64,000 bases of DNA, taken from contig NZ_NJIF01000001.1 in assembly GCF_002209555.1 (NCBI RefSeq), positions 806,001-870,000 on the forward strand. The letters run 5' to 3'. The DNA is from Achromobacter insolitus. GTDB taxonomy: Bacteria; Pseudomonadota; Gammaproteobacteria; Burkholderiales; Burkholderiaceae_B. A program made the position numbers and the translations under genes. The notes under the pieces were generated by a model. The model saw only the letters and a list, made by a program, of their open reading frames with translations, made no database searches and was not told where the DNA came from. Shown here piece by piece: positions 1-64,000 of this stretch. The stretch's first letter is position 1, and each line of letters begins with the position of its first letter.

Positions 1-450
1 CACGGTCTCGCCCATACGCAGGCGGCCCAGCTCGAACAGGTTGTGCCATACCGTGTACAGACCTTCCGGCAACGCGCTCGCCTCGGCGTCGTCCAGGCCC
101 GCGGGCACGGCCAGGGAATGATCCACGCGCGCCACGCACCACGGCGCGTAGCCGCCACCCGCCAGCAGGCTCATGAAGCGCTGCCCGACCAGGGACTCCG
201 GCACGCCGGGCCCGCAGGCTGCCACCTCGCCGCAAGCCTCCAGCCCGAGCACGTCGGTCACGCCCGGCGCCGGCTTGCTCAGGCCCTGGCGCTGCATGAT
301 GTCGGGCCGGTTGATGCCGGCAGACAGAACACGCAACAGCACCTCGCCGGGACCCGGCGCCGGAACCGGCCGGGTGGCCAGCGTCAACACCGTGGCATCG
401 CCAGGCTCGCGGGCAATGATGGCTTGCATCTCAACGGGAATCTGATTCAT
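1..450 (-). CDS. NAD(P)H:quinone oxidoreductase, zinc-independent MDR family (3' part outside window)
   Basis: Reading down from the ATG at 450 gives 150 codons with no stop, so the C-terminal half lies beyond the window edge. The visible part is the N-terminal GroES-like domain of the quinone oxidoreductase branch of the medium-chain dehydrogenase/reductase family. It contains GINRPD, LAGGGYAPWC and LYTVWHNLFELGRL, which closely match the complete paralogue at 18988-19965. No zinc-ligand cysteine/histidine pattern is seen. It probably reduces quinones or alpha,beta-unsaturated carbonyls with NADPH in the cytoplasm. It lies 90 bp downstream of the ABC ATPase on the same strand, so co-transcription is possible. 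The start is uncertain because no good ribosome binding site precedes it; an internal ATG seven codons later is an alternative. Confidence 0.85.
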   Translation of the reverse strand, partial: MNQIPVEMQAIIAREPGDATVLTLATRPVPAPGPGEVLLRVLSAGINRPDIMQRQGLSKPAPGVTDVLGLEACGEVAACGPGVPESLVGQRFMSLLAGGGYAPWCVARVDHSLAVPAGLDDAEASALPEGLYTVWHNLFELGRLRMGETV

Positions 451-540
451 GGGCTTGTGTCTCGCGGAAGAATGGATGCAGCGCGGCTGCGCAGGCGCGG
501 CCGCTGCGTAGGATGGAAGGGCGCGCGGGGAGCCGGTCTG

Positions 541-1662
541 TCAGGACGACGCGTTGAACACGCTGACCCCATGGCCAGGCAGGGCAAGTCCCGCCACGGC
601 GCCCACCGGCCATTCATGAATGCAATTCAGGTCGGCGGTGCGCACCATCACGTGCTGGCGCCCCTCCACGGGAATATGCACCTCCAGGTACAGATCCACG
701 TGATCGCCCTGGAATACGTGGTTGACCACCGTGCCGCTCAACACCGACCCGCTATGCAGGGTTTCCAGCTTGATGTGTTCGGGCCGCACATAAAGATCCA
801 GCCGGTGTCCCTCGTGCGAGCCGCCCACCAGGCGGTGGCGCGGAATGTGCGTCAGCCCCGCGCCCAAGCGCAGTTGGATGGTCTCCGCGCTGGAACCGTG
901 ATAATGCGCTGGCAAGATATTGACGTCGCCCAGGAACGAGGCCACGAACGGGTCCTGCGGATTGCGATACAGCTCGTCGGGTGCTGCGACCTGCCGGATC
1001 ACTCCCTGGTTCATCACTGCAATACGGTCCGACATGCTGAGCGCCTCGCCCTGGTCATGCGTGACGAAAATCGTCGTCACTCCCAGCTTGCGCTGGATGT
1101 CACGGATCTCTACCTGCATGGCGCCGCGCAGCCCCTTGTCCAGCGCGGAAAACGGCTCGTCGAGCAGCAGCACCTTGGGACGGATCACCAGCGCCCGCGC
1201 CAGCGCAACCCGCTGCTGCTGGCCGCCCGACAGCTCGCGCGGCTTGCGCTCGCCCAAGCCATTCAGCTTCACCAGGGCCATGGCTTCGGCCACCCGCCGC
1301 TCGATCTCGGCAGTCGGCACGCGCCGCATCCGCAGGCCATAAGCGATATTGCGCGCCACCGTCATGTGTGGGAACAGCGCGTAGTTCTGGAACACGATGC
1401 CGATCTGGCGCTGATACGGCGGCAAGGCCGTGACCGGGGTGCCGTCGATGAAAATCTCGCCTTCGTCCGCGTCGGCAAAGCCCGCGATCAGGTTCAGCAA
1501 GGTGGTCTTGCCGCAGCCGGATGGACCCAGCAGCGTCAGGAACTCCCCGCTTTCGATCTTCAGGGAAACTTTCTGGAGCACCGCGTGATCGCGGTATCTC
1601 TTGACGACTCCCTCCAGGCTGAGCGCGCTGGAAGTGTCGGAGGAAAAGGGGCGATTCGGCAT
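541..1662 (-). CDS. ABC transporter ATP-binding protein, spermidine/putrescine-Fe(III) (PotA/FbpC-like) family
   Basis: A 373-residue cytoplasmic ATPase subunit of an import-type ABC transporter. Walker A GPSGCGKT is near residues 46-53, the LSGGQQQ signature near 144-150 and Walker B LLLDEP near 165-170. The switch histidine is in VTHDQ, and a C-terminal TOBE-like domain carries the VRPEHIKLE motif. The length fits the PotA/CysA/FbpC group. An open frame runs 26 codons further upstream from a TTG, with an ATG at 1731; none of the candidate starts has a strong ribosome binding site, so the start at 1662 was chosen by alignment to family N-termini. No permease or binding-protein gene is adjacent within the window, so the substrate cannot be assigned. 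The paired permeases may be further away. Confidence 0.9.
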   Translation of the reverse strand: MPNRPFSSDTSSALSLEGVVKRYRDHAVLQKVSLKIESGEFLTLLGPSGCGKTTLLNLIAGFADADEGEIFIDGTPVTALPPYQRQIGIVFQNYALFPHMTVARNIAYGLRMRRVPTAEIERRVAEAMALVKLNGLGERKPRELSGGQQQRVALARALVIRPKVLLLDEPFSALDKGLRGAMQVEIRDIQRKLGVTTIFVTHDQGEALSMSDRIAVMNQGVIRQVAAPDELYRNPQDPFVASFLGDVNILPAHYHGSSAETIQLRLGAGLTHIPRHRLVGGSHEGHRLDLYVRPEHIKLETLHSGSVLSGTVVNHVFQGDHVDLYLEVHIPVEGRQHVMVRTADLNCIHEWPVGAVAGLALPGHGVSVFNASS

Positions 1663-2070
1663 GGCTGCTGCACTCACAGAGTTCAACTTCCCGGTTCGAG
1701 AAATTCCGGGAAAAACAGGCGATGGCCGCATGGCACGCAAGGAAGCGTCGTCAGCGTTGGGGTGGATTCAAGAATACGGCAAAGCCTTTTTTCAAGTGCA
1801 TTGCCGATGCTGATGGGGGCCATCGGAAAAAAGAAATCGCGCTATGCCGGATGCCGCGTCGCCCCCTGCCCGCGCAAACCTGCCCCTTTGCTTTTTCCTA
1901 AGTCAGCCGTCCGAAAAACGAAGTTATCAACTCAGGCCTTCGGGGTCACACTGCGTGCCTATCGTTCTGCGCGCCGTTTGACCATCGCGCGGTTCGCCGG
2001 CCTTCCGTTTCTTGATCTTCGTGTCAGCCTCGAGACGCACCAGGGTCTCGGTATTCTTTAGGATGTTCAA
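1663..2070. other. Divergent intergenic region between the ABC ATPase and the flavin monooxygenase
   Basis: About 400 bp separates two divergent genes and should carry both promoters. The half nearest the monooxygenase (about 1880-1960) is relatively AT-richer. I could not identify a convincing -35/-10 pair or operator, and no plausible small gene. Confidence 0.4.
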
Positions 2071-3321
2071 ATGTCAATTGAAAAAACCAATACGCTGGTG
2101 ATCGGCGCCGGTCAGGCCGGCATCGCAATGAGCGAACACCTCGGCGCCATGGGCATTGCGCACATCGTGCTCGAACGCAAGCGGATCGCCGAACGCTGGC
2201 GCTCCGAACGCTGGGACTCGCTGGTCGCCAACGGCCCCGCCTGGCACGACCGCTTTCCCGGCCTGAAATTCGATGACGTCGGGCCCGATGTCTTTCCGCC
2301 CAAGGAGCGCATGGCCCAGTACTTCGAAGACTACGCCAAAATGCTCAAGGCGCCGGTGCGCACCGGCGTCGAAGTCCTGCGCGTCCAGCGCAATGACAAG
2401 CGTCCAGGCTTCACCGTCACCACCTCCGCAGGCACCATCGAAGCCCAGCACGTGGTCGCCGCGACCGGCCCCTTCCAGATACCTACCTATCCGAAGATCG
2501 TGCCGCAGGACGCGGGCATCCAGCAACTTCATTCCTCGGCCTACAAGAACCCGGGGCAGTTGGCCGATGGCGCGGTGCTCGTCGTCGGCGCGGGCGCATC
2601 CGGCTCGCAGATTGCCGAAGAACTCCGCCAGGCAGGCCGCACCGTCTACCTGTCGGTGGGCGAACACTACCGCCCTCCCCGGTCCTACCGCGAGCGCGAC
2701 TACTGCTGGTGGCTGGGCGCCCTGGGCATGTGGGATGAAGTCAAGAAAAAACCCAAGCGCGAACACGTCGCCTTCGCCGTAAGCGGGTACGAAAACGGCA
2801 AAACCGTGGACTTCCGGCGCCTGGCGCGAGACGGCATCCAGCTCGTGGGCATCACCACCTCCTATGAAAACGGCGTGCTGCATTTTGCCGACAACCTCGG
2901 TCGCGACGTTGCCCAGGGCGACGCCGACTACTTCGAGGTCCTGCGCGAAGCCGACGCCTACATCGAGCAGAACGGCCTGGACCTTCCACCCGAGCCCGAT
3001 GCCTGGAAACTGCTGCCCGATCCGGAATGCCTCACCTACCCGATCCTCAGCCTGAACCTGGCCGAGGCCGGCATCAAGACCATACTGTGGGCCACGGGCT
3101 TCAAGGTCGACTTCAGCTGGATCGACGTCGACACCTTCGACGAGAATGGCTACCCCATCCACAAGCGCGGCATCTCGGCCGAAAAAGGCATTTACTTCCT
3201 CGGTCTACCCAACCTCACCAATCGCAGTTCCTCATTCATCTGGGGGGTTTGGCACGACGCCCGCTACATCGCGGACCATATCGGCATCCATCTCGACTAC
3301 CTGGCGTACCGGAAGGAATGA
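2071..3321 (+). CDS. FAD/NAD(P)-binding flavin-containing monooxygenase-like oxidoreductase
   Basis: A 416-residue class B flavoprotein monooxygenase-like enzyme (CzcO/FMO group). The N-terminal FAD-binding Rossmann motif GAGQAG is at about residues 12-17. An ATGPF motif follows near residue 131, and a second, NAD(P)H-binding motif GAGASG lies at about 173-178. Such enzymes use NADPH and O2 to oxygenate soft nucleophiles or ketones in the cytoplasm; the substrate cannot be read from the sequence. AGGA lies about 9 nt before the ATG. The gene is single, divergent from the ABC ATPase, and ends just before tandem hairpins with a strong terminator. Plant/bacterial YUCCA-type and potassium-transport-annotated flavoproteins have the same layout, so the name stays generic. 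Confidence 0.88.
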   Translation: MSIEKTNTLVIGAGQAGIAMSEHLGAMGIAHIVLERKRIAERWRSERWDSLVANGPAWHDRFPGLKFDDVGPDVFPPKERMAQYFEDYAKMLKAPVRTGVEVLRVQRNDKRPGFTVTTSAGTIEAQHVVAATGPFQIPTYPKIVPQDAGIQQLHSSAYKNPGQLADGAVLVVGAGASGSQIAEELRQAGRTVYLSVGEHYRPPRSYRERDYCWWLGALGMWDEVKKKPKREHVAFAVSGYENGKTVDFRRLARDGIQLVGITTSYENGVLHFADNLGRDVAQGDADYFEVLREADAYIEQNGLDLPPEPDAWKLLPDPECLTYPILSLNLAEAGIKTILWATGFKVDFSWIDVDTFDENGYPIHKRGISAEKGIYFLGLPNLTNRSSSFIWGVWHDARYIADHIGIHLDYLAYRKE

Positions 3322-3329
3322 TGACGGCG

Positions 3330-3395
3330 GCGTCTGGCCTGTTTCGGGGCCAGACGCGGAAAAACCCGCAACTCGATCGAGGATGCGGGTTTTTA
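3330..3395. terminator. Tandem hairpins ending in a bidirectional intrinsic terminator
   Basis: The first hairpin has perfect 10-bp arms (GCGTCTGGCC at 3330-3339, complement at 3348-3357). The second has 11-nt arms, AAAAACCCGCA at 3361-3371 and its complement at 3385-3395. It ends in T5 on either strand, so it can stop the monooxygenase transcript and, from the other side, readthrough from the Hsp20 operon. Confidence 0.85.
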
Positions 3396-3524
3396 CTGGC
3401 GTCTGCCCGATTCTATTTCCCCGGATGCCGCAAACCGCGCCGCATATCGAACCCATAGTCCTGCCCGTCATTGCCGAGGACCGTGCGTACCGTCCACCTG
3501 GACAGCGCGCGTAGTTTTCGGCGA

Positions 3525-3794
3525 TTACGTTGTAGCAACGCAGTGACTGATCTGGCCCGAATCGATCAACAGCTTTAAATACGCCGTGCCTTCCGAAATG
3601 GCACGCGTCGGCGTATCGCGAGGCGTGAGCGGGCAGGGAATACACCAATCCAGAAGCACCAACGTCGAATAGGCGACCTGAACCAGCGGAAGAAACCCTT
3701 CGGGCAAATTGCCGAACTGTTCCAGGCAGCGTAACGGCACGGCTCGGACGGCCAGGCGAAATCCCTTATGCTCCGTAAGGACGAGTTCGTTCAT
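3525..3794 (-). CDS. Small hypothetical protein, third gene of the Hsp20 operon
   Basis: An 89-residue protein I do not recognise. GGAG is well placed before the ATG, and the gene starts about 55 bp after the second Hsp20 gene on the same strand. It has no signal peptide or clear membrane segment. A moderately hydrophobic stretch (VAYSTLVLLDWCIPC) is near the middle and includes two cysteines; another cysteine is near residue 23. The position suggests heat-shock co-expression, but that is inference. It could also be a spurious frame, though the RBS, position and absence of a better alternative on either strand favour a real gene. Confidence 0.55.
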   Translation of the reverse strand: MNELVLTEHKGFRLAVRAVPLRCLEQFGNLPEGFLPLVQVAYSTLVLLDWCIPCPLTPRDTPTRAISEGTAYLKLLIDSGQISHCVATT

Positions 3795-3849
3795 AGAGCG
3801 TCTCCGGCCTGCCGCAGCGGGCTAGCGCCGCTGCGGCGGGCTTATTGAA

Positions 3850-4236
3850 TCACAGCACCGTCACCGGGATTCTGCGCGGCTGCGCCTCGCGAACCCGTGG
3901 CACCCGCAGCGTCAGGATGCCTTGTTTCAGGCTGGCGCTGATCGCATCCTTGTCGAACTCCGGCCCCAACCTGAAGGAACGGCGAAATAGCGGTTCCCGC
4001 AGTTCGCCATGGATTAGCCGGACATCGCTAGGGACCTGCACCGACGCCTCTCCCTCTATGACCAGCATCTCCGATTCCACTTTGACGTTCAGCCGTTCCT
4101 TCGTGACGCCGGGAAGGTCCGCAATAACGGTGACTCCCGTCGCATCCTCAAAAATATCGACTGCCGGCAGTGTGGCGGGACGTTGCTCTTTGGAGCGACC
4201 GTCCTGTTCGACAACGAGTTTGTTGCGCTCATTCAT
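3850..4236 (-). CDS. Hsp20/alpha-crystallin family small heat-shock protein
   Basis: A 128-residue ATP-independent holdase. The alpha-crystallin domain spans about residues 20-115, with the DLPGV motif near residue 40 and the G-I-L-T-L motif (GILTLRVP) near the C-terminus. The tail RRIPVTVL carries an I-P-V element of the I-x-I/V type used for oligomer docking. The frame opens at an ATG two codons earlier (4242), but AAGGAG is only 2 nt from that codon and 8 nt from the ATG at 4236, so the latter is preferred. It is the second gene of an operon, 34 nt after the first Hsp20 gene. The two paralogues are divergent enough to suggest a hetero-oligomeric pair. Confidence 0.92.
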   Translation of the reverse strand: MNERNKLVVEQDGRSKEQRPATLPAVDIFEDATGVTVIADLPGVTKERLNVKVESEMLVIEGEASVQVPSDVRLIHGELREPLFRRSFRLGPEFDKDAISASLKQGILTLRVPRVREAQPRRIPVTVL

Positions 4237-4270
4237 GATCATCTCTCCTTGATGCTTCCCTACGCGGGTG

Positions 4271-4714
4271 TCACTGAACAGCGATAAGCCGCGGTTTCGA
4301 CGACTCCTTCTTCTTGATGGATATCATCAAGCAGCCATCGACGTAGCGCGCCTCGACGTTGTCCGAATCGATGTCGCCGGGCAACTCGATCACGCGCGTG
4401 AAATCGCCCTGGGCACGTTCCCGAGCGTAGTAGCGCCCCCCCTCGGGCAGAGCCTGCGCTTTGCGCGAGCCGCCGATCGTGAGCAGCCCCTTCTCCATGG
4501 ATACTTTCAAAGTCTCGGGCTCAATGCCGGGGACGAAGCAGACGACCACGGCAGCATCATCCGAAACCCCAATATTGACTGGCGGGAAGCGTCCGCTTGG
4601 CAATGATCGCAGTGTGGCTGGCGATGCTGCATTACCAAGCACGCGCTCCATCTGCTCCTGGATCGCGTCAAAAAGGGACCCGACACCGCTGTCGCTGAAA
4701 GGGTAGTTCGCCAT
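4271..4714 (-). CDS. Hsp20/alpha-crystallin family small heat-shock protein, first gene of the operon
   Basis: A 147-residue small heat-shock protein. A short N-terminal arm (FDAIQEQMERVLG) precedes the alpha-crystallin domain, which begins around residue 43 (FPPVNIGVSDD). It includes PGIEPETLKV, a region rich in acidic/aromatic residues (YYARER) and the closing CLMISIKK segment. The strong site GGGAGGAA precedes the ATG. It is expected to bind unfolding proteins in the cytoplasm and pass them to DnaK/ClpB. A sigma-32-like promoter lies about 85 bp upstream. The gene is followed by a second Hsp20 and a small unknown gene on the same strand. Confidence 0.92.
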   Translation of the reverse strand: MANYPFSDSGVGSLFDAIQEQMERVLGNAASPATLRSLPSGRFPPVNIGVSDDAAVVVCFVPGIEPETLKVSMEKGLLTIGGSRKAQALPEGGRYYARERAQGDFTRVIELPGDIDSDNVEARYVDGCLMISIKKKESSKPRLIAVQ

Positions 4715-4799
4715 AATTTCCTCCCAAGAAAGTCTTTGAAGGATCGAGACCCTGCCCGGTCGCCAAGAGCGACCAGCAACTCGATCGCCTCAGTACCGG

Positions 4800-4826
4800 T
4801 ATATGAATTCACGGCGCGGATTCAAG
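4800..4826 (-). promoter_or_regulatory. Candidate heat-shock (sigma-32) promoter of the Hsp20 operon
   Basis: On the minus strand CTTGAA (4826-4821) is separated by 13 bp from TTCATATA (4807-4800). This resembles the sigma-32 pattern CTTGAA-N13-15-CCCCATnT; the -35 is exact and the -10 partial. It lies about 85 bp upstream of the first Hsp20 start. Confidence 0.5.
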
Positions 4827-4954
4827 ACCCTGCATTTTTGATTTGAAAAATGGCTCGACGGCGCGCAATAGGTTTTTTCATAACGCCCGCTCCGAAGGGG
4901 CGCTGGCCCGGAATGTCGAAGACCGGGCAGGGTGCGCTGCGCAAAACGCAGGCA

Positions 4955-4992
4955 ATAAAAAACCCGCGATCTCATGGAGAAAGCGGGTTCTT
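4955..4992 (-). terminator. Intrinsic terminator of tRNA-Leu(GAG)
   Basis: Stem GCGGGTT/AACCCGC (4983-4989 with 4961-4967), followed on the minus strand by a T-run (4955-4962). It sits 33 bp past the 3' end of the tRNA. Confidence 0.8.
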
Positions 4993-5024
4993 TACACGCC
5001 CAGGAACAACCTGGGACAAATTCT

Positions 5025-5109
5025 TGGTGCCGACGGCGAGACTCGAACTCGCACAGCTTTCGCCACTACCCCCTCAAGATAGCGTGTCTACCAATTTCAC
5101 CACGTCGGC
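5025..5109 (-). tRNA. leuU: tRNA-Leu(GAG), CCA encoded
   Basis: An 85-nt cloverleaf. The acceptor stem GCCGACG pairs with CGTCGGC, the D-loop contains AATTGGTAGAC, and the anticodon stem CTATC/GGTAG closes the loop TTGAGGG, giving anticodon GAG. The long variable arm is typical of class II leucine tRNAs, and CCA is encoded. A -10-like TAGAAT is on the minus strand at 5156-5151. In E. coli this tRNA is immediately downstream of secG; here secG is about 12.5 kb away on the same strand. Confidence 0.95.
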
Positions 5110-5275
5110 TAAATCAAGCCAGAAAAGCGTGCTTTCCTGGAAAGTCGAACATTCTATCACGCAATTTAAAAATCAGGGGAGTCCGGGGCATTTTGTCGTT
5201 CCAACGCCACCCATCCGTCCCCCGCAGGCATGCAGACAGGGGAGCGGGCCGCGGGCAGCCCTTTCCCCCAGCCTC

Positions 5276-6265
5276 TCAGTTGATCTGCAGGTTGGTCGCC
5301 TTGACGACTTCTCCCCACTTGCGGGTTTCGCTTTCCATAAAGGCCTTGAAAGCTTGCGGCGTGTTTGGCGGCGGGGGCATCAGGAAGCCGTTGGTCTGGT
5401 AGCTGGCGGCCAGGGCGGCGTCGGAGGTCAGGGCCTTGTTGATCGCGGCGTTGACCTTCTGGACGATTTCCGGCGGGGTGCCGGCCGGCGCAAACAGGCC
5501 GAACCAGGCCGCCACGTCGAAGCCTTCCACGCCGGATTCCGCGATGGTGGGGATTTCCGGAGCGAACGGCACGCGCGTACCGGTGGTGACGGCCAGGCCG
5601 GTCAGCTTGCCCGCGCGCACGTGCGGCAGCAGCGGCGGCAGGTTGTCGAAAATGGAATCCACCTGGCCGCCCAGCAGGTCCGCCACGGCCGGACCGCTAC
5701 CGCGATACGGCACATGCAGGATATCAATGCCGGTCTTCATCTTGAAGAGCTCGCAGCCCAAGTGCGCGGACGAACCGTTGCCGGGCGAGGCGCAGGTGAG
5801 CTTGCCGGGGTTCTTCTTGGCGTAGGCGATGTATTCCTGCACCGACTTGACCGGCACGCTGGCATTGACGGCCAGGATGTTGGGCACCACGTTGAGCAAG
5901 GCGACGGCGTCCAGGTCCTTGAGCGCGTCGTACGACATCTTGGAATAGAGCGACTGGTTGATCGCGGTGGAGATCGACCCCACGAAAAGGGTGTAACCGT
6001 CGGCAGGCGAACGAGCGACGGACTCTGCCCCGATGTTGCTGTTGGCGCCGGGCTTGTTCTCGACCACGAAGGTCTGGCCGAACTCCTTGCCCAGCACGTC
6101 GGCGATCATCCGTGCGCTGATGTCGGTGGTGCCGCCTGGGGCATAGCCCACGACCAGGCGCACCGGCTTGGTCGGATAGGCGCCGGCCTGAGCCTGCGCC
6201 GGCCCGCTGGCGATGCAGGCAAGCACCGCTGCCGCGCCGGCCAGTTTGGTATAGATCTTCTTCAT
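5276..6265 (-). CDS. Tripartite tricarboxylate transporter substrate-binding protein (Bug/TctC family)
   Basis: A 329-residue periplasmic receptor with an N-terminal Sec signal peptide (cleavage after about AQAQA). The family motif GYAPGGTTD lies in the first lobe, followed by ENKPGANSN and HVPYRGSGPAVADLLGG. Such receptors bind small carboxylates and deliver them to a TctAB permease; no tctA/tctB is adjacent, as is common for the expanded Bug sets of Alcaligenaceae. AGGAGGAAAC just before the ATG fixes the start, although the frame stays open far upstream. It is last in the series LysR - HglS - hydroxyacid oxidase - Bug, so its ligand may be a substrate or intermediate of that route (inference). 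Confidence 0.93.
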   Translation of the reverse strand: MKKIYTKLAGAAAVLACIASGPAQAQAGAYPTKPVRLVVGYAPGGTTDISARMIADVLGKEFGQTFVVENKPGANSNIGAESVARSPADGYTLFVGSISTAINQSLYSKMSYDALKDLDAVALLNVVPNILAVNASVPVKSVQEYIAYAKKNPGKLTCASPGNGSSAHLGCELFKMKTGIDILHVPYRGSGPAVADLLGGQVDSIFDNLPPLLPHVRAGKLTGLAVTTGTRVPFAPEIPTIAESGVEGFDVAAWFGLFAPAGTPPEIVQKVNAAINKALTSDAALAASYQTNGFLMPPPPNTPQAFKAFMESETRKWGEVVKATNLQIN

Positions 6266-6289
6266 GTTTCCTCCTGTCGAAAACGGATG

Positions 6290-6318
6290 GGTGGGCATGG
6301 GGATGCCCACCTTTTTTT
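6290..6318 (+). terminator. Terminator-like hairpin oriented against the flanking genes
   Basis: Perfect 9-bp arms (6290-6298 with 6303-6311), a GGGG loop and then T7, which is a textbook intrinsic terminator in plus orientation. Both flanking genes run on the minus strand, so it could stop antisense transcription or act as an mRNA stem-loop within the operon. Confidence 0.6.
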
Positions 6319-6363
6319 GTTGTTGTGCGGGCAGTCTTGCCCAGGGCGGCGACGCCGCCCGCC

Positions 6364-7539
6364 TCAGGCCGCGCCTGCAGGTCGCAAGGGCGCGATCAAG
6401 TCCGGCGTGAGGTCGGCCAGCGTGGCGCAGCCCAACAGCGCCATGTTGGTCGAGATCTCGCTGCGGAATATCTCCGTGACCTTGCGGATGCCGGCGCTGC
6501 CGCCCACGGCCGCGCCGAAGAGCTGCGGCCGGCCTGTGAAGACCATGCGCGCGCCCAGGGCCACCGCCTTGAGCACATCGGATCCCCGGCGAAAGCCCCC
6601 GTCCACCATGACCGGAAAGCCCGGCGGCACGGCGGCCACCACATCGGGCAACGCCTGCAGGGGTGAAATGCAGCCATCGAGCTGCCGTCCGCCGTGGTTC
6701 GACACGATCACGCCGTCGGCACCCGCCGCGCAGGCCAGCCGCGCATCGTCGGGATGCATCACGCCCTTGAGCACCAGCTTGCCCGGCCAGTTCTCCCGGA
6801 TCCAGCGGATGTGCTCCCACGAGAGCTTGTCGCGCTCGCCGCGAAAGCCGTTGGGCGGGTCCTGGGTGATGGGCGGGCCGATCTCTTCGTACAGGTTCGA
6901 GAACCTGGGGATGCCGCTGCCCAGCAGCGTGCGCAGGAAGACGTTGAAGCTCCAGCGGGGGTGACGCATGCCGTCCAGCATCACGCTGGGGCTGAGTTTG
7001 AAGGGCACGGTGAACGACAGCTTCTGCAGGTTCTCGCGATTGGCGCCCACACAGGTGTCTATGGTCACCACCAGCACTGGAATCTCGGCCTTGCGCAGCC
7101 GCGCCATCAGCCGGGAAATGCGCTCGATATTGCCCGGCAGATAGGCTTGATACCAGCAACGCTTGCCCGTGGCCTGCTGCAAACGCTCCAACGGCACACT
7201 GGAGGCGCCGCTGATGATGAAGGGAATGGCCGCCTGCTGGGCTGCCTGCGCCAGCGCCAGGTCGCATTCATGCATGACGATGGCCGAAAAGCCTGTGGGC
7301 GCAAAACCCACGGGCATGGCGTAGGCTTGGCTGTACAGCTCGACCTGGCTGCTGCGCTGGTCGACCACGCGCAAGCCGCGCGGCCGGAAACCGACGTCGC
7401 CCAGGGCGCGCACGCTCTCGGCCAGCGAAGCGCCGTCTTCGGTGCCGCCGCAGACGTAGCCTTCGACGCAGCGCGGCATGATGCGCCGCGCCTCGCGCTC
7501 GAAGTCGCGCACGGACAGGCAACGGTCCAGACGGCTCAT
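6364..7539 (-). CDS. FMN-dependent alpha-hydroxy acid dehydrogenase/oxidase
   Basis: A 391-residue TIM-barrel flavoenzyme of the glycolate oxidase/L-lactate dehydrogenase/mandelate dehydrogenase family. Visible markers are YQAYLPG and the TIDT strand on the FMN side. The catalytic-base motif SNHGGRQLDG lies at about two thirds of the length, and the phosphate-binding DGGFRRGSDVLKA follows. It oxidises a 2-hydroxy acid to the 2-keto acid, probably at the cytoplasm/membrane interface. Its ATG overlaps the stop of the upstream HglS gene (ATGA at 7539-7536), indicating translational coupling. HglS makes D-2-hydroxyglutarate whereas this family normally takes L-hydroxy acids, so the true substrate is open. 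Confidence 0.92.
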   Translation of the reverse strand: MSRLDRCLSVRDFEREARRIMPRCVEGYVCGGTEDGASLAESVRALGDVGFRPRGLRVVDQRSSQVELYSQAYAMPVGFAPTGFSAIVMHECDLALAQAAQQAAIPFIISGASSVPLERLQQATGKRCWYQAYLPGNIERISRLMARLRKAEIPVLVVTIDTCVGANRENLQKLSFTVPFKLSPSVMLDGMRHPRWSFNVFLRTLLGSGIPRFSNLYEEIGPPITQDPPNGFRGERDKLSWEHIRWIRENWPGKLVLKGVMHPDDARLACAAGADGVIVSNHGGRQLDGCISPLQALPDVVAAVPPGFPVMVDGGFRRGSDVLKAVALGARMVFTGRPQLFGAAVGGSAGIRKVTEIFRSEISTNMALLGCATLADLTPDLIAPLRPAGAA

Positions 7540-8933
7540 GCGGCCACCGGCGAGCCGGCCTGCGCGGCCAGCCCCTGCATGCACGCCGCCAGCGAACGGT
7601 CCTGCGTGTCCTGATAGAGCGCCAGCTCGTCCTGCACCGAAGCGCCCAGCGCCTGCTCGAAGGCCGCCTGGCTGGCATTCAGCGCGTACTCGGCCTGGGC
7701 CTTGTCGCCCAGGTTCGACTGGAAGATTCCGGCGGCGCTGACGGGCAGGAAATCCTCATACACGAGAGGTTCAAAGCGGATATAGCCCTCGGCGATCAGC
7801 GCCTGCGCGCTGGCTTCGGGGTCGGCCCCTTCCTTGCCGGTGAGGAAGTAGCGGAAATAGGCCAGCCCCTCGGCGTGCAGCTGTTCATAGTCGTCCGGGA
7901 ATGCGGCAAAACAGTCCTGCAGGTTCTGCATGTAGGCCGCGGCATTGCCTTCGTTGGGCGCGCCGCTGATGCGGCTGCGGGCCAGATCCAGCAACTGGTC
8001 GTACAGCGCCCTGCCCTTGCGGGTCAAAGCCACGCCGCGTTGCTCGATCTCGCCGAAACGCGCTGTGTGGCTGCCGACCGCGGACTGGCCGTCGGCGCCG
8101 GTGAAGCGGACCGCTTCCTCCAGTGCCTTGAAGCTGGTCTGGCGCAACAGGATCGGGCACTTGCGCGGCGGCGGGCCTTCGATCACGGCCTTGGCGGACA
8201 CGCCGCGGCGCGGCATCTCGGCCTGGGCTTCGTCGATGTCCAGGGTGCGCGGCGTCAGATGGTTGATGTGCGGGCCCTTGAAGGCCACCACGTCGGCGAT
8301 CAGGCGATGCTGGCCATGCAGTTCCTGGTAGTCGTCCAGGCTGACGGTCGCCTCGCTGTGCCAGCGGAACGTGTGCAGCGCCTCTGCCACGAATTCGCGG
8401 GCATCGGCCTCAATCAGGCCGCCCTGCGTCTCGTGGCGGGCCGCGAGCTCCAGCGCGCGTTCGGTAAAGATCCGACGCGCGGCCAGGATGCGGGCGGCCT
8501 TCTCGCGCAAGGCCTCGTCATCGATCAGTTCCAGCCGCAGCAGCGAAGTGAAAACCCGGAACGGGCTGGCCTGCAGCGAGGCTTCGTGAGTGGCGCGAAA
8601 AGCGGTGGAGTGCACCGGCACGCCAGCGGGCGACAGGTCGTAGTAACCCACCGGTTGCATGCCCATCACGGCGAACACGCGCCGCATGTTGGAGAGCTCC
8701 TGCGCGGTGCCGACGCGGATCGCGCCGTGGCGCTCGATGTCCAGGCGCTCGATCTCGCCCGTGCGCGCCAATTGCGCGGCCAGTTCAGGCTGTGCTGCCA
8801 GGGTCTGGGCATTGACCTGGGCGACCAGGTCCAGCAGCGTGTCGTACAGCGGCACTTCCGACTTGTACATGTCGGACATGGCGCGGGAGAACCAGGCGCG
8901 GATCTGATCCGGATTGACGAAATTCTGACTCAT
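7536..8933 (-). CDS. hglS: 2-oxoadipate dioxygenase/decarboxylase, DUF1338 family (HglS/YdcJ type)
   Basis: A 465-residue protein, collinear as I remember it with E. coli YdcJ, including RHGAIRVGTAQEL, GVPVHSTAF, INHLTPRTLDID and YEDFLPVSAAGIFQSNLG. In the Pseudomonas putida enzyme, one Fe(II) converts 2-oxoadipate to D-2-hydroxyglutarate in lysine catabolism. Here His69, His225 and Glu295 occupy positions matching the iron ligands I recall (near 70, 226 and 294). The start MSQNF gives the family N-terminus; the open frame extends 22 codons further up without support. It follows a LysR gene by 81 bp and overlaps the hydroxyacid oxidase by 4 nt. Confidence in the family is high; the exact substrate is by homology. 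Confidence 0.92.
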   Translation of the reverse strand: MSQNFVNPDQIRAWFSRAMSDMYKSEVPLYDTLLDLVAQVNAQTLAAQPELAAQLARTGEIERLDIERHGAIRVGTAQELSNMRRVFAVMGMQPVGYYDLSPAGVPVHSTAFRATHEASLQASPFRVFTSLLRLELIDDEALREKAARILAARRIFTERALELAARHETQGGLIEADAREFVAEALHTFRWHSEATVSLDDYQELHGQHRLIADVVAFKGPHINHLTPRTLDIDEAQAEMPRRGVSAKAVIEGPPPRKCPILLRQTSFKALEEAVRFTGADGQSAVGSHTARFGEIEQRGVALTRKGRALYDQLLDLARSRISGAPNEGNAAAYMQNLQDCFAAFPDDYEQLHAEGLAYFRYFLTGKEGADPEASAQALIAEGYIRFEPLVYEDFLPVSAAGIFQSNLGDKAQAEYALNASQAAFEQALGASVQDELALYQDTQDRSLAACMQGLAAQAGSPVAA

Positions 8934-9014
8934 GGCGGGCTCGGCACATCGGTAAACAAGGATGGCTCGCATGAAATCATGCGCGGCGCCCGCGATCAAA
9001 TGAAAAAAATCGGC

Positions 9015-9956
9015 TTAATCAGTCCGTTTTTTCATGGACCGCACCCGCTGGGCGTCGCGCTCCCGCTTGCGCGCGGCCTCGTCCTCCACCCACGCCACGA
9101 ACTGCTTGATCTTGGGCACTTCGGCCGAGTGCTCGGAATACGCGACGAAATACGCGCCGTCGCTGGGCTGCACATAGTCCCAGGGAATAACCAGTTTGCC
9201 GGCCTGCAATTCCTCTTCGGCCAGCAGGCGCGGCGTCAGGGCCACCCCGCAACCGCCTTCGGCCGCGCGCACGCACATGTAGAACGTGTCGAAGCGAGGG
9301 CCGTGATAACTGCGGTCCGACTGGAATTGCTGGTGCGAGAAGTAATCGTGCCAGGCCTCCGGGCGCGAGGCGCACTGGATCAGGGCCTGCGCGCTCAGGG
9401 CCTCCAGGCTGTCCACCTTGTCCCCCGGCAGGAATCCCGGCGCGCATACGGGCACCACCTCGGCCTCGAACAGTTCCCGGCATTGGGCCCCGGGCAGGGT
9501 GCCGTGGCCGAAGAAAAAGGAAATGTCGATCTTGGCCTGCATCAGGTCGAAAGGCCGGGTTTCGCTGCGCACCTTGACCTGGACGTCAGGGTGCGCGGCC
9601 ATGAACCCTTGCAGGCGAGGGATCAGCCAGCGCGCGCCGAAAGTGGGCTGGGTGCCTATGGTGAGCACCTGGGTTTCGCTGCCGTAGGTCAGGATGTACC
9701 GAGAGGACATGTCCACCTGGTTCAGGATGGCCCGGACCTCGGACTGATACAAGGCCCCCGCCGGCGTCAGCTGCAGGCGCCGCCGCACGCGCAAGAACAG
9801 CGGATTGCGCAGCAGCGCCTCCAGTTGGGCGATCTGCTTGCTGATCGCGCTCTGGGTCATGTGCAGTTCCTCGGCGGCGCGCGTGAAGCTCATGTGCCGC
9901 GCCACCGCCTCGAAACATTGCAGCGCCATCATCGATGGCATCAAACGCTTTTCCAT
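9015..9956 (-). CDS. LysR-family transcriptional regulator (GcvA-like)
   Basis: A 313-residue regulator with an N-terminal winged helix-turn-helix (about residues 5-65: SFTRAAEELHMTQSAISKQ) and a C-terminal LysR substrate-binding domain. It precedes the HglS gene on the same strand rather than facing it, so it may be co-transcribed with its targets. A LysR-HglS neighbourhood is also known in Pseudomonas, which supports a role in controlling the lysine/2-oxoadipate route (inference). The frame opens 21 codons earlier; MEKRLMPSM was chosen because the DNA-binding domain then begins at the usual distance. No strong ribosome binding site is visible at either start. Confidence 0.9.
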   Translation of the reverse strand: MEKRLMPSMMALQCFEAVARHMSFTRAAEELHMTQSAISKQIAQLEALLRNPLFLRVRRRLQLTPAGALYQSEVRAILNQVDMSSRYILTYGSETQVLTIGTQPTFGARWLIPRLQGFMAAHPDVQVKVRSETRPFDLMQAKIDISFFFGHGTLPGAQCRELFEAEVVPVCAPGFLPGDKVDSLEALSAQALIQCASRPEAWHDYFSHQQFQSDRSYHGPRFDTFYMCVRAAEGGCGVALTPRLLAEEELQAGKLVIPWDYVQPSDGAYFVAYSEHSAEVPKIKQFVAWVEDEAARKRERDAQRVRSMKKRTD

Positions 9957-10078
9957 GGGGCCGATCCGGGTATGCCTGTGCTGGCGGCGGGCTGCAACGC
10001 TTGGCAGCCCACCGCGCAAGCGGCATTATCGCAGGCCCCGCCTTACCACTGGTATCCGACCCGTTTGTTGTTCTGGGC

Positions 10079-10112
10079 CGGCCGGGCACGCCCCCCGATG
10101 CGCGCCCGGCCG
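10079..10112 (-). terminator. GC-rich stem-loop downstream of phospholipase C
   Basis: Perfect 9-bp arms (CGGCCGGGC at 10079-10087, complement at 10104-10112) with a 16-nt loop, starting 16 bp past the phospholipase stop. No T-run follows, so it may be a weak terminator or a 3' end stabiliser. Confidence 0.4.
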
Positions 10113-10127
10113 CTTATGCCTGGACGG

Positions 10128-12383
10128 TCACAGATGCAGCGCCATGGCCGGGTCGCTGACGCCGGGACGCCCGTTCTCCATGCGTCCGGCGAAACGGCGC
10201 TCGAAGCCTTCGGCGGTCACGGAGAAGTCGTACCAATTGCCGCTTTCCTTGATGGACCAATGGTGTTCGGCCACCGCGCCCGGCTCGACCGCCAGCGTCC
10301 AGGGGCCGTCCGTGCGGTAGGCGTTGGACTGCAACGTTGCCTGCAGGCGGGCCGTGCCACGGTTGGAAACCTTCACGTACAACGCACTGCCGGCGGGTTC
10401 GTAGCAGACCTGCACTTCCAGGGCCGTGCCGCGCTGCGTGTTGCCAGCGAAGGTCCGGACGAAGCCGTTGCTGCTGTAGACCCACAGGTCGTAGTCGCCG
10501 CCGGTCCAGGTATCGGACAACGTCTTGCCCGCTTCAACGGTGTAGCGTCGCGGAATCAGGTCCAGGTTGCGCTTGTCGTAGACGTGGAACACGGCGCCCG
10601 CTTCGCCCGTGTTGCTGAACAGCAGCTCCACGGCGCCGTCCTGCCCCAGCCGGGCGCTGGTGTGCAGTTCATAGGGCAGCGCGCGGGACAGCCGCGTGCC
10701 GGTCTCCTGGTACAGCGGCTGCGGGATGGCGGGCGCCTGGGTCACCGCCGTGGTCGGCAGGAGCTTCTGGGCCGCGTTGATCGCGGGATAGTTGCTCGTG
10801 TCAGGCAGCTTGGGAACGCTCGGGTCATTCGGGTTGGTGAAATCGAAGCAGGTGGTCAGGTCGCCGCAGACTGCGCGGCTCCACGGACTGATGGCGTCCA
10901 CCTGAATGCCGAAGCGCTGCTCCAGGAACCGGCCTACCGAGGTGTGGTCGAACACTTGCGAATTGACCCAGCCTCCCTTGCTCCACGGCGACACCACGTA
11001 CATCGGCACGCGCGAACTCAGGCCCCACGGGCGGATGTTGCCGGTGATGCTGTCCTCGGCCTTCAGGTAATTGCCGACCGAAGCATCGAAGTACTCGCCT
11101 TCCAGCGGCACGGTGGACTTGCCCATCAGCACGCCGTTGGCGTCAAAGGATGGCACGGCGGGCATCGCCGCATGGTCGAAGAAGCCGTCGTTCTCGTCGA
11201 AAGTCACGAACAGCGCAGTCTTGCTCCAGACGTCGGGATTGGAGGTCAGCGCATCCAGCACGTCGGCAATGAAGTCGGCCGCGCCGGCCACGCCTTCGCT
11301 GCTGCCCGGGTGCTCGGCCAGCGCCTGCGTCGGCAACACCCACGACACCTCCGGCAAAGTGCCATTGGCCACGTCCTGCTTCAGCTGGGCCAGGAAATTC
11401 ACGGCGCCGTCGTTCTTTTCAGGGCCGCCCGTCAGGCCGTGCTCATAGAGGGGAGAACCGGGCTGCGCGGTGCGGAAACTCTGGAAGGCCAGGCAGCCGT
11501 GCATGGCGCCCGTCCAGTTGTTGTTCATGTTCTGGTAGATGTGCCAGCTGACACCCGCACGCTGCAACAGATCGGGCAAGGTGTCCCACTTGAAGGCGCT
11601 GTTCTTGTACTTGTAGTTGTAGGCGCCGGTCACCGGGTCGATCTGGCCAGAGCCGTCCACCTCCTGCGCGCGGCCCGCCACCCAGTTGGAGGGGCTGGGC
11701 CAGCAGCGCGAGTTGACGGGCTCGGAGTCGGTGTCCGTGCAATTGACGCCCAGCTTGCGCAGTTCGGGATTGGCGTTGGCGCCCGACCAGAACACGATGC
11801 GGTTCGGGTCGGTGCCGGTCAGGATGGAACAGTGATAGCCATCGCAGACAGTGAAAGCGTCGGCCAGCGCGAACTGGAACGGAATGTCCTCGCGCATGAA
11901 AAAGCCCATGGTTGCCTGGTTCTTGAACTGGATCCACTGGTCCATCTTTCCCTGGTTCCAGGCTGCCTGCTGGTCGGGAAAATTGTGCGGCGTGCCCGAT
12001 CCGATCAGCGCGTTGCTGGTCCGGGAATCGCGGCGGAAGGGCTGGATATCCTGACCACCCTTGGGGTCGGGCTGGAAGAACACCGACTTGCCCGTGGCCA
12101 ATGGAATCGGAAAACGGTCGCCGAAGCCACGCACGCCGCGCATGGTGCCGAAATAGTGGTCGAACGAGCGGTTCTCCTGCATCAGGATCACGATGTGCTT
12201 GATGTCCTTGATCGTGCCGCTGTCGACCGCTGCGGGAATCGCCAGCGCGCGCTGGATCGAGGCGGGCAGCAACGCCATCGCCGAGAGGGCGCCAGCCGCC
12301 TGGGCCGATGCGCGGAAGAACTGGCGGCGGCCCGGCAAGGACGGGGACGCGCTGGCGGAATGCGAGATATGGGTCTTGGTCAT
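10128..12383 (-). CDS. Phosphocholine-specific phospholipase C (PlcN/PlcH family), Tat-exported
   Basis: A 751-residue extracytoplasmic phospholipase C. A twin-arginine signal (GRRQFFRAS near residue 20) is followed by a hydrophobic stretch. The phosphoesterase domain starts with IVILMQENRSFDHYFGTMRG near residue 70 and includes FVTFDENDGFFDH. Two C-terminal beta-rich repeats of the bacterial phospholipase C C-terminal type follow (about 530-751). Family members hydrolyse phosphatidylcholine or sphingomyelin to phosphocholine plus diacylglycerol or ceramide. The start MTKTH was chosen; MSSPMTKTH four codons up is equally possible. It lies 37 bp after a small lipoprotein gene and behind phnDCE on the same strand, which suggests it supplies organophosphate to that importer (inference). 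Confidence 0.92.
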   Translation of the reverse strand: MTKTHISHSASASPSLPGRRQFFRASAQAAGALSAMALLPASIQRALAIPAAVDSGTIKDIKHIVILMQENRSFDHYFGTMRGVRGFGDRFPIPLATGKSVFFQPDPKGGQDIQPFRRDSRTSNALIGSGTPHNFPDQQAAWNQGKMDQWIQFKNQATMGFFMREDIPFQFALADAFTVCDGYHCSILTGTDPNRIVFWSGANANPELRKLGVNCTDTDSEPVNSRCWPSPSNWVAGRAQEVDGSGQIDPVTGAYNYKYKNSAFKWDTLPDLLQRAGVSWHIYQNMNNNWTGAMHGCLAFQSFRTAQPGSPLYEHGLTGGPEKNDGAVNFLAQLKQDVANGTLPEVSWVLPTQALAEHPGSSEGVAGAADFIADVLDALTSNPDVWSKTALFVTFDENDGFFDHAAMPAVPSFDANGVLMGKSTVPLEGEYFDASVGNYLKAEDSITGNIRPWGLSSRVPMYVVSPWSKGGWVNSQVFDHTSVGRFLEQRFGIQVDAISPWSRAVCGDLTTCFDFTNPNDPSVPKLPDTSNYPAINAAQKLLPTTAVTQAPAIPQPLYQETGTRLSRALPYELHTSARLGQDGAVELLFSNTGEAGAVFHVYDKRNLDLIPRRYTVEAGKTLSDTWTGGDYDLWVYSSNGFVRTFAGNTQRGTALEVQVCYEPAGSALYVKVSNRGTARLQATLQSNAYRTDGPWTLAVEPGAVAEHHWSIKESGNWYDFSVTAEGFERRFAGRMENGRPGVSDPAMALHL

Positions 12384-12420
12384 GGGGCTACTCATGCGTT
12401 GGGTTGGGCGGAACGACTGT

Positions 12421-12591
12421 TCAAGGCGCGCAGCGCAGCTGCGGTTGAGGCGGCTGCGGTTCGGGCTGTTCGGTCTCGGGCGGCGAGGCCGTGTCGTCAT
12501 CCGAGTCGTCGTCGCCGCCGCAGGCGGCAAGGGTCAGGCTCAGGGCGATGGCCGCAACAAGGGCGCGGCCCAGTGCAAAGTACGGGGTCAT
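12421..12591 (-). CDS. Small acidic lipoprotein upstream of phospholipase C
   Basis: A 56-residue protein. The first 23 residues form a lipoprotein signal with lipobox LAAC at residues 21-24. The mature part begins CGGDDDSDDD and continues as a proline/glutamine/glutamate-rich tail (PEPQPPQPQ) ending in LRCAP. AGGAG lies 6-7 nt before the ATG. It sits between phnE (85 bp gap) and the phospholipase (37 bp gap), all on the minus strand. The short disordered chain resembles a surface tether or chaperone-like accessory more than an enzyme. I recognise no family. A role in phospholipase export or retention is speculation from position. Confidence 0.7.
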   Translation of the reverse strand: MTPYFALGRALVAAIALSLTLAACGGDDDSDDDTASPPETEQPEPQPPQPQLRCAP

Positions 12592-12676
12592 GAAAACTCC
12601 TGGTCAGGGAACGTTGCCGGGTCGGTCCGGCAGGAAACCTATCGAGGCGCGACGGCCGGCGGGCCGCCGCGCCGGC

Positions 12677-13681
12677 TCAGCTCAAGCGGCGCCGCAAGCG
12701 CGCGGCAACCTGGTCCAGCAAGAACACAGTGATGAAGATCACGACGAGAATGGTCCCGACGTGGGCGTACTGGTACATGTCATAGCGGCCCTTCAATTCC
12801 TGCCCGATGCCGCCCGCCCCCACCAGGCCGACAACCGTGGCCATGCGCACGTTTCGGTCCAGGATATAGAGCGTGTAGCCCGTGAACTTGGGCATGACCT
12901 GCGGCAGCACGGCGTAGGCCAGCACGCGCGGCTTGCTGGCGCCGATTGCGGCCAGCGCCTCTTGCGGCTTGGTGTCGGCTGTCTCGATATCCTCGGCGTA
13001 GAACTTGCCCAGGAATCCCATCGAATGAATGGCCAGCGCCAGCACCCCGGCAATCGGGCCAAAGCCGTAGGCCAGCACCAGGAACAGCGCGCATATCAGT
13101 TCCGGCATGGCGCGGAACATGCTGACCAGCGCCCGCGCCGCCACGTAAAGCAGCCGGTTGGGTGCGTAGTTGCGCGCGCTGCAATAGGCCAGCGGCAGGC
13201 TGCCCAACACGGCCAGGAGCGTGGCCCAGATCGCGATCTCGAACGTCTCGACCATCTTGACCGCCACCCGCCACAAATAACCCAACGGTTCCACCAGGTA
13301 GGTCTGCGTGGATACCTCGTTTTCCATTTTCAGCGTGTGCGGATTCAGCCGGCTTTCGGTCATCTGCACCGTTTCCACACGCGACAGCCAGGGCAGCTTC
13401 TCGGGATTGAAGCCTTCGATGCGGGAGGTCTCCGTGCGATACGAAACCTGTAGCGGGAACAAGTTGTCGGCCAGGGCGCCCAGGCCAGAGGTGACCTGGG
13501 ACTGCTTCTTCAATCCGACCGCAGCCAGCGCGCCGTCCAGGGTCAACGCCGCCATGCGGCCCATCTCCACCCGCTGGCCGGTGTAGAGGAACAACATCAG
13601 CGCCGCAATCACAATCAACAATGTCCGGGCGCCGTAGGGCGGATCCAGGCGCCATGCAGTGTTTTCCACGTGAGAGTTCAT
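12677..13681 (-). CDS. phnE: Phosphonate/organophosphate ABC transporter permease (PhnE type) with enlarged periplasmic loop
   Basis: A 334-residue inner-membrane permease. The first membrane helix is at about residues 20-37, and the main helices start near 146. The ATPase-docking EAA-type loop EALAAIGASKPRVLAYAVLPQ is followed by the conserved VGLVGAGGIGQ, as in E. coli PhnE. That protein is about 276 residues; here roughly 60 extra residues lie in the loop between helix 1 and helix 2. Its start ATG overlaps the phnC stop by one base (TAATG). It forms a transporter with the PhnC and PhnD homologues; the substrate may be a phosphonate or a phosphate ester. Confidence 0.9.
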   Translation of the reverse strand: MNSHVENTAWRLDPPYGARTLLIVIAALMLFLYTGQRVEMGRMAALTLDGALAAVGLKKQSQVTSGLGALADNLFPLQVSYRTETSRIEGFNPEKLPWLSRVETVQMTESRLNPHTLKMENEVSTQTYLVEPLGYLWRVAVKMVETFEIAIWATLLAVLGSLPLAYCSARNYAPNRLLYVAARALVSMFRAMPELICALFLVLAYGFGPIAGVLALAIHSMGFLGKFYAEDIETADTKPQEALAAIGASKPRVLAYAVLPQVMPKFTGYTLYILDRNVRMATVVGLVGAGGIGQELKGRYDMYQYAHVGTILVVIFITVFLLDQVAARLRRRLS

Positions 13682-14544
13682 TAGGCGCCTCCCGCGGACA
13701 AAGCCACCGGCCGTATCGTTGGCGCGGTGCGGGGGCCGGCAGCGCCAGGGCTTGCCAATCCGGGCGACACGTCGGCGATGTCCGCCCGCGCGGCCTGATA
13801 CAGCGCGCGGGCGGTGGCCTCATCGAACTGGCTGGCCGGTCCGTCGAACACCATGACGCCGTCGCGCAAGGCAACGATGCGGTCCGCGAACTCCCGCGCC
13901 AGGTCGACCTGATGCAGGCTGCATAGCACCGTCGCGCCGCGTTCGCGCGCCTGATTGCGCAGCAGTTCCAGAATGTCGCGGCTGATGCGCGGGTCCAGAC
14001 TGGCCACGGGTTCGTCGGCCAGCAACAAGGCGGGTGCCAGCATAAAGGCGCGGGCGATGCCCACACGCTGTTGCTGGCCGCCGGACAATTCGCTGACGCG
14101 GCGTTGCAGATGTTCGGGCTGCAGGCCCACCTCTCGCACCAACTGGCAGGCGCGCTCGCGCAGCTCTGCTGGAAAGCGCATCAAATAAGCGCGCCATGCG
14201 GGCAGGCCGGGCAGCGCGCCCGACAGCACGTTGGTCGCCACCGTGGCCCGCGACACCAGGTTGAAGTGCTGATGCACCATGCCGATCCTGGGCCGCAGGG
14301 CTGCCAGCGTCGATGCCTGGACCTGCCTGCCATCGACCCACACTTCCCCTTGGGTCGGCGTAGTCAGCCCGTTGGCCATGCGCAGCAGCGTCGATTTGCC
14401 GGCGCCCGAGGCGCCCAGAACCACGCAGAACTGGCCGCGCGGCACCCGCAGCGAAACCGAATCCAGGGCGGCAGTCCCATCGGCGTAGCGCATGCCCACG
14501 GATTGGTAGCGCAGCATGTCCATTTCCATTGCGCCGGCGTTCAC
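13681..14544 (-). CDS. phnC: Phosphonate/organophosphate ABC transporter ATPase (PhnC type)
   Basis: A 287-residue ABC ATPase. Walker A GASGAGKS is near residues 43-50, with a Q-loop in VHQHFN, signature LSGGQQQRVG and Walker B LLLADEP followed by ASLDP. IGMVHQHFNLV is characteristic of PhnC-like subunits. A C-terminal tail of about 30 residues (SPGLASPGAAGP and onward) is low-complexity and beyond the usual length. The start overlaps the phnD stop (ATGA at 14544-14541), and its stop overlaps the phnE start, so D-C-E is a tightly coupled operon. Confidence 0.93.
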   Translation of the reverse strand: MNAGAMEMDMLRYQSVGMRYADGTAALDSVSLRVPRGQFCVVLGASGAGKSTLLRMANGLTTPTQGEVWVDGRQVQASTLAALRPRIGMVHQHFNLVSRATVATNVLSGALPGLPAWRAYLMRFPAELRERACQLVREVGLQPEHLQRRVSELSGGQQQRVGIARAFMLAPALLLADEPVASLDPRISRDILELLRNQARERGATVLCSLHQVDLAREFADRIVALRDGVMVFDGPASQFDEATARALYQAARADIADVSPGLASPGAAGPRTAPTIRPVALSAGGA

Positions 14545-15476
14545 CGCTGTGCCGCCTTCTGCAGGATCTCGCCCTTGATCTCGTCGGTCAGCAGAGCCAT
14601 CTTCGACGCGGGACCAGCGAACTGCGCCTCGGAAAACTCGGTATCGAAGCGGTCGAGCTTGGCGCCGCCATAGCCGCGCACCATGTCGGGAGTCACGCCA
14701 GGCGCCTGGTGCACCGTGGAGAATGCCTGCTTGAGCGTTGCCTTCAGCGACTCCGGCAGCTTGGTGTTCATCGCCAGCGGCGGGTACGGAATGGGCTCGC
14801 TCTTGAAAATCACCTTCACCGACTTCGGATCCACCGCGCCCTGGCGCACGGCCTTGTCGAAGGAATCGAACGACAGCGCAGCCGCGTCGACCTGGCCTTG
14901 CACCAGCGCGGCGAGGCTACTGGCATGGCTGCCGGTCAGTTGCAATGCCGCCAGGTCCTTGGCCGGGTCCATGCCGTCCTTGATCATGGACGCCACCTGG
15001 AAGGTGAAGCTGGAGGCCGAGTTCACGTCGCCGAATGCGGCACGCTTGCCCTTCAGGTCGGCAAGCGTATTGATCGGCGAATCCGCCTTGGCGAACATCG
15101 CGGCGTAGTAAGCGGATTCGCCCTTCTGCACGCCCACGGCCAGCAATTGCGCGCATTGACGTTCATGCGCCTGCACATAAGAGACCGGGCCGAGGAATGC
15201 GACCTCGGCCAGCTGATTGCACATGCCTTCCACTACGGCGCCGTAGGACTGGCCCACCGTCAACTGGAAATGCAGGCCCGTGCTGCGTGTGATGGCGTTG
15301 AAGATCGGAGCGTAGTCGGCCTTGGTGCCCGACTCGGTGCCGCCATCCGCGGGAATGAGCAGTACCCGCAGCGGGCGCTGTTGCGAGCCGTCGGCCAGGG
15401 ATTGGGCTTGCGCGAGAGGCGCGCAGGCGAGCAGGGAAAGCAGCGCCAGGGCGGGCGCGAAAGTACGGATTTTCAT
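14541..15476 (-). CDS. phnD: Phosphonate/organophosphate ABC transporter substrate-binding protein (PhnD type)
   Basis: A 311-residue periplasmic binding protein. The N-terminal signal could be cleaved by signal peptidase I after AQAQ or processed at a lipobox-like LLAC (Cys18). The domain has the PhnD layout: LLIPADGG, YAPIFNAI, GQSYGAVVEGM, VAFLGPVSYVQAH, then DVNSASSF and the S-HASSLAALVQGQVDAAA segment. AGGAC before the ATG supports this start over the longer frame. It is first in the phnDCE operon, and its promoter region carries a strong AT-rich dyad shared with the divergent phosphatase gene. Ligand unknown. Confidence 0.9.
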   Translation of the reverse strand: MKIRTFAPALALLSLLACAPLAQAQSLADGSQQRPLRVLLIPADGGTESGTKADYAPIFNAITRSTGLHFQLTVGQSYGAVVEGMCNQLAEVAFLGPVSYVQAHERQCAQLLAVGVQKGESAYYAAMFAKADSPINTLADLKGKRAAFGDVNSASSFTFQVASMIKDGMDPAKDLAALQLTGSHASSLAALVQGQVDAAALSFDSFDKAVRQGAVDPKSVKVIFKSEPIPYPPLAMNTKLPESLKATLKQAFSTVHQAPGVTPDMVRGYGGAKLDRFDTEFSEAQFAGPASKMALLTDEIKGEILQKAAQR

Positions 15477-15572
15477 TTGATTGGTCCTGGTCTTGGGGAA
15501 GTTGCCATCGGGGCGCAAGAAGCGCGGCCCTGATTCCGGAACGCAGATTAGTCACCGCACATGACAGGCAAA

Positions 15573-15617
15573 TGAAAATTTCTCAAATCAAAAAAATGAT
15601 TTTTTGAATTTTGTTCA
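15573..15617. promoter_or_regulatory. AT-rich dyad in the phnD/HAD divergent promoter region, candidate RpiR operator
   Basis: A perfect inner dyad with 8-bp arms TCAAAAAA (15588-15595) and TTTTTTGA (15600-15607) sits inside a looser outer repeat from TGAAAA (15573) to TTCA (15617). Surrounding DNA is GC-rich. It lies midway between phnD (starts 15476, leftward) and the phosphatase (starts 15707, rightward), close to an RpiR gene. Confidence 0.5.
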
Positions 15618-15706
15618 GATAGAATCACAGCCGGCCGGGGATGCCCGAATCGTCGCGACGCCCCATCCCTCAACCCGCACGCGTTTCGACGCCCACTCGC
15701 CGATCC

Positions 15707-16546
15707 ATGACTCGCATTGCCAGCACTTCCCTCTCTTCCTCGCCGCAAACCTCAAGCGCGGAACCGCCCTGGACCGCGTGCTCGAGTGGCCTGATCCTGG
15801 ATCTGGACGGAACTTTGATACGCGGACATGAGGTGATACCCGGCGCCAGCGAACTGCTGACCCGCTGGGCGGGGCGCTACGTCATCGTGTCCAACAACTC
15901 CACCGATACGGCGGCGGGCCTGGCGCCGCGCCTGCGCACAATGGGATTGCCGGTACAGGCCGAAGCACTGGTCCTGGCCGGTGAACAGGCCTTGCGCCAT
16001 ATCGCCCGCCAGCATCCGCACGCCGGGCTGATGCTCTGCGCCTCGGAGGCGCTGCAGGCGTGCGCCGCCGGCCTCGGCTTGAAGCTGGTGTCCCGCAACG
16101 CGGACATCGTGCTGCTGGCGCGCGATCTTGCCTTTTGCTATGGCACGTTGCAGACCCTGGCGCGAGAGCTTGCGCAAGGCGCGGCGTTGATGGTCAGCAA
16201 TGGCGACCTCACCCACCCCGGTCCGCAAGGGGCTGTCGTCCCCGAGACGGGCGCGCTGCTGCAGTCGGTGCTGGCGTGCGCGCCCGGCGCGCGCCCGCGC
16301 ATACTGGGCAAGCCCGGCGCCATGCTGCTGGAGGAAGGCCTGCGCCGGCTGGGCCTGACGCCGGCCGACACCACGGTCATCGGCGACAACGTGCGCACCG
16401 ATGCGCTGGGCGCGGTACGCCTGGGCATCGGCTATCTGCTGGTCGGGAATGCGCCCCACGCGGATGCGCCGGACGTGGCCGCGCTGCTGGACAGCGCATG
16501 CGCGCGCCGGCATGAACTGCCGGCGGGCATCGAGGGCGATCAGTAG
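15707..16546 (+). CDS. HAD-superfamily IIA phosphatase (NagD/phosphoglycolate-phosphatase-like)
   Basis: A 279-residue phosphatase. HAD motif I DLDGT (LILDLDGTLIRG) is near residue 33. The subfamily IIA motif VSNNST, a lysine in GKPG and motif III GDNVRTDALGA follow at the expected spacing. Relatives dephosphorylate small phosphate esters such as nucleotides, glycerol phosphate, phosphoglycolate or p-nitrophenyl phosphate through a phospho-aspartate. It is transcribed away from phnDCE across a shared regulatory region. Its 3' end overlaps the convergent RpiR gene by 7 bp. The longer frame from 15641 is not supported; MTRIAST gives an N-terminal extension of about 25 residues before motif I. 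Likely cytoplasmic partner of the importer (inference). Confidence 0.88.
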   Translation: MTRIASTSLSSSPQTSSAEPPWTACSSGLILDLDGTLIRGHEVIPGASELLTRWAGRYVIVSNNSTDTAAGLAPRLRTMGLPVQAEALVLAGEQALRHIARQHPHAGLMLCASEALQACAAGLGLKLVSRNADIVLLARDLAFCYGTLQTLARELAQGAALMVSNGDLTHPGPQGAVVPETGALLQSVLACAPGARPRILGKPGAMLLEEGLRRLGLTPADTTVIGDNVRTDALGAVRLGIGYLLVGNAPHADAPDVAALLDSACARRHELPAGIEGDQ

Positions 16547-17442
16547 CGCTTGTTCGACAGCACGTCGAAGGTGCTGCGCAGCGTGGAGACGGCCTTGTCG
16601 TAATCCGACAGGGCCAGGCAGGCGATCAGGGTGTCGATGATGGCAAGCTGCGCCAGCCGGCTGGTCATCGCCTCGGTGCGAAAGCGCGTCTCGCGCGACA
16701 TGGTGTGCAGCACCACGTCCGCATGTTCCTGGATTGGCGACTTGCCGAAATTGGTAATGCAGATCGTGCGAGCGCCGGCTTCTTTCGCCAGCCGCGTTGC
16801 CAGCACGGTTTCATGCGTGCTGCCCGAATGCGAGATGGTCAGCACCGCAACGTCCGGCCCGGTCAACGAAGCGCTGATGGCCTGCACGTGGGAATCGGTA
16901 ACGGCGGTGGCATGCAGCCCGATGCGCAGCATGCGGTAGTGCGCGTCGTGCGCGATCACGGCCGAGCTGCCGATGCCGTAGATTTCCACGCGGCGGGCGC
17001 TGCGGATCAGATCCACCGCCGCCGACAACGCGGCCACGTCCAGCACCGATTCGGTTTCCTGCAGTGTCTGGATATTGCTGTGGAATATCTTGCTGACCAC
17101 CTGCGCGGGCGAATCCTGGGCAGCGAGGTCTTCGTGGATGTACTGCACCGGCTGCACGATCTGCTGGGCCAACGCGATTTTCAGTTGCTGAAAACCCGTG
17201 GCGCCCAGCAGCTTGCAGAAACCCACCACGCTGCCTTCGCTGCACTGGGTACGTTCCGCCACTTCGCTGACCGACATATGCACCACCTCGGCCGGGTGGC
17301 GTATGACGAATTCGCCGATGCGCTGCGAGGCCGCTCCCATCGAGGGCAACAGGCTCTGGATGCGCGACAGCATGGCCTGCGGCGAGCCCCGCTGCGGATC
17401 GGCGGCTGACGGCGTGCGGGAAGAGCGTTTGGATGTGGCCAT
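16540..17442 (-). CDS. RpiR/MurR-family transcriptional regulator (HTH + SIS domains)
   Basis: A 300-residue regulator. The N-terminal HTH_6 domain (about residues 25-100, SVSEVAERTQCSEGSVVGFCKLLGATGFQQLK) is followed by a SIS phosphosugar-binding domain (about 130-270, YGIGSSAVIAHDA, ISHSGSTHETV). SIS-type regulators usually sense phosphorylated metabolites, which fits control of the neighbouring organophosphate importer and phosphatase. The start MATSKRSSR lacks a strong ribosome binding site. The frame is open 24 codons further, but that part looks non-coding. It is convergent with the HAD gene and ends within it. secG lies 160 bp upstream on the same strand, separated by a terminator. Confidence 0.92.
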   Translation of the reverse strand: MATSKRSSRTPSAADPQRGSPQAMLSRIQSLLPSMGAASQRIGEFVIRHPAEVVHMSVSEVAERTQCSEGSVVGFCKLLGATGFQQLKIALAQQIVQPVQYIHEDLAAQDSPAQVVSKIFHSNIQTLQETESVLDVAALSAAVDLIRSARRVEIYGIGSSAVIAHDAHYRMLRIGLHATAVTDSHVQAISASLTGPDVAVLTISHSGSTHETVLATRLAKEAGARTICITNFGKSPIQEHADVVLHTMSRETRFRTEAMTSRLAQLAIIDTLIACLALSDYDKAVSTLRSTFDVLSNKRY

Positions 17443-17562
17443 GGCGGGATAGAAAAACGGAAACCGGATGCGAAGGCAACGATACCCTACCCGCATCCGG
17501 CGTGGCGACCGCACATGCTAACGACCGCGGATGACAGCATGCCCTGGCGCGCCTCGCCCATG

Positions 17563-17588
17563 AAAAAGGCCGGCATGTGCCGGCCTTT
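17563..17588 (-). terminator. Intrinsic terminator of the tpiA-secG unit
   Basis: 10-bp arms AAAGGCCGGC (17565-17574) and complement (17579-17588) around a 4-nt loop, ending in T5 on the minus strand, 15 bp past the secG stop. Confidence 0.85.
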
Positions 17589-17602
17589 CCGTTTGCTGTG
17601 GC

Positions 17603-18079
17603 TTACTTCGCAGGCGTCGCGGGCGCTTCCGTCGGCTTGTCGCCTGCGGCCGGAGCAGCCGGGGCAGCCGGTACCGAGGGCACCGAGGCGTCGGGCTTGG
17701 CCGGCGCGGCGGGGACCGAAGAGGCGCCAGGAACCGACGAAGCGCCGGCGGGGGCAGGCGCGGCGCCCGGCACCTGCGGGACCGAGCGGTCAGCCGGGTA
17801 GCTCTGCATCACGCCGGAATCCACGGCGGGGCCGCTGGTGCCCTTGTGGCTGACATAAGCCAGGCCGGCGGTGGAGGCAAAGAAGACCACGGCGGCCCAC
17901 TTGGTCGCGCGCGACAGGAAGTTCGCCGCGCCGGTGGCGCCGAAAAGGCTGCCGGCGGAGCCGCTGCCGAAAGCGGACCCCATGTCGGCGCCTTTGCCCT
18001 GCTGCAGCAGGACCAGGACGATGATAGCCAGCGCCGAGATCACTTGGACGGCCAGCAGGATTTTGAGCATCAAGGGCAT
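17603..18079 (-). CDS. secG: Preprotein translocase subunit SecG with Pro/Ala-rich tail
   Basis: A 158-residue inner-membrane protein of the SecYEG channel. Two membrane helices (about residues 5-23 and 60-78) flank the conserved LLQQGKGADMGSAFGSGSAGSLFG loop. The core is as expected, but the C-terminal half (from about residue 95) is a long Pro/Ala/Ser-rich low-complexity tail; E. coli SecG is about 110 residues. CGGAG precedes the ATG. It lies 21 bp downstream of tpiA. Confidence 0.95.
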   Translation of the reverse strand: MPLMLKILLAVQVISALAIIVLVLLQQGKGADMGSAFGSGSAGSLFGATGAANFLSRATKWAAVVFFASTAGLAYVSHKGTSGPAVDSGVMQSYPADRSVPQVPGAAPAPAGASSVPGASSVPAAPAKPDASVPSVPAAPAAPAAGDKPTEAPATPAK

Positions 18080-18100
18080 TACAGACTCCGGAACGGAAAC

Positions 18101-18847
18101 TTAGATGGCGGCGATTCGCAAAAATTCTTCGGCCACGAGCGACGCGCCGCCGACCAGGGCCCCGTCGATATCAGTCATGGCGAACAAACTGGCGGCGTTG
18201 GCAGCTTTGACGCTGCCGCCGTACAACACTTGCACCTGCGCGGCGCCCAGCGCGCGCAGAGCGGCGCGGATCGCGCCATGGACTTCCTGCGCCTGCTCGG
18301 GGCTGGCGCTGCGGCCGGTGCCAATGGCCCAGACGGGCTCGTAAGCCAGGACCATGCGCGAAACCGCCTCGGCGCCCAGCGCCAGCACGGGCTTCAACTG
18401 GCGTTCGATCACGGCCAGGGTGTTACCGGCATCGCGGTCGGCCAGGGATTCGCCAACGCAGACGACCGGCGTCAGGCCGGCAGCCAGCGCGGCCTGGGCC
18501 TTGGCAGCCACGGCTTCGTCGGTTTCACCGTGGAGCACGCGGCGCTCGGAGTGGCCAGCCAGGGCCCAGCGGCAGCCGAATTCCTTCAGCATGGCACCGG
18601 AGACTTCCCCGGTGTAGGCGCCTTTTTCATGGGCGCTGACGTCTTGCGCGCCCCAGGACACGCTGCTGCCGGTCAGGGCCGAAGCCGCTTGCGCGAGATA
18701 GGGAAACGGCACGCAGACGCCGATTTCGCAGTGGCTCGCAGCATCCGCGGCGCGCAGCTCCGTCAGCAACGCGGCGTTCTCGGCCAGGTTGCCGTGCATC
18801 TTCCAGTTGCCCAGCACGAGGCGGGCGCGGTTTTCGACTGAAGTCAT
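18101..18847 (-). CDS. tpiA: Triosephosphate isomerase
   Basis: A 248-residue TIM-barrel enzyme interconverting dihydroxyacetone phosphate and glyceraldehyde 3-phosphate. N-terminal GNWKMHG carries the catalytic lysine, AGHSERR the histidine, and AYEPVWAIGTG the catalytic glutamate and flexible loop 6. YGGSVK and GALVGGASL form the phosphate site. The start MTSVEN fits family length; 17 further open codons upstream are not needed. It is followed by secG and preceded by a nested hairpin in the leader. Confidence 0.97.
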   Translation of the reverse strand: MTSVENRARLVLGNWKMHGNLAENAALLTELRAADAASHCEIGVCVPFPYLAQAASALTGSSVSWGAQDVSAHEKGAYTGEVSGAMLKEFGCRWALAGHSERRVLHGETDEAVAAKAQAALAAGLTPVVCVGESLADRDAGNTLAVIERQLKPVLALGAEAVSRMVLAYEPVWAIGTGRSASPEQAQEVHGAIRAALRALGAAQVQVLYGGSVKAANAASLFAMTDIDGALVGGASLVAEEFLRIAAI

Positions 18848-18903
18848 GGCGAGGTATCTGTATCGGTTGGACTGGGCGAGCCAAGGGCTGCGTAGCAACC
18901 GCC

Positions 18904-18942
18904 CACGGGCCTGCCTGGAAAAAATTCCAGGCGAAACCCGTG
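18904..18942. other. Nested hairpin between quinone oxidoreductase and tpiA
   Basis: Inner perfect arms GCCTGGAA (18913-18920) and TTCCAGGC (18925-18932) around AAAA, with outer arms CACGGG (18904-18909) and CCCGTG (18937-18942). No T-run follows on the minus strand. It is either a weak 3' structure of the upstream gene or a structured tpiA leader; TACAAT at 18948-18943 on the minus strand could be a -10 element. Confidence 0.55.
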
Positions 18943-18987
18943 ATTGTATCCTGTTGCGGGACGCTACGCCGAGCGTCCCCCCATTTC

Positions 18988-19965
18988 TTACATGGTCAGG
19001 ATGATTTTGCCTATGTTTTCACCGCTTTCCATCATGGCATGGGCGCGCGAGGCCTCGGCCAGCGGGAAGGTGGCGTGCACAATGGGCTTGATGGCCCCTT
19101 TTTCCAGCAGGGGCCAGGCGTGCTCGCGCAGGGCGCGCGCGATCGCGCCCTTGAAGGCCACCGGACGGGGACGCAGGGTCGAGCCGGTGATGGTCAGGCG
19201 GCGACGCATGACCTGGGCGGTGTCCACATTGGCGTGCGCGCCGCCCAGTTGGGCGATGATCACGATGCGGCCGTCATCGGCCAGGCATTGCATGTCACGG
19301 GCGATATAGTCGCCGGCCACCATGTCCAGGATCACGTCCACGCCGCGTCCGCCGGTGGCGTCCAGCACTTCCTTCACGAAATCCTGGGTCTTGTAGTTGA
19401 TGCCGCGATCCGCGCCCAGCGCTTCCACGGCGCGGGCCCGGTCGTCGCTGCCAACCGTGGCGTAGACCTTGTGACCCATGGCGCGGGCCAGCTGGATCGC
19501 CGTGGTGCCGATGCCGCTGGCGCCGCCGTGCACCAGCAGCGCCTCGCCTTCGGACAGGCGGCCGCGGTCGAACACGTTGCTCCAGACGGTGAAGTAGGTT
19601 TCCGGCAGGCCTGCGGCCTCGATGTCGGACAGGCCCTCGGGAATGGGCAGGCATTGCGCGGCGGGCGCGACGCAGTATTCCGCGTAGCCGCCGCCCGCCA
19701 CCAGGGCGCAGACCTTGTCGCCCAGGGCGAAGCCGCTGCCCGCCAGGTCGCCGCCGACGATTTCGCCCGCCACTTCCAGGCCCGGCAGGTCGGAGGCGCC
19801 GCGCGGCGGCGCGTAATTGCCTTTGCGCTGGAACACGTCGGGACGGTTGACGCCCGCGGCGCTCACTTTGATCAGGACTTCACCCGCGCCGGTTTCCGGC
19901 GTGGGGCGTTCCACGGGGACCAGGACCTCGGGGCCACCGGGGCGAGAGATTTCTACGGCGTGCAT
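18988..19965 (-). CDS. NAD(P)H:quinone oxidoreductase, zinc-independent MDR family (PIG3-like)
   Basis: A 325-residue member of the quinone oxidoreductase/PIG3 group. The N-terminal domain carries GVNRPD and VAGGGYAEYC. The Rossmann fold starts at LLVHGGASGIGTTAIQLA (about residues 140-160), including the NADPH-binding GGASGIG. No structural or catalytic zinc ligands are present. GCAAAGGAGG before the ATG at 19965 fixes the start; 48 further open codons upstream are spurious. It is on the same strand as tpiA-secG and is paralogous to the truncated gene at 1-450. Confidence 0.94.
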   Translation of the reverse strand: MHAVEISRPGGPEVLVPVERPTPETGAGEVLIKVSAAGVNRPDVFQRKGNYAPPRGASDLPGLEVAGEIVGGDLAGSGFALGDKVCALVAGGGYAEYCVAPAAQCLPIPEGLSDIEAAGLPETYFTVWSNVFDRGRLSEGEALLVHGGASGIGTTAIQLARAMGHKVYATVGSDDRARAVEALGADRGINYKTQDFVKEVLDATGGRGVDVILDMVAGDYIARDMQCLADDGRIVIIAQLGGAHANVDTAQVMRRRLTITGSTLRPRPVAFKGAIARALREHAWPLLEKGAIKPIVHATFPLAEASRAHAMMESGENIGKIILTM

Positions 19966-20081
19966 CGCGTGCCTCCTTTGCAGCAAATGGATTATTATTG
20001 CGCCCTTTACGGCGTATCGTGTTCCCGGCCAGGTAGATTGTTTGCCTGATGGGCGCATCACCGGAAATATACGCAATACCA

Positions 20082-20169
20082 GGAAGCGTGGCAGAGTGGT
20101 CGATTGCACCGGTCTTGAAAACCGGCAACGGGCAACCGTTCGTGAGTTCGAATCTCACCGCTTCCGCCA
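20082..20169 (+). tRNA. tRNA-Ser(UGA), CCA encoded
   Basis: 88 nt. The acceptor stem GGAAGCG/CGCTTCC, anticodon stem CCGGT/ACCGG and loop CTTGAAA give anticodon TGA. There is a class II variable arm and an encoded CCA. Confidence 0.95.
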
Positions 20170-20313
20170 GAACATCCGATGCCAGCTGCGCATCGCCGCC
20201 CCGAAGGGTGTATGTGTCCCAAAGGCTGCCGTAAGCATGCAGCCGCGGCAGGAACATGTTCACCCCGAGTGTGCACCCCGAGGAAGGCGAAGCGCGTCAC
20301 AAGCTCCCCTTCC

Positions 20314-20928
20314 TTACCCGCCCGCCAGCGCCGTTTTCAAATAACCCCGCCCCCGTTCGCTGAGCGGGAGCGTTGCGGCAACCTGTCTGCCGGCGTCATC
20401 CATCTTGTTCCAAGTCTTCTGCAACACCGCCACCACCTTGTCCGGATAGCGGTCGCAGAACTCCTCGTACTGGTGCTCAAGAAATACGAGGCACAGCGCG
20501 TTTTCCATGCATTGGACGTCGGGATCGCGCTTGATGCCCTGCTTGCGCACAATCTTCAATACCGCTTGTATGGTTTCCGCGTCATGGCCCGCCTGCGCGA
20601 GCAAGCGTTGCGCAATGGCGGCGTGATGCTCCTTGAGCGTGTTGCGCCATTGCAGATAGCCTGCCCTGCCGGCCGGACAGGCATCGCGCGGCACCTCCCA
20701 GCGTCCGATATGTTGGCAACGAGCAGCCAGGCGCAAGGCAATACCGGCCTGCGGCGCCAGCTTCATCACCCAGCCATGCAGGAACTGCGCATGCAGCCAT
20801 TCGCGCGGATGCGCCGCACCGTTCCAGTCAGCCAGGTTGGGGTCCCGCCGGTTGTAGTCGTCGAAAAGTTGCAGGGCGCGCTGCAGCGGCGCGTCGTCCG
20901 CCTTCAGCGGCGTGGGCGAAAAGTCCAT
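20314..20928 (-). CDS. DUF4202 domain-containing protein
   Basis: A 204-residue soluble protein matching the DUF4202 family as I know it: N-terminal ALQLFDDYNRRDPN, a His-rich helix AHPREWLHAQFLHGWV, RCQHIGRWEVPR, and ENALCLVFLEHQYEEF. The several conserved histidines and acidic residues suggest an HD-like metal site, but no activity is established to my knowledge. AGGAGG lies just before the ATG. It is a single gene, convergent with tRNA-Ser. No signal peptide or membrane segment. Confidence 0.8.
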   Translation of the reverse strand: MDFSPTPLKADDAPLQRALQLFDDYNRRDPNLADWNGAAHPREWLHAQFLHGWVMKLAPQAGIALRLAARCQHIGRWEVPRDACPAGRAGYLQWRNTLKEHHAAIAQRLLAQAGHDAETIQAVLKIVRKQGIKRDPDVQCMENALCLVFLEHQYEEFCDRYPDKVVAVLQKTWNKMDDAGRQVAATLPLSERGRGYLKTALAGG

Positions 20929-21109
20929 GCGGCCTCCTGTTGCGTCATCGGTCAGAGCGCGGTTCCCAGAGTGTAAGGGACGACAACGGGCTATTTCTTC
21001 ACGGTTCGCCCAACGCCGCGACTAGGCGTAGTATGGGGATAGCTGCCGCTGTTCACGCTCCTAGGGCCGCCCGGACTCGCGCCGCCCTCCCCACCCTCAG
21101 GAGGTAGTC

Positions 21110-21547
21110 ATGTACAAGCACATACTCATCCCCATCGACGGATCCGCGCGGGCCTATGCCGGCCTGGCGCAAGGATTGGGCCTCGCCCGCGCCCTGGGCG
21201 CGAGCGTAACGGTGTTGACGGTGTACAGCGCCTTCCGCCCCACCTCCATGGAAACCGTGCACCTGGAAGGCGTGCACACGGAATACGCGCGCGAGGCCAC
21301 GGAATCGGCCAAGACCTACCTGGCGCAAGCAAGCGCCCAGGCCAGCGCCGCAGGCGTGCCCTGCACCGCCGAAATGCGCGAAAGCAACGACCCGGCGCAG
21401 ACCATCATCGACGTCGCCATGACCCAGGGCTGCGACCTGATCGCCATGGCGTCACGCGGTCACGGCGGGCTGGCGGCCGTATTGCTGGGCAGCCAGACGC
21501 AAAAAGTGATGGCGCATTCGACGCTGCCGGTCATCGTGTACCGCTAA
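21110..21547 (+). CDS. Universal stress protein, UspA family
   Basis: A 145-residue protein with the UspA fold. It begins MYKHILIPIDGS and carries the ATP-binding-type motif GSQTQKVMAHSTLPVIVY at the C-terminus (G-2x-G-9x-G/S-like), preceded by MASRGHGG. This suggests an ATP-binding, UspFG/MJ0577-like member. AGGAGG is 6 nt before the ATG. The 3' end overlaps the convergent HMG-CoA lyase gene by 17 bp. Monocistronic. Confidence 0.94.
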   Translation: MYKHILIPIDGSARAYAGLAQGLGLARALGASVTVLTVYSAFRPTSMETVHLEGVHTEYAREATESAKTYLAQASAQASAAGVPCTAEMRESNDPAQTIIDVAMTQGCDLIAMASRGHGGLAAVLLGSQTQKVMAHSTLPVIVYR

Positions 21548-22499
21548 GGCGAGCGTCGCTCGCACTCGGGACCGGGACAGGAGCCCGCGCGCCGTAGGTC
21601 CTGGGTATGCCGGCAGCCGCCACGCCGCTGCGCAGGTTTTCCTGCGGCAATGCCTGCGCCAGCAGCGGGCGGGCCTCCAACAGCCGGGACAGGTCCACAC
21701 CCGTGCGGTACCCCATGCTCTCCAGCATGAAGACCAGGTCTTCGGTGACGATATTGCCCGACGCGCCGGGCGCGAAGGGGCAGCCGCCCAAGCCACCCAG
21801 GCAGGAATCGAAGGCGCGGATGCCTTCGTCCAGGCCGGCCAGGGCATTGGCCAGCCCCAGCCCCATGGTGTCATGCAGGTGCAGCTTGACCAGCCGCGCG
21901 CCCACGGCATCTTGCGTTGCACGTACCGCTATGCGCACCAGGCCCGGGTGCGCGTAGCCCACGGTATCGGCCAGCGCAATCTCGTCGGCCCCGGCCAGCG
22001 CGGTAGCGGCGGCGACCTGCGCCACCCGGCGCACGGGCACCGTGCCCTCCAGCGAACAGCCAAAGGCGGTGGCGACCGCGGCATCGATGCGCATGGGCCG
22101 CGGCTGCGCCCGCGCCCAATCGACGATGGAGGCCAACACGTCCACCTGGGCGTCGGTGCCCTTGCCCACGTTGGCGCGGCTATGCGTGTCGCTGACCGAG
22201 ACGGGAAACGACAACGCATGGGCGCCAGCCTCGTAGGCGGCGATGGCGCCCTTGAGGTTGCATACCAGCGCAACCACGGTCAGGCCATCGATCTTCAGGA
22301 CGTCGGGAAGAATGGCGCCGGTGTCGGCCATCTGCGGCACGAGCCTCGGCGACACGAAGCTGCCCGCCTCGATCTCGCGCAGGCCGGCATCGGCAAGCTG
22401 CCGAATCCAGCGCAGCTTGTCGGCGGCGGACATCATGCCCTTGGCCATTTGCAAACCGTCGCGCGGTCCCACCTCGCAAAGCCTGATTTCCTGGTTCAT
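21531..22499 (-). CDS. Hydroxymethylglutaryl-CoA lyase family protein
   Basis: A 322-residue TIM-barrel lyase. N-terminal EVGPRDGLQ carries the metal-binding aspartate and catalytic arginine, HLHDTMGLGLAN the metal-ligand histidines, and GLGGCPFAPGASGN the active-site cysteine. Family members cleave 3-hydroxy-3-methylglutaryl-CoA, or related 3-hydroxyacyl-CoAs such as citramalyl-type substrates, to acetyl-CoA plus a keto product. It is the last gene of a CoA-transferase - Bug receptor - lyase operon (gap 25 bp), so it probably cleaves the CoA thioester made by the CoA transferase. AGGA precedes the ATG. Confidence 0.93.
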   Translation of the reverse strand: MNQEIRLCEVGPRDGLQMAKGMMSAADKLRWIRQLADAGLREIEAGSFVSPRLVPQMADTGAILPDVLKIDGLTVVALVCNLKGAIAAYEAGAHALSFPVSVSDTHSRANVGKGTDAQVDVLASIVDWARAQPRPMRIDAAVATAFGCSLEGTVPVRRVAQVAAATALAGADEIALADTVGYAHPGLVRIAVRATQDAVGARLVKLHLHDTMGLGLANALAGLDEGIRAFDSCLGGLGGCPFAPGASGNIVTEDLVFMLESMGYRTGVDLSRLLEARPLLAQALPQENLRSGVAAAGIPRTYGARAPVPVPSASDARLSGTR

Positions 22500-22524
22500 T
22501 TGCTGTCCTGTTTTCGTTCCCGCG

Positions 22525-23484
22525 CTACTGCTGCACCACGATGCCGGCGCTCTCGATCGTCTGCTTCGCCTTGCCGATGTCCGACTGGATCAGCGCGGCA
22601 AATTGCTCGGTGGAGACCGGATCGGTTTCCAGTCCTTGCGATGCCAGGGCTTCCTGCACGTCCTTGCGTGCGAGCAACTTGTTGAAGTCGCTGTTCAGGC
22701 GCGACACGATGGCCGGCGGCGTCTTGGCGGGCGCCAGCACGCCGTAGTAGGTCACGACGCTGAAGTCCTTGTAGCCCAGCTCCGCGACCGTGGGCACGTC
22801 GGGCAGTGCCGGATTGCGCCTGGGCGAGGTGACCGCCAGCGCGCGCACCTTGCCGGACTTGATCAGCGTCGCCGCCGACGAGATCGAGGACCCCGCGAAC
22901 TGCAGGTGTCCGCCCATCAGGTCCGCAAGCGCCGGCGCGGAACCTTTGTATGGCACGTGCTGCATCTTGAAGCCGGCCGCGTGCTGCAGCATTTCGATGG
23001 CGATGTGCACGCCCCCGCCCGTGCCCGACGTACCGTAGGAAATCTTGTTGGGGTCCTTCTTGGCCGCGTCGATCACGTCCGGCAAGGTCTTGTACGGGGA
23101 ACTCTCGGACACCAGCAGCACCATGGGCGTGGTGGCCACCAGCGCCACCGGGGCCAGATCCTTGACCGGGTCGTACGACACTTTCATCAGGAGGGGAATC
23201 AGCGTGACGTTATCGGACTGGCCGATCACCAGGTCGTAGCCCTGGGCCGGCGACCGCGCCGCTTCGGCCAGCCCCAGCGCCGTACCCGCCCCCGGCTTGT
23301 TCTCGGGGATGACGGACCAGCCGTTCAGTTCATGCAGCTTGGTGCTCATCAGGCGTCCGATGTAATCGGTGCCTCCGCCCGGCGTGGACGGGATGATGAT
23401 GCGAATGGGCTTGCTGGGGTAGTCCTGGGCGTGCGCGGCACAGGCGGCGGCCAGCGCGGCCACCGCAAACAGTTTGCGGATCAT
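22525..23484 (-). CDS. Tripartite tricarboxylate transporter substrate-binding protein (Bug/TctC family)
   Basis: A 319-residue periplasmic receptor. The signal peptide ends near AAHAQ. Family motifs IIPSTPGGGTD, ENKPGAGTALG and HVPYKGSAPALADLMGG are present. It sits between the type III CoA transferase and the HMG-CoA lyase, so the bound ligand is probably the acid that this operon activates and cleaves (inference). No TctAB permease genes are present. Confidence 0.93.
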   Translation of the reverse strand: MIRKLFAVAALAAACAAHAQDYPSKPIRIIIPSTPGGGTDYIGRLMSTKLHELNGWSVIPENKPGAGTALGLAEAARSPAQGYDLVIGQSDNVTLIPLLMKVSYDPVKDLAPVALVATTPMVLLVSESSPYKTLPDVIDAAKKDPNKISYGTSGTGGGVHIAIEMLQHAAGFKMQHVPYKGSAPALADLMGGHLQFAGSSISSAATLIKSGKVRALAVTSPRRNPALPDVPTVAELGYKDFSVVTYYGVLAPAKTPPAIVSRLNSDFNKLLARKDVQEALASQGLETDPVSTEQFAALIQSDIGKAKQTIESAGIVVQQ

Positions 23485-23559
23485 CTCGACGTGTCTCCTC
23501 TTTGATGGATGTCTTGGCGGTCTGCGCCGCCTCGACAGGTATCGGGCGCTACCGCCCGT

Positions 23560-24768
23560 TCATGCAATCACGCCCGCGCTGCGCAGGGCTTCGATACGCG
23601 CGGCATCGCAGCCCAGCCCCTGCAGGATGGCCTGCGTATCGCCGCCCTGCCGCGGCGGATCGAAACGCTTGCCGGCTTTCAGCCCGTCAAATTCGATGGG
23701 CAGCGCAGCCGCGGAGATCTCGCCGCCCTCCGGCAGCCGGGTCTTCAGCAGCGCCCCACCGGCGTTCAGATGCGCGTCGTCCAGCAGATCGTGCGGTTGG
23801 CGTATCGGCCCATAGGACAGCCCGGCGGCTTCCAGGGCCGCGCACAGCTCGTCGGTCTTCCAGTGCTTCAGGATCTCGCCCACCCCTGGCACCAGCCAGG
23901 GCCGCGCCGCCTCGCGATCGACGGCGGTAGCCAGGCGCGGATCGGCGGCCCATTCGGGCGGCAGGAATTTCTGGGCAAAATTGCGCCATTGCGCATCGCC
24001 GACGACGGCGACGAACACGCGTCCGTCCGCTGTCTCGAACACGTCGTACACGCCCCAGGGAGGCCGGCGTTCCGCGCCCATGGGCTTGGGCGCCGCGCCC
24101 GTCAGCTGGAACTGTGCAATGAACTGCGCGACCAGCAGCAGGTTGTTCTCGAACAGGCCGGAGCGCACGTGCCTGCCACGCCCCGTGGCGTGGCGGTCGT
24201 GCAGCGCCGCCAGCGCGCCCACCACGCCGAAGGTGCCGCCCAGGATGTCGTTGACCGAAGCCGCCACGCGCTGCGGAGTGTCGGCGCCGCCGTTGATGTA
24301 GGCCAGTCCGCCCATCATCTGCACCACTTCATCGAGCGCGGTGCGCTGCTTGTAGGGACCGGAAAGAAAGCCCTTAAGCGAAACGTATATGAGACCGGGG
24401 TTCTCGGCCGACAGGGACGCGTAGTCCAGCCCATACTGGGCCAGGCTACCGTCGCGGAAGTTCTCCACCACCATGTCGGCCTGCAGCGCCAGCTGGCGCA
24501 CCACGGCCTGCCCTTCCTGCGCCTTCAGGTCGATGGCCAGGCTTTGCTTGTTGCGGTTGAAGACGGGAAAGTAGCCGCTGCCCGAGCCCTTGAGGCGCCG
24601 CGTGCGGTCGCCTTCTATCGGTTCCACCTTGATCACTTCGGCCCCCAGGTCGGCCAGCGCCAGGCCTGCCGCCGGCCCCATGATCATGTGAGACAACTCC
24701 AGCACCTTGATGCCGCGCAGCGGCAATTCGCTGTTGTCCAGGTAGGGTGAAGCCGGTGTTGCTGCCAT
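23560..24768 (-). CDS. CaiB/BaiF-type (family III) acyl-CoA transferase
   Basis: A 402-residue family III CoA transferase with an interlocked-dimer fold. The N-terminal motif GIKVLELSHMIMGPAAG precedes LGAEVIKVEP and the RNKQSLAIDLK segment. The aspartate in RTALDEVVQMMGG matches the catalytic Asp169 of formyl-CoA transferase. It transfers CoA between a donor thioester and a carboxylic acid. AAGGA is 7 nt before the ATG at 24768, which favours this start over the two upstream ATGs. First gene of the operon with the Bug receptor and HMG-CoA lyase; a LysR gene lies upstream on the same strand. Confidence 0.93.
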   Translation of the reverse strand: MAATPASPYLDNSELPLRGIKVLELSHMIMGPAAGLALADLGAEVIKVEPIEGDRTRRLKGSGSGYFPVFNRNKQSLAIDLKAQEGQAVVRQLALQADMVVENFRDGSLAQYGLDYASLSAENPGLIYVSLKGFLSGPYKQRTALDEVVQMMGGLAYINGGADTPQRVAASVNDILGGTFGVVGALAALHDRHATGRGRHVRSGLFENNLLLVAQFIAQFQLTGAAPKPMGAERRPPWGVYDVFETADGRVFVAVVGDAQWRNFAQKFLPPEWAADPRLATAVDREAARPWLVPGVGEILKHWKTDELCAALEAAGLSYGPIRQPHDLLDDAHLNAGGALLKTRLPEGGEISAAALPIEFDGLKAGKRFDPPRQGGDTQAILQGLGCDAARIEALRSAGVIA

Positions 24769-24968
24769 CTGCATATCCTTGGGGCCTGACGCAATGAAGA
24801 CAGGCGGCGGCAAAGCCGATGCATGCCGGCCATGCCGCCGCCCCTATGCCTCCATCATCGGCGGCAAGGCGCGCTGGCGGGTAGCGGTCTTTGAGCACGG
24901 GGGCATTCTCGTTTGGGAACGTCCGGGAAAGCCCTGAGCTCTGCGGCACGCCGGCACGCGGCCCCCGT

Positions 24969-25889
24969 TCAGGCGGCGCCGGCCACGCCCAGGTGCGTCA
25001 GCAGCACGCGGGCCGCGGGCGGTAATGCCTCCAGCCCCAGCACGGCGATACACAGCGAAGTGCTGGACCATGCGCCGACAAGCGGAATGAAGCGGATGTC
25101 CAGGTTGGCATGCCGCGCCTTGAGATACATGGGCACCACCGCTACGCCCATGCCGCGCGCGACCAGCATGCAGATGGTTTCGTGCGAACTGACGCGGGCG
25201 CTGATGCGCCGCATCACGCCCGCCTCCTGCGCGGCCTGCTGGAACACCGCGCTGATGCCGTTGTCGCGGTTCAGCTCTATCTGCTCGAAAGGCAGCAATT
25301 GCGCATAGTCCAGTGTCTCGCGGTCGGCAAGCAGATGCTGGCCCGGCACGACCGCCGCCAGATCGCAGCGACCGCAAGGAAACACCTGCAGGCCGTCATG
25401 GCCGAAATCGGAGCCGACCGCCACGTCGGCCTGGCCATCCAGCACGGCGCGGAACACCTCCTGCGTCGTGCCTTCTTCCAGCGAGATATCGATCTGGGGA
25501 TAGGCCCGGCGGAAAGACTGGATCTGCGCCGGCAGCTCGCCGGACAGCGCCGCCACACTGACCGCCAGGCGGATGCTGCCACGCACGCCGGTAGCAAAGC
25601 CCGCCATTTCGCGGCGCATGCGGTCCATGCTCTGCAGCACCATGCGCACGTGCGTGGCCAGGGCATTGCCCGCTGGCGTGGGCTGCACTCCCTTGACCCC
25701 ACGCTCCAGCAACGGCACTCCGAAGGCATCCTCCATTTCGGACATCCGCTTGCTGACGGCGGAAGGCACGATGTTTTCCCGAGCGGCGGCGCGCGCCAGG
25801 CTGCCCTCTTCCAGCGCGGCGAGAAACAGGCGGAGAGACACGGGATCGATATCGCGGGGATGCAGCGGCGGGGACTGAACTGGCTTCAT
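24969..25889 (-). CDS. LysR-family transcriptional regulator
   Basis: A 306-residue LysR protein. The HTH at about residues 15-75 includes GSLARAAARENIVPSAVSKRMSEME; the effector domain follows. It lies 200 bp upstream of the CoA-transferase operon on the same strand and may regulate it. The frame is open 49 codons further upstream; MKPVQ is preferred because it avoids overlap with the neighbouring LysR gene and gives a normal length. The SBP-domain motif VARGMGVAVVPMYL is near the C-terminus. Confidence 0.9.
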   Translation of the reverse strand: MKPVQSPPLHPRDIDPVSLRLFLAALEEGSLARAAARENIVPSAVSKRMSEMEDAFGVPLLERGVKGVQPTPAGNALATHVRMVLQSMDRMRREMAGFATGVRGSIRLAVSVAALSGELPAQIQSFRRAYPQIDISLEEGTTQEVFRAVLDGQADVAVGSDFGHDGLQVFPCGRCDLAAVVPGQHLLADRETLDYAQLLPFEQIELNRDNGISAVFQQAAQEAGVMRRISARVSSHETICMLVARGMGVAVVPMYLKARHANLDIRFIPLVGAWSSTSLCIAVLGLEALPPAARVLLTHLGVAGAA

Positions 25890-25989
25890 GGCGGGAAGTG
25901 TCGTGCCTTGCAACGGGATCCAGGCATCGGGGTTTTCCCGGCCCGGGGCGTCCTGGGTGTTGGTAGGTGTTGGTGGGCCTTGCTGGGCG

Positions 25990-26940
25990 TTACACGGTCG
26001 CCGGCCACTCTCCGCCGGGCTTCCATTCAAAGCCATTCAACAGGCCCAGCAGGCCACGTCTGGCCGCGGCTACCGCCTCATCGCGCAAGGCGTCGGCGCG
26101 CCAGCCCATTTCGATGGCGTACCCCGGCATGGCGACCGGGCAAGGCAGCATGCGCAGGCCGGAAGCGGCGGCCAGGCCGCGCGCCGCATGCGCGGGCAAT
26201 GTCGACAGCGCATCGCTGCCAGGCAACAGAAATGCCAGCGCCGAAAAATGCGTGGTAGATGCCTGCACCCGGCGCGCCAGCCCCAGGGCGTGCAGCACTT
26301 CGTCCACGACGCCGATGAAACCGCCTGACGACACCAGCACATGCTGGCGGCTGATGAACTCCTCCACCGATAGCGTGACCTGGCCCGGCGCGAGGCTGGC
26401 GGGGTCCATCAGGCAGGCATAGCCGCCTTGCCCGACGGTCACGCGCTGCAAGGCATGCGCCGTCAGGCCGCCCGAGGCGATCACCAGGTCGGCCTCGCGC
26501 GCCATCAACATATCGCCCGCCAGCCGGCTGTGCGTCTGCCGGAAAATGATCCGCAGGCCAGGCGCGCTTTCCGCCAGGGCACGGATCGCGTCCCGCCCCA
26601 GTGCGATCTCAAAATCATCCGACAGTCCCAGCGTGACCGACCTGCCGGCAAAGCCCGCCGCTCCCGGGCGCGCCAGCGACAGGCTTTGCCGGCACTTGTC
26701 CAGCGCTTCGCCGATCACGGGCCGCAGCTCGCGCGCCCGCAGACTGGGCGTTAGCCCTCTGCCCGTGCGCGTGAACAACGGATCGCCATAGAGCGCGCGC
26801 AGACGGCCCAGCGCCGCGCTCACGGCGGACTGGGTCACCCCCAGGCGCAGCGCGGCGCGTCCTGCCCCGCCTTCGTCGTAGATGGCCTCGAACACCTTGA
26901 GCAGGTTGAGATCGGCGGACTCGATATCAATCTGGTTCAT
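25990..26940 (-). CDS. LysR-family transcriptional regulator, divergent from nitrilase
   Basis: A 316-residue NodD/LinR-like LysR protein. The HTH begins with DLNLLKVFEAIYDEGGAGRAA and includes GVTQSAVSAALGRLR, which is the pattern of the LysR branch often controlling catabolic genes. Its start is 82 bp from the divergent nitrilase gene, the classic arrangement for a regulator and its target. The intergenic DNA contains ATCATTTATC and GATTGATTGAT elements that could form a T-N11-A type site (low confidence). An upstream extension of the frame into the nitrilase gene is spurious. Confidence 0.9.
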   Translation of the reverse strand: MNQIDIESADLNLLKVFEAIYDEGGAGRAALRLGVTQSAVSAALGRLRALYGDPLFTRTGRGLTPSLRARELRPVIGEALDKCRQSLSLARPGAAGFAGRSVTLGLSDDFEIALGRDAIRALAESAPGLRIIFRQTHSRLAGDMLMAREADLVIASGGLTAHALQRVTVGQGGYACLMDPASLAPGQVTLSVEEFISRQHVLVSSGGFIGVVDEVLHALGLARRVQASTTHFSALAFLLPGSDALSTLPAHAARGLAAASGLRMLPCPVAMPGYAIEMGWRADALRDEAVAAARRGLLGLLNGFEWKPGGEWPATV

Positions 26941-27022
26941 ATCATTTATCTCTGACCGGGATTGATTGATTTTAGGCTCGGCCGGACACTGAAGCCTGTT
27001 GCCACGCCCCGAGATCCCCGCC

Positions 27023-27946
27023 ATGACCACGAAAACCATCGCCGCGCTACAGATCGGCTCCTCCCCCGAAGGCAAAGCCCGCACCCTGGAAAACATCCTG
27101 GCCTACGAAAGCGAGATCGCCGCCTCCGGCGCTACGCTCGTGGTCATGCCTGAAGCGCTGCTGGGCGGCTATCCCAAGGGCGAGATCTTCGGCACCCGGC
27201 TGGGCTACCGCCTGCCCGAAGGCCGCGAGGCCTTTGCCCGCTATTACGAGAACGCCATCGACGTGCCCGGCCCCGAGACCGAGGCGCTCGCCGGCCTGTC
27301 CCAGCGCACCGGCGCCAGCCTGGTCGTGGGCGTCATCGAACGCGGCGGCAATACGCTGTATTGCACCGCCCTGTTCTTCGAGCCCAACACGGGCCTGGCC
27401 GCCAAGCACCGCAAGCTCATGCCCACCGGCACGGAACGCCTGATCTGGGGCCAGGGCGATGGGTCGACCCTGCCCGTCGTCGACGCCGAAGCCGGCCGCA
27501 TCGGCGGCGCCATCTGCTGGGAAAACCATATGCCACTATTGCGCACCGCCATGTACGCCAAGGGCGTCGAAATCTGGTGCGCACCCACCGTGGACGAACG
27601 CGACCTCTGGCAGTGCTCGATGCGCCATATCGCCCACGAGGGGCGCTGCTTCGTGGTCAGCGCCTGCCAGGTGCAGCCTACGCCCGCCGAACTCGGCCAG
27701 GATGTGCCGGGCTGGGACGCCAATCGCCCGTTGATCAATGGCGGCTCTGTCATCGTGGGCCCGCTGGGCGACGTGCTGGCAGGCCCCCTGCGCGGCAAGG
27801 CTGGGCTGCTGACCGCCCAGGTCGACACGGGCGAACTGGTGCGCGCCCGGTACGACTTCGACGTAGTGGGCCACTATTCGCGCCCCGACGTCTTTTCATT
27901 GACCGTGGACGAACGCCCGCGTCCGCCCGTGCGCTTCGTCTCCTGA
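27023..27946 (+). CDS. Nitrilase (carbon-nitrogen hydrolase superfamily)
   Basis: A 307-residue nitrilase. The catalytic triad is visible: Glu in [12 protein letters not shown] (about residue 42), Lys in [12 protein letters not shown] (about 130) and Cys in [12 protein letters not shown] (about 164). The CWEN motif is typical of true nitrilases that convert R-CN to the carboxylate and ammonia. The C-terminal part [16 protein letters not shown] is shared with the paralogue at 48513-49463. [10 protein letters not shown] was chosen as start; a TTG eight codons upstream also keeps the frame open. Expression is probably controlled by the divergent LysR. Confidence 0.93.
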
Positions 27947-27980
27947 GCGCCCGTTGCGCCCCGGGCTCCGGACGCAGGGA

Positions 27981-27989
27981 TGGTATAGT
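27981..27989 (+). promoter_or_regulatory. Extended -10 element upstream of tRNA-Leu(UAA)
   Basis: TGGTATAGT (TG-n-TATAGT) lies 36 bp before the tRNA 5' end. No -35 match is seen at the usual spacing. Confidence 0.4.
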
Positions 27990-28024
27990 CTCGCCCGCTG
28001 CCGGCCCTTGCGGGGCTGCGCAAC

Positions 28025-28336
28025 GCCCGAGTGGTGAAATTGGTAGACACAAGGGACTTGAACTAATTTGAGCCCTTTGGGGGAAACTCCAAAGGTGTAG
28101 CCCGTCAAACTCGGCGAATGCCCTGGACCCGTTCCGAGCCAACGCCGAGCCAAGCCCAGGTCGCATGACCGGGGAAGGTGTAGAGAGCAGACGGCGGGCA
28201 CCTACGGCCGCAAGGCTATGGTGAAGGCGTGCTCCAGACCACGAACAGCGCATCCGCGCTGGCGGCGAAAGCCGAAGTGGTAAGAAAATCCCTCGGCCTC
28301 GCGGCCGTACCGGTTCGATTCCGGTCTCGGGCACCA
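28025..28336 (+). tRNA. tRNA-Leu(UAA), interrupted by a group I intron
   Basis: A 312-nt gene; the mature tRNA is 87 nt (28025-28059 joined to 28285-28336). The acceptor stem GCCCGAG (28025-28031) pairs with CTCGGGC (28326-28332), then A and an encoded CCA. The anticodon stem AGGGA (28052-28056) pairs with TCCCT (28289-28293). The joined 7-nt loop is C-T-T-A-A-A-A, giving anticodon UAA. The intron lies between U34 and A35, the same site as the cyanobacterial and plastid tRNA-Leu(UAA) intron. Simple tRNA scans would miss this gene or report only fragments. Confidence 0.95.
28060..28284 (+). ncRNA. Group I self-splicing intron in tRNA-Leu(UAA), IC3-like
   Basis: 225 nt, with no homing-endonuclease frame. 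The 5' exon ends in U and the intron ends in G, as required. P1: exon GGG-A-CUU can pair with GAGCCC in the intron 5' part, with one bulged A and a U-G pair at the splice site. P2: CCTTTGG (28074-28080) with CCAAAGG (28089-28095). P3: CCGTC (28102-28106) with GACGG (28190-28194). P4: CTCGGCG (28110-28116) with CGCCGAG (28143-28149). P7: GAGCA (28185-28189) with TGCTC (28230-28234). The Q-like GAGCCAAGCCC and R-like GTAGAGAGCAGACGG match the cyanobacterial intron in sequence and order. All core helices are intact, so it should be active. Confidence 0.93.
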
Positions 28337-28460
28337 CCCCCCTCCTGCAGGCAGGCGTGCAACCTTCGTCGCAATCCGGCGAACCGCCTTCCTCGTCAAC
28401 CTGACGCGCGCAAAATTCCGCTTGCCGATCTAATCTAGTCCGGTAACCAGGGAGCGCGCC

Positions 28461-29150
28461 ATGATCACCCTCTACTCGTACCCCGGACTCTACGGGCTGG
28501 AAGACAACAATCCCTACGGCCTGAAGATCTACGCCTTCCTGAAGCTCTGCCGGTTGCCGTTCGACCACCGCCACACGCTGGATGTCCAATCTGCCCCCCG
28601 CGGCCAATTGCCGTACATCGCCGACGGGGAGCAGCGCATCGGCGACAGCGACACCATCATCACGTACCTGAAGCGCGCGTACGACCTGACCATCGACGAC
28701 TCCCTCACGCCGACGCAGCAAAGGCAGGACCTGCTGGTCCGCCGCGCGTTGGACGACCTGTACTGGGTCATGTCCTACTCCCGCTGGCGCGACGACCGCT
28801 ATTGGCCCATCTTCCGCAAAGCGCTGCTGGACGCCCACCCGGACGTCACGCCCGAGCAAGTGGACGCTGCCCGCCAATACAATTTCCAGCGCTACCACTA
28901 CCAGGGCATCGGACGCTATGCACCCGAAGACGCGTACGCGCGCGGGATCGCCGATCTGGAAGCCATCTCCAGCCTGCTGGGCGACAACGGCTTCATGTTT
29001 GGCCCCAATCCGGGTAGCGTGGACGCAGGCATCTACGGCTTTATCGCCAATATCTATTTCTACGCCATTGATACGCCGCTCAAGCAATGCCTGGTGTCTC
29101 GGCGCAATCTGGTCAGCCACTGCAACGCCGTGCGCGCCGAGCTGGGTTAG
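28461..29150 (+). CDS. Glutathione S-transferase-like protein (GST N-4/metaxin-like)
   Basis: A 229-residue protein with a thioredoxin-like N-terminal domain (about residues 1-75: NPYGLKIYAFLKLCRLPF, GQLPYIADGEQRIGDSDTII) and an all-helical C-terminal domain. The pattern fits the failed-axon-connections/metaxin-like GST branch, which has a glutathione-site fold but often no measured activity. GGAG lies about 10 nt before the ATG. It follows the split tRNA-Leu by about 125 bp and is probably monocistronic. Soluble; no signal peptide. Confidence 0.85.
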   Translation: MITLYSYPGLYGLEDNNPYGLKIYAFLKLCRLPFDHRHTLDVQSAPRGQLPYIADGEQRIGDSDTIITYLKRAYDLTIDDSLTPTQQRQDLLVRRALDDLYWVMSYSRWRDDRYWPIFRKALLDAHPDVTPEQVDAARQYNFQRYHYQGIGRYAPEDAYARGIADLEAISSLLGDNGFMFGPNPGSVDAGIYGFIANIYFYAIDTPLKQCLVSRRNLVSHCNAVRAELG

Positions 29151-29280
29151 GCCCGGCACAGGCGCGCACGCGCCCAGCCCCTCGGCCATTTCCAAAAAAC
29201 GTTATTCTTGCGCCTCGCTTTCCATTTATCCGCCCCCACTGCCTCCGGCGCGCCATGCGCCAGCAGGGCCCAGACCGCAC

Positions 29281-29898
29281 TTGACCGCCTCTTCCCCCAC
29301 CCCGCCCTTCATCGTCCTGGACGCCTGCGTCCTTATGTCCGGCATCCTGCGCCGCATGCTGCTCCGCCTGGCGGAGGCCGGCGTGTACACCCCGGTATGG
29401 ACGGATCGCATCGGCGAGGAATGGCGCCGCAATGCCTCGCGCATCTGGGAGATCCCGCCGGAAGTGATGATGGAACTGTGGGACGACATGAACGCGCGCT
29501 TTCCTGGCGCTCGCGAAGCGGACACGCAGGTCTACGAGGCCTCTTTGCGCTACAGCGATCCCAAAGACTTCCACGTGATCGCAGCCGGCCTGGCACGGCG
29601 CGCGCGCTGCGGCTTGCAGCAACCGCCGGTGGTGCAAGTGCTGACCTGGAACCTGAAGGATTTCAACCGTTCCGAACTGCGCCGCCAGGGGCTGGACGTC
29701 TACAACCCCGACCGCATGCTGACTCACTGGTGGCAGGCGGCGCCTGACGCCATCCGGGCCGCAGCGGCGCAGGTGCCGGCGGATTACGTGGCGCTGGGCC
29801 GCGAACCCGAACCGCTGTCGGCCACGCTGCACCGCGAGCGCCTGTATGGGCTGAAGAGTCTGTTGGCGCGAGATGCCGCGCAGAGCGGCGGCGCCTGA
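29281..29898 (+). CDS. PIN-domain protein (VapC-like fold)
   Basis: A 205-residue protein with a PIN nuclease fold. The first acidic residue is Asp14 in FIVLDACVLM, a second acidic patch is in DRIGEEWRR, and SDPKDFHVIAAGLARRA carries the later acidic residue. A TTG at 29281 is the only start that keeps the catalytic aspartate with a plausible distance; the next ATG (29335) would remove it. The fold implies Mg-dependent RNase activity, but no antitoxin-like gene is adjacent, and the roughly 60-residue C-terminal extension is longer than VapC. The 3' end is 5 bp from the convergent ilvA end. Confidence 0.72.
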   Translation: MTASSPTPPFIVLDACVLMSGILRRMLLRLAEAGVYTPVWTDRIGEEWRRNASRIWEIPPEVMMELWDDMNARFPGAREADTQVYEASLRYSDPKDFHVIAAGLARRARCGLQQPPVVQVLTWNLKDFNRSELRRQGLDVYNPDRMLTHWWQAAPDAIRAAAAQVPADYVALGREPEPLSATLHRERLYGLKSLLARDAAQSGGA

Positions 29899-29903
29899 AC
29901 CGC

Positions 29904-31121
29904 TCAGTGGTCGTGGTTGCTGGCGGCGAAACCCGCCGCGTTCAGCACGTCGATCACTTCCTGGATGTGCTCATGGCCGCGCGTCTGCAACACGAAGTCC
30001 ACCTCGACATTGCGCACAGGCAATGAGGTGAAGGCACGCTGATGGTGCACTTCGGTGATGTTGGCTTGCGCATCGGCGATAAGCTTGGTGGCATGGGCCA
30101 GCGCGCCGGGCAGGTCGCGCAGATCCACCCGGATGCGAGCCAGGCGGCCGGCGCGCACCATGCCACGTTCGATCAGCTCGCCCAGCATCAGCGGATCGAT
30201 GTTGCCGCCCGTCAGCACCAGGCCGATACGCTTGCCTTTGTAGCGGTTGCTGCCTTCTTCCTGCGCGCGCAGCAGCGCAGCCAGGCCGGCGGCCCCCGCG
30301 CCTTCTACCACCGATTTCTCGATTTCCAGCAGCACGACAATGGCGTGCTCGATGTCGCTTTCGCTGACCAGCTCGATGCGGTCGACGAGCTGGCTCACGA
30401 TGGGCTGGGTCAGCGCGCCCGGCGATTTCACCGCGATGCCCTCGGCGATCGTGTAGGCGCCCAGCGGCATGGACACACCCTTGACGGCCGCGTACATCGA
30501 CGGGAAACGTTCGGTCTGCACGCCGATGATCTCGATGCCGGGCTTGAGCGCCTTGGCGGCCGTGGCTATGCCTGAAATCAGGCCGCCGCCGCCAATGGCG
30601 ATGACCAGGGTATCCAGCTGCGGCTGGTCTTCCAGCATTTCCAGTGCCACCGTGCCCTGCCCAGAAATGACCGCTTCGTCATCATAGGGGTGGATCATGA
30701 TCAGGCCGCGCTCCCGGGCCAGTTCGTAGCCGCGCGCCTTGGCGTCATCGAAGGTATCGCCGGCCAGCACCACTTCGGCGCCAAAGCGGCGCGTATTGGC
30801 GACCTTGACAGTGGGGGTGAAGCGCGGCATCACGATCACGGCAGGCACCCCCATGCGCTGGGCATGGTAGGCCACGCCCTGCGCGTGGTTGCCCGCGGAG
30901 ACGGCGATCACGCCCTTGGCGCGTTCATCCTCCGACAGCGTCAACATGCGGTTGAGCGCGCCGCGCTCCTTGAACGAAGCCGTGAACTGCAGGTTCTCAA
31001 ATTTCAGCCAGATCTCGGCGCCGAAAATATCGGACAGCGTGCGGGACAGGGTAAAGGGGGTCTTCAGCACCTGGCCGCGCAGGTTCTCGCGGGCGGTCTG
31101 AATGGAAGCGATATCGATCAC
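29904..31121 (-). CDS. ilvA: Threonine ammonia-lyase (threonine deaminase) with C-terminal ACT domain
   Basis: A 405-residue PLP enzyme converting threonine to 2-oxobutyrate, the first step to isoleucine. The PLP lysine is in TASFKERGALN (about residue 51), the phosphate-binding glycine loop is AIGGGGLISG, and AGNHAQGVAYHA is typical. A single ACT-like domain (about 330-400, RVDLRDLPGALAH) suggests allosteric control. The length matches the short TdcB/YkrY-type class with an ACT domain, not the 510-residue two-domain IlvA. The start codon is GTG, with CAGGA upstream. It is 14 bp downstream of a lipoprotein gene, same strand. Confidence 0.93.
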   Translation of the reverse strand: MIDIASIQTARENLRGQVLKTPFTLSRTLSDIFGAEIWLKFENLQFTASFKERGALNRMLTLSEDERAKGVIAVSAGNHAQGVAYHAQRMGVPAVIVMPRFTPTVKVANTRRFGAEVVLAGDTFDDAKARGYELARERGLIMIHPYDDEAVISGQGTVALEMLEDQPQLDTLVIAIGGGGLISGIATAAKALKPGIEIIGVQTERFPSMYAAVKGVSMPLGAYTIAEGIAVKSPGALTQPIVSQLVDRIELVSESDIEHAIVVLLEIEKSVVEGAGAAGLAALLRAQEEGSNRYKGKRIGLVLTGGNIDPLMLGELIERGMVRAGRLARIRVDLRDLPGALAHATKLIADAQANITEVHHQRAFTSLPVRNVEVDFVLQTRGHEHIQEVIDVLNAAGFAASNHDH

Positions 31122-31135
31122 GATGGAAAATCCTG

Positions 31136-31864
31136 TTAGCGCACTGGCAGGAAATTGAAGAGCAGCAGACCCTGCGCGTAGTTGATCCCGATACGCCGCG
31201 TGTTCTCGCCGAGCAGATTGGCGATCAGGTCCAGACGGCCGATGATGGCGCCGAATTCGCGTTCAAAGCTGAGATTGGTGGCGTTCTGGGACATTTCGTT
31301 GGCCAGCAGCAAGGGTTCGCCCTGGGCATTGCGGCGCGACGCCAGCAGCCAGGCCGCTGCCTCGACGTTCCGTGCGGCATTGTAGACCCGCTGTCCGTCC
31401 AGCGCGTCGGTGGCGTACAGGCGCGTCTTGCCGTTGTGGGCCGCGATGATGGTGTCCGCCAGGCCGTAAATGAAGGCGGCGACCCGGTCGCCGGAATAGT
31501 TGGGGTCCAGGGACACGGCCAGGATCTGGATGTCTCGCAACCCGGCCAGGTCCTTGGGCGGAATACGGACTTCGATGGAATGCTTGACCAGCGACACGGC
31601 TTTGGGCAGATCGGGCGCTCCCGACTTGCGCCATTCGCGCGGATTGCGGCGGTAGAGCTTGTCCAGCAGTACGTAGAGGCTGGCCAGGTTGTCGCGGACT
31701 TCCAGCGTGACGGTACGATTGAAGTCCGTCTGGCCGAACTGGTCGGCGGACATATCTTCGCTCTTGGGGGTGCCCTGACCCGGTCCGGGGCTGCTGCTCA
31801 TGCAGCCGGTCAGCAGCGCCGCAAGCAGCACCGCGGCACTGGCGGGTCTGGCCCACGCCGTCAT
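31136..31864 (-). CDS. Hypothetical lipoprotein
   Basis: A 242-residue predicted lipoprotein: hydrophobic signal with lipobox LLTGC (Cys at about residue 21) and a Ser/Pro/Gly-rich linker. The alpha/beta-looking domain includes LYVLLDKLYRRNPREW and an Ala-rich helix AARNVEAAAWLLASRR. I do not recognise the family beyond lipoproteins of similar layout in Alcaligenaceae. The ATG at 31864 has AAGG nearby; a GTG 11 codons upstream is possible. It leads a two-gene unit with threonine deaminase. Periplasmic side of a membrane; function unknown. Confidence 0.78.
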   Translation of the reverse strand: MTAWARPASAAVLLAALLTGCMSSSPGPGQGTPKSEDMSADQFGQTDFNRTVTLEVRDNLASLYVLLDKLYRRNPREWRKSGAPDLPKAVSLVKHSIEVRIPPKDLAGLRDIQILAVSLDPNYSGDRVAAFIYGLADTIIAAHNGKTRLYATDALDGQRVYNAARNVEAAAWLLASRRNAQGEPLLLANEMSQNATNLSFEREFGAIIGRLDLIANLLGENTRRIGINYAQGLLLFNFLPVR

Positions 31865-32043
31865 GCCTTGCCCATCCGTTTCCCCCCTGTCCGTCACGGC
31901 GCGAATGCCATCCTCCCTGTGCGGGTGGCTCCGCTCTCGCGCAAGACTTTACAGGAAGGTAGGCGCCGTTGGGAGATGTCCGGCGCATGAAGAAGCAAGA
32001 AGATGAGTCCGGGCCGGCCGATGCTGGGCGGCGCCCGGCCATG

Positions 32044-32069
32044 AAAAACGGCGCCCTGGGGCGCCGTTT
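32044..32069 (-). terminator. Intrinsic terminator of rpsO-pnp
   Basis: 10-bp arms AAACGGCGCC (32046-32055) and complement (32060-32069) around CTGG, ending in T5 on the minus strand, 22 bp past the pnp stop. Confidence 0.85.
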
Positions 32070-32090
32070 CATGCTACCGGTTGCGCGCGC

Positions 32091-34253
32091 TTATTCGGCT
32101 TGCGGTTCCGATTGGGGGGCAGCTTCAGGAGCGGCAGCGGCTTGCTGCTGCTCGATGCCGCCGATCGCCTTGATGGACAGGCGCAGGCGGCCCTTGTCGT
32201 CGGCCTCGATGACCTTGACGCGGACTTGCTGGCCGACCTTCAGCACATCGTTGATGTTGGCGATGCGGTAGTTGGCGATTTCCGAGATGTGCAGCAGGCC
32301 GTCGCGGCCCGGCAGCACTTGCACGATGGCGCCGAAATCCAGCAGGCGCAGCACCGCGCCTTCGTAGATCTGGCCCACTTCGACGTCGGCGGTCAGCTCG
32401 ACGATGCGGCGCTGGGCTTCCTTGGCCTGCGCTTCGTCGACGCTGGCGATCACGATCGTGCCGTCGTCGGAGATGTCGATCTGCGTGCCGGTTTCTTCGG
32501 TCAGCGCGCGGATGGTGGCGCCGCCCTTGCCGATCACGTCGCGGATCTTCTCGGGATTGATCTTGATGGTCAGCATGCGCGGGGCGAAAGCGGACAGCTC
32601 GCCACGCGAACCGTCCAGCGCTTCCTTCATCTTGCCCAGGATGTGCAGGCGGCCTTCGCGGGCCTGAGCCAGCGCCACTTGCATGATTTCCTTGGTGATG
32701 CCCTGGATCTTGATGTCCATCTGCAGTGCGGTGACGCCGTTCTCGGTGCCCGCGACCTTGAAGTCCATGTCGCCCAGGTGATCTTCATCGCCCAGGATGT
32801 CCGTCAGCACGGCGAACTTGCCGCCGTCCAGGATCAGGCCCATGGCCACGCCAGCCACGTGATCCTTGACCGGCACGCCGGCGTCCATCATGGCCAGCGA
32901 GCCGCCGCAGACCGAAGCCATCGACGACGAGCCGTTGGACTCGGTGATTTCCGACACGATGCGGATGGTGTACTGGAAGTCTTCCGGAGCCGGCAGCAGC
33001 GGGATCAGTGCGCGCTTGGCCAGGCGGCCGTGGCCGATTTCACGGCGCTTGGGCACACCAATGCGGCCCGTTTCGCCGGTGGCGAACGGAGGCATGTTGT
33101 AGTGCAGCATGAAGCGGTCGCGGTATTCGCCCATGAGCGCGTCGATGATCTGCTCGTCCTGCTTGGTGCCCAGCGTGGCCACGACCAGCGCCTGGGTTTC
33201 ACCACGAGTGAACAACGCGCTGCCGTGGGCGCGCGGCAGCACGCCCAGGCGCACGCTGATCGGGCGCACGGTGCGGGTGTCGCGGCCGTCGATGCGCGGC
33301 TCGCCGTTCAGGATCTGGCCGCGAACGATGGCGGATTCCAGCGAGAACAGGATGTTGTCGACGGTGACGGCGTCCGGAGCCGGCTCGCCCTTTTCAGCGG
33401 CGGCGGCGTTCAGCTTGGCCGAGACGTTGGCGTAGACTTCGCGCAACTGGGTGGTGCGGGCTTGCTTTTCGCGGACCTGGTAGGCGGCGTTCAGGCCTTC
33501 CTGGGCAGCCGCGGTGACGGCGGCGATCAGGGCCTCGTCCTTGGCGGGCGCTTGCCATTCCCAATCGGGCTTGCCAGCGTCCTTGACCAGTTCGTGAATG
33601 GCGTTGATGACGGCCTGCATTTGCTGGTGGCCGTAGACCACGCCGCCCAGCATGATTTCTTCGGACAGCTGGTCGGCTTCGGATTCAACCATCAGCACGG
33701 CGTTTTCGGTGCCGGCGACAACCAGGTCCAGCTTGGACGACTTCAACTGCGAGGCAGTCGGGTTGATGGCGTACTGGCCATCGATGTAACCCACGCGCGC
33801 GGCGCCGATCGGGCCGTTGAACGGAATGCCCGAAATGGCCAGCGCGGCCGAGGCGCCGATCATGGCGGGAATGTCGGGATCGATTTCGGGATTGACCGAC
33901 AGCGTGTGGATGACCACCTGGACTTCGTTGTAGAAGTCTTCGGGGAACAGCGGACGCAGGGGACGGTCGATCAGGCGCGAGGTCAGCGTTTCCTTCTCGG
34001 AGGGCTTGCCTTCGCGCTTGAAGAAGCCACCCGGAATACGGCCGGCGGCGTAGGTCTTCTCGATGTAGTCAACGGTCAGCGGGAAAAACGTCTGACCCGG
34101 CTTGGCCTTCTTGGAAGCCACAACGGTGGCGAGGACGACGGTGTCCTCGACGGACACCACGACGGCGCCGGAAGCCTGGCGAGCGATCTCGCCAGTTTCC
34201 AGTACGACCGTGTGCTGGCCATACTGGAACGATTTTGTCACTTTATTGAACAT
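32091..34253 (-). CDS. pnp: Polyribonucleotide nucleotidyltransferase (PNPase)
   Basis: A 720-residue 3'-5' phosphorolytic exoribonuclease that works in mRNA decay and the degradosome. Domains in order: first RNase PH core (about 10-230), all-helical linker, second RNase PH core (about 310-550, with [10 protein letters not shown] and [11 protein letters not shown]). Then a KH domain with [13 protein letters not shown] (about 555-615) and an S1 domain (about 622-690, [24 protein letters not shown]). The tail is Ala/Glu/Pro-rich. It follows rpsO as in most proteobacteria, separated by a strong hairpin. Confidence 0.98.
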
Positions 34254-34277
34254 GACGATTATTCCTTACAAATGAAA

Positions 34278-34317
34278 AACCGTGGCCGTCGCGACATGCG
34301 TCGCACCGACCACGGTT
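34278..34317 (-). terminator. rpsO-pnp intergenic hairpin (attenuator/RNase III-type site)
   Basis: Stem AACCGTGG (34278-34285) with CCACGGTT (34310-34317) plus an inner GCGAC/GTCGC helix, followed by T5 on the minus strand. It can stop most transcription after rpsO and structure the pnp leader, as in E. coli, where PNPase autoregulates through RNase III cleavage of the leader (by analogy). Confidence 0.75.
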
Positions 34318-34343
34318 GCGTCATGGGGAGCCAGCCCCGTCGA

Positions 34344-34613
34344 TCACTTGCGCAGACCGAGTTTTTCGATCAGTGCGCGGTACGAATCGGGATTGCGGCC
34401 CTTGAGATAGTCGAGCAGCTTGCGGCGACGGCTGACCATACGGAGCAGACCGCGGCGCGAGTGATGGTCCTTCATGTGTTCTTTGAAGTGACCGGTCAGT
34501 TCGTTGATGCGGGCGGTGAGCAGAGCCACCTGAACTTCGGGGGAGCCGGTATCGCCTTGAGCACGTTGGAATTGCGCGACGATATCGGATTTCTTGATGT
34601 CAGCTACAGACAT
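34344..34613 (-). CDS. rpsO: 30S ribosomal protein S15
   Basis: 89 residues, the standard length. The four-helix protein binds the central domain of 16S rRNA. Conserved [14 protein letters not shown] and [22 protein letters not shown] are present. AGAGG precedes the ATG. First gene of the rpsO-pnp unit. Confidence 0.98.
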
Positions 34614-34923
34614 TTATGACCTCTTCGGACATGCGACAGGGCCGAGGCGCCCTGACGTGGTTGGGAAAAAATTTTGCGTGGACCTGGCTGAATTCGCTTT
34701 CTCACTGCTGCCATTGATGACTCAAACAGAAGCCCGGAACCCGGGTGTGGGCGCGGCGTTTCAACACCGGGACCAGGCACCTGGAGAGCTCTGCGGCCAG
34801 CGCAAAGTATCTTGCAAAATCAATACACTTGATAAAGCTCGATGATTATAGCCGATTCGCTAGAATTACCCCAATGAGGGCGCCTGCCCCGCCGCAGGCC
34901 GCGGTGCGACGTAAGGAGAAAAT
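34614..34923. other. Divergent promoter region between rpsO and a lipoprotein gene
   Basis: 310 bp. The half next to the lipoprotein is AT-rich (about 34810-34870) and contains TTGATA and TAGAAT elements, but at non-standard spacing. No gene or clear operator was seen. Confidence 0.4.
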
Positions 34924-35442
34924 ATGTCTAAATATTACAAAAGTGCCCGTCTGGCGCTGGCCGCCGCAGTCGTGGCCGGGCTGACCGCCTGCGCAAACAT
35001 GGCCCAGATCCCGCCCGGCACGCCCTACGCCGACGTGCTGTCCAAGTTCGGACAACCCAACTTCGAATGCCCGCAAGCCAATGGCGGACGCCGCGTCATC
35101 TGGACGCAGCAGCCGATGGGCCAATATGCCTGGGGCACCAATGTAGGCACGGACGGCCGCGTGGGCCAGGTGGTCCCGCTCCTGACGGATGCGCACTTCA
35201 AGGTGCTGAGCGAAGGCGAATGGGGTCCTGACCGCGTGCGCTGCGAATTCGGCCCGCCCGCCCGCATCGAGGAAGCCGGCCTGGGCGAAAAGCGTGAGGT
35301 GGTCTGGTCGTACCGCTACAAGGAAAACGGCGTATGGAACTCGCTGATGTACGTATACATGGGCCGCGACGGCAGCAGGCTGACGCACTTCCATCCCGGG
35401 CCGGACCCCATGTACGACGACGATCGGTTCATGTGGCGCTGA
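34924..35442 (+). CDS. Predicted lipoprotein of unknown function
   Basis: A 172-residue lipoprotein: lipobox LTAC (Cys near residue 24), then a compact domain starting IPPGTPYADVLSKFGQP. This resembles the SmpA/OmlA-type beta-alpha-beta repeat motif (G-x-S/T-x-x-V-x-x-x-F/L-G-x-P). The C-terminal half is rich in aromatic residues (VVWSYRYKENGVW, MYVYMGRDGSRLTHFHPGPDP). GGAGAAAAT precedes the ATG. Probably outer-membrane-associated. Monocistronic, ending in a bidirectional terminator shared with pssA. SmpA/BamE-like folding is inference. Confidence 0.8.
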   Translation: MSKYYKSARLALAAAVVAGLTACANMAQIPPGTPYADVLSKFGQPNFECPQANGGRRVIWTQQPMGQYAWGTNVGTDGRVGQVVPLLTDAHFKVLSEGEWGPDRVRCEFGPPARIEEAGLGEKREVVWSYRYKENGVWNSLMYVYMGRDGSRLTHFHPGPDPMYDDDRFMWR

Positions 35443-35453
35443 GCCATCCCTGA

Positions 35454-35487
35454 AAAACACAACCCGCCATCCGGCGGGTTGTGTTTT
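35454..35487. terminator. Bidirectional intrinsic terminator between the lipoprotein and pssA
   Basis: A perfect 15-bp stem (35454-35468 with 35473-35487), loop ATCC, ending in T4 on both strands. Confidence 0.9.
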
Positions 35488-35506
35488 AGGGGGCAGCCTG
35501 CCGCGA

Positions 35507-36280
35507 TCAGGAGGACTGGCTGCGGCGTTCCTGTGTCAGGCGGCGCGCGCGGTTCCAGCGCCAGGCCCACATGATCCAGCCCGACAGGCCATACAGCACG
35601 AACAGGCCGAACAGCACGACCGGGGGATCGCTGGACACGAAGACGAACACGGCCACCACCAGCAGGATGCCCCAGAACGGCACGCTGCGACCCAGCGCGA
35701 AACTCTTGCCACTGAAGAACGGCGCATTCGACACCATGGAAATGCCGGCGTACATGGTCAGCGTGAACGCCGCCCAGGCCATCAGGCTGTCATGGATGGG
35801 CAGCTTGTTGTCCACGGCCAGCCAGACGAAACCCGCCACCAGCGCGCCCGCGGCCGGACTGGGCAGCCCCTGGAAGTAGCGCTTGTCCACCACGGCAATG
35901 TTGGTGTTGAAACGCGCCAGGCGCAGCGCGGCCCCGGCCACGTAGACAAAAGCGGCCAGCCAACCCCAGCGGCCCAGGTCGTTCAGGATCCATTCGTACA
36001 TGACCAACGCCGGCGCCACGCCGAAGGAAGTCATATCGGACAGGGAATCGTATTGCTCGCCAAAGGCGGACTGCGTGTTGGTCAGGCGGGCGACCCGGCC
36101 ATCCATGCCGTCCAACACCATGGCCGCGAAAATCGCGATGGCAGCCACTTCGAAGCGGTCGTTCATGGCCTGCACGACGGCGTAGAACCCCGCGAACAGT
36201 GCGGCGGTGGTGAACGCGTTAGGCAACAGGTAAATGCTGCGGTGGCGGTTCTCGGAATCGCGCATGGAAAAATTGGGCAT
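35507..36280 (-). CDS. pssA: CDP-diacylglycerol--serine O-phosphatidyltransferase
   Basis: A 257-residue integral membrane enzyme (type II PssA) that makes phosphatidylserine on the way to phosphatidylethanolamine. The CDP-alcohol phosphotransferase signature D-G-x2-A-R-x8-G-x3-D-x3-D is complete in DGMDGRVARL continuing to EQYDSLSD (about residues 57-82). Several hydrophobic helices follow. The C-terminal tail is basic. Downstream of ilvC on the same strand but behind a strong terminator, so it probably has its own promoter in 36281-36382. Confidence 0.95.
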   Translation of the reverse strand: MPNFSMRDSENRHRSIYLLPNAFTTAALFAGFYAVVQAMNDRFEVAAIAIFAAMVLDGMDGRVARLTNTQSAFGEQYDSLSDMTSFGVAPALVMYEWILNDLGRWGWLAAFVYVAGAALRLARFNTNIAVVDKRYFQGLPSPAAGALVAGFVWLAVDNKLPIHDSLMAWAAFTLTMYAGISMVSNAPFFSGKSFALGRSVPFWGILLVVAVFVFVSSDPPVVLFGLFVLYGLSGWIMWAWRWNRARRLTQERRSQSS

Positions 36281-36382
36281 GGTCTCAATAACTTACAACG
36301 AACATTGAAAGGTTAACCCATCTGGCCCCGCTTGCGGGCCGGAGCAAGCCGCGTGCCTGGCAAGATCGACGGGGACGCCGGC

Positions 36383-36414
36383 AAAAAAAACGGCATGCCC
36401 TCGCAGGCATGCCG
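36383..36414 (-). terminator. Intrinsic terminator of ilvIHC
   Basis: 9-bp arms CGGCATGCC (36391-36399) and complement (36406-36414), followed by T8 on the minus strand, 45 bp past the ilvC stop. Confidence 0.9.
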
Positions 36415-36459
36415 CTTCGACCCTGATTACGCGGGGCTGGCCCCGCGCAGTGGCAGGGA

Positions 36460-37551
<1,092 letters not shown>

Positions 37552-38043
37552 TCAAATCTTCAAAATCCGTTCACCGCGTCCGATGCCGGACACGCCGGTG
37601 CGCACGGTTTCAAGGATGGCACTGCGGTCCAGGGCCTCCAGGAAGGCCTGTACTTTTTCCTGCACCCCCGTCAATTCGATGGTGTAGGACTTGTCGGTCA
37701 CGTCGATGATGCGGCCGCGGAAGATGTCCGCCATGCGCTTCATTTCCTCACGCTCCTTGCCGACCGCGCGTACCTTCACAAGCATCAGCTCGCGCTCGAT
37801 GTGCGCGCCTTCGGTCAGGTCGACGACCTTGACCACGTCCACCAGGCGGTTCAGGTGCTTGGTGATCTGCTCGATCACTTCGTCGGAACCGGTGGTCACG
37901 ATGGTCATGCGCGACAGCGTGGAGTCCTCGGTGGGCGCCACCGTCAGGGTCTCGATGTTGTAGCCCCGCGCGGAAAACAGTCCCACCACGCGCGACAGCG
38001 CGCCGGGTTCGTTCTCGAGGAGGACGGAAATCACGTGTTTCAT
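37552..38043 (-). CDS. ilvH: Acetolactate synthase small (regulatory) subunit
   Basis: 163 residues, with an N-terminal ACT domain starting MKHVISVLLENEPGALSRVVGLFSARGYN, which gives valine feedback, and a C-terminal domain that activates the catalytic subunit. Strong AAGGAGG lies 7 nt before the ATG. It follows the large subunit by 11 bp and precedes ilvC by 75 bp. Confidence 0.97.
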   Translation of the reverse strand: MKHVISVLLENEPGALSRVVGLFSARGYNIETLTVAPTEDSTLSRMTIVTTGSDEVIEQITKHLNRLVDVVKVVDLTEGAHIERELMLVKVRAVGKEREEMKRMADIFRGRIIDVTDKSYTIELTGVQEKVQAFLEALDRSAILETVRTGVSGIGRGERILKI

Positions 38044-38054
38044 GGGTGGCCTCC

Positions 38055-39770
38055 TTACAGGTCTTCAGAGCCGAGCAGCATTTCGGTCAGCCCGCGGCCG
38101 GCCTTGACCATCGGCCACACGTTCTCGGTGCGGTCGGTGATGAAGTCCAGGAAGACCAGGCGGTCCTTGTGCTTCTTGAACGCTTCGCGCAGCGCCGGCT
38201 CGACATCCGCCGGACGTTCGATGCGCAGACCCACGTGGCCATAGGCCTCGGCCACCTTGACGAAATCGGGCAGCGAATCCATGTAGGACTCGGAATACCG
38301 CGAACCGTAGTCGATCTGCTGCCACTGCCGGACCATGCCCAGGAAGCGGTTGTTCAGGCAGACGATCTTCGGCGTCAGGCGGTACTGGTGGCAGGTCGAC
38401 AGTTCCTGGATGTTCATCTGGATGGACGCTTCGCCGGTGATGACGGCGACGTCCTGCCCCGGATTGGCCATCTGCACGCCCATCGCGTACGGCAGGCCCA
38501 CACCCATGGTGCCCAGGCCGCCGGAGTTGATCCAGCGGCGCGGCTTGTCGAACTTGTAGTACTGCGCCGCCCACATCTGGTGCTGGCCCACGTCGGAAGT
38601 CACGAAGGCGTCGCCGCCGGTCACTTCCCAGAGCTTTTCCACCACGTATTGCGGCTTGATGACTTCGTCCGAGTTGGCGAACTTCAGGCATTCCTTGCCG
38701 CGCCAGGTCTCGACCTGCTCCCACCACTTGGTGATGGAGGCGGGCTTGTGCTCGGCCGCGGCGATGTCGTACTGCGCGCTGAGGTCTGCCAGGACGTCCT
38801 TGACGTTACCCACGATCGGGACGTCCACGCGCACGCGCTTGGAGATCGACGAAGGATCGATATCGATATGGATGATCTTGCGGGCGTTCTGGGCGAAGTG
38901 CTTGGGGTTGCCGATCACGCGGTCGTCGAAACGGGCGCCAATGGCCAGCAGGACGTCGCAATGCTGCATCGCCATATTGGCTTCGTAGGTGCCGTGCATG
39001 CCGGGCATGCCGACGAACTGGCCGCTGCTGGCGGGATAGCCGCCCAGGCCCATCAGGGTGCTGGTGCAGGGCGCGCCCAGTTGCGTCACGAGCTTGTTCA
39101 GCTCGGGCGCGGCATTCGACAGGATGACCCCGCCGCCCGTGTAGATCATGGGCCGCTCGGCGGCCAGCAGCATCTGCACGGCTTTCTTGATCTGCCCCTG
39201 GTGGCCCTTGTTGACGGGCGCGTAGGAGCGCATCGAGATCTCGCCCTTGGGCGGCGTGTACTTGCACTGCGCGACGGTGATGTCCTTGGGGATATCCACC
39301 AGCACCGGGCCGGGACGGCCGGTGCGCGCGATGTAGAACGCGCGGCGCATGGTTTCGGCCAGGTCCTTGACGTCGCGCACGAGGAAATTGTGCTTGACGC
39401 AGGGACGCGTGATGCCGACGGTGTCGCATTCCTGGAAGGCGTCCTCGCCGATGGCCGCAGTGGGCACTTGCCCGCTGATGATGACCATGGGGATGGAATC
39501 CATGTAGGCGGTGGCGATGCCGGTGACGGCATTGGTCACGCCCGGTCCGCTGGTCACGATGCAGACGCCAACCTTTTGCGACGAGCGCGAATAGGCATCG
39601 GCGGCGTGCACGGCGGCCTGCTCGTGACGAACCAGGATATGCTGGAATTTGTCTTGCTTGAAAATCGCGTCGTAGATGTAGAGCACCGCGCCGCCGGGGT
39701 AGCCGAAAACGTGTTCCACGCCTTCATCGGCCAGGCAGCGCACGACGATATCGGCGCCATTCAGTTCCAT
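38055..39770 (-). CDS. ilvI: Acetolactate synthase large (catalytic) subunit
   Basis: A 571-residue ThDP enzyme joining two pyruvates, or pyruvate and 2-oxobutyrate. The N-terminal PYR domain has FGYPGGAVLYIYDA with the expected glutamate pattern (HEQAAVHAADAY). The C-terminal ThDP/Mg site is GEASIQMNIQELSTC, the variant usual in betaproteobacteria. AAGGAA precedes the ATG at 39770. The open frame continues 95 codons further upstream, but that part has no homology and lies in the leader region. First gene of ilvIHC. Confidence 0.96.
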   Translation of the reverse strand: MELNGADIVVRCLADEGVEHVFGYPGGAVLYIYDAIFKQDKFQHILVRHEQAAVHAADAYSRSSQKVGVCIVTSGPGVTNAVTGIATAYMDSIPMVIISGQVPTAAIGEDAFQECDTVGITRPCVKHNFLVRDVKDLAETMRRAFYIARTGRPGPVLVDIPKDITVAQCKYTPPKGEISMRSYAPVNKGHQGQIKKAVQMLLAAERPMIYTGGGVILSNAAPELNKLVTQLGAPCTSTLMGLGGYPASSGQFVGMPGMHGTYEANMAMQHCDVLLAIGARFDDRVIGNPKHFAQNARKIIHIDIDPSSISKRVRVDVPIVGNVKDVLADLSAQYDIAAAEHKPASITKWWEQVETWRGKECLKFANSDEVIKPQYVVEKLWEVTGGDAFVTSDVGQHQMWAAQYYKFDKPRRWINSGGLGTMGVGLPYAMGVQMANPGQDVAVITGEASIQMNIQELSTCHQYRLTPKIVCLNNRFLGMVRQWQQIDYGSRYSESYMDSLPDFVKVAEAYGHVGLRIERPADVEPALREAFKKHKDRLVFLDFITDRTENVWPMVKAGRGLTEMLLGSEDL

Positions 39771-40242
39771 GTTGTCATTCCTTTCAGTACCGGCCCTGCA
39801 ACCCTGACTGCTGCTCGCCCGGATACGGCGGCAACTGAACCCATACCGGTTCCGACAACATGATCCGGCGCTTTGCGGCTCACGGAGCCACGCCACCCGG
39901 ACACCTTGCCGACCCGGCACACGCTCGACAGAACGCAGTGCAAACGCCCCTGGGGGACGCTGGAGGTCGAAATGGAAGCCTTGGCAACACACGCTTGTGG
40001 CGCGGCCAACGGCAGGTGTAACTGCTGCGGGATGACTGGGAGGTGACCCTGGCAATCCGCCTCAACGCACCGGTTTCGGATAGGCTGACCGGCGCAAGTG
40101 GAGCAATTTACCGCGTTGCGTCAAAGGTAGCAAATCGACCTTTCTCCAAGCGTTGCGCGGAAGGTTCGGTAACTATCTGACCCCAAAAATTGGAACAGTC
40201 TCTCTATACTTGTTTCGTCACCCAGAACCGAGCCCCCCGCCC
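39771..40242. other. Long divergent region between ilvI and the FUSC transporter
   Basis: 472 bp that must hold the ilvIHC promoter/leader and the FUSC promoter. I looked on the minus strand for a leader peptide rich in Val, Leu and Ile and for an attenuator hairpin plus T-run, and found neither. The part near the FUSC start (40170-40215) is AT-richer and contains TATACT. Confidence 0.4.
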
Positions 40243-42465
40243 ATGGATTTGCGCATTGCCAGCATCCGCCGCTTCCTCTACAGCCACTACTTCTTCGGAG
40301 GGGTGCGGCAAGGGGTCGGAATGCTGTTGCCGGTGCTGGTGCTGGGCGGCATCTTCGGTAACTACACGACGGGCCTGGTCGCGACCTTCGGCGCGCAGTG
40401 CCTGGCCATCATCGACCAGCCGGGCGGACCGCAGCGCCATCGCACCAACGAGATGCTGGGCGGCGCGGCGCTGGGCACGCTGACCGTCATCATCACGGGC
40501 CTGGCATCCTCGCATCCCGTGCTGATCTGGCTGGCGGTCATCGCGCAGTGCTTCGTCTATTCGATGTTCACCGTGTTCGGCAAGCGCGGCGGGCTGATCG
40601 GCTTTGCCGGGCTGCTGCTGATGACCCTGACCATGCATTCGCCGTTGGCGCCCCACGAGGTGCTGGCGCACGCCGCGGCCACGCTGGGCGGCGCATTGTT
40701 CTACGTTGCATTCAGCCTGGGCTTTTCACGGCTGTTCTGGCTGCGCGAGGAGCAGCAGGCCATGTCCGTGGCGCTCTTTGCCACCGCCGACTACGTCGCG
40801 GCGCGCGCCACTTTCTATGACGAAACGGCCGATCTGGACGACGCCTATCGCGACCTGATCCAGCGCCAGTCCATCATGACCGAAAAGCACCAGGCAGCGC
40901 GCGACATGGTGCTGCGCGCCCTGCCTCGCGGCAAGGGGCTGGGCGACCGGCAGCGCGTGATGATCTGGAACATGTTCGTGGACATGCTGCAGCTGCTGGA
41001 CACGCTGGTGGCCACGCACACCGATTACCCCGCGCTACGCCGCGCGCTGGCCGGCAGCGACTGCCTGATGTTCATGCGTGACGCGCTGGTGAAGATGTCG
41101 CTGGAGCTCAACCGCATCGCGCTGGACGTGTCGCGCGGACGCAAGGTGCAGTACCGCAGCAGCGCCCGCGCTGAACTGCGCGCCATCGAATACGAAATCG
41201 AACAGCTCAAGCAACAGGGCCTGGGCGAGCGCGAGCCCGAGATGCTCGCCCTGATCGTCCAGGTATTGCGCCGGCTGCGCAACTCGGCGCGCATCGTCGA
41301 CCGCCTTGCCGACCACACCGCCGCCTCGCCGGATGCCAAACCCACTGACGTGCTGCGCATCAACAAGTCGCTGACGCGCTTCATCTCGCGACAGGAATTC
41401 CGCGTGGGACTGCTGACCAGCAACCTGCGGCTGGACTCGCCGCATTTCCGCTATGCGCTGCGGGTAACGGCCGCCGCGGCCATCGCCATGACGCTGGCCA
41501 GCCAGTGGCTGTCACCCGCGTTTTCCGCGCACAACTACTGGATCATGCTGACGATCGTCATCATTATGAAGCCGGGCTTTGCGCTGACGCGCCAGCGCAA
41601 TAGCTGGCGCCTGACGGGCACGCTGATCGGCTGCATCCTGGCCCTGCTCCTGTTCAACCTGACCGACAGGCCGGAAATCCTGTTCGCGGTGCTGCTGGGC
41701 GCCTGCATCATGGGCAACAGCCTGGTGCAGCTGAACTACATGGCGAGCGCCACTTTCAATACCCTGTTCGTGGTGCTGGTGTTCCACTTCGTGTCTCCGG
41801 GCACCGTCTCGATGTCGGTGATCGGCGAACGCGCCATCGACACGCTGCTGGGCTGCGCGCTGGCGCTGATCTGCAGCTACATCCTGCCCTGGTGGGAAGC
41901 CCGCTACCTGAAGCCGCTGGCCGCGGCGGCAACGCGCGCCAATCGCGAATACCTGATCGCGGGCATGCGCTACGTCGAGGCCATGCAGGCCCATGGCGCG
42001 CCGGTGGGCGCCGCAGCCGGCGAGACGCCGGCCGTGACGGACGCCGACCTGGCATGGCGCCTGGCGCGCAAGAATGTGCACATCGCATTCAGCAATTTCG
42101 CTGAAGCCTTCTACCGCATGATGAGCGAGCCCACGTCGCACCAGGTAAGCGTGCCCGAGCTGAACAACCTGCTGATCCAGAACCACATCCTGGCTTCCCA
42201 GATCACGGCGGCCATTCCCATCCTGGCCAGCCTGCCCGCCACGCCCGACGCCGTGCAGCGGGCGCTGACCGGCATGGTGGACCTGCTGGACGAGCATCGC
42301 GCCCAGCCGCCAACCGACCTGCCTACGCAATTCAACACTGAAGGCGAGCAGGCCGCCCTGGTCTATCCGATCAAGCAAATGCTGAAGGCCGCGCACATGA
42401 TCCGCCAGGAGCTGCACGCGTTGGCCGATCCCACGCACGCGCCGCCGGTGGCGGCGGCCGTGTAA
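40243..42465 (+). CDS. FUSC-family inner-membrane transporter (YccS/AaeB-like)
   Basis: A 740-residue membrane protein with two hydrophobic blocks. The N-terminal set is at about residues 15-170, and the second starts near residue 405 (VTAAAAIAMTLASQW, then MLTIVIIMKPGFALTRQRNSWRLTGTLIGC), the FUSC core. A long cytoplasmic helical region lies between (about 185-390), and a soluble tail follows. Such proteins are linked to aromatic-acid or fusaric-acid efflux; no membrane-fusion or outer-membrane partner is adjacent, so the cargo is unknown. The start MDLRIAS is preferred over the longer open frame. Single gene, convergent with yaaA. Confidence 0.88.
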   Translation: MDLRIASIRRFLYSHYFFGGVRQGVGMLLPVLVLGGIFGNYTTGLVATFGAQCLAIIDQPGGPQRHRTNEMLGGAALGTLTVIITGLASSHPVLIWLAVIAQCFVYSMFTVFGKRGGLIGFAGLLLMTLTMHSPLAPHEVLAHAAATLGGALFYVAFSLGFSRLFWLREEQQAMSVALFATADYVAARATFYDETADLDDAYRDLIQRQSIMTEKHQAARDMVLRALPRGKGLGDRQRVMIWNMFVDMLQLLDTLVATHTDYPALRRALAGSDCLMFMRDALVKMSLELNRIALDVSRGRKVQYRSSARAELRAIEYEIEQLKQQGLGEREPEMLALIVQVLRRLRNSARIVDRLADHTAASPDAKPTDVLRINKSLTRFISRQEFRVGLLTSNLRLDSPHFRYALRVTAAAAIAMTLASQWLSPAFSAHNYWIMLTIVIIMKPGFALTRQRNSWRLTGTLIGCILALLLFNLTDRPEILFAVLLGACIMGNSLVQLNYMASATFNTLFVVLVFHFVSPGTVSMSVIGERAIDTLLGCALALICSYILPWWEARYLKPLAAAATRANREYLIAGMRYVEAMQAHGAPVGAAAGETPAVTDADLAWRLARKNVHIAFSNFAEAFYRMMSEPTSHQVSVPELNNLLIQNHILASQITAAIPILASLPATPDAVQRALTGMVDLLDEHRAQPPTDLPTQFNTEGEQAALVYPIKQMLKAAHMIRQELHALADPTHAPPVAAAV

Positions 42466-42496
42466 CGCCGTGAATCCTGTCGGACGAGTTGGGGGA

Positions 42497-42517
42497 TCCC
42501 GGGCGCAGGGCCCGGGA
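42497..42517. other. GC-rich stem-loop between convergent FUSC and yaaA genes
   Basis: Perfect 8-bp arms TCCCGGGC (42497-42504) and GCCCGGGA (42510-42517). No T-run on either side; possibly a 3' end structure for both transcripts. Confidence 0.4.
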
Positions 42518-42522
42518 CCGGG

Positions 42523-43293
42523 TCAGACCTTGCGCCGGAATACCAGCTTGTCTTCCGACGAAGCGGAGGCGTCGAACTTATATCCTTCGAGGTCGAAGCC
42601 TTGCAGGCCTTCCGGCTTGGACACCTTATGCAGGATCGCGTAGCGCGCCATCAAGCCGCGTGCGCGCTTGGCGTGGAAGCTGATGACCTTCCAGGCACCG
42701 TTCTTCCAGTCCTGGAAGACACACTGCACCACGCGCGCCTTGAGGGTCTTCAGGTCGACCGACTTGAAGTATTCCTCGGATGCCAGGTTGACGATCACGG
42801 GCGCCTTCTGGCCAGCCTGCCGTTCGTTCAGGTATTCGGCGATGGCCGGTCCCCAATACTCGTACAGGTTCTTGCCCTTGGGTGTAGCCAGGCGCGTGCC
42901 CATTTCCAGGCGGTACGGCTGCATCAGGTCCAGCGGGCGCAGCACGCCATACAGGCCGCTCAGGATGGCCACGTGCTCTTGCGCCCAGTCCAACTGCTTG
43001 GCCGACAGGGTCGCGGCTTCCAGGCCTTCGTAGACGTCGCCATTGAAGGCCAGCACGGCCTGGCGCGAATTGGCCTGCGTGAAGCTGCGCTTCCAGCTGG
43101 CATAGCGTTGCACGTTCAGTTCGGACAGCGCCGGGCTCAGGCTCATGAGCTCGGAAATATCCTCGGCCGACTTGGTCTTCAGAACCTTGATCAGGCCGGC
43201 AGCCTGGTCCACGAACAGCGGCTGGGTATGCGTCTCGATGTGCAGCGGCGAGTCGTAGTCCAGCTTTTTGGCGGGTGAAAGCAGAAACAACAT
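42523..43293 (-). CDS. yaaA: Peroxide stress protein YaaA (DUF328)
   Basis: 256 residues matching E. coli YaaA as I know it: it starts MLFLLSPAKKLDY and includes YASWKRSFTQANSRQAVLAFNGDVYEGL, GLYGVLRPLDLMQPYRLEMG, NLASEEYFKSVD and FHAKRARGLMARY. YaaA limits free iron and DNA damage under hydrogen peroxide stress; the fold binds DNA in vitro. AAGGAA precedes the ATG. It follows the hydroxybutyrate dehydrogenase gene by 15 bp, so they are probably co-transcribed, with no obvious functional link. Confidence 0.95.
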   Translation of the reverse strand: MLFLLSPAKKLDYDSPLHIETHTQPLFVDQAAGLIKVLKTKSAEDISELMSLSPALSELNVQRYASWKRSFTQANSRQAVLAFNGDVYEGLEAATLSAKQLDWAQEHVAILSGLYGVLRPLDLMQPYRLEMGTRLATPKGKNLYEYWGPAIAEYLNERQAGQKAPVIVNLASEEYFKSVDLKTLKARVVQCVFQDWKNGAWKVISFHAKRARGLMARYAILHKVSKPEGLQGFDLEGYKFDASASSEDKLVFRRKV

Positions 43294-43308
43294 TCCGGAA
43301 ATTCCTTT

Positions 43309-44091
43309 TTAGCGTGCCGTCCAGCCGCCATCGACCGAGACGGACGTACCTGTAATTTGAGCCGCGGCGTCCGAAGCCAGGAACACGGCGGTGCCCCCCA
43401 ATTGCTCCGGCGTCACGAATTGCAGCGACGGCTGCTTCTCGCTCAGCAGTTCGCGCGCGGCCGTTTCCTGGTCGACGCCATTCTTTTCCGCCAGCGCGGT
43501 GATCTGTTTTTCAACCAGAGGGGTGCGCACCCAACCCGGGCAGATCGAGTTGGCGGTGATGCCCTGCCCGGCGGTCTCCAGTGCCGTGACCTTGGTAAAG
43601 CCGACCACGCCATGCTTGGCCGCAACGTAGGCCGACTTGTTGGCCGACGCCACCAGCCCATGGGCAGAAGCGATATTGATGATGCGGCCAAAACCCTGTT
43701 TCTTCATGTGCGGCAAGGCGGCGGCCGTGCCATGGAACACGGCGGACAGGTTCAGCGCCAGGATTGCATCCCACTTTTCCGCGGGGAAATCCTCGATCAG
43801 CGCGGTGTGCTGGATACCGGCGTTATTGACCAGGATGTCAATGCGGCCCATCTGGCGCACGGTGTTCTCGACCAGCTCGCGCACGGCGGCGCCCTTGGAC
43901 AGGTCGGCGCCGTCGTAGATCACCTTCACGCCGTGCTTGTCGGCCAGGCCGGCGCGGACCTTTTCGATTTCGGCGGCGTCGCCAAAGCCGTTCAAGACGA
44001 TATCGGCGCCTTGCTGGGCGAAGGCTGTGGCGATACCCAGGCCGATGCCGCTGGTGGAACCGGTGACAAGGGCGACTTTTCCTTTAAGCAT
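43309..44091 (-). CDS. bdhA: 3-hydroxybutyrate dehydrogenase (SDR family)
   Basis: A 260-residue short-chain dehydrogenase that interconverts D-3-hydroxybutyrate and acetoacetate with NAD. Cofactor motif TGSTSGIGLGIA is at about residues 9-20, NNAG near 91, and the catalytic Ser/Tyr/Lys in ASAHGLVAS and YVAAKHG. The QHTALIEDFP and NSICPGWVRTPLVEKQI segments are typical of BdhA. AGGAG fits the ATG at 44091 (7 nt) better than the ATG two codons upstream. Likely part of polyhydroxybutyrate/ketone-body turnover. Operon with yaaA. Confidence 0.93.
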   Translation of the reverse strand: MLKGKVALVTGSTSGIGLGIATAFAQQGADIVLNGFGDAAEIEKVRAGLADKHGVKVIYDGADLSKGAAVRELVENTVRQMGRIDILVNNAGIQHTALIEDFPAEKWDAILALNLSAVFHGTAAALPHMKKQGFGRIINIASAHGLVASANKSAYVAAKHGVVGFTKVTALETAGQGITANSICPGWVRTPLVEKQITALAEKNGVDQETAARELLSEKQPSLQFVTPEQLGGTAVFLASDAAAQITGTSVSVDGGWTAR

Positions 44092-44193
44092 GAGCATTCT
44101 CCTGTGGTCGGGCACATTGGACGGGCCAAGCGGGGTTCAAGTGTAGCTGCCCGGCATGGCGGCAATCATGCCATGCCCGTACGGCCCGCGGGG

Positions 44194-45411
44194 TCAAGCA
44201 GCAGGCGGAGGATCGCGCGGCGCAGGAGGGTTCGGCGTCTCGTCCTGGACCGGCTCCGCCGCCGGCAGATCAGCCATGCCGCCCCGGTTCTCCGGGATGC
44301 GCTCCAGCAGCTTGATCAGCATCGGCACCACGCCCATCGAGATCGCCACGATGACGGACAGCACGTCGCGCTGTTCCAGGTTCACCAGTTTGTTGTCCCA
44401 GGCTTCGTTGAAGATGGCGAAGCTGAACTCCCCGCCCTGCGCCAGCGCCAGGGCGAACAGCAGGCGGTGATAACGCGGCAACCCGAGAAAGCGGGAAAAT
44501 CCATACAGAATCGAGGCCTTGACCAGCAGCAGGGCAAATACGCCCAAAAGAATGAAAGGCCAATGGCTGGCCACCACCTTCAGGTTCACGGACATGCCGA
44601 TGGCCACGAAGAACAGGCCCAGCAATAAACCCTTGAACGGGTCGATCGCCTTTTCCAGGTCGTCCCGATAGCGCGATTCGGCCATCAGCACGCCCACCAG
44701 GAATCCGCCCAGGCCGGCGGACAGGCCGGCGAAGTCGAACAGTTGCGCGGCGCCCACCACCATCAACAAGGCCGCGGCGGTGAACAATTCGTTCAGTTGC
44801 GCCTTCGCCGCCCAACCCAGCAGCCGCAGCCGGTACGCGGCCGCCACCACCAGCACCGCTATCAGCGCCTCCTTGAAGGATGGCGCCGAAGTGCCGTCGG
44901 AACCGAGCAGACCCGCCGCCACCAACATCGGAATTGCCGCCATATCCTGAAAAAGCAATATCCCCAAGGCCGACCTGCCCAGCGGCGTGCGCGTCAGCAT
45001 GCGCTCATCCAGCAGCCGCAAGGCCACCGCCGTCGAGGACAAGGCTAGCGACAGGCCGCACAGGATCGCCGCCTGCCACTCCATGCCAGCCAAGTGCCGC
45101 AGCGCGGCACCGAACACCACCGCCAGCAGCAGCCCGCAAGCCAGCATCTGCAAAGAGCCCAGCACGAAGACTTCGTTGCGCATGGCCCACAGGCGCTTGG
45201 GGGAAAGCTCCAGCCCGATGATGAACAGCATCATCACCACGCCCCACTGCGACACCCCGATCATCGTGTCCACGTTGGTGACCAGCCTGAGGCAGGACGG
45301 CCCGACCAGCACGCCGGCCAGCAGATAGCCGGGGATGGCGCCCAGGCCCAGCAACTGGGTGAGAGGCACGCACAATACTGCCGCAAGCAGGAGGATAAGG
45401 ATCAGATCCAT
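44194..45411 (-). CDS. Monovalent cation:proton antiporter, CPA2 family (KefB-like, no TrkA domain)
   Basis: A 405-residue membrane antiporter with about 12-13 helices. It starts directly in the first helix (MDLILILLLAAVLCVPLTQLLG). The CPA2 signature includes GYLLAGVLVGP, FIIGLELSP, and the unwound-helix region LSSTAVALRLL followed by LLFQDMAAIP. It ends in a Pro-rich tail (PNPPAPRDPPPAA) instead of the nucleotide-binding TrkA-N domain found in full KefB/KefC, so gating must differ. An open frame 49 codons upstream is not coding-like. Probably K+/H+ or Na+/H+ exchange at the inner membrane. Single gene. Confidence 0.9.
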   Translation of the reverse strand: MDLILILLLAAVLCVPLTQLLGLGAIPGYLLAGVLVGPSCLRLVTNVDTMIGVSQWGVVMMLFIIGLELSPKRLWAMRNEVFVLGSLQMLACGLLLAVVFGAALRHLAGMEWQAAILCGLSLALSSTAVALRLLDERMLTRTPLGRSALGILLFQDMAAIPMLVAAGLLGSDGTSAPSFKEALIAVLVVAAAYRLRLLGWAAKAQLNELFTAAALLMVVGAAQLFDFAGLSAGLGGFLVGVLMAESRYRDDLEKAIDPFKGLLLGLFFVAIGMSVNLKVVASHWPFILLGVFALLLVKASILYGFSRFLGLPRYHRLLFALALAQGGEFSFAIFNEAWDNKLVNLEQRDVLSVIVAISMGVVPMLIKLLERIPENRGGMADLPAAEPVQDETPNPPAPRDPPPAA

Positions 45412-45549
45412 GGGACGAGCGGTTCCGGGATGTGCGCCTGGACGGAGGGATGCCCGGACTGGAACGCCGGGCATGTCGGAATTCTGGGGCAAAGAACCCC
45501 GCCACTGAAAGCCGGTTGAAACCCGTTGTGGGAGACTATCCACGCCCCC

Positions 45550-45579
45550 TTTACACAAACAAAAAAAATCCTGTAGAAT
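45550..45579 (+). promoter_or_regulatory. Sigma-70-type promoter of tRNA-Ser(CGA)
   Basis: TTTACA (45550-45555), 18-bp AT-rich spacer, TAGAAT (45574-45579). The tRNA begins about 105 bp downstream, implying a 5' leader removed by RNase P. Confidence 0.6.
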
Positions 45580-45691
45580 TGCGGGCTTCGCTGCTTCGAC
45601 AACGTAGATCCTTCCGACCAGGGATCTTTAGTGGAAGACCCGGCCCGGGGCAAACCCAGCCAGGACAACCACCGTTACGAAACCCAGCCAC

Positions 45692-45782
<91 letters not shown>

Positions 45783-45832
45783 AGTATTCCAAGCACTTGT
45801 GCCTGATTCAAGCGATCAGCCAAGCGCAACTC

Positions 45833-45864
45833 AAAAGCCCCTTCCGAGGGGCTTTTGTTTTTTC
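45833..45864 (+). terminator. Intrinsic terminator of tRNA-Ser(CGA)
   Basis: 9-bp arms AAAAGCCCC (45833-45841) and GGGGCTTTT (45848-45856), followed by G and T6. Confidence 0.85.
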
Positions 45865-45932
45865 CGGCGTGTTTCTCTTCCGACCTATGGACGCCTCTGG
45901 CCGGAAGATTGGCCCGAGGCGCTCTCCCGAGG

Positions 45933-47540
45933 CTAGTACGCCGCGAGCTGCAAGGCCGCCGACGCCTGGCGGGGCGCGGCCAGCACAGCCCCCGCCTCCG
46001 CGCCCGGCAACTTGAATGCGCTGACCGCCCGCGTCAACTCCGCCGTCTGGTCCTGCATGGACCCCGCCGCGGCGGCGGCCTCTTCGACCAGCGCCGCATT
46101 CTGCTGCGTCACTTCGTCCATCTGCGACACGGCGAGGTTGACGTGCCCGATGCCGTCCGCCTGTTCGGCGGACGCCGCGGCGATCTCGCCCATGATGTCC
46201 GTCACGCGCCGCACGGCGCCGACGATCTCCTGCATCGTCGACCCGGCGCGTTGCGCGCTGCCGGAACCCTGGTCGATTTTCTGCACGGTGTCTTCGATCA
46301 GGGTCTTGATCTCCTTGGCGGCCTGGGCGCTGCGTTGCGCCAAGGTGCGCACCTCGGCCGCGACCACGGCGAAGCCCTTGCCCTGCTCGCCCGCCCGCGC
46401 CGCTTCCACCGCCGCGTTCAGCGCCAGGATGTTGGTCTGGAAGGCGATTCCCTCTATCACCGAAACAATATCGGCGATCTTGACCGAACTGGCCGAAATC
46501 GCGCTCATGGTGCTGACGACTTCGGAAACCGTGGAGCCGCCCAGGGAAGCCGTGTCGGACGCCGCCGCGGCAAGCTGGTTGGCCTGCATGGCGCGTTCGG
46601 CGTTCAGCTTCACGGTGGACGACAGTTGCTCCATCGAAGCCGCAGTCTCTTCCAGCGACGCGGCCTGCTGCTCCGTCCGGGAAGACAGGTCTGTGTTGCC
46701 CGCCGCGATCTCGCCCGATGCGGAAGCGATGCTGTCGACGCCCGCGCGTATCCTGGCGACAGTGCCGGCCAGGTTCGCATTCATGGACTCCAGCGCCCGC
46801 ATCAGTTGCCCGATTTCGTCGCGGGAAGTCACGGCAATGGAACTGGTGAGATCGCTGGCTGCGACCGTGCGCGCCACGCGCACCGCCTCGGACAGCGGAC
46901 GCGTAATGCTGCGCGTCAGCAGAACGGCCAGCAGCAGGCCGCTGACCACCGCGATGGAACCGATGGCGATCATCCAGAAATTGGCCGTGCCGTATGCGCT
47001 CTGGATATCGGCGGCCCGGGCGTCGATTTCGGCCCGCTGCAGGCTGGACAAGCGTGTGATCTGTTCAATGAACTGGCGCGTCGCCGGCAGGAACTCCCGG
47101 TTGAAAATGGCGTCGGCGGCCTGCACGTTGCCTTCCTGCTTGGCCTTGAAGATGCCGTCGCGGGTACGCAAATAGTCCGCGCGGGACTTCCGGATGCCTT
47201 CCCACAGGTCTTTTTCCTGATCGCTTTGGATCAAGGGTTCGATTTGCTGCTGCAGCGCCGAGGAATTCCGGGTGGAGGCCGCCGCTTCTTCCGCGAAAAA
47301 GCCCGCCAGGCTGGCGTCGGCGCTTTTGGCGATCGCCGTAGTGCGCGTCACCCCGGACTGGATGTTGCGGGCCCAATCGTTGATCAGGCGCTCCTTGATC
47401 AAGGAGCGCTGCGTCACGGTTTCCACCGACTCGTTGATATTGGCCAGACTGACCAGGCCGACCACGCACATGACGATGATCATGGCCAGCAGGATGGCAA
47501 ATCCACCCGCCAGGCGGGTTCCAAGCTTCATGTTGTTCAT
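45933..47540 (-). CDS. Methyl-accepting chemotaxis protein
   Basis: A 535-residue transmembrane chemoreceptor. The first helix is at about residues 10-32; a four-helix-bundle periplasmic sensor follows (about 33-188), then a second helix at about 190-212 ([19 protein letters not shown]) and HAMP. The long cytoplasmic coiled coil has the hairpin tip [22 protein letters not shown] and the adjacent [20 protein letters not shown]. Methylation-type helices flank the tip. There is no C-terminal NWETF-like CheR tether. GGGAG precedes the ATG at 47540; 40 further open codons upstream are not needed. Single gene; ligand unknown. Confidence 0.94.
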
Positions 47541-47844
47541 ATTGCTCCCGGCTACTTCAGGGGCAATCGGACACGCACTCGGGCAGAAGCCTCGACGCCG
47601 GGCAATCGCCGCCGCCAATGCAAGCCAGATGCCCGCAAGCCCCTGGATATCCGCCCCCAAAATTGTGTCCGTTGTATATGAAAGATGCCGCCGGAAGCCT
47701 CTGTTGCGAGGACAAACGAGACAGCCGGCGGAATGCTAACAGCGCCGATTTGGCCCGCATCGAGGGAAATGAAGAACGAATTGACGCAAGCTCTTCGCTT
47801 TGCGTAACCGGTGCCAGATCGCCGGGTCCGGCCGCCCCCCCAAG
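47541..47844. other. Upstream region of the chemoreceptor gene
   Basis: About 300 bp between the chemoreceptor start and the terminator of the flavin-reductase operon, which runs in the same direction. It should hold the chemoreceptor promoter. I looked for a sigma-28-type element (TAAA-N15-GCCGATAA) on the minus strand and did not find a good one. No gene seen. Confidence 0.35.
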
Positions 47845-47872
47845 AAAAAAGGCGGCTGAAGCAGCCGCCTTT
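47845..47872 (-). terminator. Intrinsic terminator of the MFS-nitrilase-flavin reductase operon
   Basis: GGCGGCT (47851-47857) with AGCCGCC (47863-47869), extended by A/T pairs and ending in T6 on the minus strand, 20 bp past the stop. Confidence 0.85.
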
Positions 47873-47891
47873 CCCACCGCCCCATCACGTA

Positions 47892-48509
47892 TTACAGCGG
47901 CGCCGTCGGCCGCGCCAGTTGGAACAGATCCGTGCTGCGCGCGTACCAGCCGCCGCCATGCATGCGAGCGATCAGCCCCATGCTGGGCGTATCCATGTAC
48001 CCGCGCTCGGCATCCTGCACGTAGGCATCGTCGACATGCGCGCCCAACACCCGGCCGATCACCACGAGCTGGCGCGGACCGGTCACGATGGTTGCCTGGC
48101 TGACGCATTCCAGCGACACAGGAGAGCCCTTGATCAGCGGGGGACGCACATGGATTGCCGGCAGTGCAGTCAGGCCGGCCGCCGCCAATTCGTCCACATC
48201 CGCCGGGTAGTCAGCACAAGTCTGGTTCATTTGCGCGACCAGCGACTCCGGCACCAGATTCACCACGAACTCGCCGTTCTCGATGATGTTGGCGCCAGAG
48301 TCCTTCAGTTCACCGCTGGCATGGCGCATCAGGCCGATGGCCACCGTCGGCGGCTGAGGCCCCATCACATTGAAGAAGCTGAAGGGAGCCGCGTTGACAA
48401 CGCCTTTGCCAGAAATCGTGGTGAGCCACGCGATCGGGCGGGGCGTGACGGTTGAGGTCAGCACGTTGTAGACCGTCTGCGTCGGCAAGGCGCTGAAATC
48501 AAAATGCAT
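47892..48509 (-). CDS. Flavin reductase-like (FMN-binding split-barrel) protein
   Basis: A 205-residue protein of the flavin reductase-like/DIM6-NTAB family. It has TVTPRPIAWLTTISGKGVVNAAPFSFFNVMG, which forms the FMN-binding strand-loop, and FVVNLVPESL. These proteins bind FMN and often reduce it for a partner monooxygenase or catalyse small flavin-dependent reductions; no oxygenase is adjacent here. It starts 3 nt after the nitrilase stop, so it is the last gene of a tightly packed operon behind an MFS transporter. The substrate is unknown, but the context suggests catabolism of a nitrile-containing or nitrile-derived compound (inference). Confidence 0.9.
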   Translation of the reverse strand: MHFDFSALPTQTVYNVLTSTVTPRPIAWLTTISGKGVVNAAPFSFFNVMGPQPPTVAIGLMRHASGELKDSGANIIENGEFVVNLVPESLVAQMNQTCADYPADVDELAAAGLTALPAIHVRPPLIKGSPVSLECVSQATIVTGPRQLVVIGRVLGAHVDDAYVQDAERGYMDTPSMGLIARMHGGGWYARSTDLFQLARPTAPL

Positions 48510-48512
48510 GAT

Positions 48513-49463
48513 TCAAGCCTCCCCGGTGTTCAGCGCCGAGACGGCGCGCTTTTCGCGGGTGTCGACTTGCAGCTGGAACACGTCGGGACGGGCGTAATGG
48601 CCGGAGACGTCAAAGTCATACTTGCCGCGCAGGATCTGGTTGGGATTGATGTCCGCGTACAGAATAGTCTCGGCCGAAAAATCCGGGCCCGCCAGCACTT
48701 CGCCCAGCGGATCGATGATGGCGCTGCCGCCGCGCATCAGCACGGTGTCGGGCGCGTCGCCCAGGGCGCATTCGAAATCGTCGGGATAGGCGTCGCGGCG
48801 CAAGTGCTGGCAAGCCGTGAGGACGTAGCAACGGCCTTCCAGCGCGATATGGCGCATGCTGGGGATCCAAGAATCGCGGTCGTCGGCGGTGGGCGCGCAA
48901 TACAACGCCACGCCCTGGCTGTACATGTACATGCGCAGCATGGGCATGTAGTTTTCCCAGCAGATGACGGCGCCGATCTTGCCGTAAGGCGTATCGATGA
49001 CGGGCATGGTGGAGCCGTCGCCGAAGCCCCAGATCAAGCGCTCGCCCGCGGTGGGCATCAGCTTGCGGTGCTTACCCGCCAGCCCTTCGCGGCCATTGAA
49101 ATACAGCACGGTGCAATACAGCGTGCCGCCGTCGGCCTCGATGCAGCCCATGACCACGAAGCTGTCGGTGTCGACCGCGGCCTGGGCCACCAGCGCAACC
49201 TCTTCACCGTCCAGCCGGATCGCCTGGCGGTGGTAGCTCGCGAACGCGTCGCGGCCTTCGGGTTTGCGCATGCCTATGGGCGCGCCAAAGGAATTGCCCT
49301 TGGGATAGCCGCCCAGGAACGCCTCGGGGAACACAAGCACCCGGGCGCCCTGCTCGGCCGCCTGGCGGATCAGGGAAGCCGCCTTCTCGGCGCAGGCGAC
49401 GCTGTCGGTGGGGATGGAGGCCGCCTGGATGACGGCAGCCTTGAAGCTCTGTTGCGTGGACAT
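48513..49463 (-). CDS. Nitrilase (carbon-nitrogen hydrolase superfamily), second paralogue
   Basis: A 316-residue nitrilase with Glu in FPEAFLGGYPKG (about residue 47), Lys in [12 protein letters not shown] (about 135) and Cys in VICWENYMPMLR (about 169). It ends in DFDVSGHYARPDVFQL like the nitrilase at 27023-27946, so the two are paralogues of one subgroup in different operons with different regulator types. AAGGAGAGAC precedes the ATG. It lies 14 bp after the MFS gene and 3 bp before the flavin reductase. Likely hydrolyses an imported nitrile to acid plus ammonia. Confidence 0.93.
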   Translation of the reverse strand: MSTQQSFKAAVIQAASIPTDSVACAEKAASLIRQAAEQGARVLVFPEAFLGGYPKGNSFGAPIGMRKPEGRDAFASYHRQAIRLDGEEVALVAQAAVDTDSFVVMGCIEADGGTLYCTVLYFNGREGLAGKHRKLMPTAGERLIWGFGDGSTMPVIDTPYGKIGAVICWENYMPMLRMYMYSQGVALYCAPTADDRDSWIPSMRHIALEGRCYVLTACQHLRRDAYPDDFECALGDAPDTVLMRGGSAIIDPLGEVLAGPDFSAETILYADINPNQILRGKYDFDVSGHYARPDVFQLQVDTREKRAVSALNTGEA

Positions 49464-49477
49464 GTCTCTCCTTTTTT

Positions 49478-51130
49478 TCAGTGTGCAGCGTCTTCGTCGA
49501 TGGCGCGGGCGCGGGTGTTGGGCAGGAACAGGCTGCCGATGACGCCCACCACCGCAGTCACGACGACCGGATACATCAGGCCGCCAAAGATGTTTCCGCT
49601 GGCCTGGGCCAGGTAGGTGGCGGTAAAGGGCACGATACCGCCGAAGATGCCGGCACCGATGTGATACGGGAAGGATAGTGCCGTATAGCGGATACGGGCG
49701 GGGAAGAGCTCGACCAGATAGGACGCGACGGGACCGTAGACCATCGCCACGACTGCCGTCATCAGCACCAGGAGCAGGATGATGGTCGTGCGGTCGACGC
49801 GCGCGGGGTCGGCGCGCTCGGGATAGCCGGCGGCGGTCAGCGCGCTGGTGTAGGCGGCGCGGTCAAAACCGTTGACGGTCGTGCCGCCCACGCTCATGGC
49901 GATGCTCTGGCCGGGCAGCGGCGCCGCGTACTCGAAGTTGATGCCCTTGCCGACGAGGAATTTCTTCGCTTGCACGCAGACCTTCTTGTGGTCGGCATGG
50001 CTGCCTATCATGGCCGCCTGCAGCCCGAAATCGCAGGCGCCGCCGCTGGTGTCGGCATGCACGCGCACCGGCGTGGTCTGCATGGCCTGCGCCAAGGCCG
50101 GGTTGCCCGCCTTGAGCAGCACCTCGAACATGGAGTGGTAGCCGAGAGCCGCGACGAACAGGCCTGCCATCATGATCCACTTGCGGCCGATACGGTCCGA
50201 CAGCCAGCCAAACAGCACGAAGGTGGGCGCGCCGATGATGAAACCGATCAGAATCAGCGTGTAGACACTGGTCTGATCCAGCTGCACTGCCTGCTGCAGG
50301 AAGATCATGACGTAGAACTGGCCGGTGAAGTAGGTCGCGCCCTGGCCGGCGGTGACGCCGATCAGCGCCAGCAGCACCAGCCGCAGGCTGGACCATTGGC
50401 CGAACGTCTCCTTGACCGGGTTCTTGGACAGGCGGTTCTGCTGCTTCATGCGCGTGAATACGGGCGACTCGTGCAGCTTGGCACGCACGTAGATCGAAAT
50501 CGCCAGCATCACGATCGACAGGATGAACGGCAGGCGCCAGCCCCATTGGCGGAAATCCTCCGCGCTCATGGACGCCTGCGTGCACAGGATCACAATCAAA
50601 GACAGGATCAGGCCCGCCGACGAGGTAATCTGGATCCAGCCCGTCAGCAACCCGCGGCGCCTGGGTTCGCAGTGTTCGGCCACGTAGATGACCGCGCCGC
50701 CGTACTCGCCGCCTACCGCCAGGCCCTGCACCACGCGCAAGGTCAGCAACAGGATCCACGACAAGTGGCCGGCCGATTCATACGTGGGCAGGCAGCCGAT
50801 CAGCACGGTCGCGCCGCCCATCATGACCACGGTGATGAGGAAGGTGTACTTGCGGCCCAGCTTGTCGCCCAGGTAGCCGAACAGCACTGCGCCCAGCGGC
50901 CGGATGATGAACCCCACCGCCAGGGCGCCGAGCGCGGCCAGCAGCGCGACCGTGGGATTGTCCTGCGGAAACAGTACCTGGCTCATGAAGACGGCCAAGG
51001 TCCCGTAAATGAAAAAGTCGTACCACTCGAACAAGGTGCCCAGGGTCGAGGCAACCACCACCTGGCGTTCCTCTTTCCTGCTGAGCGTCGGACCGGCCTC
51101 GATCCGCTGCATTGCCACATTCGCTTCCAT
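49478..51130 (-). CDS. MFS transporter, metabolite:H+ symporter type, with a large periplasmic insertion
   Basis: A 550-residue transporter. Helix 1 contains LGTLFEWYDFFIYGTLA, the signature of the metabolite:H+ symporter (ShiA/KgtP) group, and the loop 2-3 motif GYLGDKLGRKYTF is intact, with a second copy (GWLSDRIGRKW) after helix 8. About 90 residues (roughly 350-440) separate helices 9 and 10: a soluble insertion with two cysteines (SGGACDFG and KKVCVQA), lysines and a VGGTTVNG motif. Usual members are about 430-450 residues. First gene of the operon with nitrilase and flavin reductase; divergent from IclR. Confidence 0.9.
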   Translation of the reverse strand: MEANVAMQRIEAGPTLSRKEERQVVVASTLGTLFEWYDFFIYGTLAVFMSQVLFPQDNPTVALLAALGALAVGFIIRPLGAVLFGYLGDKLGRKYTFLITVVMMGGATVLIGCLPTYESAGHLSWILLLTLRVVQGLAVGGEYGGAVIYVAEHCEPRRRGLLTGWIQITSSAGLILSLIVILCTQASMSAEDFRQWGWRLPFILSIVMLAISIYVRAKLHESPVFTRMKQQNRLSKNPVKETFGQWSSLRLVLLALIGVTAGQGATYFTGQFYVMIFLQQAVQLDQTSVYTLILIGFIIGAPTFVLFGWLSDRIGRKWIMMAGLFVAALGYHSMFEVLLKAGNPALAQAMQTTPVRVHADTSGGACDFGLQAAMIGSHADHKKVCVQAKKFLVGKGINFEYAAPLPGQSIAMSVGGTTVNGFDRAAYTSALTAAGYPERADPARVDRTTIILLLVLMTAVVAMVYGPVASYLVELFPARIRYTALSFPYHIGAGIFGGIVPFTATYLAQASGNIFGGLMYPVVVTAVVGVIGSLFLPNTRARAIDEDAAH

Positions 51131-51155
51131 GCCTGCGTTCCCCAAACGTTCTAGA

Positions 51156-51187
51156 TTGATAATGCTGTAGTCATTAACTATTATCAA
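51156..51187. promoter_or_regulatory. Dyad in the MFS/IclR divergent promoter region, candidate IclR operator
   Basis: 8-bp arms TTGATAAT (51156-51163) and ATTATCAA (51180-51187) with a 16-bp spacer that itself contains TAGT-N5-ACTA. It lies 26 bp upstream of the MFS start and about 115 bp upstream of the IclR start, in an AT-rich island. Confidence 0.55.
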
Positions 51188-51301
51188 ACTTAACTCGGGG
51201 CATGAAAAACTAGGGGAAACCCGGCGCACCCAAGCCCGCGCCTCACCGGGAGCGACCCGCCCCGCTGCTACACTCCCGCCAGAAAATCAGTGGAGGCAGC
51301 A

Positions 51302-52150
51302 ATGGCAAGGCCCGCCGGCAAGGCAGAAAAGAACGCGGAACAGGCGCCGGCCTCGGCGCGCAGGGGCATCCAGTCGATCGAAGTGGGATTCCGGATCCTC
51401 GATGTCATCCGCAAGGCCGGCCACCCCCTGCCCCTGAAGGAAATCGCCGACGCCTGTGAGCTGACGGTGCCCAACGTCCATTACTACCTGGTGAGCTTCC
51501 AGAAGGTGGGCGTGGTGCAACAGCACGCGGACTCCGGCCACTACGGCCTGGGGCCGTATGCACTGCGCCTGGGCCTGGCCGCCCTCGAACAGTTCGACGT
51601 GTTCACCACCGCCCGGCCCATCATGGCCGAAGTCGCCGCGATCACCGGCCACACCGTGTTCCTGGGTGTCTGGGGCAACAAGGGGCCGACCATCGTCTAC
51701 CGCGTCGAAGGCGCCCGCAGCCGTCCGCTGCTGGAATTGCGCGTGGGCAGTGTGCTGCCGTTGTTGTCCTCGGCGCTGGGCCGCAACTTCCTGGCCCACC
51801 TGCCGGAGGCCAGCACGCGAGAACTCCTGGAACAGGAAATGGCTTCATCCGGCCTGGACGGATATGGCAGCGCCGCCGGCAAGTCCTACACACAGCAAGA
51901 CGTGCAGGCCATCCGCGACGAAGTCCTCAAGCACCACCTCAGCCGTTGCCGCGACGCGCTGCTGCCGCACTTCACGTCGCTGTCGGCCCCCATCTTCGAC
52001 ATGCTGGGCGAAATGAAAGCCGCCATCACCCTGATGGGCCCCGTGGGCGCCATCGACGATGACCTGCAATCCGGCACCGCCCACTTGCTCAGCGAAAAAG
52101 CCCGCTCGATCTCGGCCACGGCCGGCTGGGTGGAACCGCAGGCGCGCTGA
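51302..52150 (+). CDS. IclR-family transcriptional regulator
   Basis: A 282-residue regulator. A short Ala/Lys-rich start leads to the winged HTH (about residues 20-85: GIQSIEVGFRILDVIRKAGHPLPLKEIADACELTVPNVHYYLVS) and the effector domain (about 100-275). GGAGG precedes the ATG at 51302; the GTG four codons up is less likely. It is divergent from the MFS-nitrilase-flavin reductase operon and is its probable regulator, binding the pathway acid (inference). The 3' end is 18 bp from the convergent EAL gene. Confidence 0.93.
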   Translation: MARPAGKAEKNAEQAPASARRGIQSIEVGFRILDVIRKAGHPLPLKEIADACELTVPNVHYYLVSFQKVGVVQQHADSGHYGLGPYALRLGLAALEQFDVFTTARPIMAEVAAITGHTVFLGVWGNKGPTIVYRVEGARSRPLLELRVGSVLPLLSSALGRNFLAHLPEASTRELLEQEMASSGLDGYGSAAGKSYTQQDVQAIRDEVLKHHLSRCRDALLPHFTSLSAPIFDMLGEMKAAITLMGPVGAIDDDLQSGTAHLLSEKARSISATAGWVEPQAR

Positions 52151-52168
52151 GCGGCGCGGCGGTCCGCC

Positions 52169-53755
52169 TCATGCGCGCGCGTCGGGCAGCCGGCTGGGCG
52201 GCGGCGTGCTGGCCACGTTTTTCCGGTAGTACGCAATGAACTCCATCGCCGGCATGGGCTTGCCGTAGAGCCATCCCTGGCCAAAATCCACCTCGCGCGC
52301 CTTCAGGTGGTCCGCCTGCTCCTGGCGCTCGATGCCTTCGGCCACGGTCAGCAGATTCAAGGATTTCGCCATGTCGATGATGTGGTCCGTGACCTTGTGG
52401 GTCGCCGAATCGGTGCCTATCGTATCGACGAAGGACTTGTCGATCTTCAACGAATCCAGCGGCAGCCGCTGCAGGTACGACAGGCTGGAATACCCGGTGC
52501 CGAAATCATCAATGGCCACGGCATGGCCCTGCGCCCGGGCCTGGGCAATGACGCTGCAGGCCTTGTCCACATCCATGAAACCGCGTTCGGTCGCTTCCAG
52601 CCAGATCTGCTGCGGATCGATGGCCGTGCCTTCCAGCATGCGCTGGAGCACTCGCAGCGCCTTGCCGTCCTTGAGGTCGCTTGCGCTCAGATTGACCGCG
52701 ATGTGTGCCCCCCGGTCCTCGCCCAGCAGATCCTCCATGTCCCGGATCACCAGGCGGAACACCTCTTCGGTGATGCGGTTCATCAGCCCGTTGTCCTCGG
52801 CGATGGAAATGAAGAGGTCCGGCCGCAGCGTCTTGCCGCCGCGGCGGATCCACCGGACCAGCGCCTCGGCGCCGATGCAGCGTCCGGTCCGCAGGTCGAT
52901 GATGGGCTGGTAGTGCACAACGAACTCCCGACGCCTGATGGCGGCAGCCAGTTCGCCCGCGATCGACAGGCGCCGCCGCGACAGCCAGACCACCAGGCCG
53001 ATCATCACGGCCGCGACCAGCGCCCCCATGGGGAGCCAGAACAGGCGTTCGCGCGGCAACATATCCAGCGCTTCGCTTTGCGGTTCAAGCAGGACCACAG
53101 CCAGATCCGCATTGCGGGCGACGGCGCTGAGATAGGCCTCGTCGATGTCCAGCTTGCCGCCATTGAGCGCCTGGGACACCAGCACCAGATCGGGGTCGTT
53201 GCGGGTTCCAAGCATGCCCACGCCAGGCAGGACCACGGCGAGCTGGGCGTCGTCCGCCGCCGCTTTTTCGGTAAAGCGGCCCGGCTCAAGCAAGGCGCTG
53301 TAATCGCCGTGGCGCACCGCCACCATCCTGATGGAGGGGCTCAGCACCGGCACGGCGTCCAGCAGCAAGCGCGCGCCGTTGGTGAGTTCGACCTGCGCCG
53401 GCACCAAGGGCTCTTCGTAGCTGGGCACGCCCCAGGTGGTGCACTGGACGACGCCACCGGCCACAAAGGCCAGATCGTCCACGGCCCGATCCCGCAAGGC
53501 CAGGGCCCGCATGTGGCGAATGTGCTGCGACGAACAGGGCTCGAACGCAAGGTCGCCCAGATCGCGCAGCGTGGCCACGATCTGGTCCAGCATGTCCTGG
53601 GTTTCCGTCAGGATGCGCTCGGCCTGGCCGTCCAGATAGCGCTGCTCGCCCGCCACCGCGCGCGCCCAGGACATGTGCAGCGCGAAGCCGATGGGCAGCA
53701 GCGCTGCGGCGGCGGCGAGAGCGATGGCGATGCCGATTACATACTTGCGCGGCAT
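52169..53755 (-). CDS. Membrane CSS-domain/EAL c-di-GMP phosphodiesterase
   Basis: A 528-residue inner-membrane protein. Helix 1 is at about residues 7-27, and a periplasmic CSS-motif sensor follows (FEPCSSQHIRHM near residue 72, second Cys near 104). Helix 2 is at about 243-262, then a cytoplasmic EAL domain. Catalytic markers are complete: GAEALVRW, VNLSASDL, WLEATERGF, AIDDFGTGYSSLSYL, LKIDKSF and VAEGIE. It should hydrolyse c-di-GMP to pGpG. In E. coli, the redox state of CSS cysteines, set by DsbA/DsbB, controls these enzymes. Single gene, convergent with IclR; no GGDEF partner in the window. Confidence 0.93.
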   Translation of the reverse strand: MPRKYVIGIAIALAAAAALLPIGFALHMSWARAVAGEQRYLDGQAERILTETQDMLDQIVATLRDLGDLAFEPCSSQHIRHMRALALRDRAVDDLAFVAGGVVQCTTWGVPSYEEPLVPAQVELTNGARLLLDAVPVLSPSIRMVAVRHGDYSALLEPGRFTEKAAADDAQLAVVLPGVGMLGTRNDPDLVLVSQALNGGKLDIDEAYLSAVARNADLAVVLLEPQSEALDMLPRERLFWLPMGALVAAVMIGLVVWLSRRRLSIAGELAAAIRRREFVVHYQPIIDLRTGRCIGAEALVRWIRRGGKTLRPDLFISIAEDNGLMNRITEEVFRLVIRDMEDLLGEDRGAHIAVNLSASDLKDGKALRVLQRMLEGTAIDPQQIWLEATERGFMDVDKACSVIAQARAQGHAVAIDDFGTGYSSLSYLQRLPLDSLKIDKSFVDTIGTDSATHKVTDHIIDMAKSLNLLTVAEGIERQEQADHLKAREVDFGQGWLYGKPMPAMEFIAYYRKNVASTPPPSRLPDARA

Positions 53756-53854
53756 CGAGGCCGTCCCCAGGGATCGCCGGCTGGCGAGGTTATATCTTTT
53801 TACACTTTTTGGGGGGCAAGTGTCTGCATCAATTTCCGCGCGCCGGCGGCGGTG

Positions 53855-54835
53855 TCAGCCTTCCGCTACGATCTTCGCATCGCGGATGGTCTGGGCGTAC
53901 TTCTGCTGCTCCTGTTTCATGAAATCGGCGAAGCGCTGAACGCTGCCGCCACCGTCCTCCGCCCCCACCTGCGCCAGCTTCTCCTGGACATCGGCCATCG
54001 CCAGCACGCGATCGATGTCCTGGTTCATGCGTTGCACCATGGCGGCCGGCATCTTGCCGGGACCCACCATGCCGAACCAGATGCTGGCCTCGAAGCCGGG
54101 GTAGCCCTGTTCGGCCACGGTGGGCACATTGGGCTGGCTCTTGGACCGCTGCTGCAGGGTTTGCGCCAACGCGATCACCTTGCCGGACTGCACCAGCGGC
54201 GTGGCGGTGGTCATGCCTTCGAAGCAGTACTGCACGTGCCCGCCCATCAAGTCGTTCATCAGGGGAGCCGACCCCTTGTAGGGGACGTGCAGCACGTCGA
54301 TACCGGCGCGGGCCTTGAAGATTTCCAGCGCAAGATGCTGCGCCGAGCCGCTGCCGGCAGAACCAAATACGATCTTGCCCGGTTGCGCCTTGCATAGCGC
54401 GACCAGTTCGGGCAGCGTCTTGGCGGGCTGCGTAGCGCCGCCGATCAGGATGGTGGGCGTCTTGCCGACCAGGGCGATGGGCGTGAAGTCGCGCTCCACC
54501 GAATAGGCCAGCTTGGGCTGCAGCCCGGGCGCGATGCCATGGCTGTTGACGTGGGCCATCAGCAGGGTGTTGCCGTCGTTGGGTTGGCGCGCCACCTGTT
54601 CGGCGGCGATGATGCCGGCCGCGCCCGCGCGGTTCTCGACGATGACCGGAATATTCCACATCACGCCCAGCTTCTGTCCCAGCAGGCGGGCCAGCACGTC
54701 CGTGCCGCCGCCTGCGGGAAAGCCCACCACGATCTTTACCGGCCCTTGCGGCAGGTCTTGCGCCCGCGCCGCCGCCGGCAAGACCAGCGCGGCCCCCAGC
54801 GCTGCCGCGCCGGTCATGAATTGCCTACGTTGCAT
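53855..54835 (-). CDS. Tripartite tricarboxylate transporter substrate-binding protein (Bug/TctC family)
   Basis: A 326-residue periplasmic receptor. The signal starts MQRRQFMTGAAALGAALVL, which has a twin-arginine-like RRQFM, so Tat export is possible. Domain motifs are VGFPAGGGTD, ENRAGAAGI and HVPYKGSAPLMNDLMGG. GAGGAG is 8 nt before the ATG. It lies 55 bp downstream of an enolase-superfamily gene on the same strand, so it may bind that enzyme's sugar-acid or related substrate (inference). Confidence 0.93.
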   Translation of the reverse strand: MQRRQFMTGAAALGAALVLPAAARAQDLPQGPVKIVVGFPAGGGTDVLARLLGQKLGVMWNIPVIVENRAGAAGIIAAEQVARQPNDGNTLLMAHVNSHGIAPGLQPKLAYSVERDFTPIALVGKTPTILIGGATQPAKTLPELVALCKAQPGKIVFGSAGSGSAQHLALEIFKARAGIDVLHVPYKGSAPLMNDLMGGHVQYCFEGMTTATPLVQSGKVIALAQTLQQRSKSQPNVPTVAEQGYPGFEASIWFGMVGPGKMPAAMVQRMNQDIDRVLAMADVQEKLAQVGAEDGGGSVQRFADFMKQEQQKYAQTIRDAKIVAEG

Positions 54836-54890
54836 TGCTGTCTCCTCGCGCCGGTCCAGCGGCCGACGACTGATTATCGAAACACTGCCA

Positions 54891-56018
54891 TCAGCGGGGC
54901 ACGCGGCTCCACTTGCCGTAGCGTTCGACCATGCGCTCGTCAAAGCCGAAGCCCAGGCCGGGTTCCTGGTGCAGGATCACGCGTCCCTGCTTGTGTGTCA
55001 GCTGGCGGTCCACCAGCTTGCGGAAGTTCAGCACCTGATCGTCCCAGAAGAATTCGACGTAGCGCGCATTGGGCGTCGCGGCGACCAGCGGAGCGTGCAC
55101 ATCATGGAACCAATGCGGGCAGACCATGACGCCATAGCTGGCGGCGGTGGCGGCGATGCGCTTCCATTCGGTGATGCCGCCGCAGACCGCGGCGTCGGTT
55201 TGCAGAATGCCCGCCGCGCCCTTGTCCAGCAATTCCTTGTGATACCAGCGGCCATAGCCGATCTCGGCGGTGGCGATGGGCAGGCGCGTCAGGCGCGCCA
55301 GCTTGGCATGGCTGTCGATGTCGTCGGGGCCGAAGGGTTCTTCGATGAAGTACGGGTCGTACTGTTCAAAGCGGCGGATGTATTGCATGGCCTGGGTCAC
55401 GTCCTGCCAGGCGTTGTTGCAGTCCATCATCAGCTCGACGTCGGGTCCGATGGCTGCGCGCGCGGCTTTCAGGCGCGCCTCTTCCTCTGCCGGCGACAAG
55501 CGGCCGGTCTTCATCTTGACGGCACGGAAGCCCTTGTCCACGTAGCTCGCCATTTCCTCGCCCAGGTGCTGGGGCGTCTTGCCATCCAGGTAATAGCCGC
55601 CGCTGGCGTAGGCCGGCACGGATTCCAGTTCGACCGCACCCAGGAACTTGTGCAGCGGCAAACCGGCGGTCTTGGCGTTCAGGTCCCACAACGCGATGTC
55701 CAGGGCGCTCAGCGCCCGCATCACCGTGCCTTGGCGGCCCTGCAGCAGGGCTTCCTGGTACATGGACTGCCACAGGCCTTCGACGGCATGCGTATCCTTG
55801 CCCAGCAGCACCGGACCCAGCAGCCCCTGCACCGCGGCTTCGAAGATGGCACCACCGGCGCTGCCCACGTAGCAGAAGCCGATGCCTTCCACGCCGTCGG
55901 TGGAACGGACCTTCACGAGGCCGTAATGCCGCGTCGACACGGTGCGGTTCGAAAACGAAGTCACCTTGTCCAGCGGCACCGCTGCGGCGCATACGTCTAT
56001 GGATTCAATGATGGGCAC
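54891..56018 (-). CDS. Mandelate racemase/muconate lactonizing enzyme family protein (enolase superfamily)
   Basis: 375 residues. An N-terminal capping domain precedes a TIM barrel. Catalytic features are the K-x-K motif AVKMKTG (about residue 168), metal ligands in LMMDCNN, FIEEPF and TAEIG, and a histidine on the last strands (VCPHWFHD). This combination fits acid-sugar dehydratases or racemases of the MR subgroup; the substrate is not predictable by eye. The start codon is GTG with AAGGAG 7-8 nt upstream. First gene of an operon with a Bug receptor, divergent from a LysR gene. Confidence 0.92.
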   Translation of the reverse strand: MPIIESIDVCAAAVPLDKVTSFSNRTVSTRHYGLVKVRSTDGVEGIGFCYVGSAGGAIFEAAVQGLLGPVLLGKDTHAVEGLWQSMYQEALLQGRQGTVMRALSALDIALWDLNAKTAGLPLHKFLGAVELESVPAYASGGYYLDGKTPQHLGEEMASYVDKGFRAVKMKTGRLSPAEEEARLKAARAAIGPDVELMMDCNNAWQDVTQAMQYIRRFEQYDPYFIEEPFGPDDIDSHAKLARLTRLPIATAEIGYGRWYHKELLDKGAAGILQTDAAVCGGITEWKRIAATAASYGVMVCPHWFHDVHAPLVAATPNARYVEFFWDDQVLNFRKLVDRQLTHKQGRVILHQEPGLGFGFDERMVERYGKWSRVPR

Positions 56019-56180
56019 AACTGGCTCCTTGGTAGTCGCGATATTCGGGCTGGCGCGGCCGGCGCATCGTGCGCGGCCTCAACGCTCTGACCGTATTCTT
56101 GCCCCCGCCAAAGAAAACAACAATTATCTTCATCCATCTTTAGAATACGTAAAAAGCATCTTTTAGGGAGGCCCCTGACC

Positions 56181-57059
56181 GTGGATTCGCGCTTTCTGCA
56201 AACCTATGTGCATGTGGTGGAGCTGGGTTCCATCGCCCAGGCCGCGCGCCATCAGGGGCTGACTCCCGCCACCGTGCAACAGCGGCTGCGCGCGCTTGAA
56301 GCGGACATGGGCAGCGCCTTGATCGCGCGTTCCGGCCGCACCGTCAAGCCCACGCAGGCAGGCTTGCGGATTCTCGAACGGGCTCGCGCCATCCTGCGCG
56401 ACGTGCGCGACCTGCGTTCCGCCGCTTCCGACACCGAACTCCCGGCCGGCCCGTTGCGTCTGGGCGCCACGCCCACCGCGCTGACCGGCATCATGCCGCC
56501 CGTGCTGAGAACGTGGGTGGCGCGCCATCCCCATATCGAAATCTATATAGAACCCGCGCCCACCACCCTGCTCTATGGCAAGGTGCTGTCCGGCGAACTG
56601 GACGGCGCGCTGCTGGTGCATCCCCTGTTCGCCATACCCAAGACCTGCGCCTGGCGCGACCTGCGGCAGGAACCCCTGGTGCTGGTCACGCCAGCCGGCA
56701 TGAAGGTGCGGGATCCCCTGGAGATCCTCGCGCGCGAACCCTACATCTGCTATGACCGCAGTGTGGTGGGCGGCAAGATGGCCGACGATTATCTGCGCGC
56801 GCGCAACCTGCGGCCGCATGTGAGGTTCGAGCTCGATGGAATCGATTCCATCGCCAAGCTGGTATCGGAGGGATTAGGTGTGGCGCTGCTGCCTGATTGG
56901 GCGGCCACGGGCGAGCCGTCGGCGAGCGTCAGGCGTTGGCCCTTGCCGCCGCCCTGCCCGGTGCGCACCGTAGGCGCGATCTGGCTGCGCTCCGGCGTGC
57001 GCTCGGCGCTGATGCAGGCCTTCGTGGAAATGGCCGAGACCCAGCTCGGCCTGGATTGA
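56181..57059 (+). CDS. LysR-family transcriptional regulator
   Basis: A 292-residue LysR protein. The HTH (about residues 1-60) includes GSIAQAARHQGLTPATVQQRLRALE; the effector domain has the usual GATPTALTG and LVSEGLGVALLP. The start is GTG with GGGAGG 9 nt upstream. It is divergent from the enolase-superfamily gene across a 160-bp AT-rich gap and is probably its regulator. The 3' end faces the amidohydrolase gene 15 bp away. Confidence 0.92.
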   Translation: MDSRFLQTYVHVVELGSIAQAARHQGLTPATVQQRLRALEADMGSALIARSGRTVKPTQAGLRILERARAILRDVRDLRSAASDTELPAGPLRLGATPTALTGIMPPVLRTWVARHPHIEIYIEPAPTTLLYGKVLSGELDGALLVHPLFAIPKTCAWRDLRQEPLVLVTPAGMKVRDPLEILAREPYICYDRSVVGGKMADDYLRARNLRPHVRFELDGIDSIAKLVSEGLGVALLPDWAATGEPSASVRRWPLPPPCPVRTVGAIWLRSGVRSALMQAFVEMAETQLGLD

Positions 57060-57073
57060 ACGCGAAAGGCCCC

Positions 57074-58270
57074 TCAGCCCTGGGAAAGCGCGTCCCGGCC
57101 GTCGCGCGCCACGACTACGCCGCCCGACACGACCAGGCGGCGCGGCGCCCGTGCTGCCACCGCTTGCGCGATGCAGCTGGCATCGACCAGCACCAGATCT
57201 GCGCGCGCCCCCGGCGTCAGCCCATAGTTCGAGAACCCGCACGCGCGGGCTGCGGCATCGGTCACGCAGTCGAAGGCCCACTCGACTTCATCGTCGCGGC
57301 GCAGGTCGTTGCGCAGGCCGATCAACATGGCGCGAGCCAGCATGTCCGGACTGCCATAGGGCGTCCAGGTGTCGCGGATTCCGTCATTGCCGCCGAAGAT
57401 CGTCACCCCTGCCTCACGGCAGGCTCGCACGGCCGGCACGGGGCGCGACGGCGGCGCCGTGGTCAATAAGGCGACCTCCAACGTGGCCAGCCGACGTAGC
57501 AAACCGTCCAGCCGCTTCGCATCCACGCCGCCCAGACAGAAAGCGTGGCTGATGACAACCTTGCCCTGCATGCCCAGCGCCTGAACGCGGTCCAGGATCA
57601 GGTCCAGCGTGAAGGCACCCAGTTCGCCCGGTTCGTGCAAGTGGATATCGATGGGCTTGCCGTGCTTGTCCGCAATACCGAACAACACATCGAGCGAGCG
57701 CGCCGGATCGCGATCGATGGCGGAGGGATCCAGTCCGCCCAGCACATCCGCCCCCTGCCCCAGGGCCTGATCCAGCAACTCGGCCGTGCCTGGCCGGATC
57801 AGCAGGCCCGACTGCGGGAAGGCTACGGTCTGGATTTCGACGCGGCCGGCCAGTTCCTGGCGCGTGGCATGCACGCCTTCCAGGTGGCGCAACCCCGCTT
57901 CGGTGTCGATATCGACATGCGTGCGGATCCGCGTCGTGCCTTCACGCAGGAAGGCCAGGGCCAGGGCGCGCGAATGGCTGGCGGCGTCATGACCGGTTCG
58001 AGCGCGCCAGGCGCGCTCGTTCTCGATGCGGTCGGTCAGCGCCGGCCCCACTTCGTTCACGTACCAGGGAGAATCCCAGGTGGTCTTGTCCAGATGCGTA
58101 TGGCCTTCAACCAGACCCGGCAGGAGCAAGGCGCCTGCGCCATCCTCCACGAGCGTGCCCGGGTCGACGGCGAGGCCGGGCCCAATGCGCTGGATACAGC
58201 CACCGCGCACGAGCACGTCCGCCGCGCCGCCTTGCGGCACGCGGACGTTCTTCAACAACAGATCGGTCAT
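57074..58270 (-). CDS. Cytosine deaminase-like amidohydrolase
   Basis: A 398-residue amidohydrolase-superfamily enzyme. Metal and catalytic motifs appear in order: EGHTHLDKT (H-x-H, about residue 57), HLHEPGE (about 210), SHAFCLG (about 243) and the aspartate in FGGNDGIRDTWTPYG (about 300). These match CodA-type deaminases, which hydrolyse cytosine, creatinine or other cyclic amidines with Fe or Zn. Its C-terminal beta domain includes PGARADLVLVDA. AGGAA precedes the ATG. No transporter is adjacent; the substrate could equally be an N-acyl or cyclic amide. Confidence 0.9.
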   Translation of the reverse strand: MTDLLLKNVRVPQGGAADVLVRGGCIQRIGPGLAVDPGTLVEDGAGALLLPGLVEGHTHLDKTTWDSPWYVNEVGPALTDRIENERAWRARTGHDAASHSRALALAFLREGTTRIRTHVDIDTEAGLRHLEGVHATRQELAGRVEIQTVAFPQSGLLIRPGTAELLDQALGQGADVLGGLDPSAIDRDPARSLDVLFGIADKHGKPIDIHLHEPGELGAFTLDLILDRVQALGMQGKVVISHAFCLGGVDAKRLDGLLRRLATLEVALLTTAPPSRPVPAVRACREAGVTIFGGNDGIRDTWTPYGSPDMLARAMLIGLRNDLRRDDEVEWAFDCVTDAAARACGFSNYGLTPGARADLVLVDASCIAQAVAARAPRRLVVSGGVVVARDGRDALSQG

Positions 58271-58337
58271 GACAGGGTTCCTGGCACCGCGCGCGGCGGG
58301 CGGTCGGGCGCCGGCCGGGGGGCAAGCGCCGTCAAGC

Positions 58338-58535
58338 TCAGACTTGGGGCGGTTCTATCCAGAAAAAGCGTTCGCCCTGGCGGACCATGTCGGCCACGCC
58401 TTCGGCGCCGATGCGGTAATCCGTGCCCATCAGCGTGGCGCCGCCATCCTCGTGGATATGGATGATGGCCAGCGGGTCGTTTGCCATGGTGTACCAGTAG
58501 TAACCCGGCTTGAGATCATGCAGGTTCGTAGTCAT
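58338..58535 (-). CDS. Small hypothetical protein
   Basis: 65 residues, starting MTTNLHDLKPGYYWYTMAND and containing IIHIHEDGGATLMG and GERFFWIEPP. A compact beta-rich protein of unknown family is likely; the aromatic content and regular alternation argue for a real gene. The frame is open 36 codons further upstream, but that part is Arg/Gly-rich and unlike coding sequence. No good ribosome binding site is seen. It lies 67 bp upstream of the amidohydrolase, same strand. Function not assigned. Confidence 0.6.
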   Translation of the reverse strand: MTTNLHDLKPGYYWYTMANDPLAIIHIHEDGGATLMGTDYRIGAEGVADMVRQGERFFWIEPPQV

Positions 58536-58726
58536 GTTTCGAGTATACAAACATCCCCCCGCCGTATTCAAAAAGACACACAAATCCAGGCCATGCCTGA
58601 CACGATGAGCGCGAAACGGCATACTTCCCGGTTCCAGGCCCAAACCGCCCGCACCGTTGACGTGCGTCGACCCGGCTGTCGCCGCATCGGCGCATATGCT
58701 TTGATCGTGAGAGGAACCGCGAGCGT

Positions 58727-59239
58727 ATGAAAAGGCAGTCTCTTCAATTCAGCGAGCCGCTCAAACAAGCTGTTTTGGACGGCCGCAAAGTGCAGAGCCG
58801 GCGCATCCTGAAGCCGCAACCGACCAAACTGACCACGGTTTGGTATGCCGATGCCGCGGATTCCGGCAGATGGGTGGCCATGGGACCATCCCTGGATAAT
58901 CCTTCCGAACTGCGCAAAACCTCCAGCTGGGTCAGATGCCCTTATGGAAAGTCAGGCGATAGCATCGAATTGACCGACGAAGCGGGCGTTCCCTTCGCGA
59001 CCGCCGTCATTGTGGGCGTGCGCGTGCAACGCCTGCAGACCCTGTCCGAGGCCGATGCCCGCGCCGAAGGTACCCACGCGTTGTATCAAAGCTCCGCCCT
59101 GCTCCCTGGCGTGCCGCTGCAGACCGCCTTCGCGTTGACGTGGTGCGAACGCTATGGCGCGCACGCCTGGGCCGCAAACCCCTGGGTATGGGTCGTCGAA
59201 TTCCGCCGTCAGCAAACGGACGGCGAGCAAGATATCTAG
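58727..59239 (+). CDS. ASCH-like protein of phage/prophage type
   Basis: 170 residues. It begins MKRQSLQFSEPLKQAVLDGRKVQSRRILKPQP, has CPYGKSGDSIELTDEAG and VRVQRLQTLSEADARAEG in the middle, and ends ANPWVWVVEF. This order is that of the ASCH-related proteins common in phages and prophages (GRKTQTRR-KPQP, CPYG-PGD, ISEADA-EG, NPWVWVVEF). The usual aromatic/acidic stretch after PGD (such as WVRETW) is missing here. ASCH folds bind RNA or modified nucleosides; some cleave N4-acetylcytidine. GAGAGGAA lies about 11 nt before the ATG. No other phage genes are nearby, so this is probably a remnant or domesticated copy. Confidence 0.78.
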   Translation: MKRQSLQFSEPLKQAVLDGRKVQSRRILKPQPTKLTTVWYADAADSGRWVAMGPSLDNPSELRKTSSWVRCPYGKSGDSIELTDEAGVPFATAVIVGVRVQRLQTLSEADARAEGTHALYQSSALLPGVPLQTAFALTWCERYGAHAWAANPWVWVVEFRRQQTDGEQDI

Positions 59240-59556
59240 TGCGCTGGCTGGCGGGCCCCAGGAAACTGGTGCACCCGCGCAACGCCGTTACGCGGAAACA
59301 GGGGCGGATGGTGACTGCCTGTAACCAGGCCGTCAGGCTTCATCCGATTCCAGGCAATTTCAATCTATTTCAATCCTGGCCCTCCCAGAGCGGACCGATG
59401 CTGCTGCGGAGCAGCAAGAGGCGTGCCCCACCGGCGGGGGCGGTTGCGGATTGTCGCGATTGACGCCGACCCGCTTACTTCTGGCGGCGCAAAAAGCCCG
59501 AAAATGGCATCAACGAATACTCAACTTTGCTGCGTCATGCGGCAGGCAGGTGCAAC
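59240..59556. other. Intergenic region after the ASCH gene
   Basis: 317 bp. I see no convincing gene, terminator or operator. Confidence 0.35.
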
Positions 59557-59886
59557 ATGAAAAAATGGCTTATCGCTGGTGCTGGTGCGGCTGGGCTGCT
59601 GATCTCCAGCGTCGCCCTGGCTCGTGTGGACGTGGGCATCTCCATCGGCTTGCCCGGTGTCGTGTACCCGGCGCCCGTGTATGTCGCGCCCCAGCCGGTA
59701 TACGTGCCGCCCCCGCCGCCCGTCTACTACCGCCCGGCGCCGGTTTATGTCGCGCCGCCCGTGGTCTACCCGGCGCCGGTTTATTATCGCGGCGGCGGCC
59801 GCTACTATGACCGCGGCTACTATTATGGCCGCGGACGCGGACATGACCACCATCACGGCCGCGGCCGCGGACACGACCGCGATTAA
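59557..59886 (+). CDS. Secreted Pro/Tyr/Val-repeat protein with His/Gly/Arg-rich tail
   Basis: 109 residues. A Sec signal peptide (MKKWLIAGAGAAGLLISSVALA) precedes VDVGISIGLPG, then degenerate repeats of the P-x-P-V-Y-V/Y type (PAPVYVAPQPVYVPPPPP, PAPVYYR; about residues 35-80), and a tail of RGRGHD/HHH units. Short proteins of this design occur widely in Burkholderiales next to the envelope; function is unknown. The His-rich tail could bind metal. Weak AGG lies before the ATG at 59557. It ends about 50 bp before an intrinsic terminator; monocistronic. Confidence 0.8.
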   Translation: MKKWLIAGAGAAGLLISSVALARVDVGISIGLPGVVYPAPVYVAPQPVYVPPPPPVYYRPAPVYVAPPVVYPAPVYYRGGGRYYDRGYYYGRGRGHDHHHGRGRGHDRD

Positions 59887-59938
59887 AGTTTGAGGCTGTT
59901 GCCGGCCGCCAGCCGGTTAACGCCAGCCCGGAAAAGAC

Positions 59939-59967
59939 AAAGGCCACTCGAAAGAGTGGCCTTTTTT
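59939..59967 (+). terminator. Intrinsic terminator
   Basis: 11-bp arms AAAGGCCACTC (59939-59949) and complement (59954-59964), GAAA loop, with a T6 run overlapping the right arm. Confidence 0.88.
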
Positions 59968-60001
59968 CTGCGGGCAATATCCGGTGCCGCGCGGAAATGT
60001 C

Positions 60002-60163
60002 TCAGGCCGCGGGGGTCTGCACGGGTTTACCGGCCAGCGCGACCGGTTGCTGCGGCGCCTGCCGGGACTTGCCGTCCACCCATCGCGGTGCGGCTTCCTG
60101 AACGAGATCGATCCAGCGGCGGGGCTCGCTCGACGACCGCCACCAACCATTATGCGGACGCAT
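60002..60163 (-). CDS. Possible very small protein downstream of the 82-residue gene
   Basis: 53 codons starting MRPHNGWWRSSSEPRRWIDLV. They overlap the upstream gene's 3' end by 14 nt. The C-terminal half is Pro/Gln/Ala-rich. The reading frame has little support beyond position; it may be non-coding. Confidence 0.3.
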   Translation of the reverse strand: MRPHNGWWRSSSEPRRWIDLVQEAAPRWVDGKSRQAPQQPVALAGKPVQTPAA

Positions 60164-60398
60164 GGGCAAACTCCGGTTCACCGTTGAAACGCACGCCATT
60201 AATGCCATGGAACAACTGCAGGCTTTCCTGCTCGGCTTCGTGCAAAGTCGTGAACGGCGCCTGTCCAGGCACGGTCCAGCATTTTTCCGGTGCGGTGCCG
60301 CCGACTCGGCGGGTCCAGATCTGCACACGGTAGCCCTGCTCGTCCTCTCGAGCCACGGAGCATCTCACACGAAAATCTCCAATCATTCTTGAAGTCAT
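60150..60398 (-). CDS. Small hypothetical protein
   Basis: 82 residues, starting MTSRMIGDFRVRCSVAREDEQGYRVQIWTRR and containing FTTLHEAEQESLQLFHGING. The alternation of charged and hydrophobic residues suggests a beta-beta-alpha domain. AAGGAG is 6-7 nt before the ATG at 60398; the TTG two codons earlier is less likely. No recognised family. Upstream 160 bp are unusually AT-rich for this genome. Confidence 0.6.
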   Translation of the reverse strand: MTSRMIGDFRVRCSVAREDEQGYRVQIWTRRVGGTAPEKCWTVPGQAPFTTLHEAEQESLQLFHGINGVRFNGEPEFAHASA

Positions 60399-60561
60399 GG
60401 ACAACTCCTTGTTATTTAAGTGAATGAAGCGTGTAGCACACGGGGCATATTGTGCCGCAACTATCCGGCCCTTTTATTGGAATACACAATTTCTCACATC
60501 AAAATCAGACACTCTCGCCAGGAGATTAATAGTCTCAGACGACAGGAATATGTACAGATAA
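60399..60561. other. AT-rich intergenic stretch
   Basis: The longest AT-rich stretch of the window, upstream of the 82-residue gene. It probably holds that gene's promoter. No tRNA or attachment-type repeat is visible. Confidence 0.35.
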
Positions 60562-60590
60562 TAAAAAAAAACGGAGCCTGAAGGCTCCGT
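60562..60590 (-). terminator. Intrinsic terminator of serS
   Basis: 8-bp arms ACGGAGCC (60571-60578) and GGCTCCGT (60583-60590), loop TGAA, followed by T9 on the minus strand. Confidence 0.88.
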
Positions 60591-60630
60591 CTTTTACTCC
60601 GCCAAATGACGGATGGACAGCGAAATCCCG

Positions 60631-62031
<1,401 letters not shown>

Positions 62032-63372
62032 TTACCGTTTTTTGGCGCGTTCCTGAGCGTCCAGCTCGCGCAGGAATGCCAGCTTTTGCTGGATTTTAGC
62101 CTCCAGGCCGCGATCGGTCGGCCGATAGAAGGAGGGATTGAGCCCATCGGGGAAATATTGCTCGGCGGCGGCATAACCGTGAGGCTCGTCGTGCGCGTAG
62201 CGATATGCCTTTCCGTGGCCCAGCTGTTTCATCAATTTGGTGGGCGCATTGCGCAGGTGGATCGGCACCGGCGCGCTGCCGTGCTCGGCCGCGAACTTGC
62301 GCGCCTGGTTGTAGGCGTTGTAGACGGCGTTCGACTTGGCCGCGCACGCCATGTAGACCACCGCCTGCGCGAGAGCCAGCTCGCCTTCCGGCGAACCCAG
62401 GCGCTCGTAGATGTCGGCGCCGTTCACGGCCAGGTCCGTCGCGCGGGGATCGGCCAGGCCGATGTCTTCCACCGCCATGCGCACCAGCCGCCGCGACAGG
62501 TATTTGGGATCGGCTCCGCCGTCGATCATGCGGCAGAACCAGTACAGCGCAGCGTCGGGATTGGAGCCCCGCACCGATTTATGCAGCGCGCTGATCTGGT
62601 CATAGAACGCGTCGCCGCCCTTGTCGAAGCGACGCAGGTTCTGCGACAGCGAAATTTCCAGCCAGGCCGCGTCCACCGTGTCCCGGCCCGCTGCCTGTGC
62701 CGACTCGGCCACCACTTCGACCGCGCTGATCAGCCGGCGCGCGTCGCCGTCGGCCCAGGCCGCGAGCTGTTCGCGCGCATCAGGCTCGATGCGGATGCGC
62801 TCGCCCTCGTCCAGTCCGTCGTTCAGCGCCTGTTCGGCCCGATCGACCAGCTGTTGCAGCTCTTCGGTGGTGAGCGATTGCAGCACATACACGCGCGCCC
62901 GCGACAACAATGCCGAATTGACTTCGAACGAGGGGTTTTCGGTGGTGGCGCCGATAAAGGTGAACAGCCCGCTTTCCACATAGGGCAGGAACGCGTCCTG
63001 CTGCGCCTTGTTGAAGCGGTGCACTTCGTCGACGAAGAGGATAGTGCGCCGTCCCTGGCCTTGAGCCACCTGGGCCACCGTGACCGCGTCACGGATGTCC
63101 TTGACCCCGCCCAGCACCGCCGAAATGGCGATGAACTGGGCATCGAAGCCATCGGCCATCAGGCGCGCCAACGTGGTCTTGCCCACGCCGGGCGGCCCCC
63201 AGAAGATCATGGAATGCGGACGCCCCGAATCGAAAGCGACGCGCAGGGGTTTGTCCGGCCCGAGCAGGTGCGACTGCCCGACCACGTCGGACAGCGTGCG
63301 CGGGCGCAGCCGCTCGGCCAGGGGCACATAAGGCCGATGCGCAGGATCGGCCGCGAAGAGATCGTTGCTCAT
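62032..63372 (-). CDS. rarA: Replication-associated recombination protein A (RarA/MgsA AAA+ ATPase)
   Basis: A 446-residue clamp-loader-like AAA+ protein acting at stalled forks. Walker [10 protein letters not shown] is near residue 58, Walker [20 protein letters not shown] near 110, and sensor 1 [24 protein letters not shown] follows. The C-terminal tetramerisation region includes [22 protein letters not shown]. Its length fits the family. It is followed by serS; lolA, often upstream of rarA in related genomes, is absent here. Confidence 0.97.
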
Positions 63373-63459
63373 TGGCAGCAGATGAGGGGAGACAGCAAGT
63401 AAATCAAGTCAGCATTACACCATGCCGCGCGCGCGCCCCGCCCTGCGGAGCCCGGCAAC

Positions 63460-64000
63460 CTAGGCCAGCCCCGGCGGCGCGAAGCGCCGGTTCGCCAGCA
63501 CCGGCAGCACCTTGCGGGCATGGGCCAGCCGTTCGGGGTCGATATCGGCGAACACCAGCGCCGGGGCCTCGCCCGCGCGCGCCGTCACCACGCCCAACGG
63601 GTCCACCACCATGCTGCAACCGATGTTGCGTTCGCCGCATTCGCCCGTGGCCGCCACGTAGCAGGTATTTTCCAGCGCGCGCGCCGTGACCAGCACTTCC
63701 CAGTGCATTTCCTTCAACGGGCCGCGCACCCAGGCGGCCGGCAGCACCAGCAGATCCGCGCCGTCCAGCGCCAGACGCCGCGCCAACTCGGGAAAGCGCA
63801 CGTCATAGCAGGTCATCAGGCCGACGCGCAGGCCGCCGATGTCCAGCAAGGGCGGAATGTCGATGCCGGGCGTGACGTTGGTGGATTCCTTCATGTTGAA
63901 GGCGTCGTACAGGTGCAGCTTGCGGTATTGCGACAGGATCTGGCCGTCGCGCAGCGTGACCAGCGTATTCCAGACCCGCCCTTCCCCGGTCGGCACGTGC
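63460..64000 (-). CDS. Carbon-nitrogen hydrolase, Nit/deaminated-glutathione amidase type (5' part outside window)
   Basis: The C-terminal 180 codons of a nitrilase-superfamily amidase; the start lies beyond the window edge. Catalytic lysine is in [10 protein letters not shown] and cysteine in [15 protein letters not shown], and the later motifs [17 protein letters not shown] and [12 protein letters not shown] are typical of the Nit1/NitFhit branch. That branch hydrolyses deaminated glutathione and similar omega-amides. The catalytic glutamate would be upstream of the window. It is unlike the two CWEN-type nitrilases in this window. Upstream of rarA on the same strand, gap 87 bp. Confidence 0.9.

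Follow-up and report, generated by a model that had tools for sequence, protein, structure and literature searches.

Group I introns in tRNA genes are described in one source as mostly cyanobacterial with a few alpha- and betaproteobacterial cases, and there the tRNA-Leu(UAA) intron is named for cyanobacteria and plastids (PMC4033280). The tRNAscan-SE 2.0 paper reports group I introns in tRNA-fMet and in the tRNA-Ile2 of Acidovorax and Burkholderia, the Ile2 introns lying outside what this program was designed to detect (PMC8450103). According to a 2014 review, phage introns were at that time known in protein genes only (PMC3984707; see also PMC11408192 and PMC11835236). None of the open-access titles and abstract openings listed concerned a group I intron in a betaproteobacterial tRNA-Leu(UAA) or tRNA-Leu(CAA) gene, but one may be in print, as the subscription literature lay mostly outside this scope.

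The window analysed here is a stretch of 64,000 nucleotides from a draft genome of Achromobacter insolitus (6.44 Mb, 28 contigs). In our reading, to which we assign a probability of about 0.93, it contains an IC3-type group I intron of proteobacterial lineage, which is probably spliced and which splits a tRNA-Leu(UAA) gene of which no second copy was found in this draft genome. With the cyanobacterial tRNA-Leu(UAA) intron it shares the gene, the site after U34, the layout of the core, the U-G pair and the terminal G, whereas the cyanobacterial copies form a clade of their own, have a mean identity of 0.53 to the window intron and show GACUC/GAGUC in P7 (four rows) instead of GAGCA/UGCUC. The introns of tRNA-Ile(CAU), of which that of Azoarcus BH72 is an IC3 example, likewise have betaproteobacterial hosts, a small core and GAAA loops, but they are inserted after U36, lack the P9/P9a arms of the window intron and belong to a different clade (mean identity 0.59). 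Alphaproteobacterial tRNA-Leu(UAA) introns (Caulobacter, Bradyrhizobium, Rhodobacter and others) occupy the same gene and site with an IC3-like core, yet differ in sequence (0.66), in an often shorter P5 and in having GACUA/UAGUC in P7. Finally, the tRNA-Leu(CAA) introns of Burkholderiaceae form an adjoining clade with a mean identity of 0.81 and, unlike the window intron, are located after C34, with C-G replacing U-G at the 5' splice site.

The split gene and the fold of its intron

A first-pass annotation, made from the letters of the window, had proposed a group I intron of 225 nt after U34 of tRNA-Leu(UAA); this proposal is confirmed, and its coordinates are exact (table 1). When the exons are joined, ARAGORN at default settings calls a tRNA-Leu(taa) with a cloverleaf and a long variable arm. 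With introns allowed, ARAGORN finds the gene in the genomic sequence, and intron-containing tRNA calls occurred in none of 300 dinucleotide shuffles of the 800-bp region. However, this mode also yields a false call elsewhere in the window (19792-20169), and because it is prone to such calls, the claim rests on the fold and on the homologues.

Table 1. Coordinates of the split gene and its intron in the window, and of features at compared loci.
Feature	Location	Strand	Remarks
tRNA-Leu(UAA) gene, complete	28025-28336	+	split after U34; ARAGORN with introns allowed, fold
5' exon	28025..28059	+	up to U34
Group I (IC3-type) intron	28060..28284	+	225 nt, last base G
3' exon	28285..28336	+	A35 to CCA
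P1	28057..28072	+	exon CUU 28057-28059 with guide GAG 28070-28072; U-G at 5' splice site
P1 extension	28060-28062/28067-28069	+
P2	28074..28095	+	9 bp, GAAA loop; both sides changed in 8/9 pairs among relatives
P3, 5' strand	28100..28106	+	partner 28193-28199; both sides changed in 5/7 pairs
P4	28110..28149	+	28110-28116/28143-28149, encloses P5
P6	28155..28174	+
P7, 5' strand GAGCA	28185..28189	+	partner UGCUC 28230-28234; guanosine-site helix
P8	28200..28222	+	element resembling 11-nt GAAA receptor
P9, P9a, P9b	28238..28281	+	P9 28238-28242/28277-28281; P9a 28246-28261; P9b 28263-28274, GAAA loop
Terminal guanosine (omega-G)	28284..28284	+	3' splice site
Split tRNA-Leu(UAA), plasmid pCTX-M3	L424:5994-6293		unannotated, complete by eye
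Split tRNA-Leu(UAA), second plasmid	L423:5995-6294		unannotated, complete by eye
tRNA-Lys(UUU)-like gene, phage Daredevil	L422:2419-2730		group I intron
Phage-type integrase gene	L383:8779-10226		just past 3' end of split tRNA-Leu(UAA)
Intronless 5' half-copies of tRNA-Leu	L013:1307-1340, L014:1298-1338, L018:1266-1304, L023:1266-1304, L025:1267-1305		~200-235 bp upstream of intron gene
Introns in tRNA-Leu(CAA)	L018-L027, L031-L034, L233, L254		after C34
tRNA-Leu(CAA) copy lacking a found 3' exon	L028 (G033:C14:41701-41888)		5' exon and intron
Introns in CAU-anticodon tRNA genes	L239, L240, L242-L247, L249-L251, L253, L271		after U33

All 68 proposed pairs of P1 to P9b are standard in the window, and P2, P3, P4 and P7, previously read as perfect complements, are indeed fully paired. 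In an alignment of 30 Leu copies from Burkholderiaceae, 95.0% of the cells pair, compared with a shuffled mean of 89.1%, and 24 pairs show changes on both sides, compared with 16.5; none of 500 shuffles was as high in either respect. Across 38 copies from several phyla and tRNAs, 95.9% of the core cells are paired and the covariation score is 0.450 versus 0.157 (0 of 500). Pairing is poorest in the distal part of P6 (54% of cells), and P7 is paired in 100% of cells while being variable in sequence, with GAGCA/UGCUC in 14 of the 38 copies (including that of the window), GACUA/UAGUC in another 14, GACUC/GAGUC and GACUU/AAGUC in four each and two further strand pairs once each. A P3-P8 core with P7 crossing P3 as a pseudoknot is present, and both P3 and P7 change on both sides and remain paired.

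The U-G pair at the 5' splice site, U(-1)-G11 in the window, and the terminal G occur in 17 of 17 aligned Leu(UAA) family copies, and the loops of P2 and P9b are GAAA in 30 of 30 family copies. The P8 strands read CCUAAGG in 13 and UAUGG in 17 of these 30 copies, the strands of the 11-nt GAAA receptor; their counterparts in the window intron are CCUACGG and UAUGG. Subgroup IC3 is characterized by a short P5 without P5abc and by a P9 with two hairpins. The window intron has these features, and its nearest relatives are tRNA introns with the same layout. By analogy with known group I chemistry, the intron probably cuts itself out of the precursor: the guide GAG would pair with CUU, the last three bases of the 5' exon, with U-G as the pair at the splice site. 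The attack after U34 would come from a guanosine bound in P7, and the freed end of the 5' exon would in turn attack after the terminal G, such that the joined exons would form a standard tRNA-Leu(UAA) that reads UUA.

Visibility to search programs and need for the tRNA

It had been anticipated that simple tRNA scans would overlook this gene, and both scans applied here do so: default ARAGORN reports three tRNAs in the window, with the split tRNA-Leu(UAA) not among them, and Rfam at gathering scores reports the same three. The Rfam group I model RF00028 has no match anywhere in the genome, and when the locus was compared with Rfam at E<=1, the sole match was an unrelated small RNA (E 0.52), with none to a group I model. 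A consensus scan found no promoter-like or terminator-like site for the split gene. Among chosen introns, RF00028 finds three of three cyanobacterial Leu introns and two of four in tRNA-Ile(CAU), but none of 13 others in Leu, Ser or Thr tRNAs. In a sibling from the same genus (G174) it matches the intron at the same place with an E value of 2.3e-8 and 40.1 bits, which is below the cut-off. Matches over the cut-off are found in none of 43 genus genomes and in eight of 250 genomes of the order, rising to one and 27, respectively, at E<=0.001; of the 18 Leu(UAA) introns identified in these 250 genomes, the model finds one over the cut-off and ten at E<=0.001. Since RF00028 is blank for all 13 non-cyanobacterial Leu/Ser/Thr introns and its sibling match falls below the cut-off, we ascribe its silence on the window intron to limited detection and do not regard it as a defining trait.

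The tRNA model finds 52 tRNAs in the draft genome, all of them typed, and the leucine tRNAs among these are Leu(CAA), Leu(CAG), Leu(GAG) and Leu(UAG), with no intact Leu(UAA); the earlier statement that the window holds no other Leu(UAA) thus extends to the draft genome. Ile(GAU) and Ala(UGC) are also absent from this inventory, which means that the draft is incomplete and leaves some room for a second Leu(UAA). A pattern for the anticodon arm of Leu(UAA/CAA), with up to three mismatches, found no intact Leu(UAA) in any of seven genus genomes, one of them a single contig; it did find Leu(CAA), and its one extra match was the 5' exon of an intron gene. With the inventory and the pattern scan both lacking it, we rejected the idea that this incomplete assembly contains another Leu(UAA) gene in intact form. 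The 37 mechanically chosen long ORFs of the window contain 19 UUA codons.

That the locus is a dead gene or the fold a product of chance is very improbable. The missing Rfam group I match in the window would fit such a reading, but it is opposed by the covariation, by exons that are nearly identical in seven genus copies, by the failure to find another Leu(UAA) copy and by the UUA codons in long ORFs. Judged from sequence, the intron is real and conserved, and it is very probably functional, in a needed tRNA gene.

Distribution and kinship of the intron

A core model of 144 positions was built from 38 copies including the window and its relatives. It matches 43 of 43 genus genomes, a result that is partly expected because the window and its relatives were in the training set; 42 genomes have one match, and in the one with two, these lie near the two ends of a single contig. 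With any host tRNA, the core is matched in 41 of 250 genomes of the order and in 27 of 299 of the phylum, and the host is Leu(UAA) in at least 18 and at least 12 of these genomes, respectively. All seven genus loci that were read, out of 43, are tRNA-Leu(UAA). The genes neighbouring the split tRNA vary within the genus: in the fetched flanks, the upstream CN-hydrolase gene is found at three of the seven loci and the downstream GST gene at the window's own locus only.

Of the 52 order-level matches, 42 were fetched, six were already in the set and four were left unread; for the 30 phylum-level matches these numbers are 18, four and eight. Thirteen of 118 loci on genome contigs had no ARAGORN gene, some being at contig ends and some having long introns. 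ARAGORN mis-splits labelled Phe, Ser(AGA) and Ser(GGA) were re-split by script, the labels 'ATA' and 'AAA' were judged by eye to be mis-splits of Leu(UAA) and Ile(CAU) genes, and three doubtful loci (L241, L252 and L414) were not counted as Leu(UAA). A second type of intron was seen in tRNA genes with a CAU anticodon (Ile2 or Met), where it is located after U33 and not U36 (12 of 42 fetched order loci and one of 18 phylum loci).

The insertion site had been called cyanobacterial, and the same site is used in the 11 complete cyanobacterial copies examined. The further claim, that the intron is of cyanobacterial type, did not hold. In a tree of 133 rows, derived from 146 split genes after dropping nine unclear splits, two duplicates and two over-long introns in other tRNAs, the window lies within a beta/gammaproteobacterial set of 39 rows (99/98); its nearest named record is Achromobacter sp. 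RTa. The cyanobacterial Leu copies are a separate clade both in this tree (98/93) and in a subset of 107 rows without long branches and near-copies (100/100), and in a tree of 224 rows, from which unclear splits and the CAU-after-U33 type were dropped, the branch leading to this clade has a length of about 1.1 changes per column. In mean identity to the window intron, the cyanobacterial copies rank lowest of nine groups, below Ile(CAU), Bacteroidota Leu (0.61), Arg(CCU) (0.62), Acidobacteria Leu and Ser(UGA) (both 0.65), alphaproteobacterial Leu, Leu(CAA) and other beta/gamma Leu introns (0.83).

The idea that a cyanobacterium or a plastid recently donated the intron, with gene and site unchanged, could appeal to this common position and to the fact that cyanobacterial and beta/gamma Leu copies as one clade are not rejected in the 107 rows (p-AU 0.50). 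Yet the distance of the cyanobacterial copies, with their long branch, and the nesting of the window in the beta/gamma set rule out a recent import, against which the presence of the core in all 43 genus genomes also speaks; we thus rejected this origin as exceedingly improbable. The first-pass annotation had left a choice between horizontal transfer and very old inheritance: a lone transfer is contradicted by the 43 genus genomes, whereas very old inheritance, and with it a very old origin shared with the cyanobacterial introns, is possible, as the one-clade tests reject nothing. We infer that the intron belongs to a beta/gammaproteobacterial lineage and was inherited within the genus, with no recent import from cyanobacteria. 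In terms of sequence kinship, the site is common with cyanobacteria and the lineage is proteobacterial.

Could all these introns descend from a very old, bacterium-wide Leu(UAA) lineage that was inherited and often lost, with the cyanobacterial/plastid and the beta/gamma copies as branches? Introns occupy this site in Cyanobacteria, in Alpha-, Beta- and Gammaproteobacteria, in Acidobacteria and Bacteroidota and also on phage contigs, and all Leu introns as one clade are not rejected in the 107 rows (p-AU 0.097), though this arrangement is 35 log units worse than the free tree, which mixes Arg, Ile, Ser and Thr introns among those in Leu. With only 222 columns in the alignment and with the patchy presence in order and phylum, we consider such descent rather unlikely. 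Some betaproteobacterial Leu(UAA) introns do not belong to the window's set: the beta/gamma group requires two changes in the 107-row tree and appears as one clade in 19% of bootstrap trees, and in the 224-row tree nine copies from the order (L118, L130, L216, L219, L225, L228, L229, L235 and L238) fall outside that set. In the same tree, a copy from the gammaproteobacterium Stutzerimonas groups with the genus copies (98/86) and one genus copy (L007) lies outside, which is a sign of lateral movement between families.

Mobile carriers and the offshoot in tRNA-Leu(CAA)

Both plasmids inspected, one of them pCTX-M3, carry a split tRNA-Leu(UAA) gene with aac(3)-IId nearby, which ARAGORN finds but mis-splits. 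Among 72,556 plasmid records, 1,256 match 80% or more of the window query, and Enterobacterales account for most of those counted. The split tRNA of pCTX-M3 itself, neighbours aside, has matches in 635 of 5,426 complete E. coli genomes (in 624 of them over at least 80%). Its intron shares 96% identity with one from an alphaproteobacterium, which hints at the source of the plasmid segment.

In a viral catalogue, at least 120 stretches contain the P7 motif (L302-L421). Among the 120 listed, 51 were scored as tRNA-Leu(UAA) split after U34 (including the doubtful L414 as well as L380 and L383, which are host sequence), in a further 13 the scorer misplaced the split of this same gene, and 36 remained without a call. 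The tree contains 58 viral rows, most of which fall into one group, where they make up 48 of 49 rows (85/97). The isolated Gordonia phage Daredevil has its intron in a different, Lys(UUU)-like tRNA gene. L380 and L383 were rejected as phage cargo, both having the host CN-hydrolase gene beside the tRNA. L383, from a close relative, has a phage-type integrase gene just past the tRNA; given the host gene upstream and the integrase at the 3' end, the tRNA is host sequence beside a prophage, and the split gene seems, from this arrangement, to serve as a prophage integration site. At five other loci, the full intron gene is preceded by the 5' half of a tRNA-Leu gene that has no intron and breaks off at the anticodon stem; it resembles a scar left by an integrative element.

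All 15 Leu(CAA) rows of the 133-row tree form one clade (100/96) inside the window's beta/gamma set. They represent 14 genes, as L022 and one of two in L033 are the identical gene; overall, such introns were found in 14 genes of 13 Burkholderiaceae genomes, in one from another family of the order and in one from another order. Due to the insertion after C34, the partner of the guide G at the 5' splice site is a C. In a 2016 paper the G-U pair is described as a strong requisite (PMC6274277). In eight of 13 full-length genes the exons are identical to the intronless Leu(CAA) gene of the window genome, which argues for insertion into Leu(CAA) and not for a change of anticodon. Intact Leu(CAA) was not found by pattern in six of 13 genomes with a Leu(CAA) intron; tRNA-Leu(UAA) can read UUG too, however, so this is no proof that the split copy must splice. 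Three genomes (G070, G050 and G002) have introns in both Leu(UAA) and Leu(CAA), which are 0.735-0.791 identical to each other. In five genomes (G013, G103, G105, G122 and G002), an intact and an intron-bearing Leu(CAA) gene lie about 2-7 kb apart in opposite orientation. One further Leu(CAA) copy (L028), with changes at conserved core positions, looks like a decayed one.

Lateral spread among proteobacteria of the intron or of the whole split gene, by phages, integrative elements or reverse splicing and with repeated gain at the same site, is in our judgement fairly probable. It would account for the position of the Stutzerimonas copy, the phage and plasmid carriers, the half-copies beside some intron genes and the Leu(CAA) exons identical to those of an intronless gene, whereas the 43 of 43 genus genomes suggest vertical descent within the genus, and 225 nt leave little room for an endonuclease gene.

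Overall, at somewhat less than even odds, intron-split tRNA-Leu genes may constitute a bacterium-wide, mobile and largely unannotated lineage that resides on chromosomes, on resistance plasmids and in phages. The trnL intron of cyanobacteria and plastids would then be only one of its branches, and the lineage would have sent one offshoot into Leu(CAA), where splicing would proceed across C-G instead of U-G. Because default ARAGORN and Rfam pass over the split gene, genomes of this kind seem to lack a tRNA that reads UUA. As introns of this kind occupy the site in bacteria far removed from cyanobacteria, the site becomes a weaker mark of cyanobacterial or plastid descent, and with the Leu(CAA) offshoot nature provides a test of the flexibility of the U-G rule in group I splicing.
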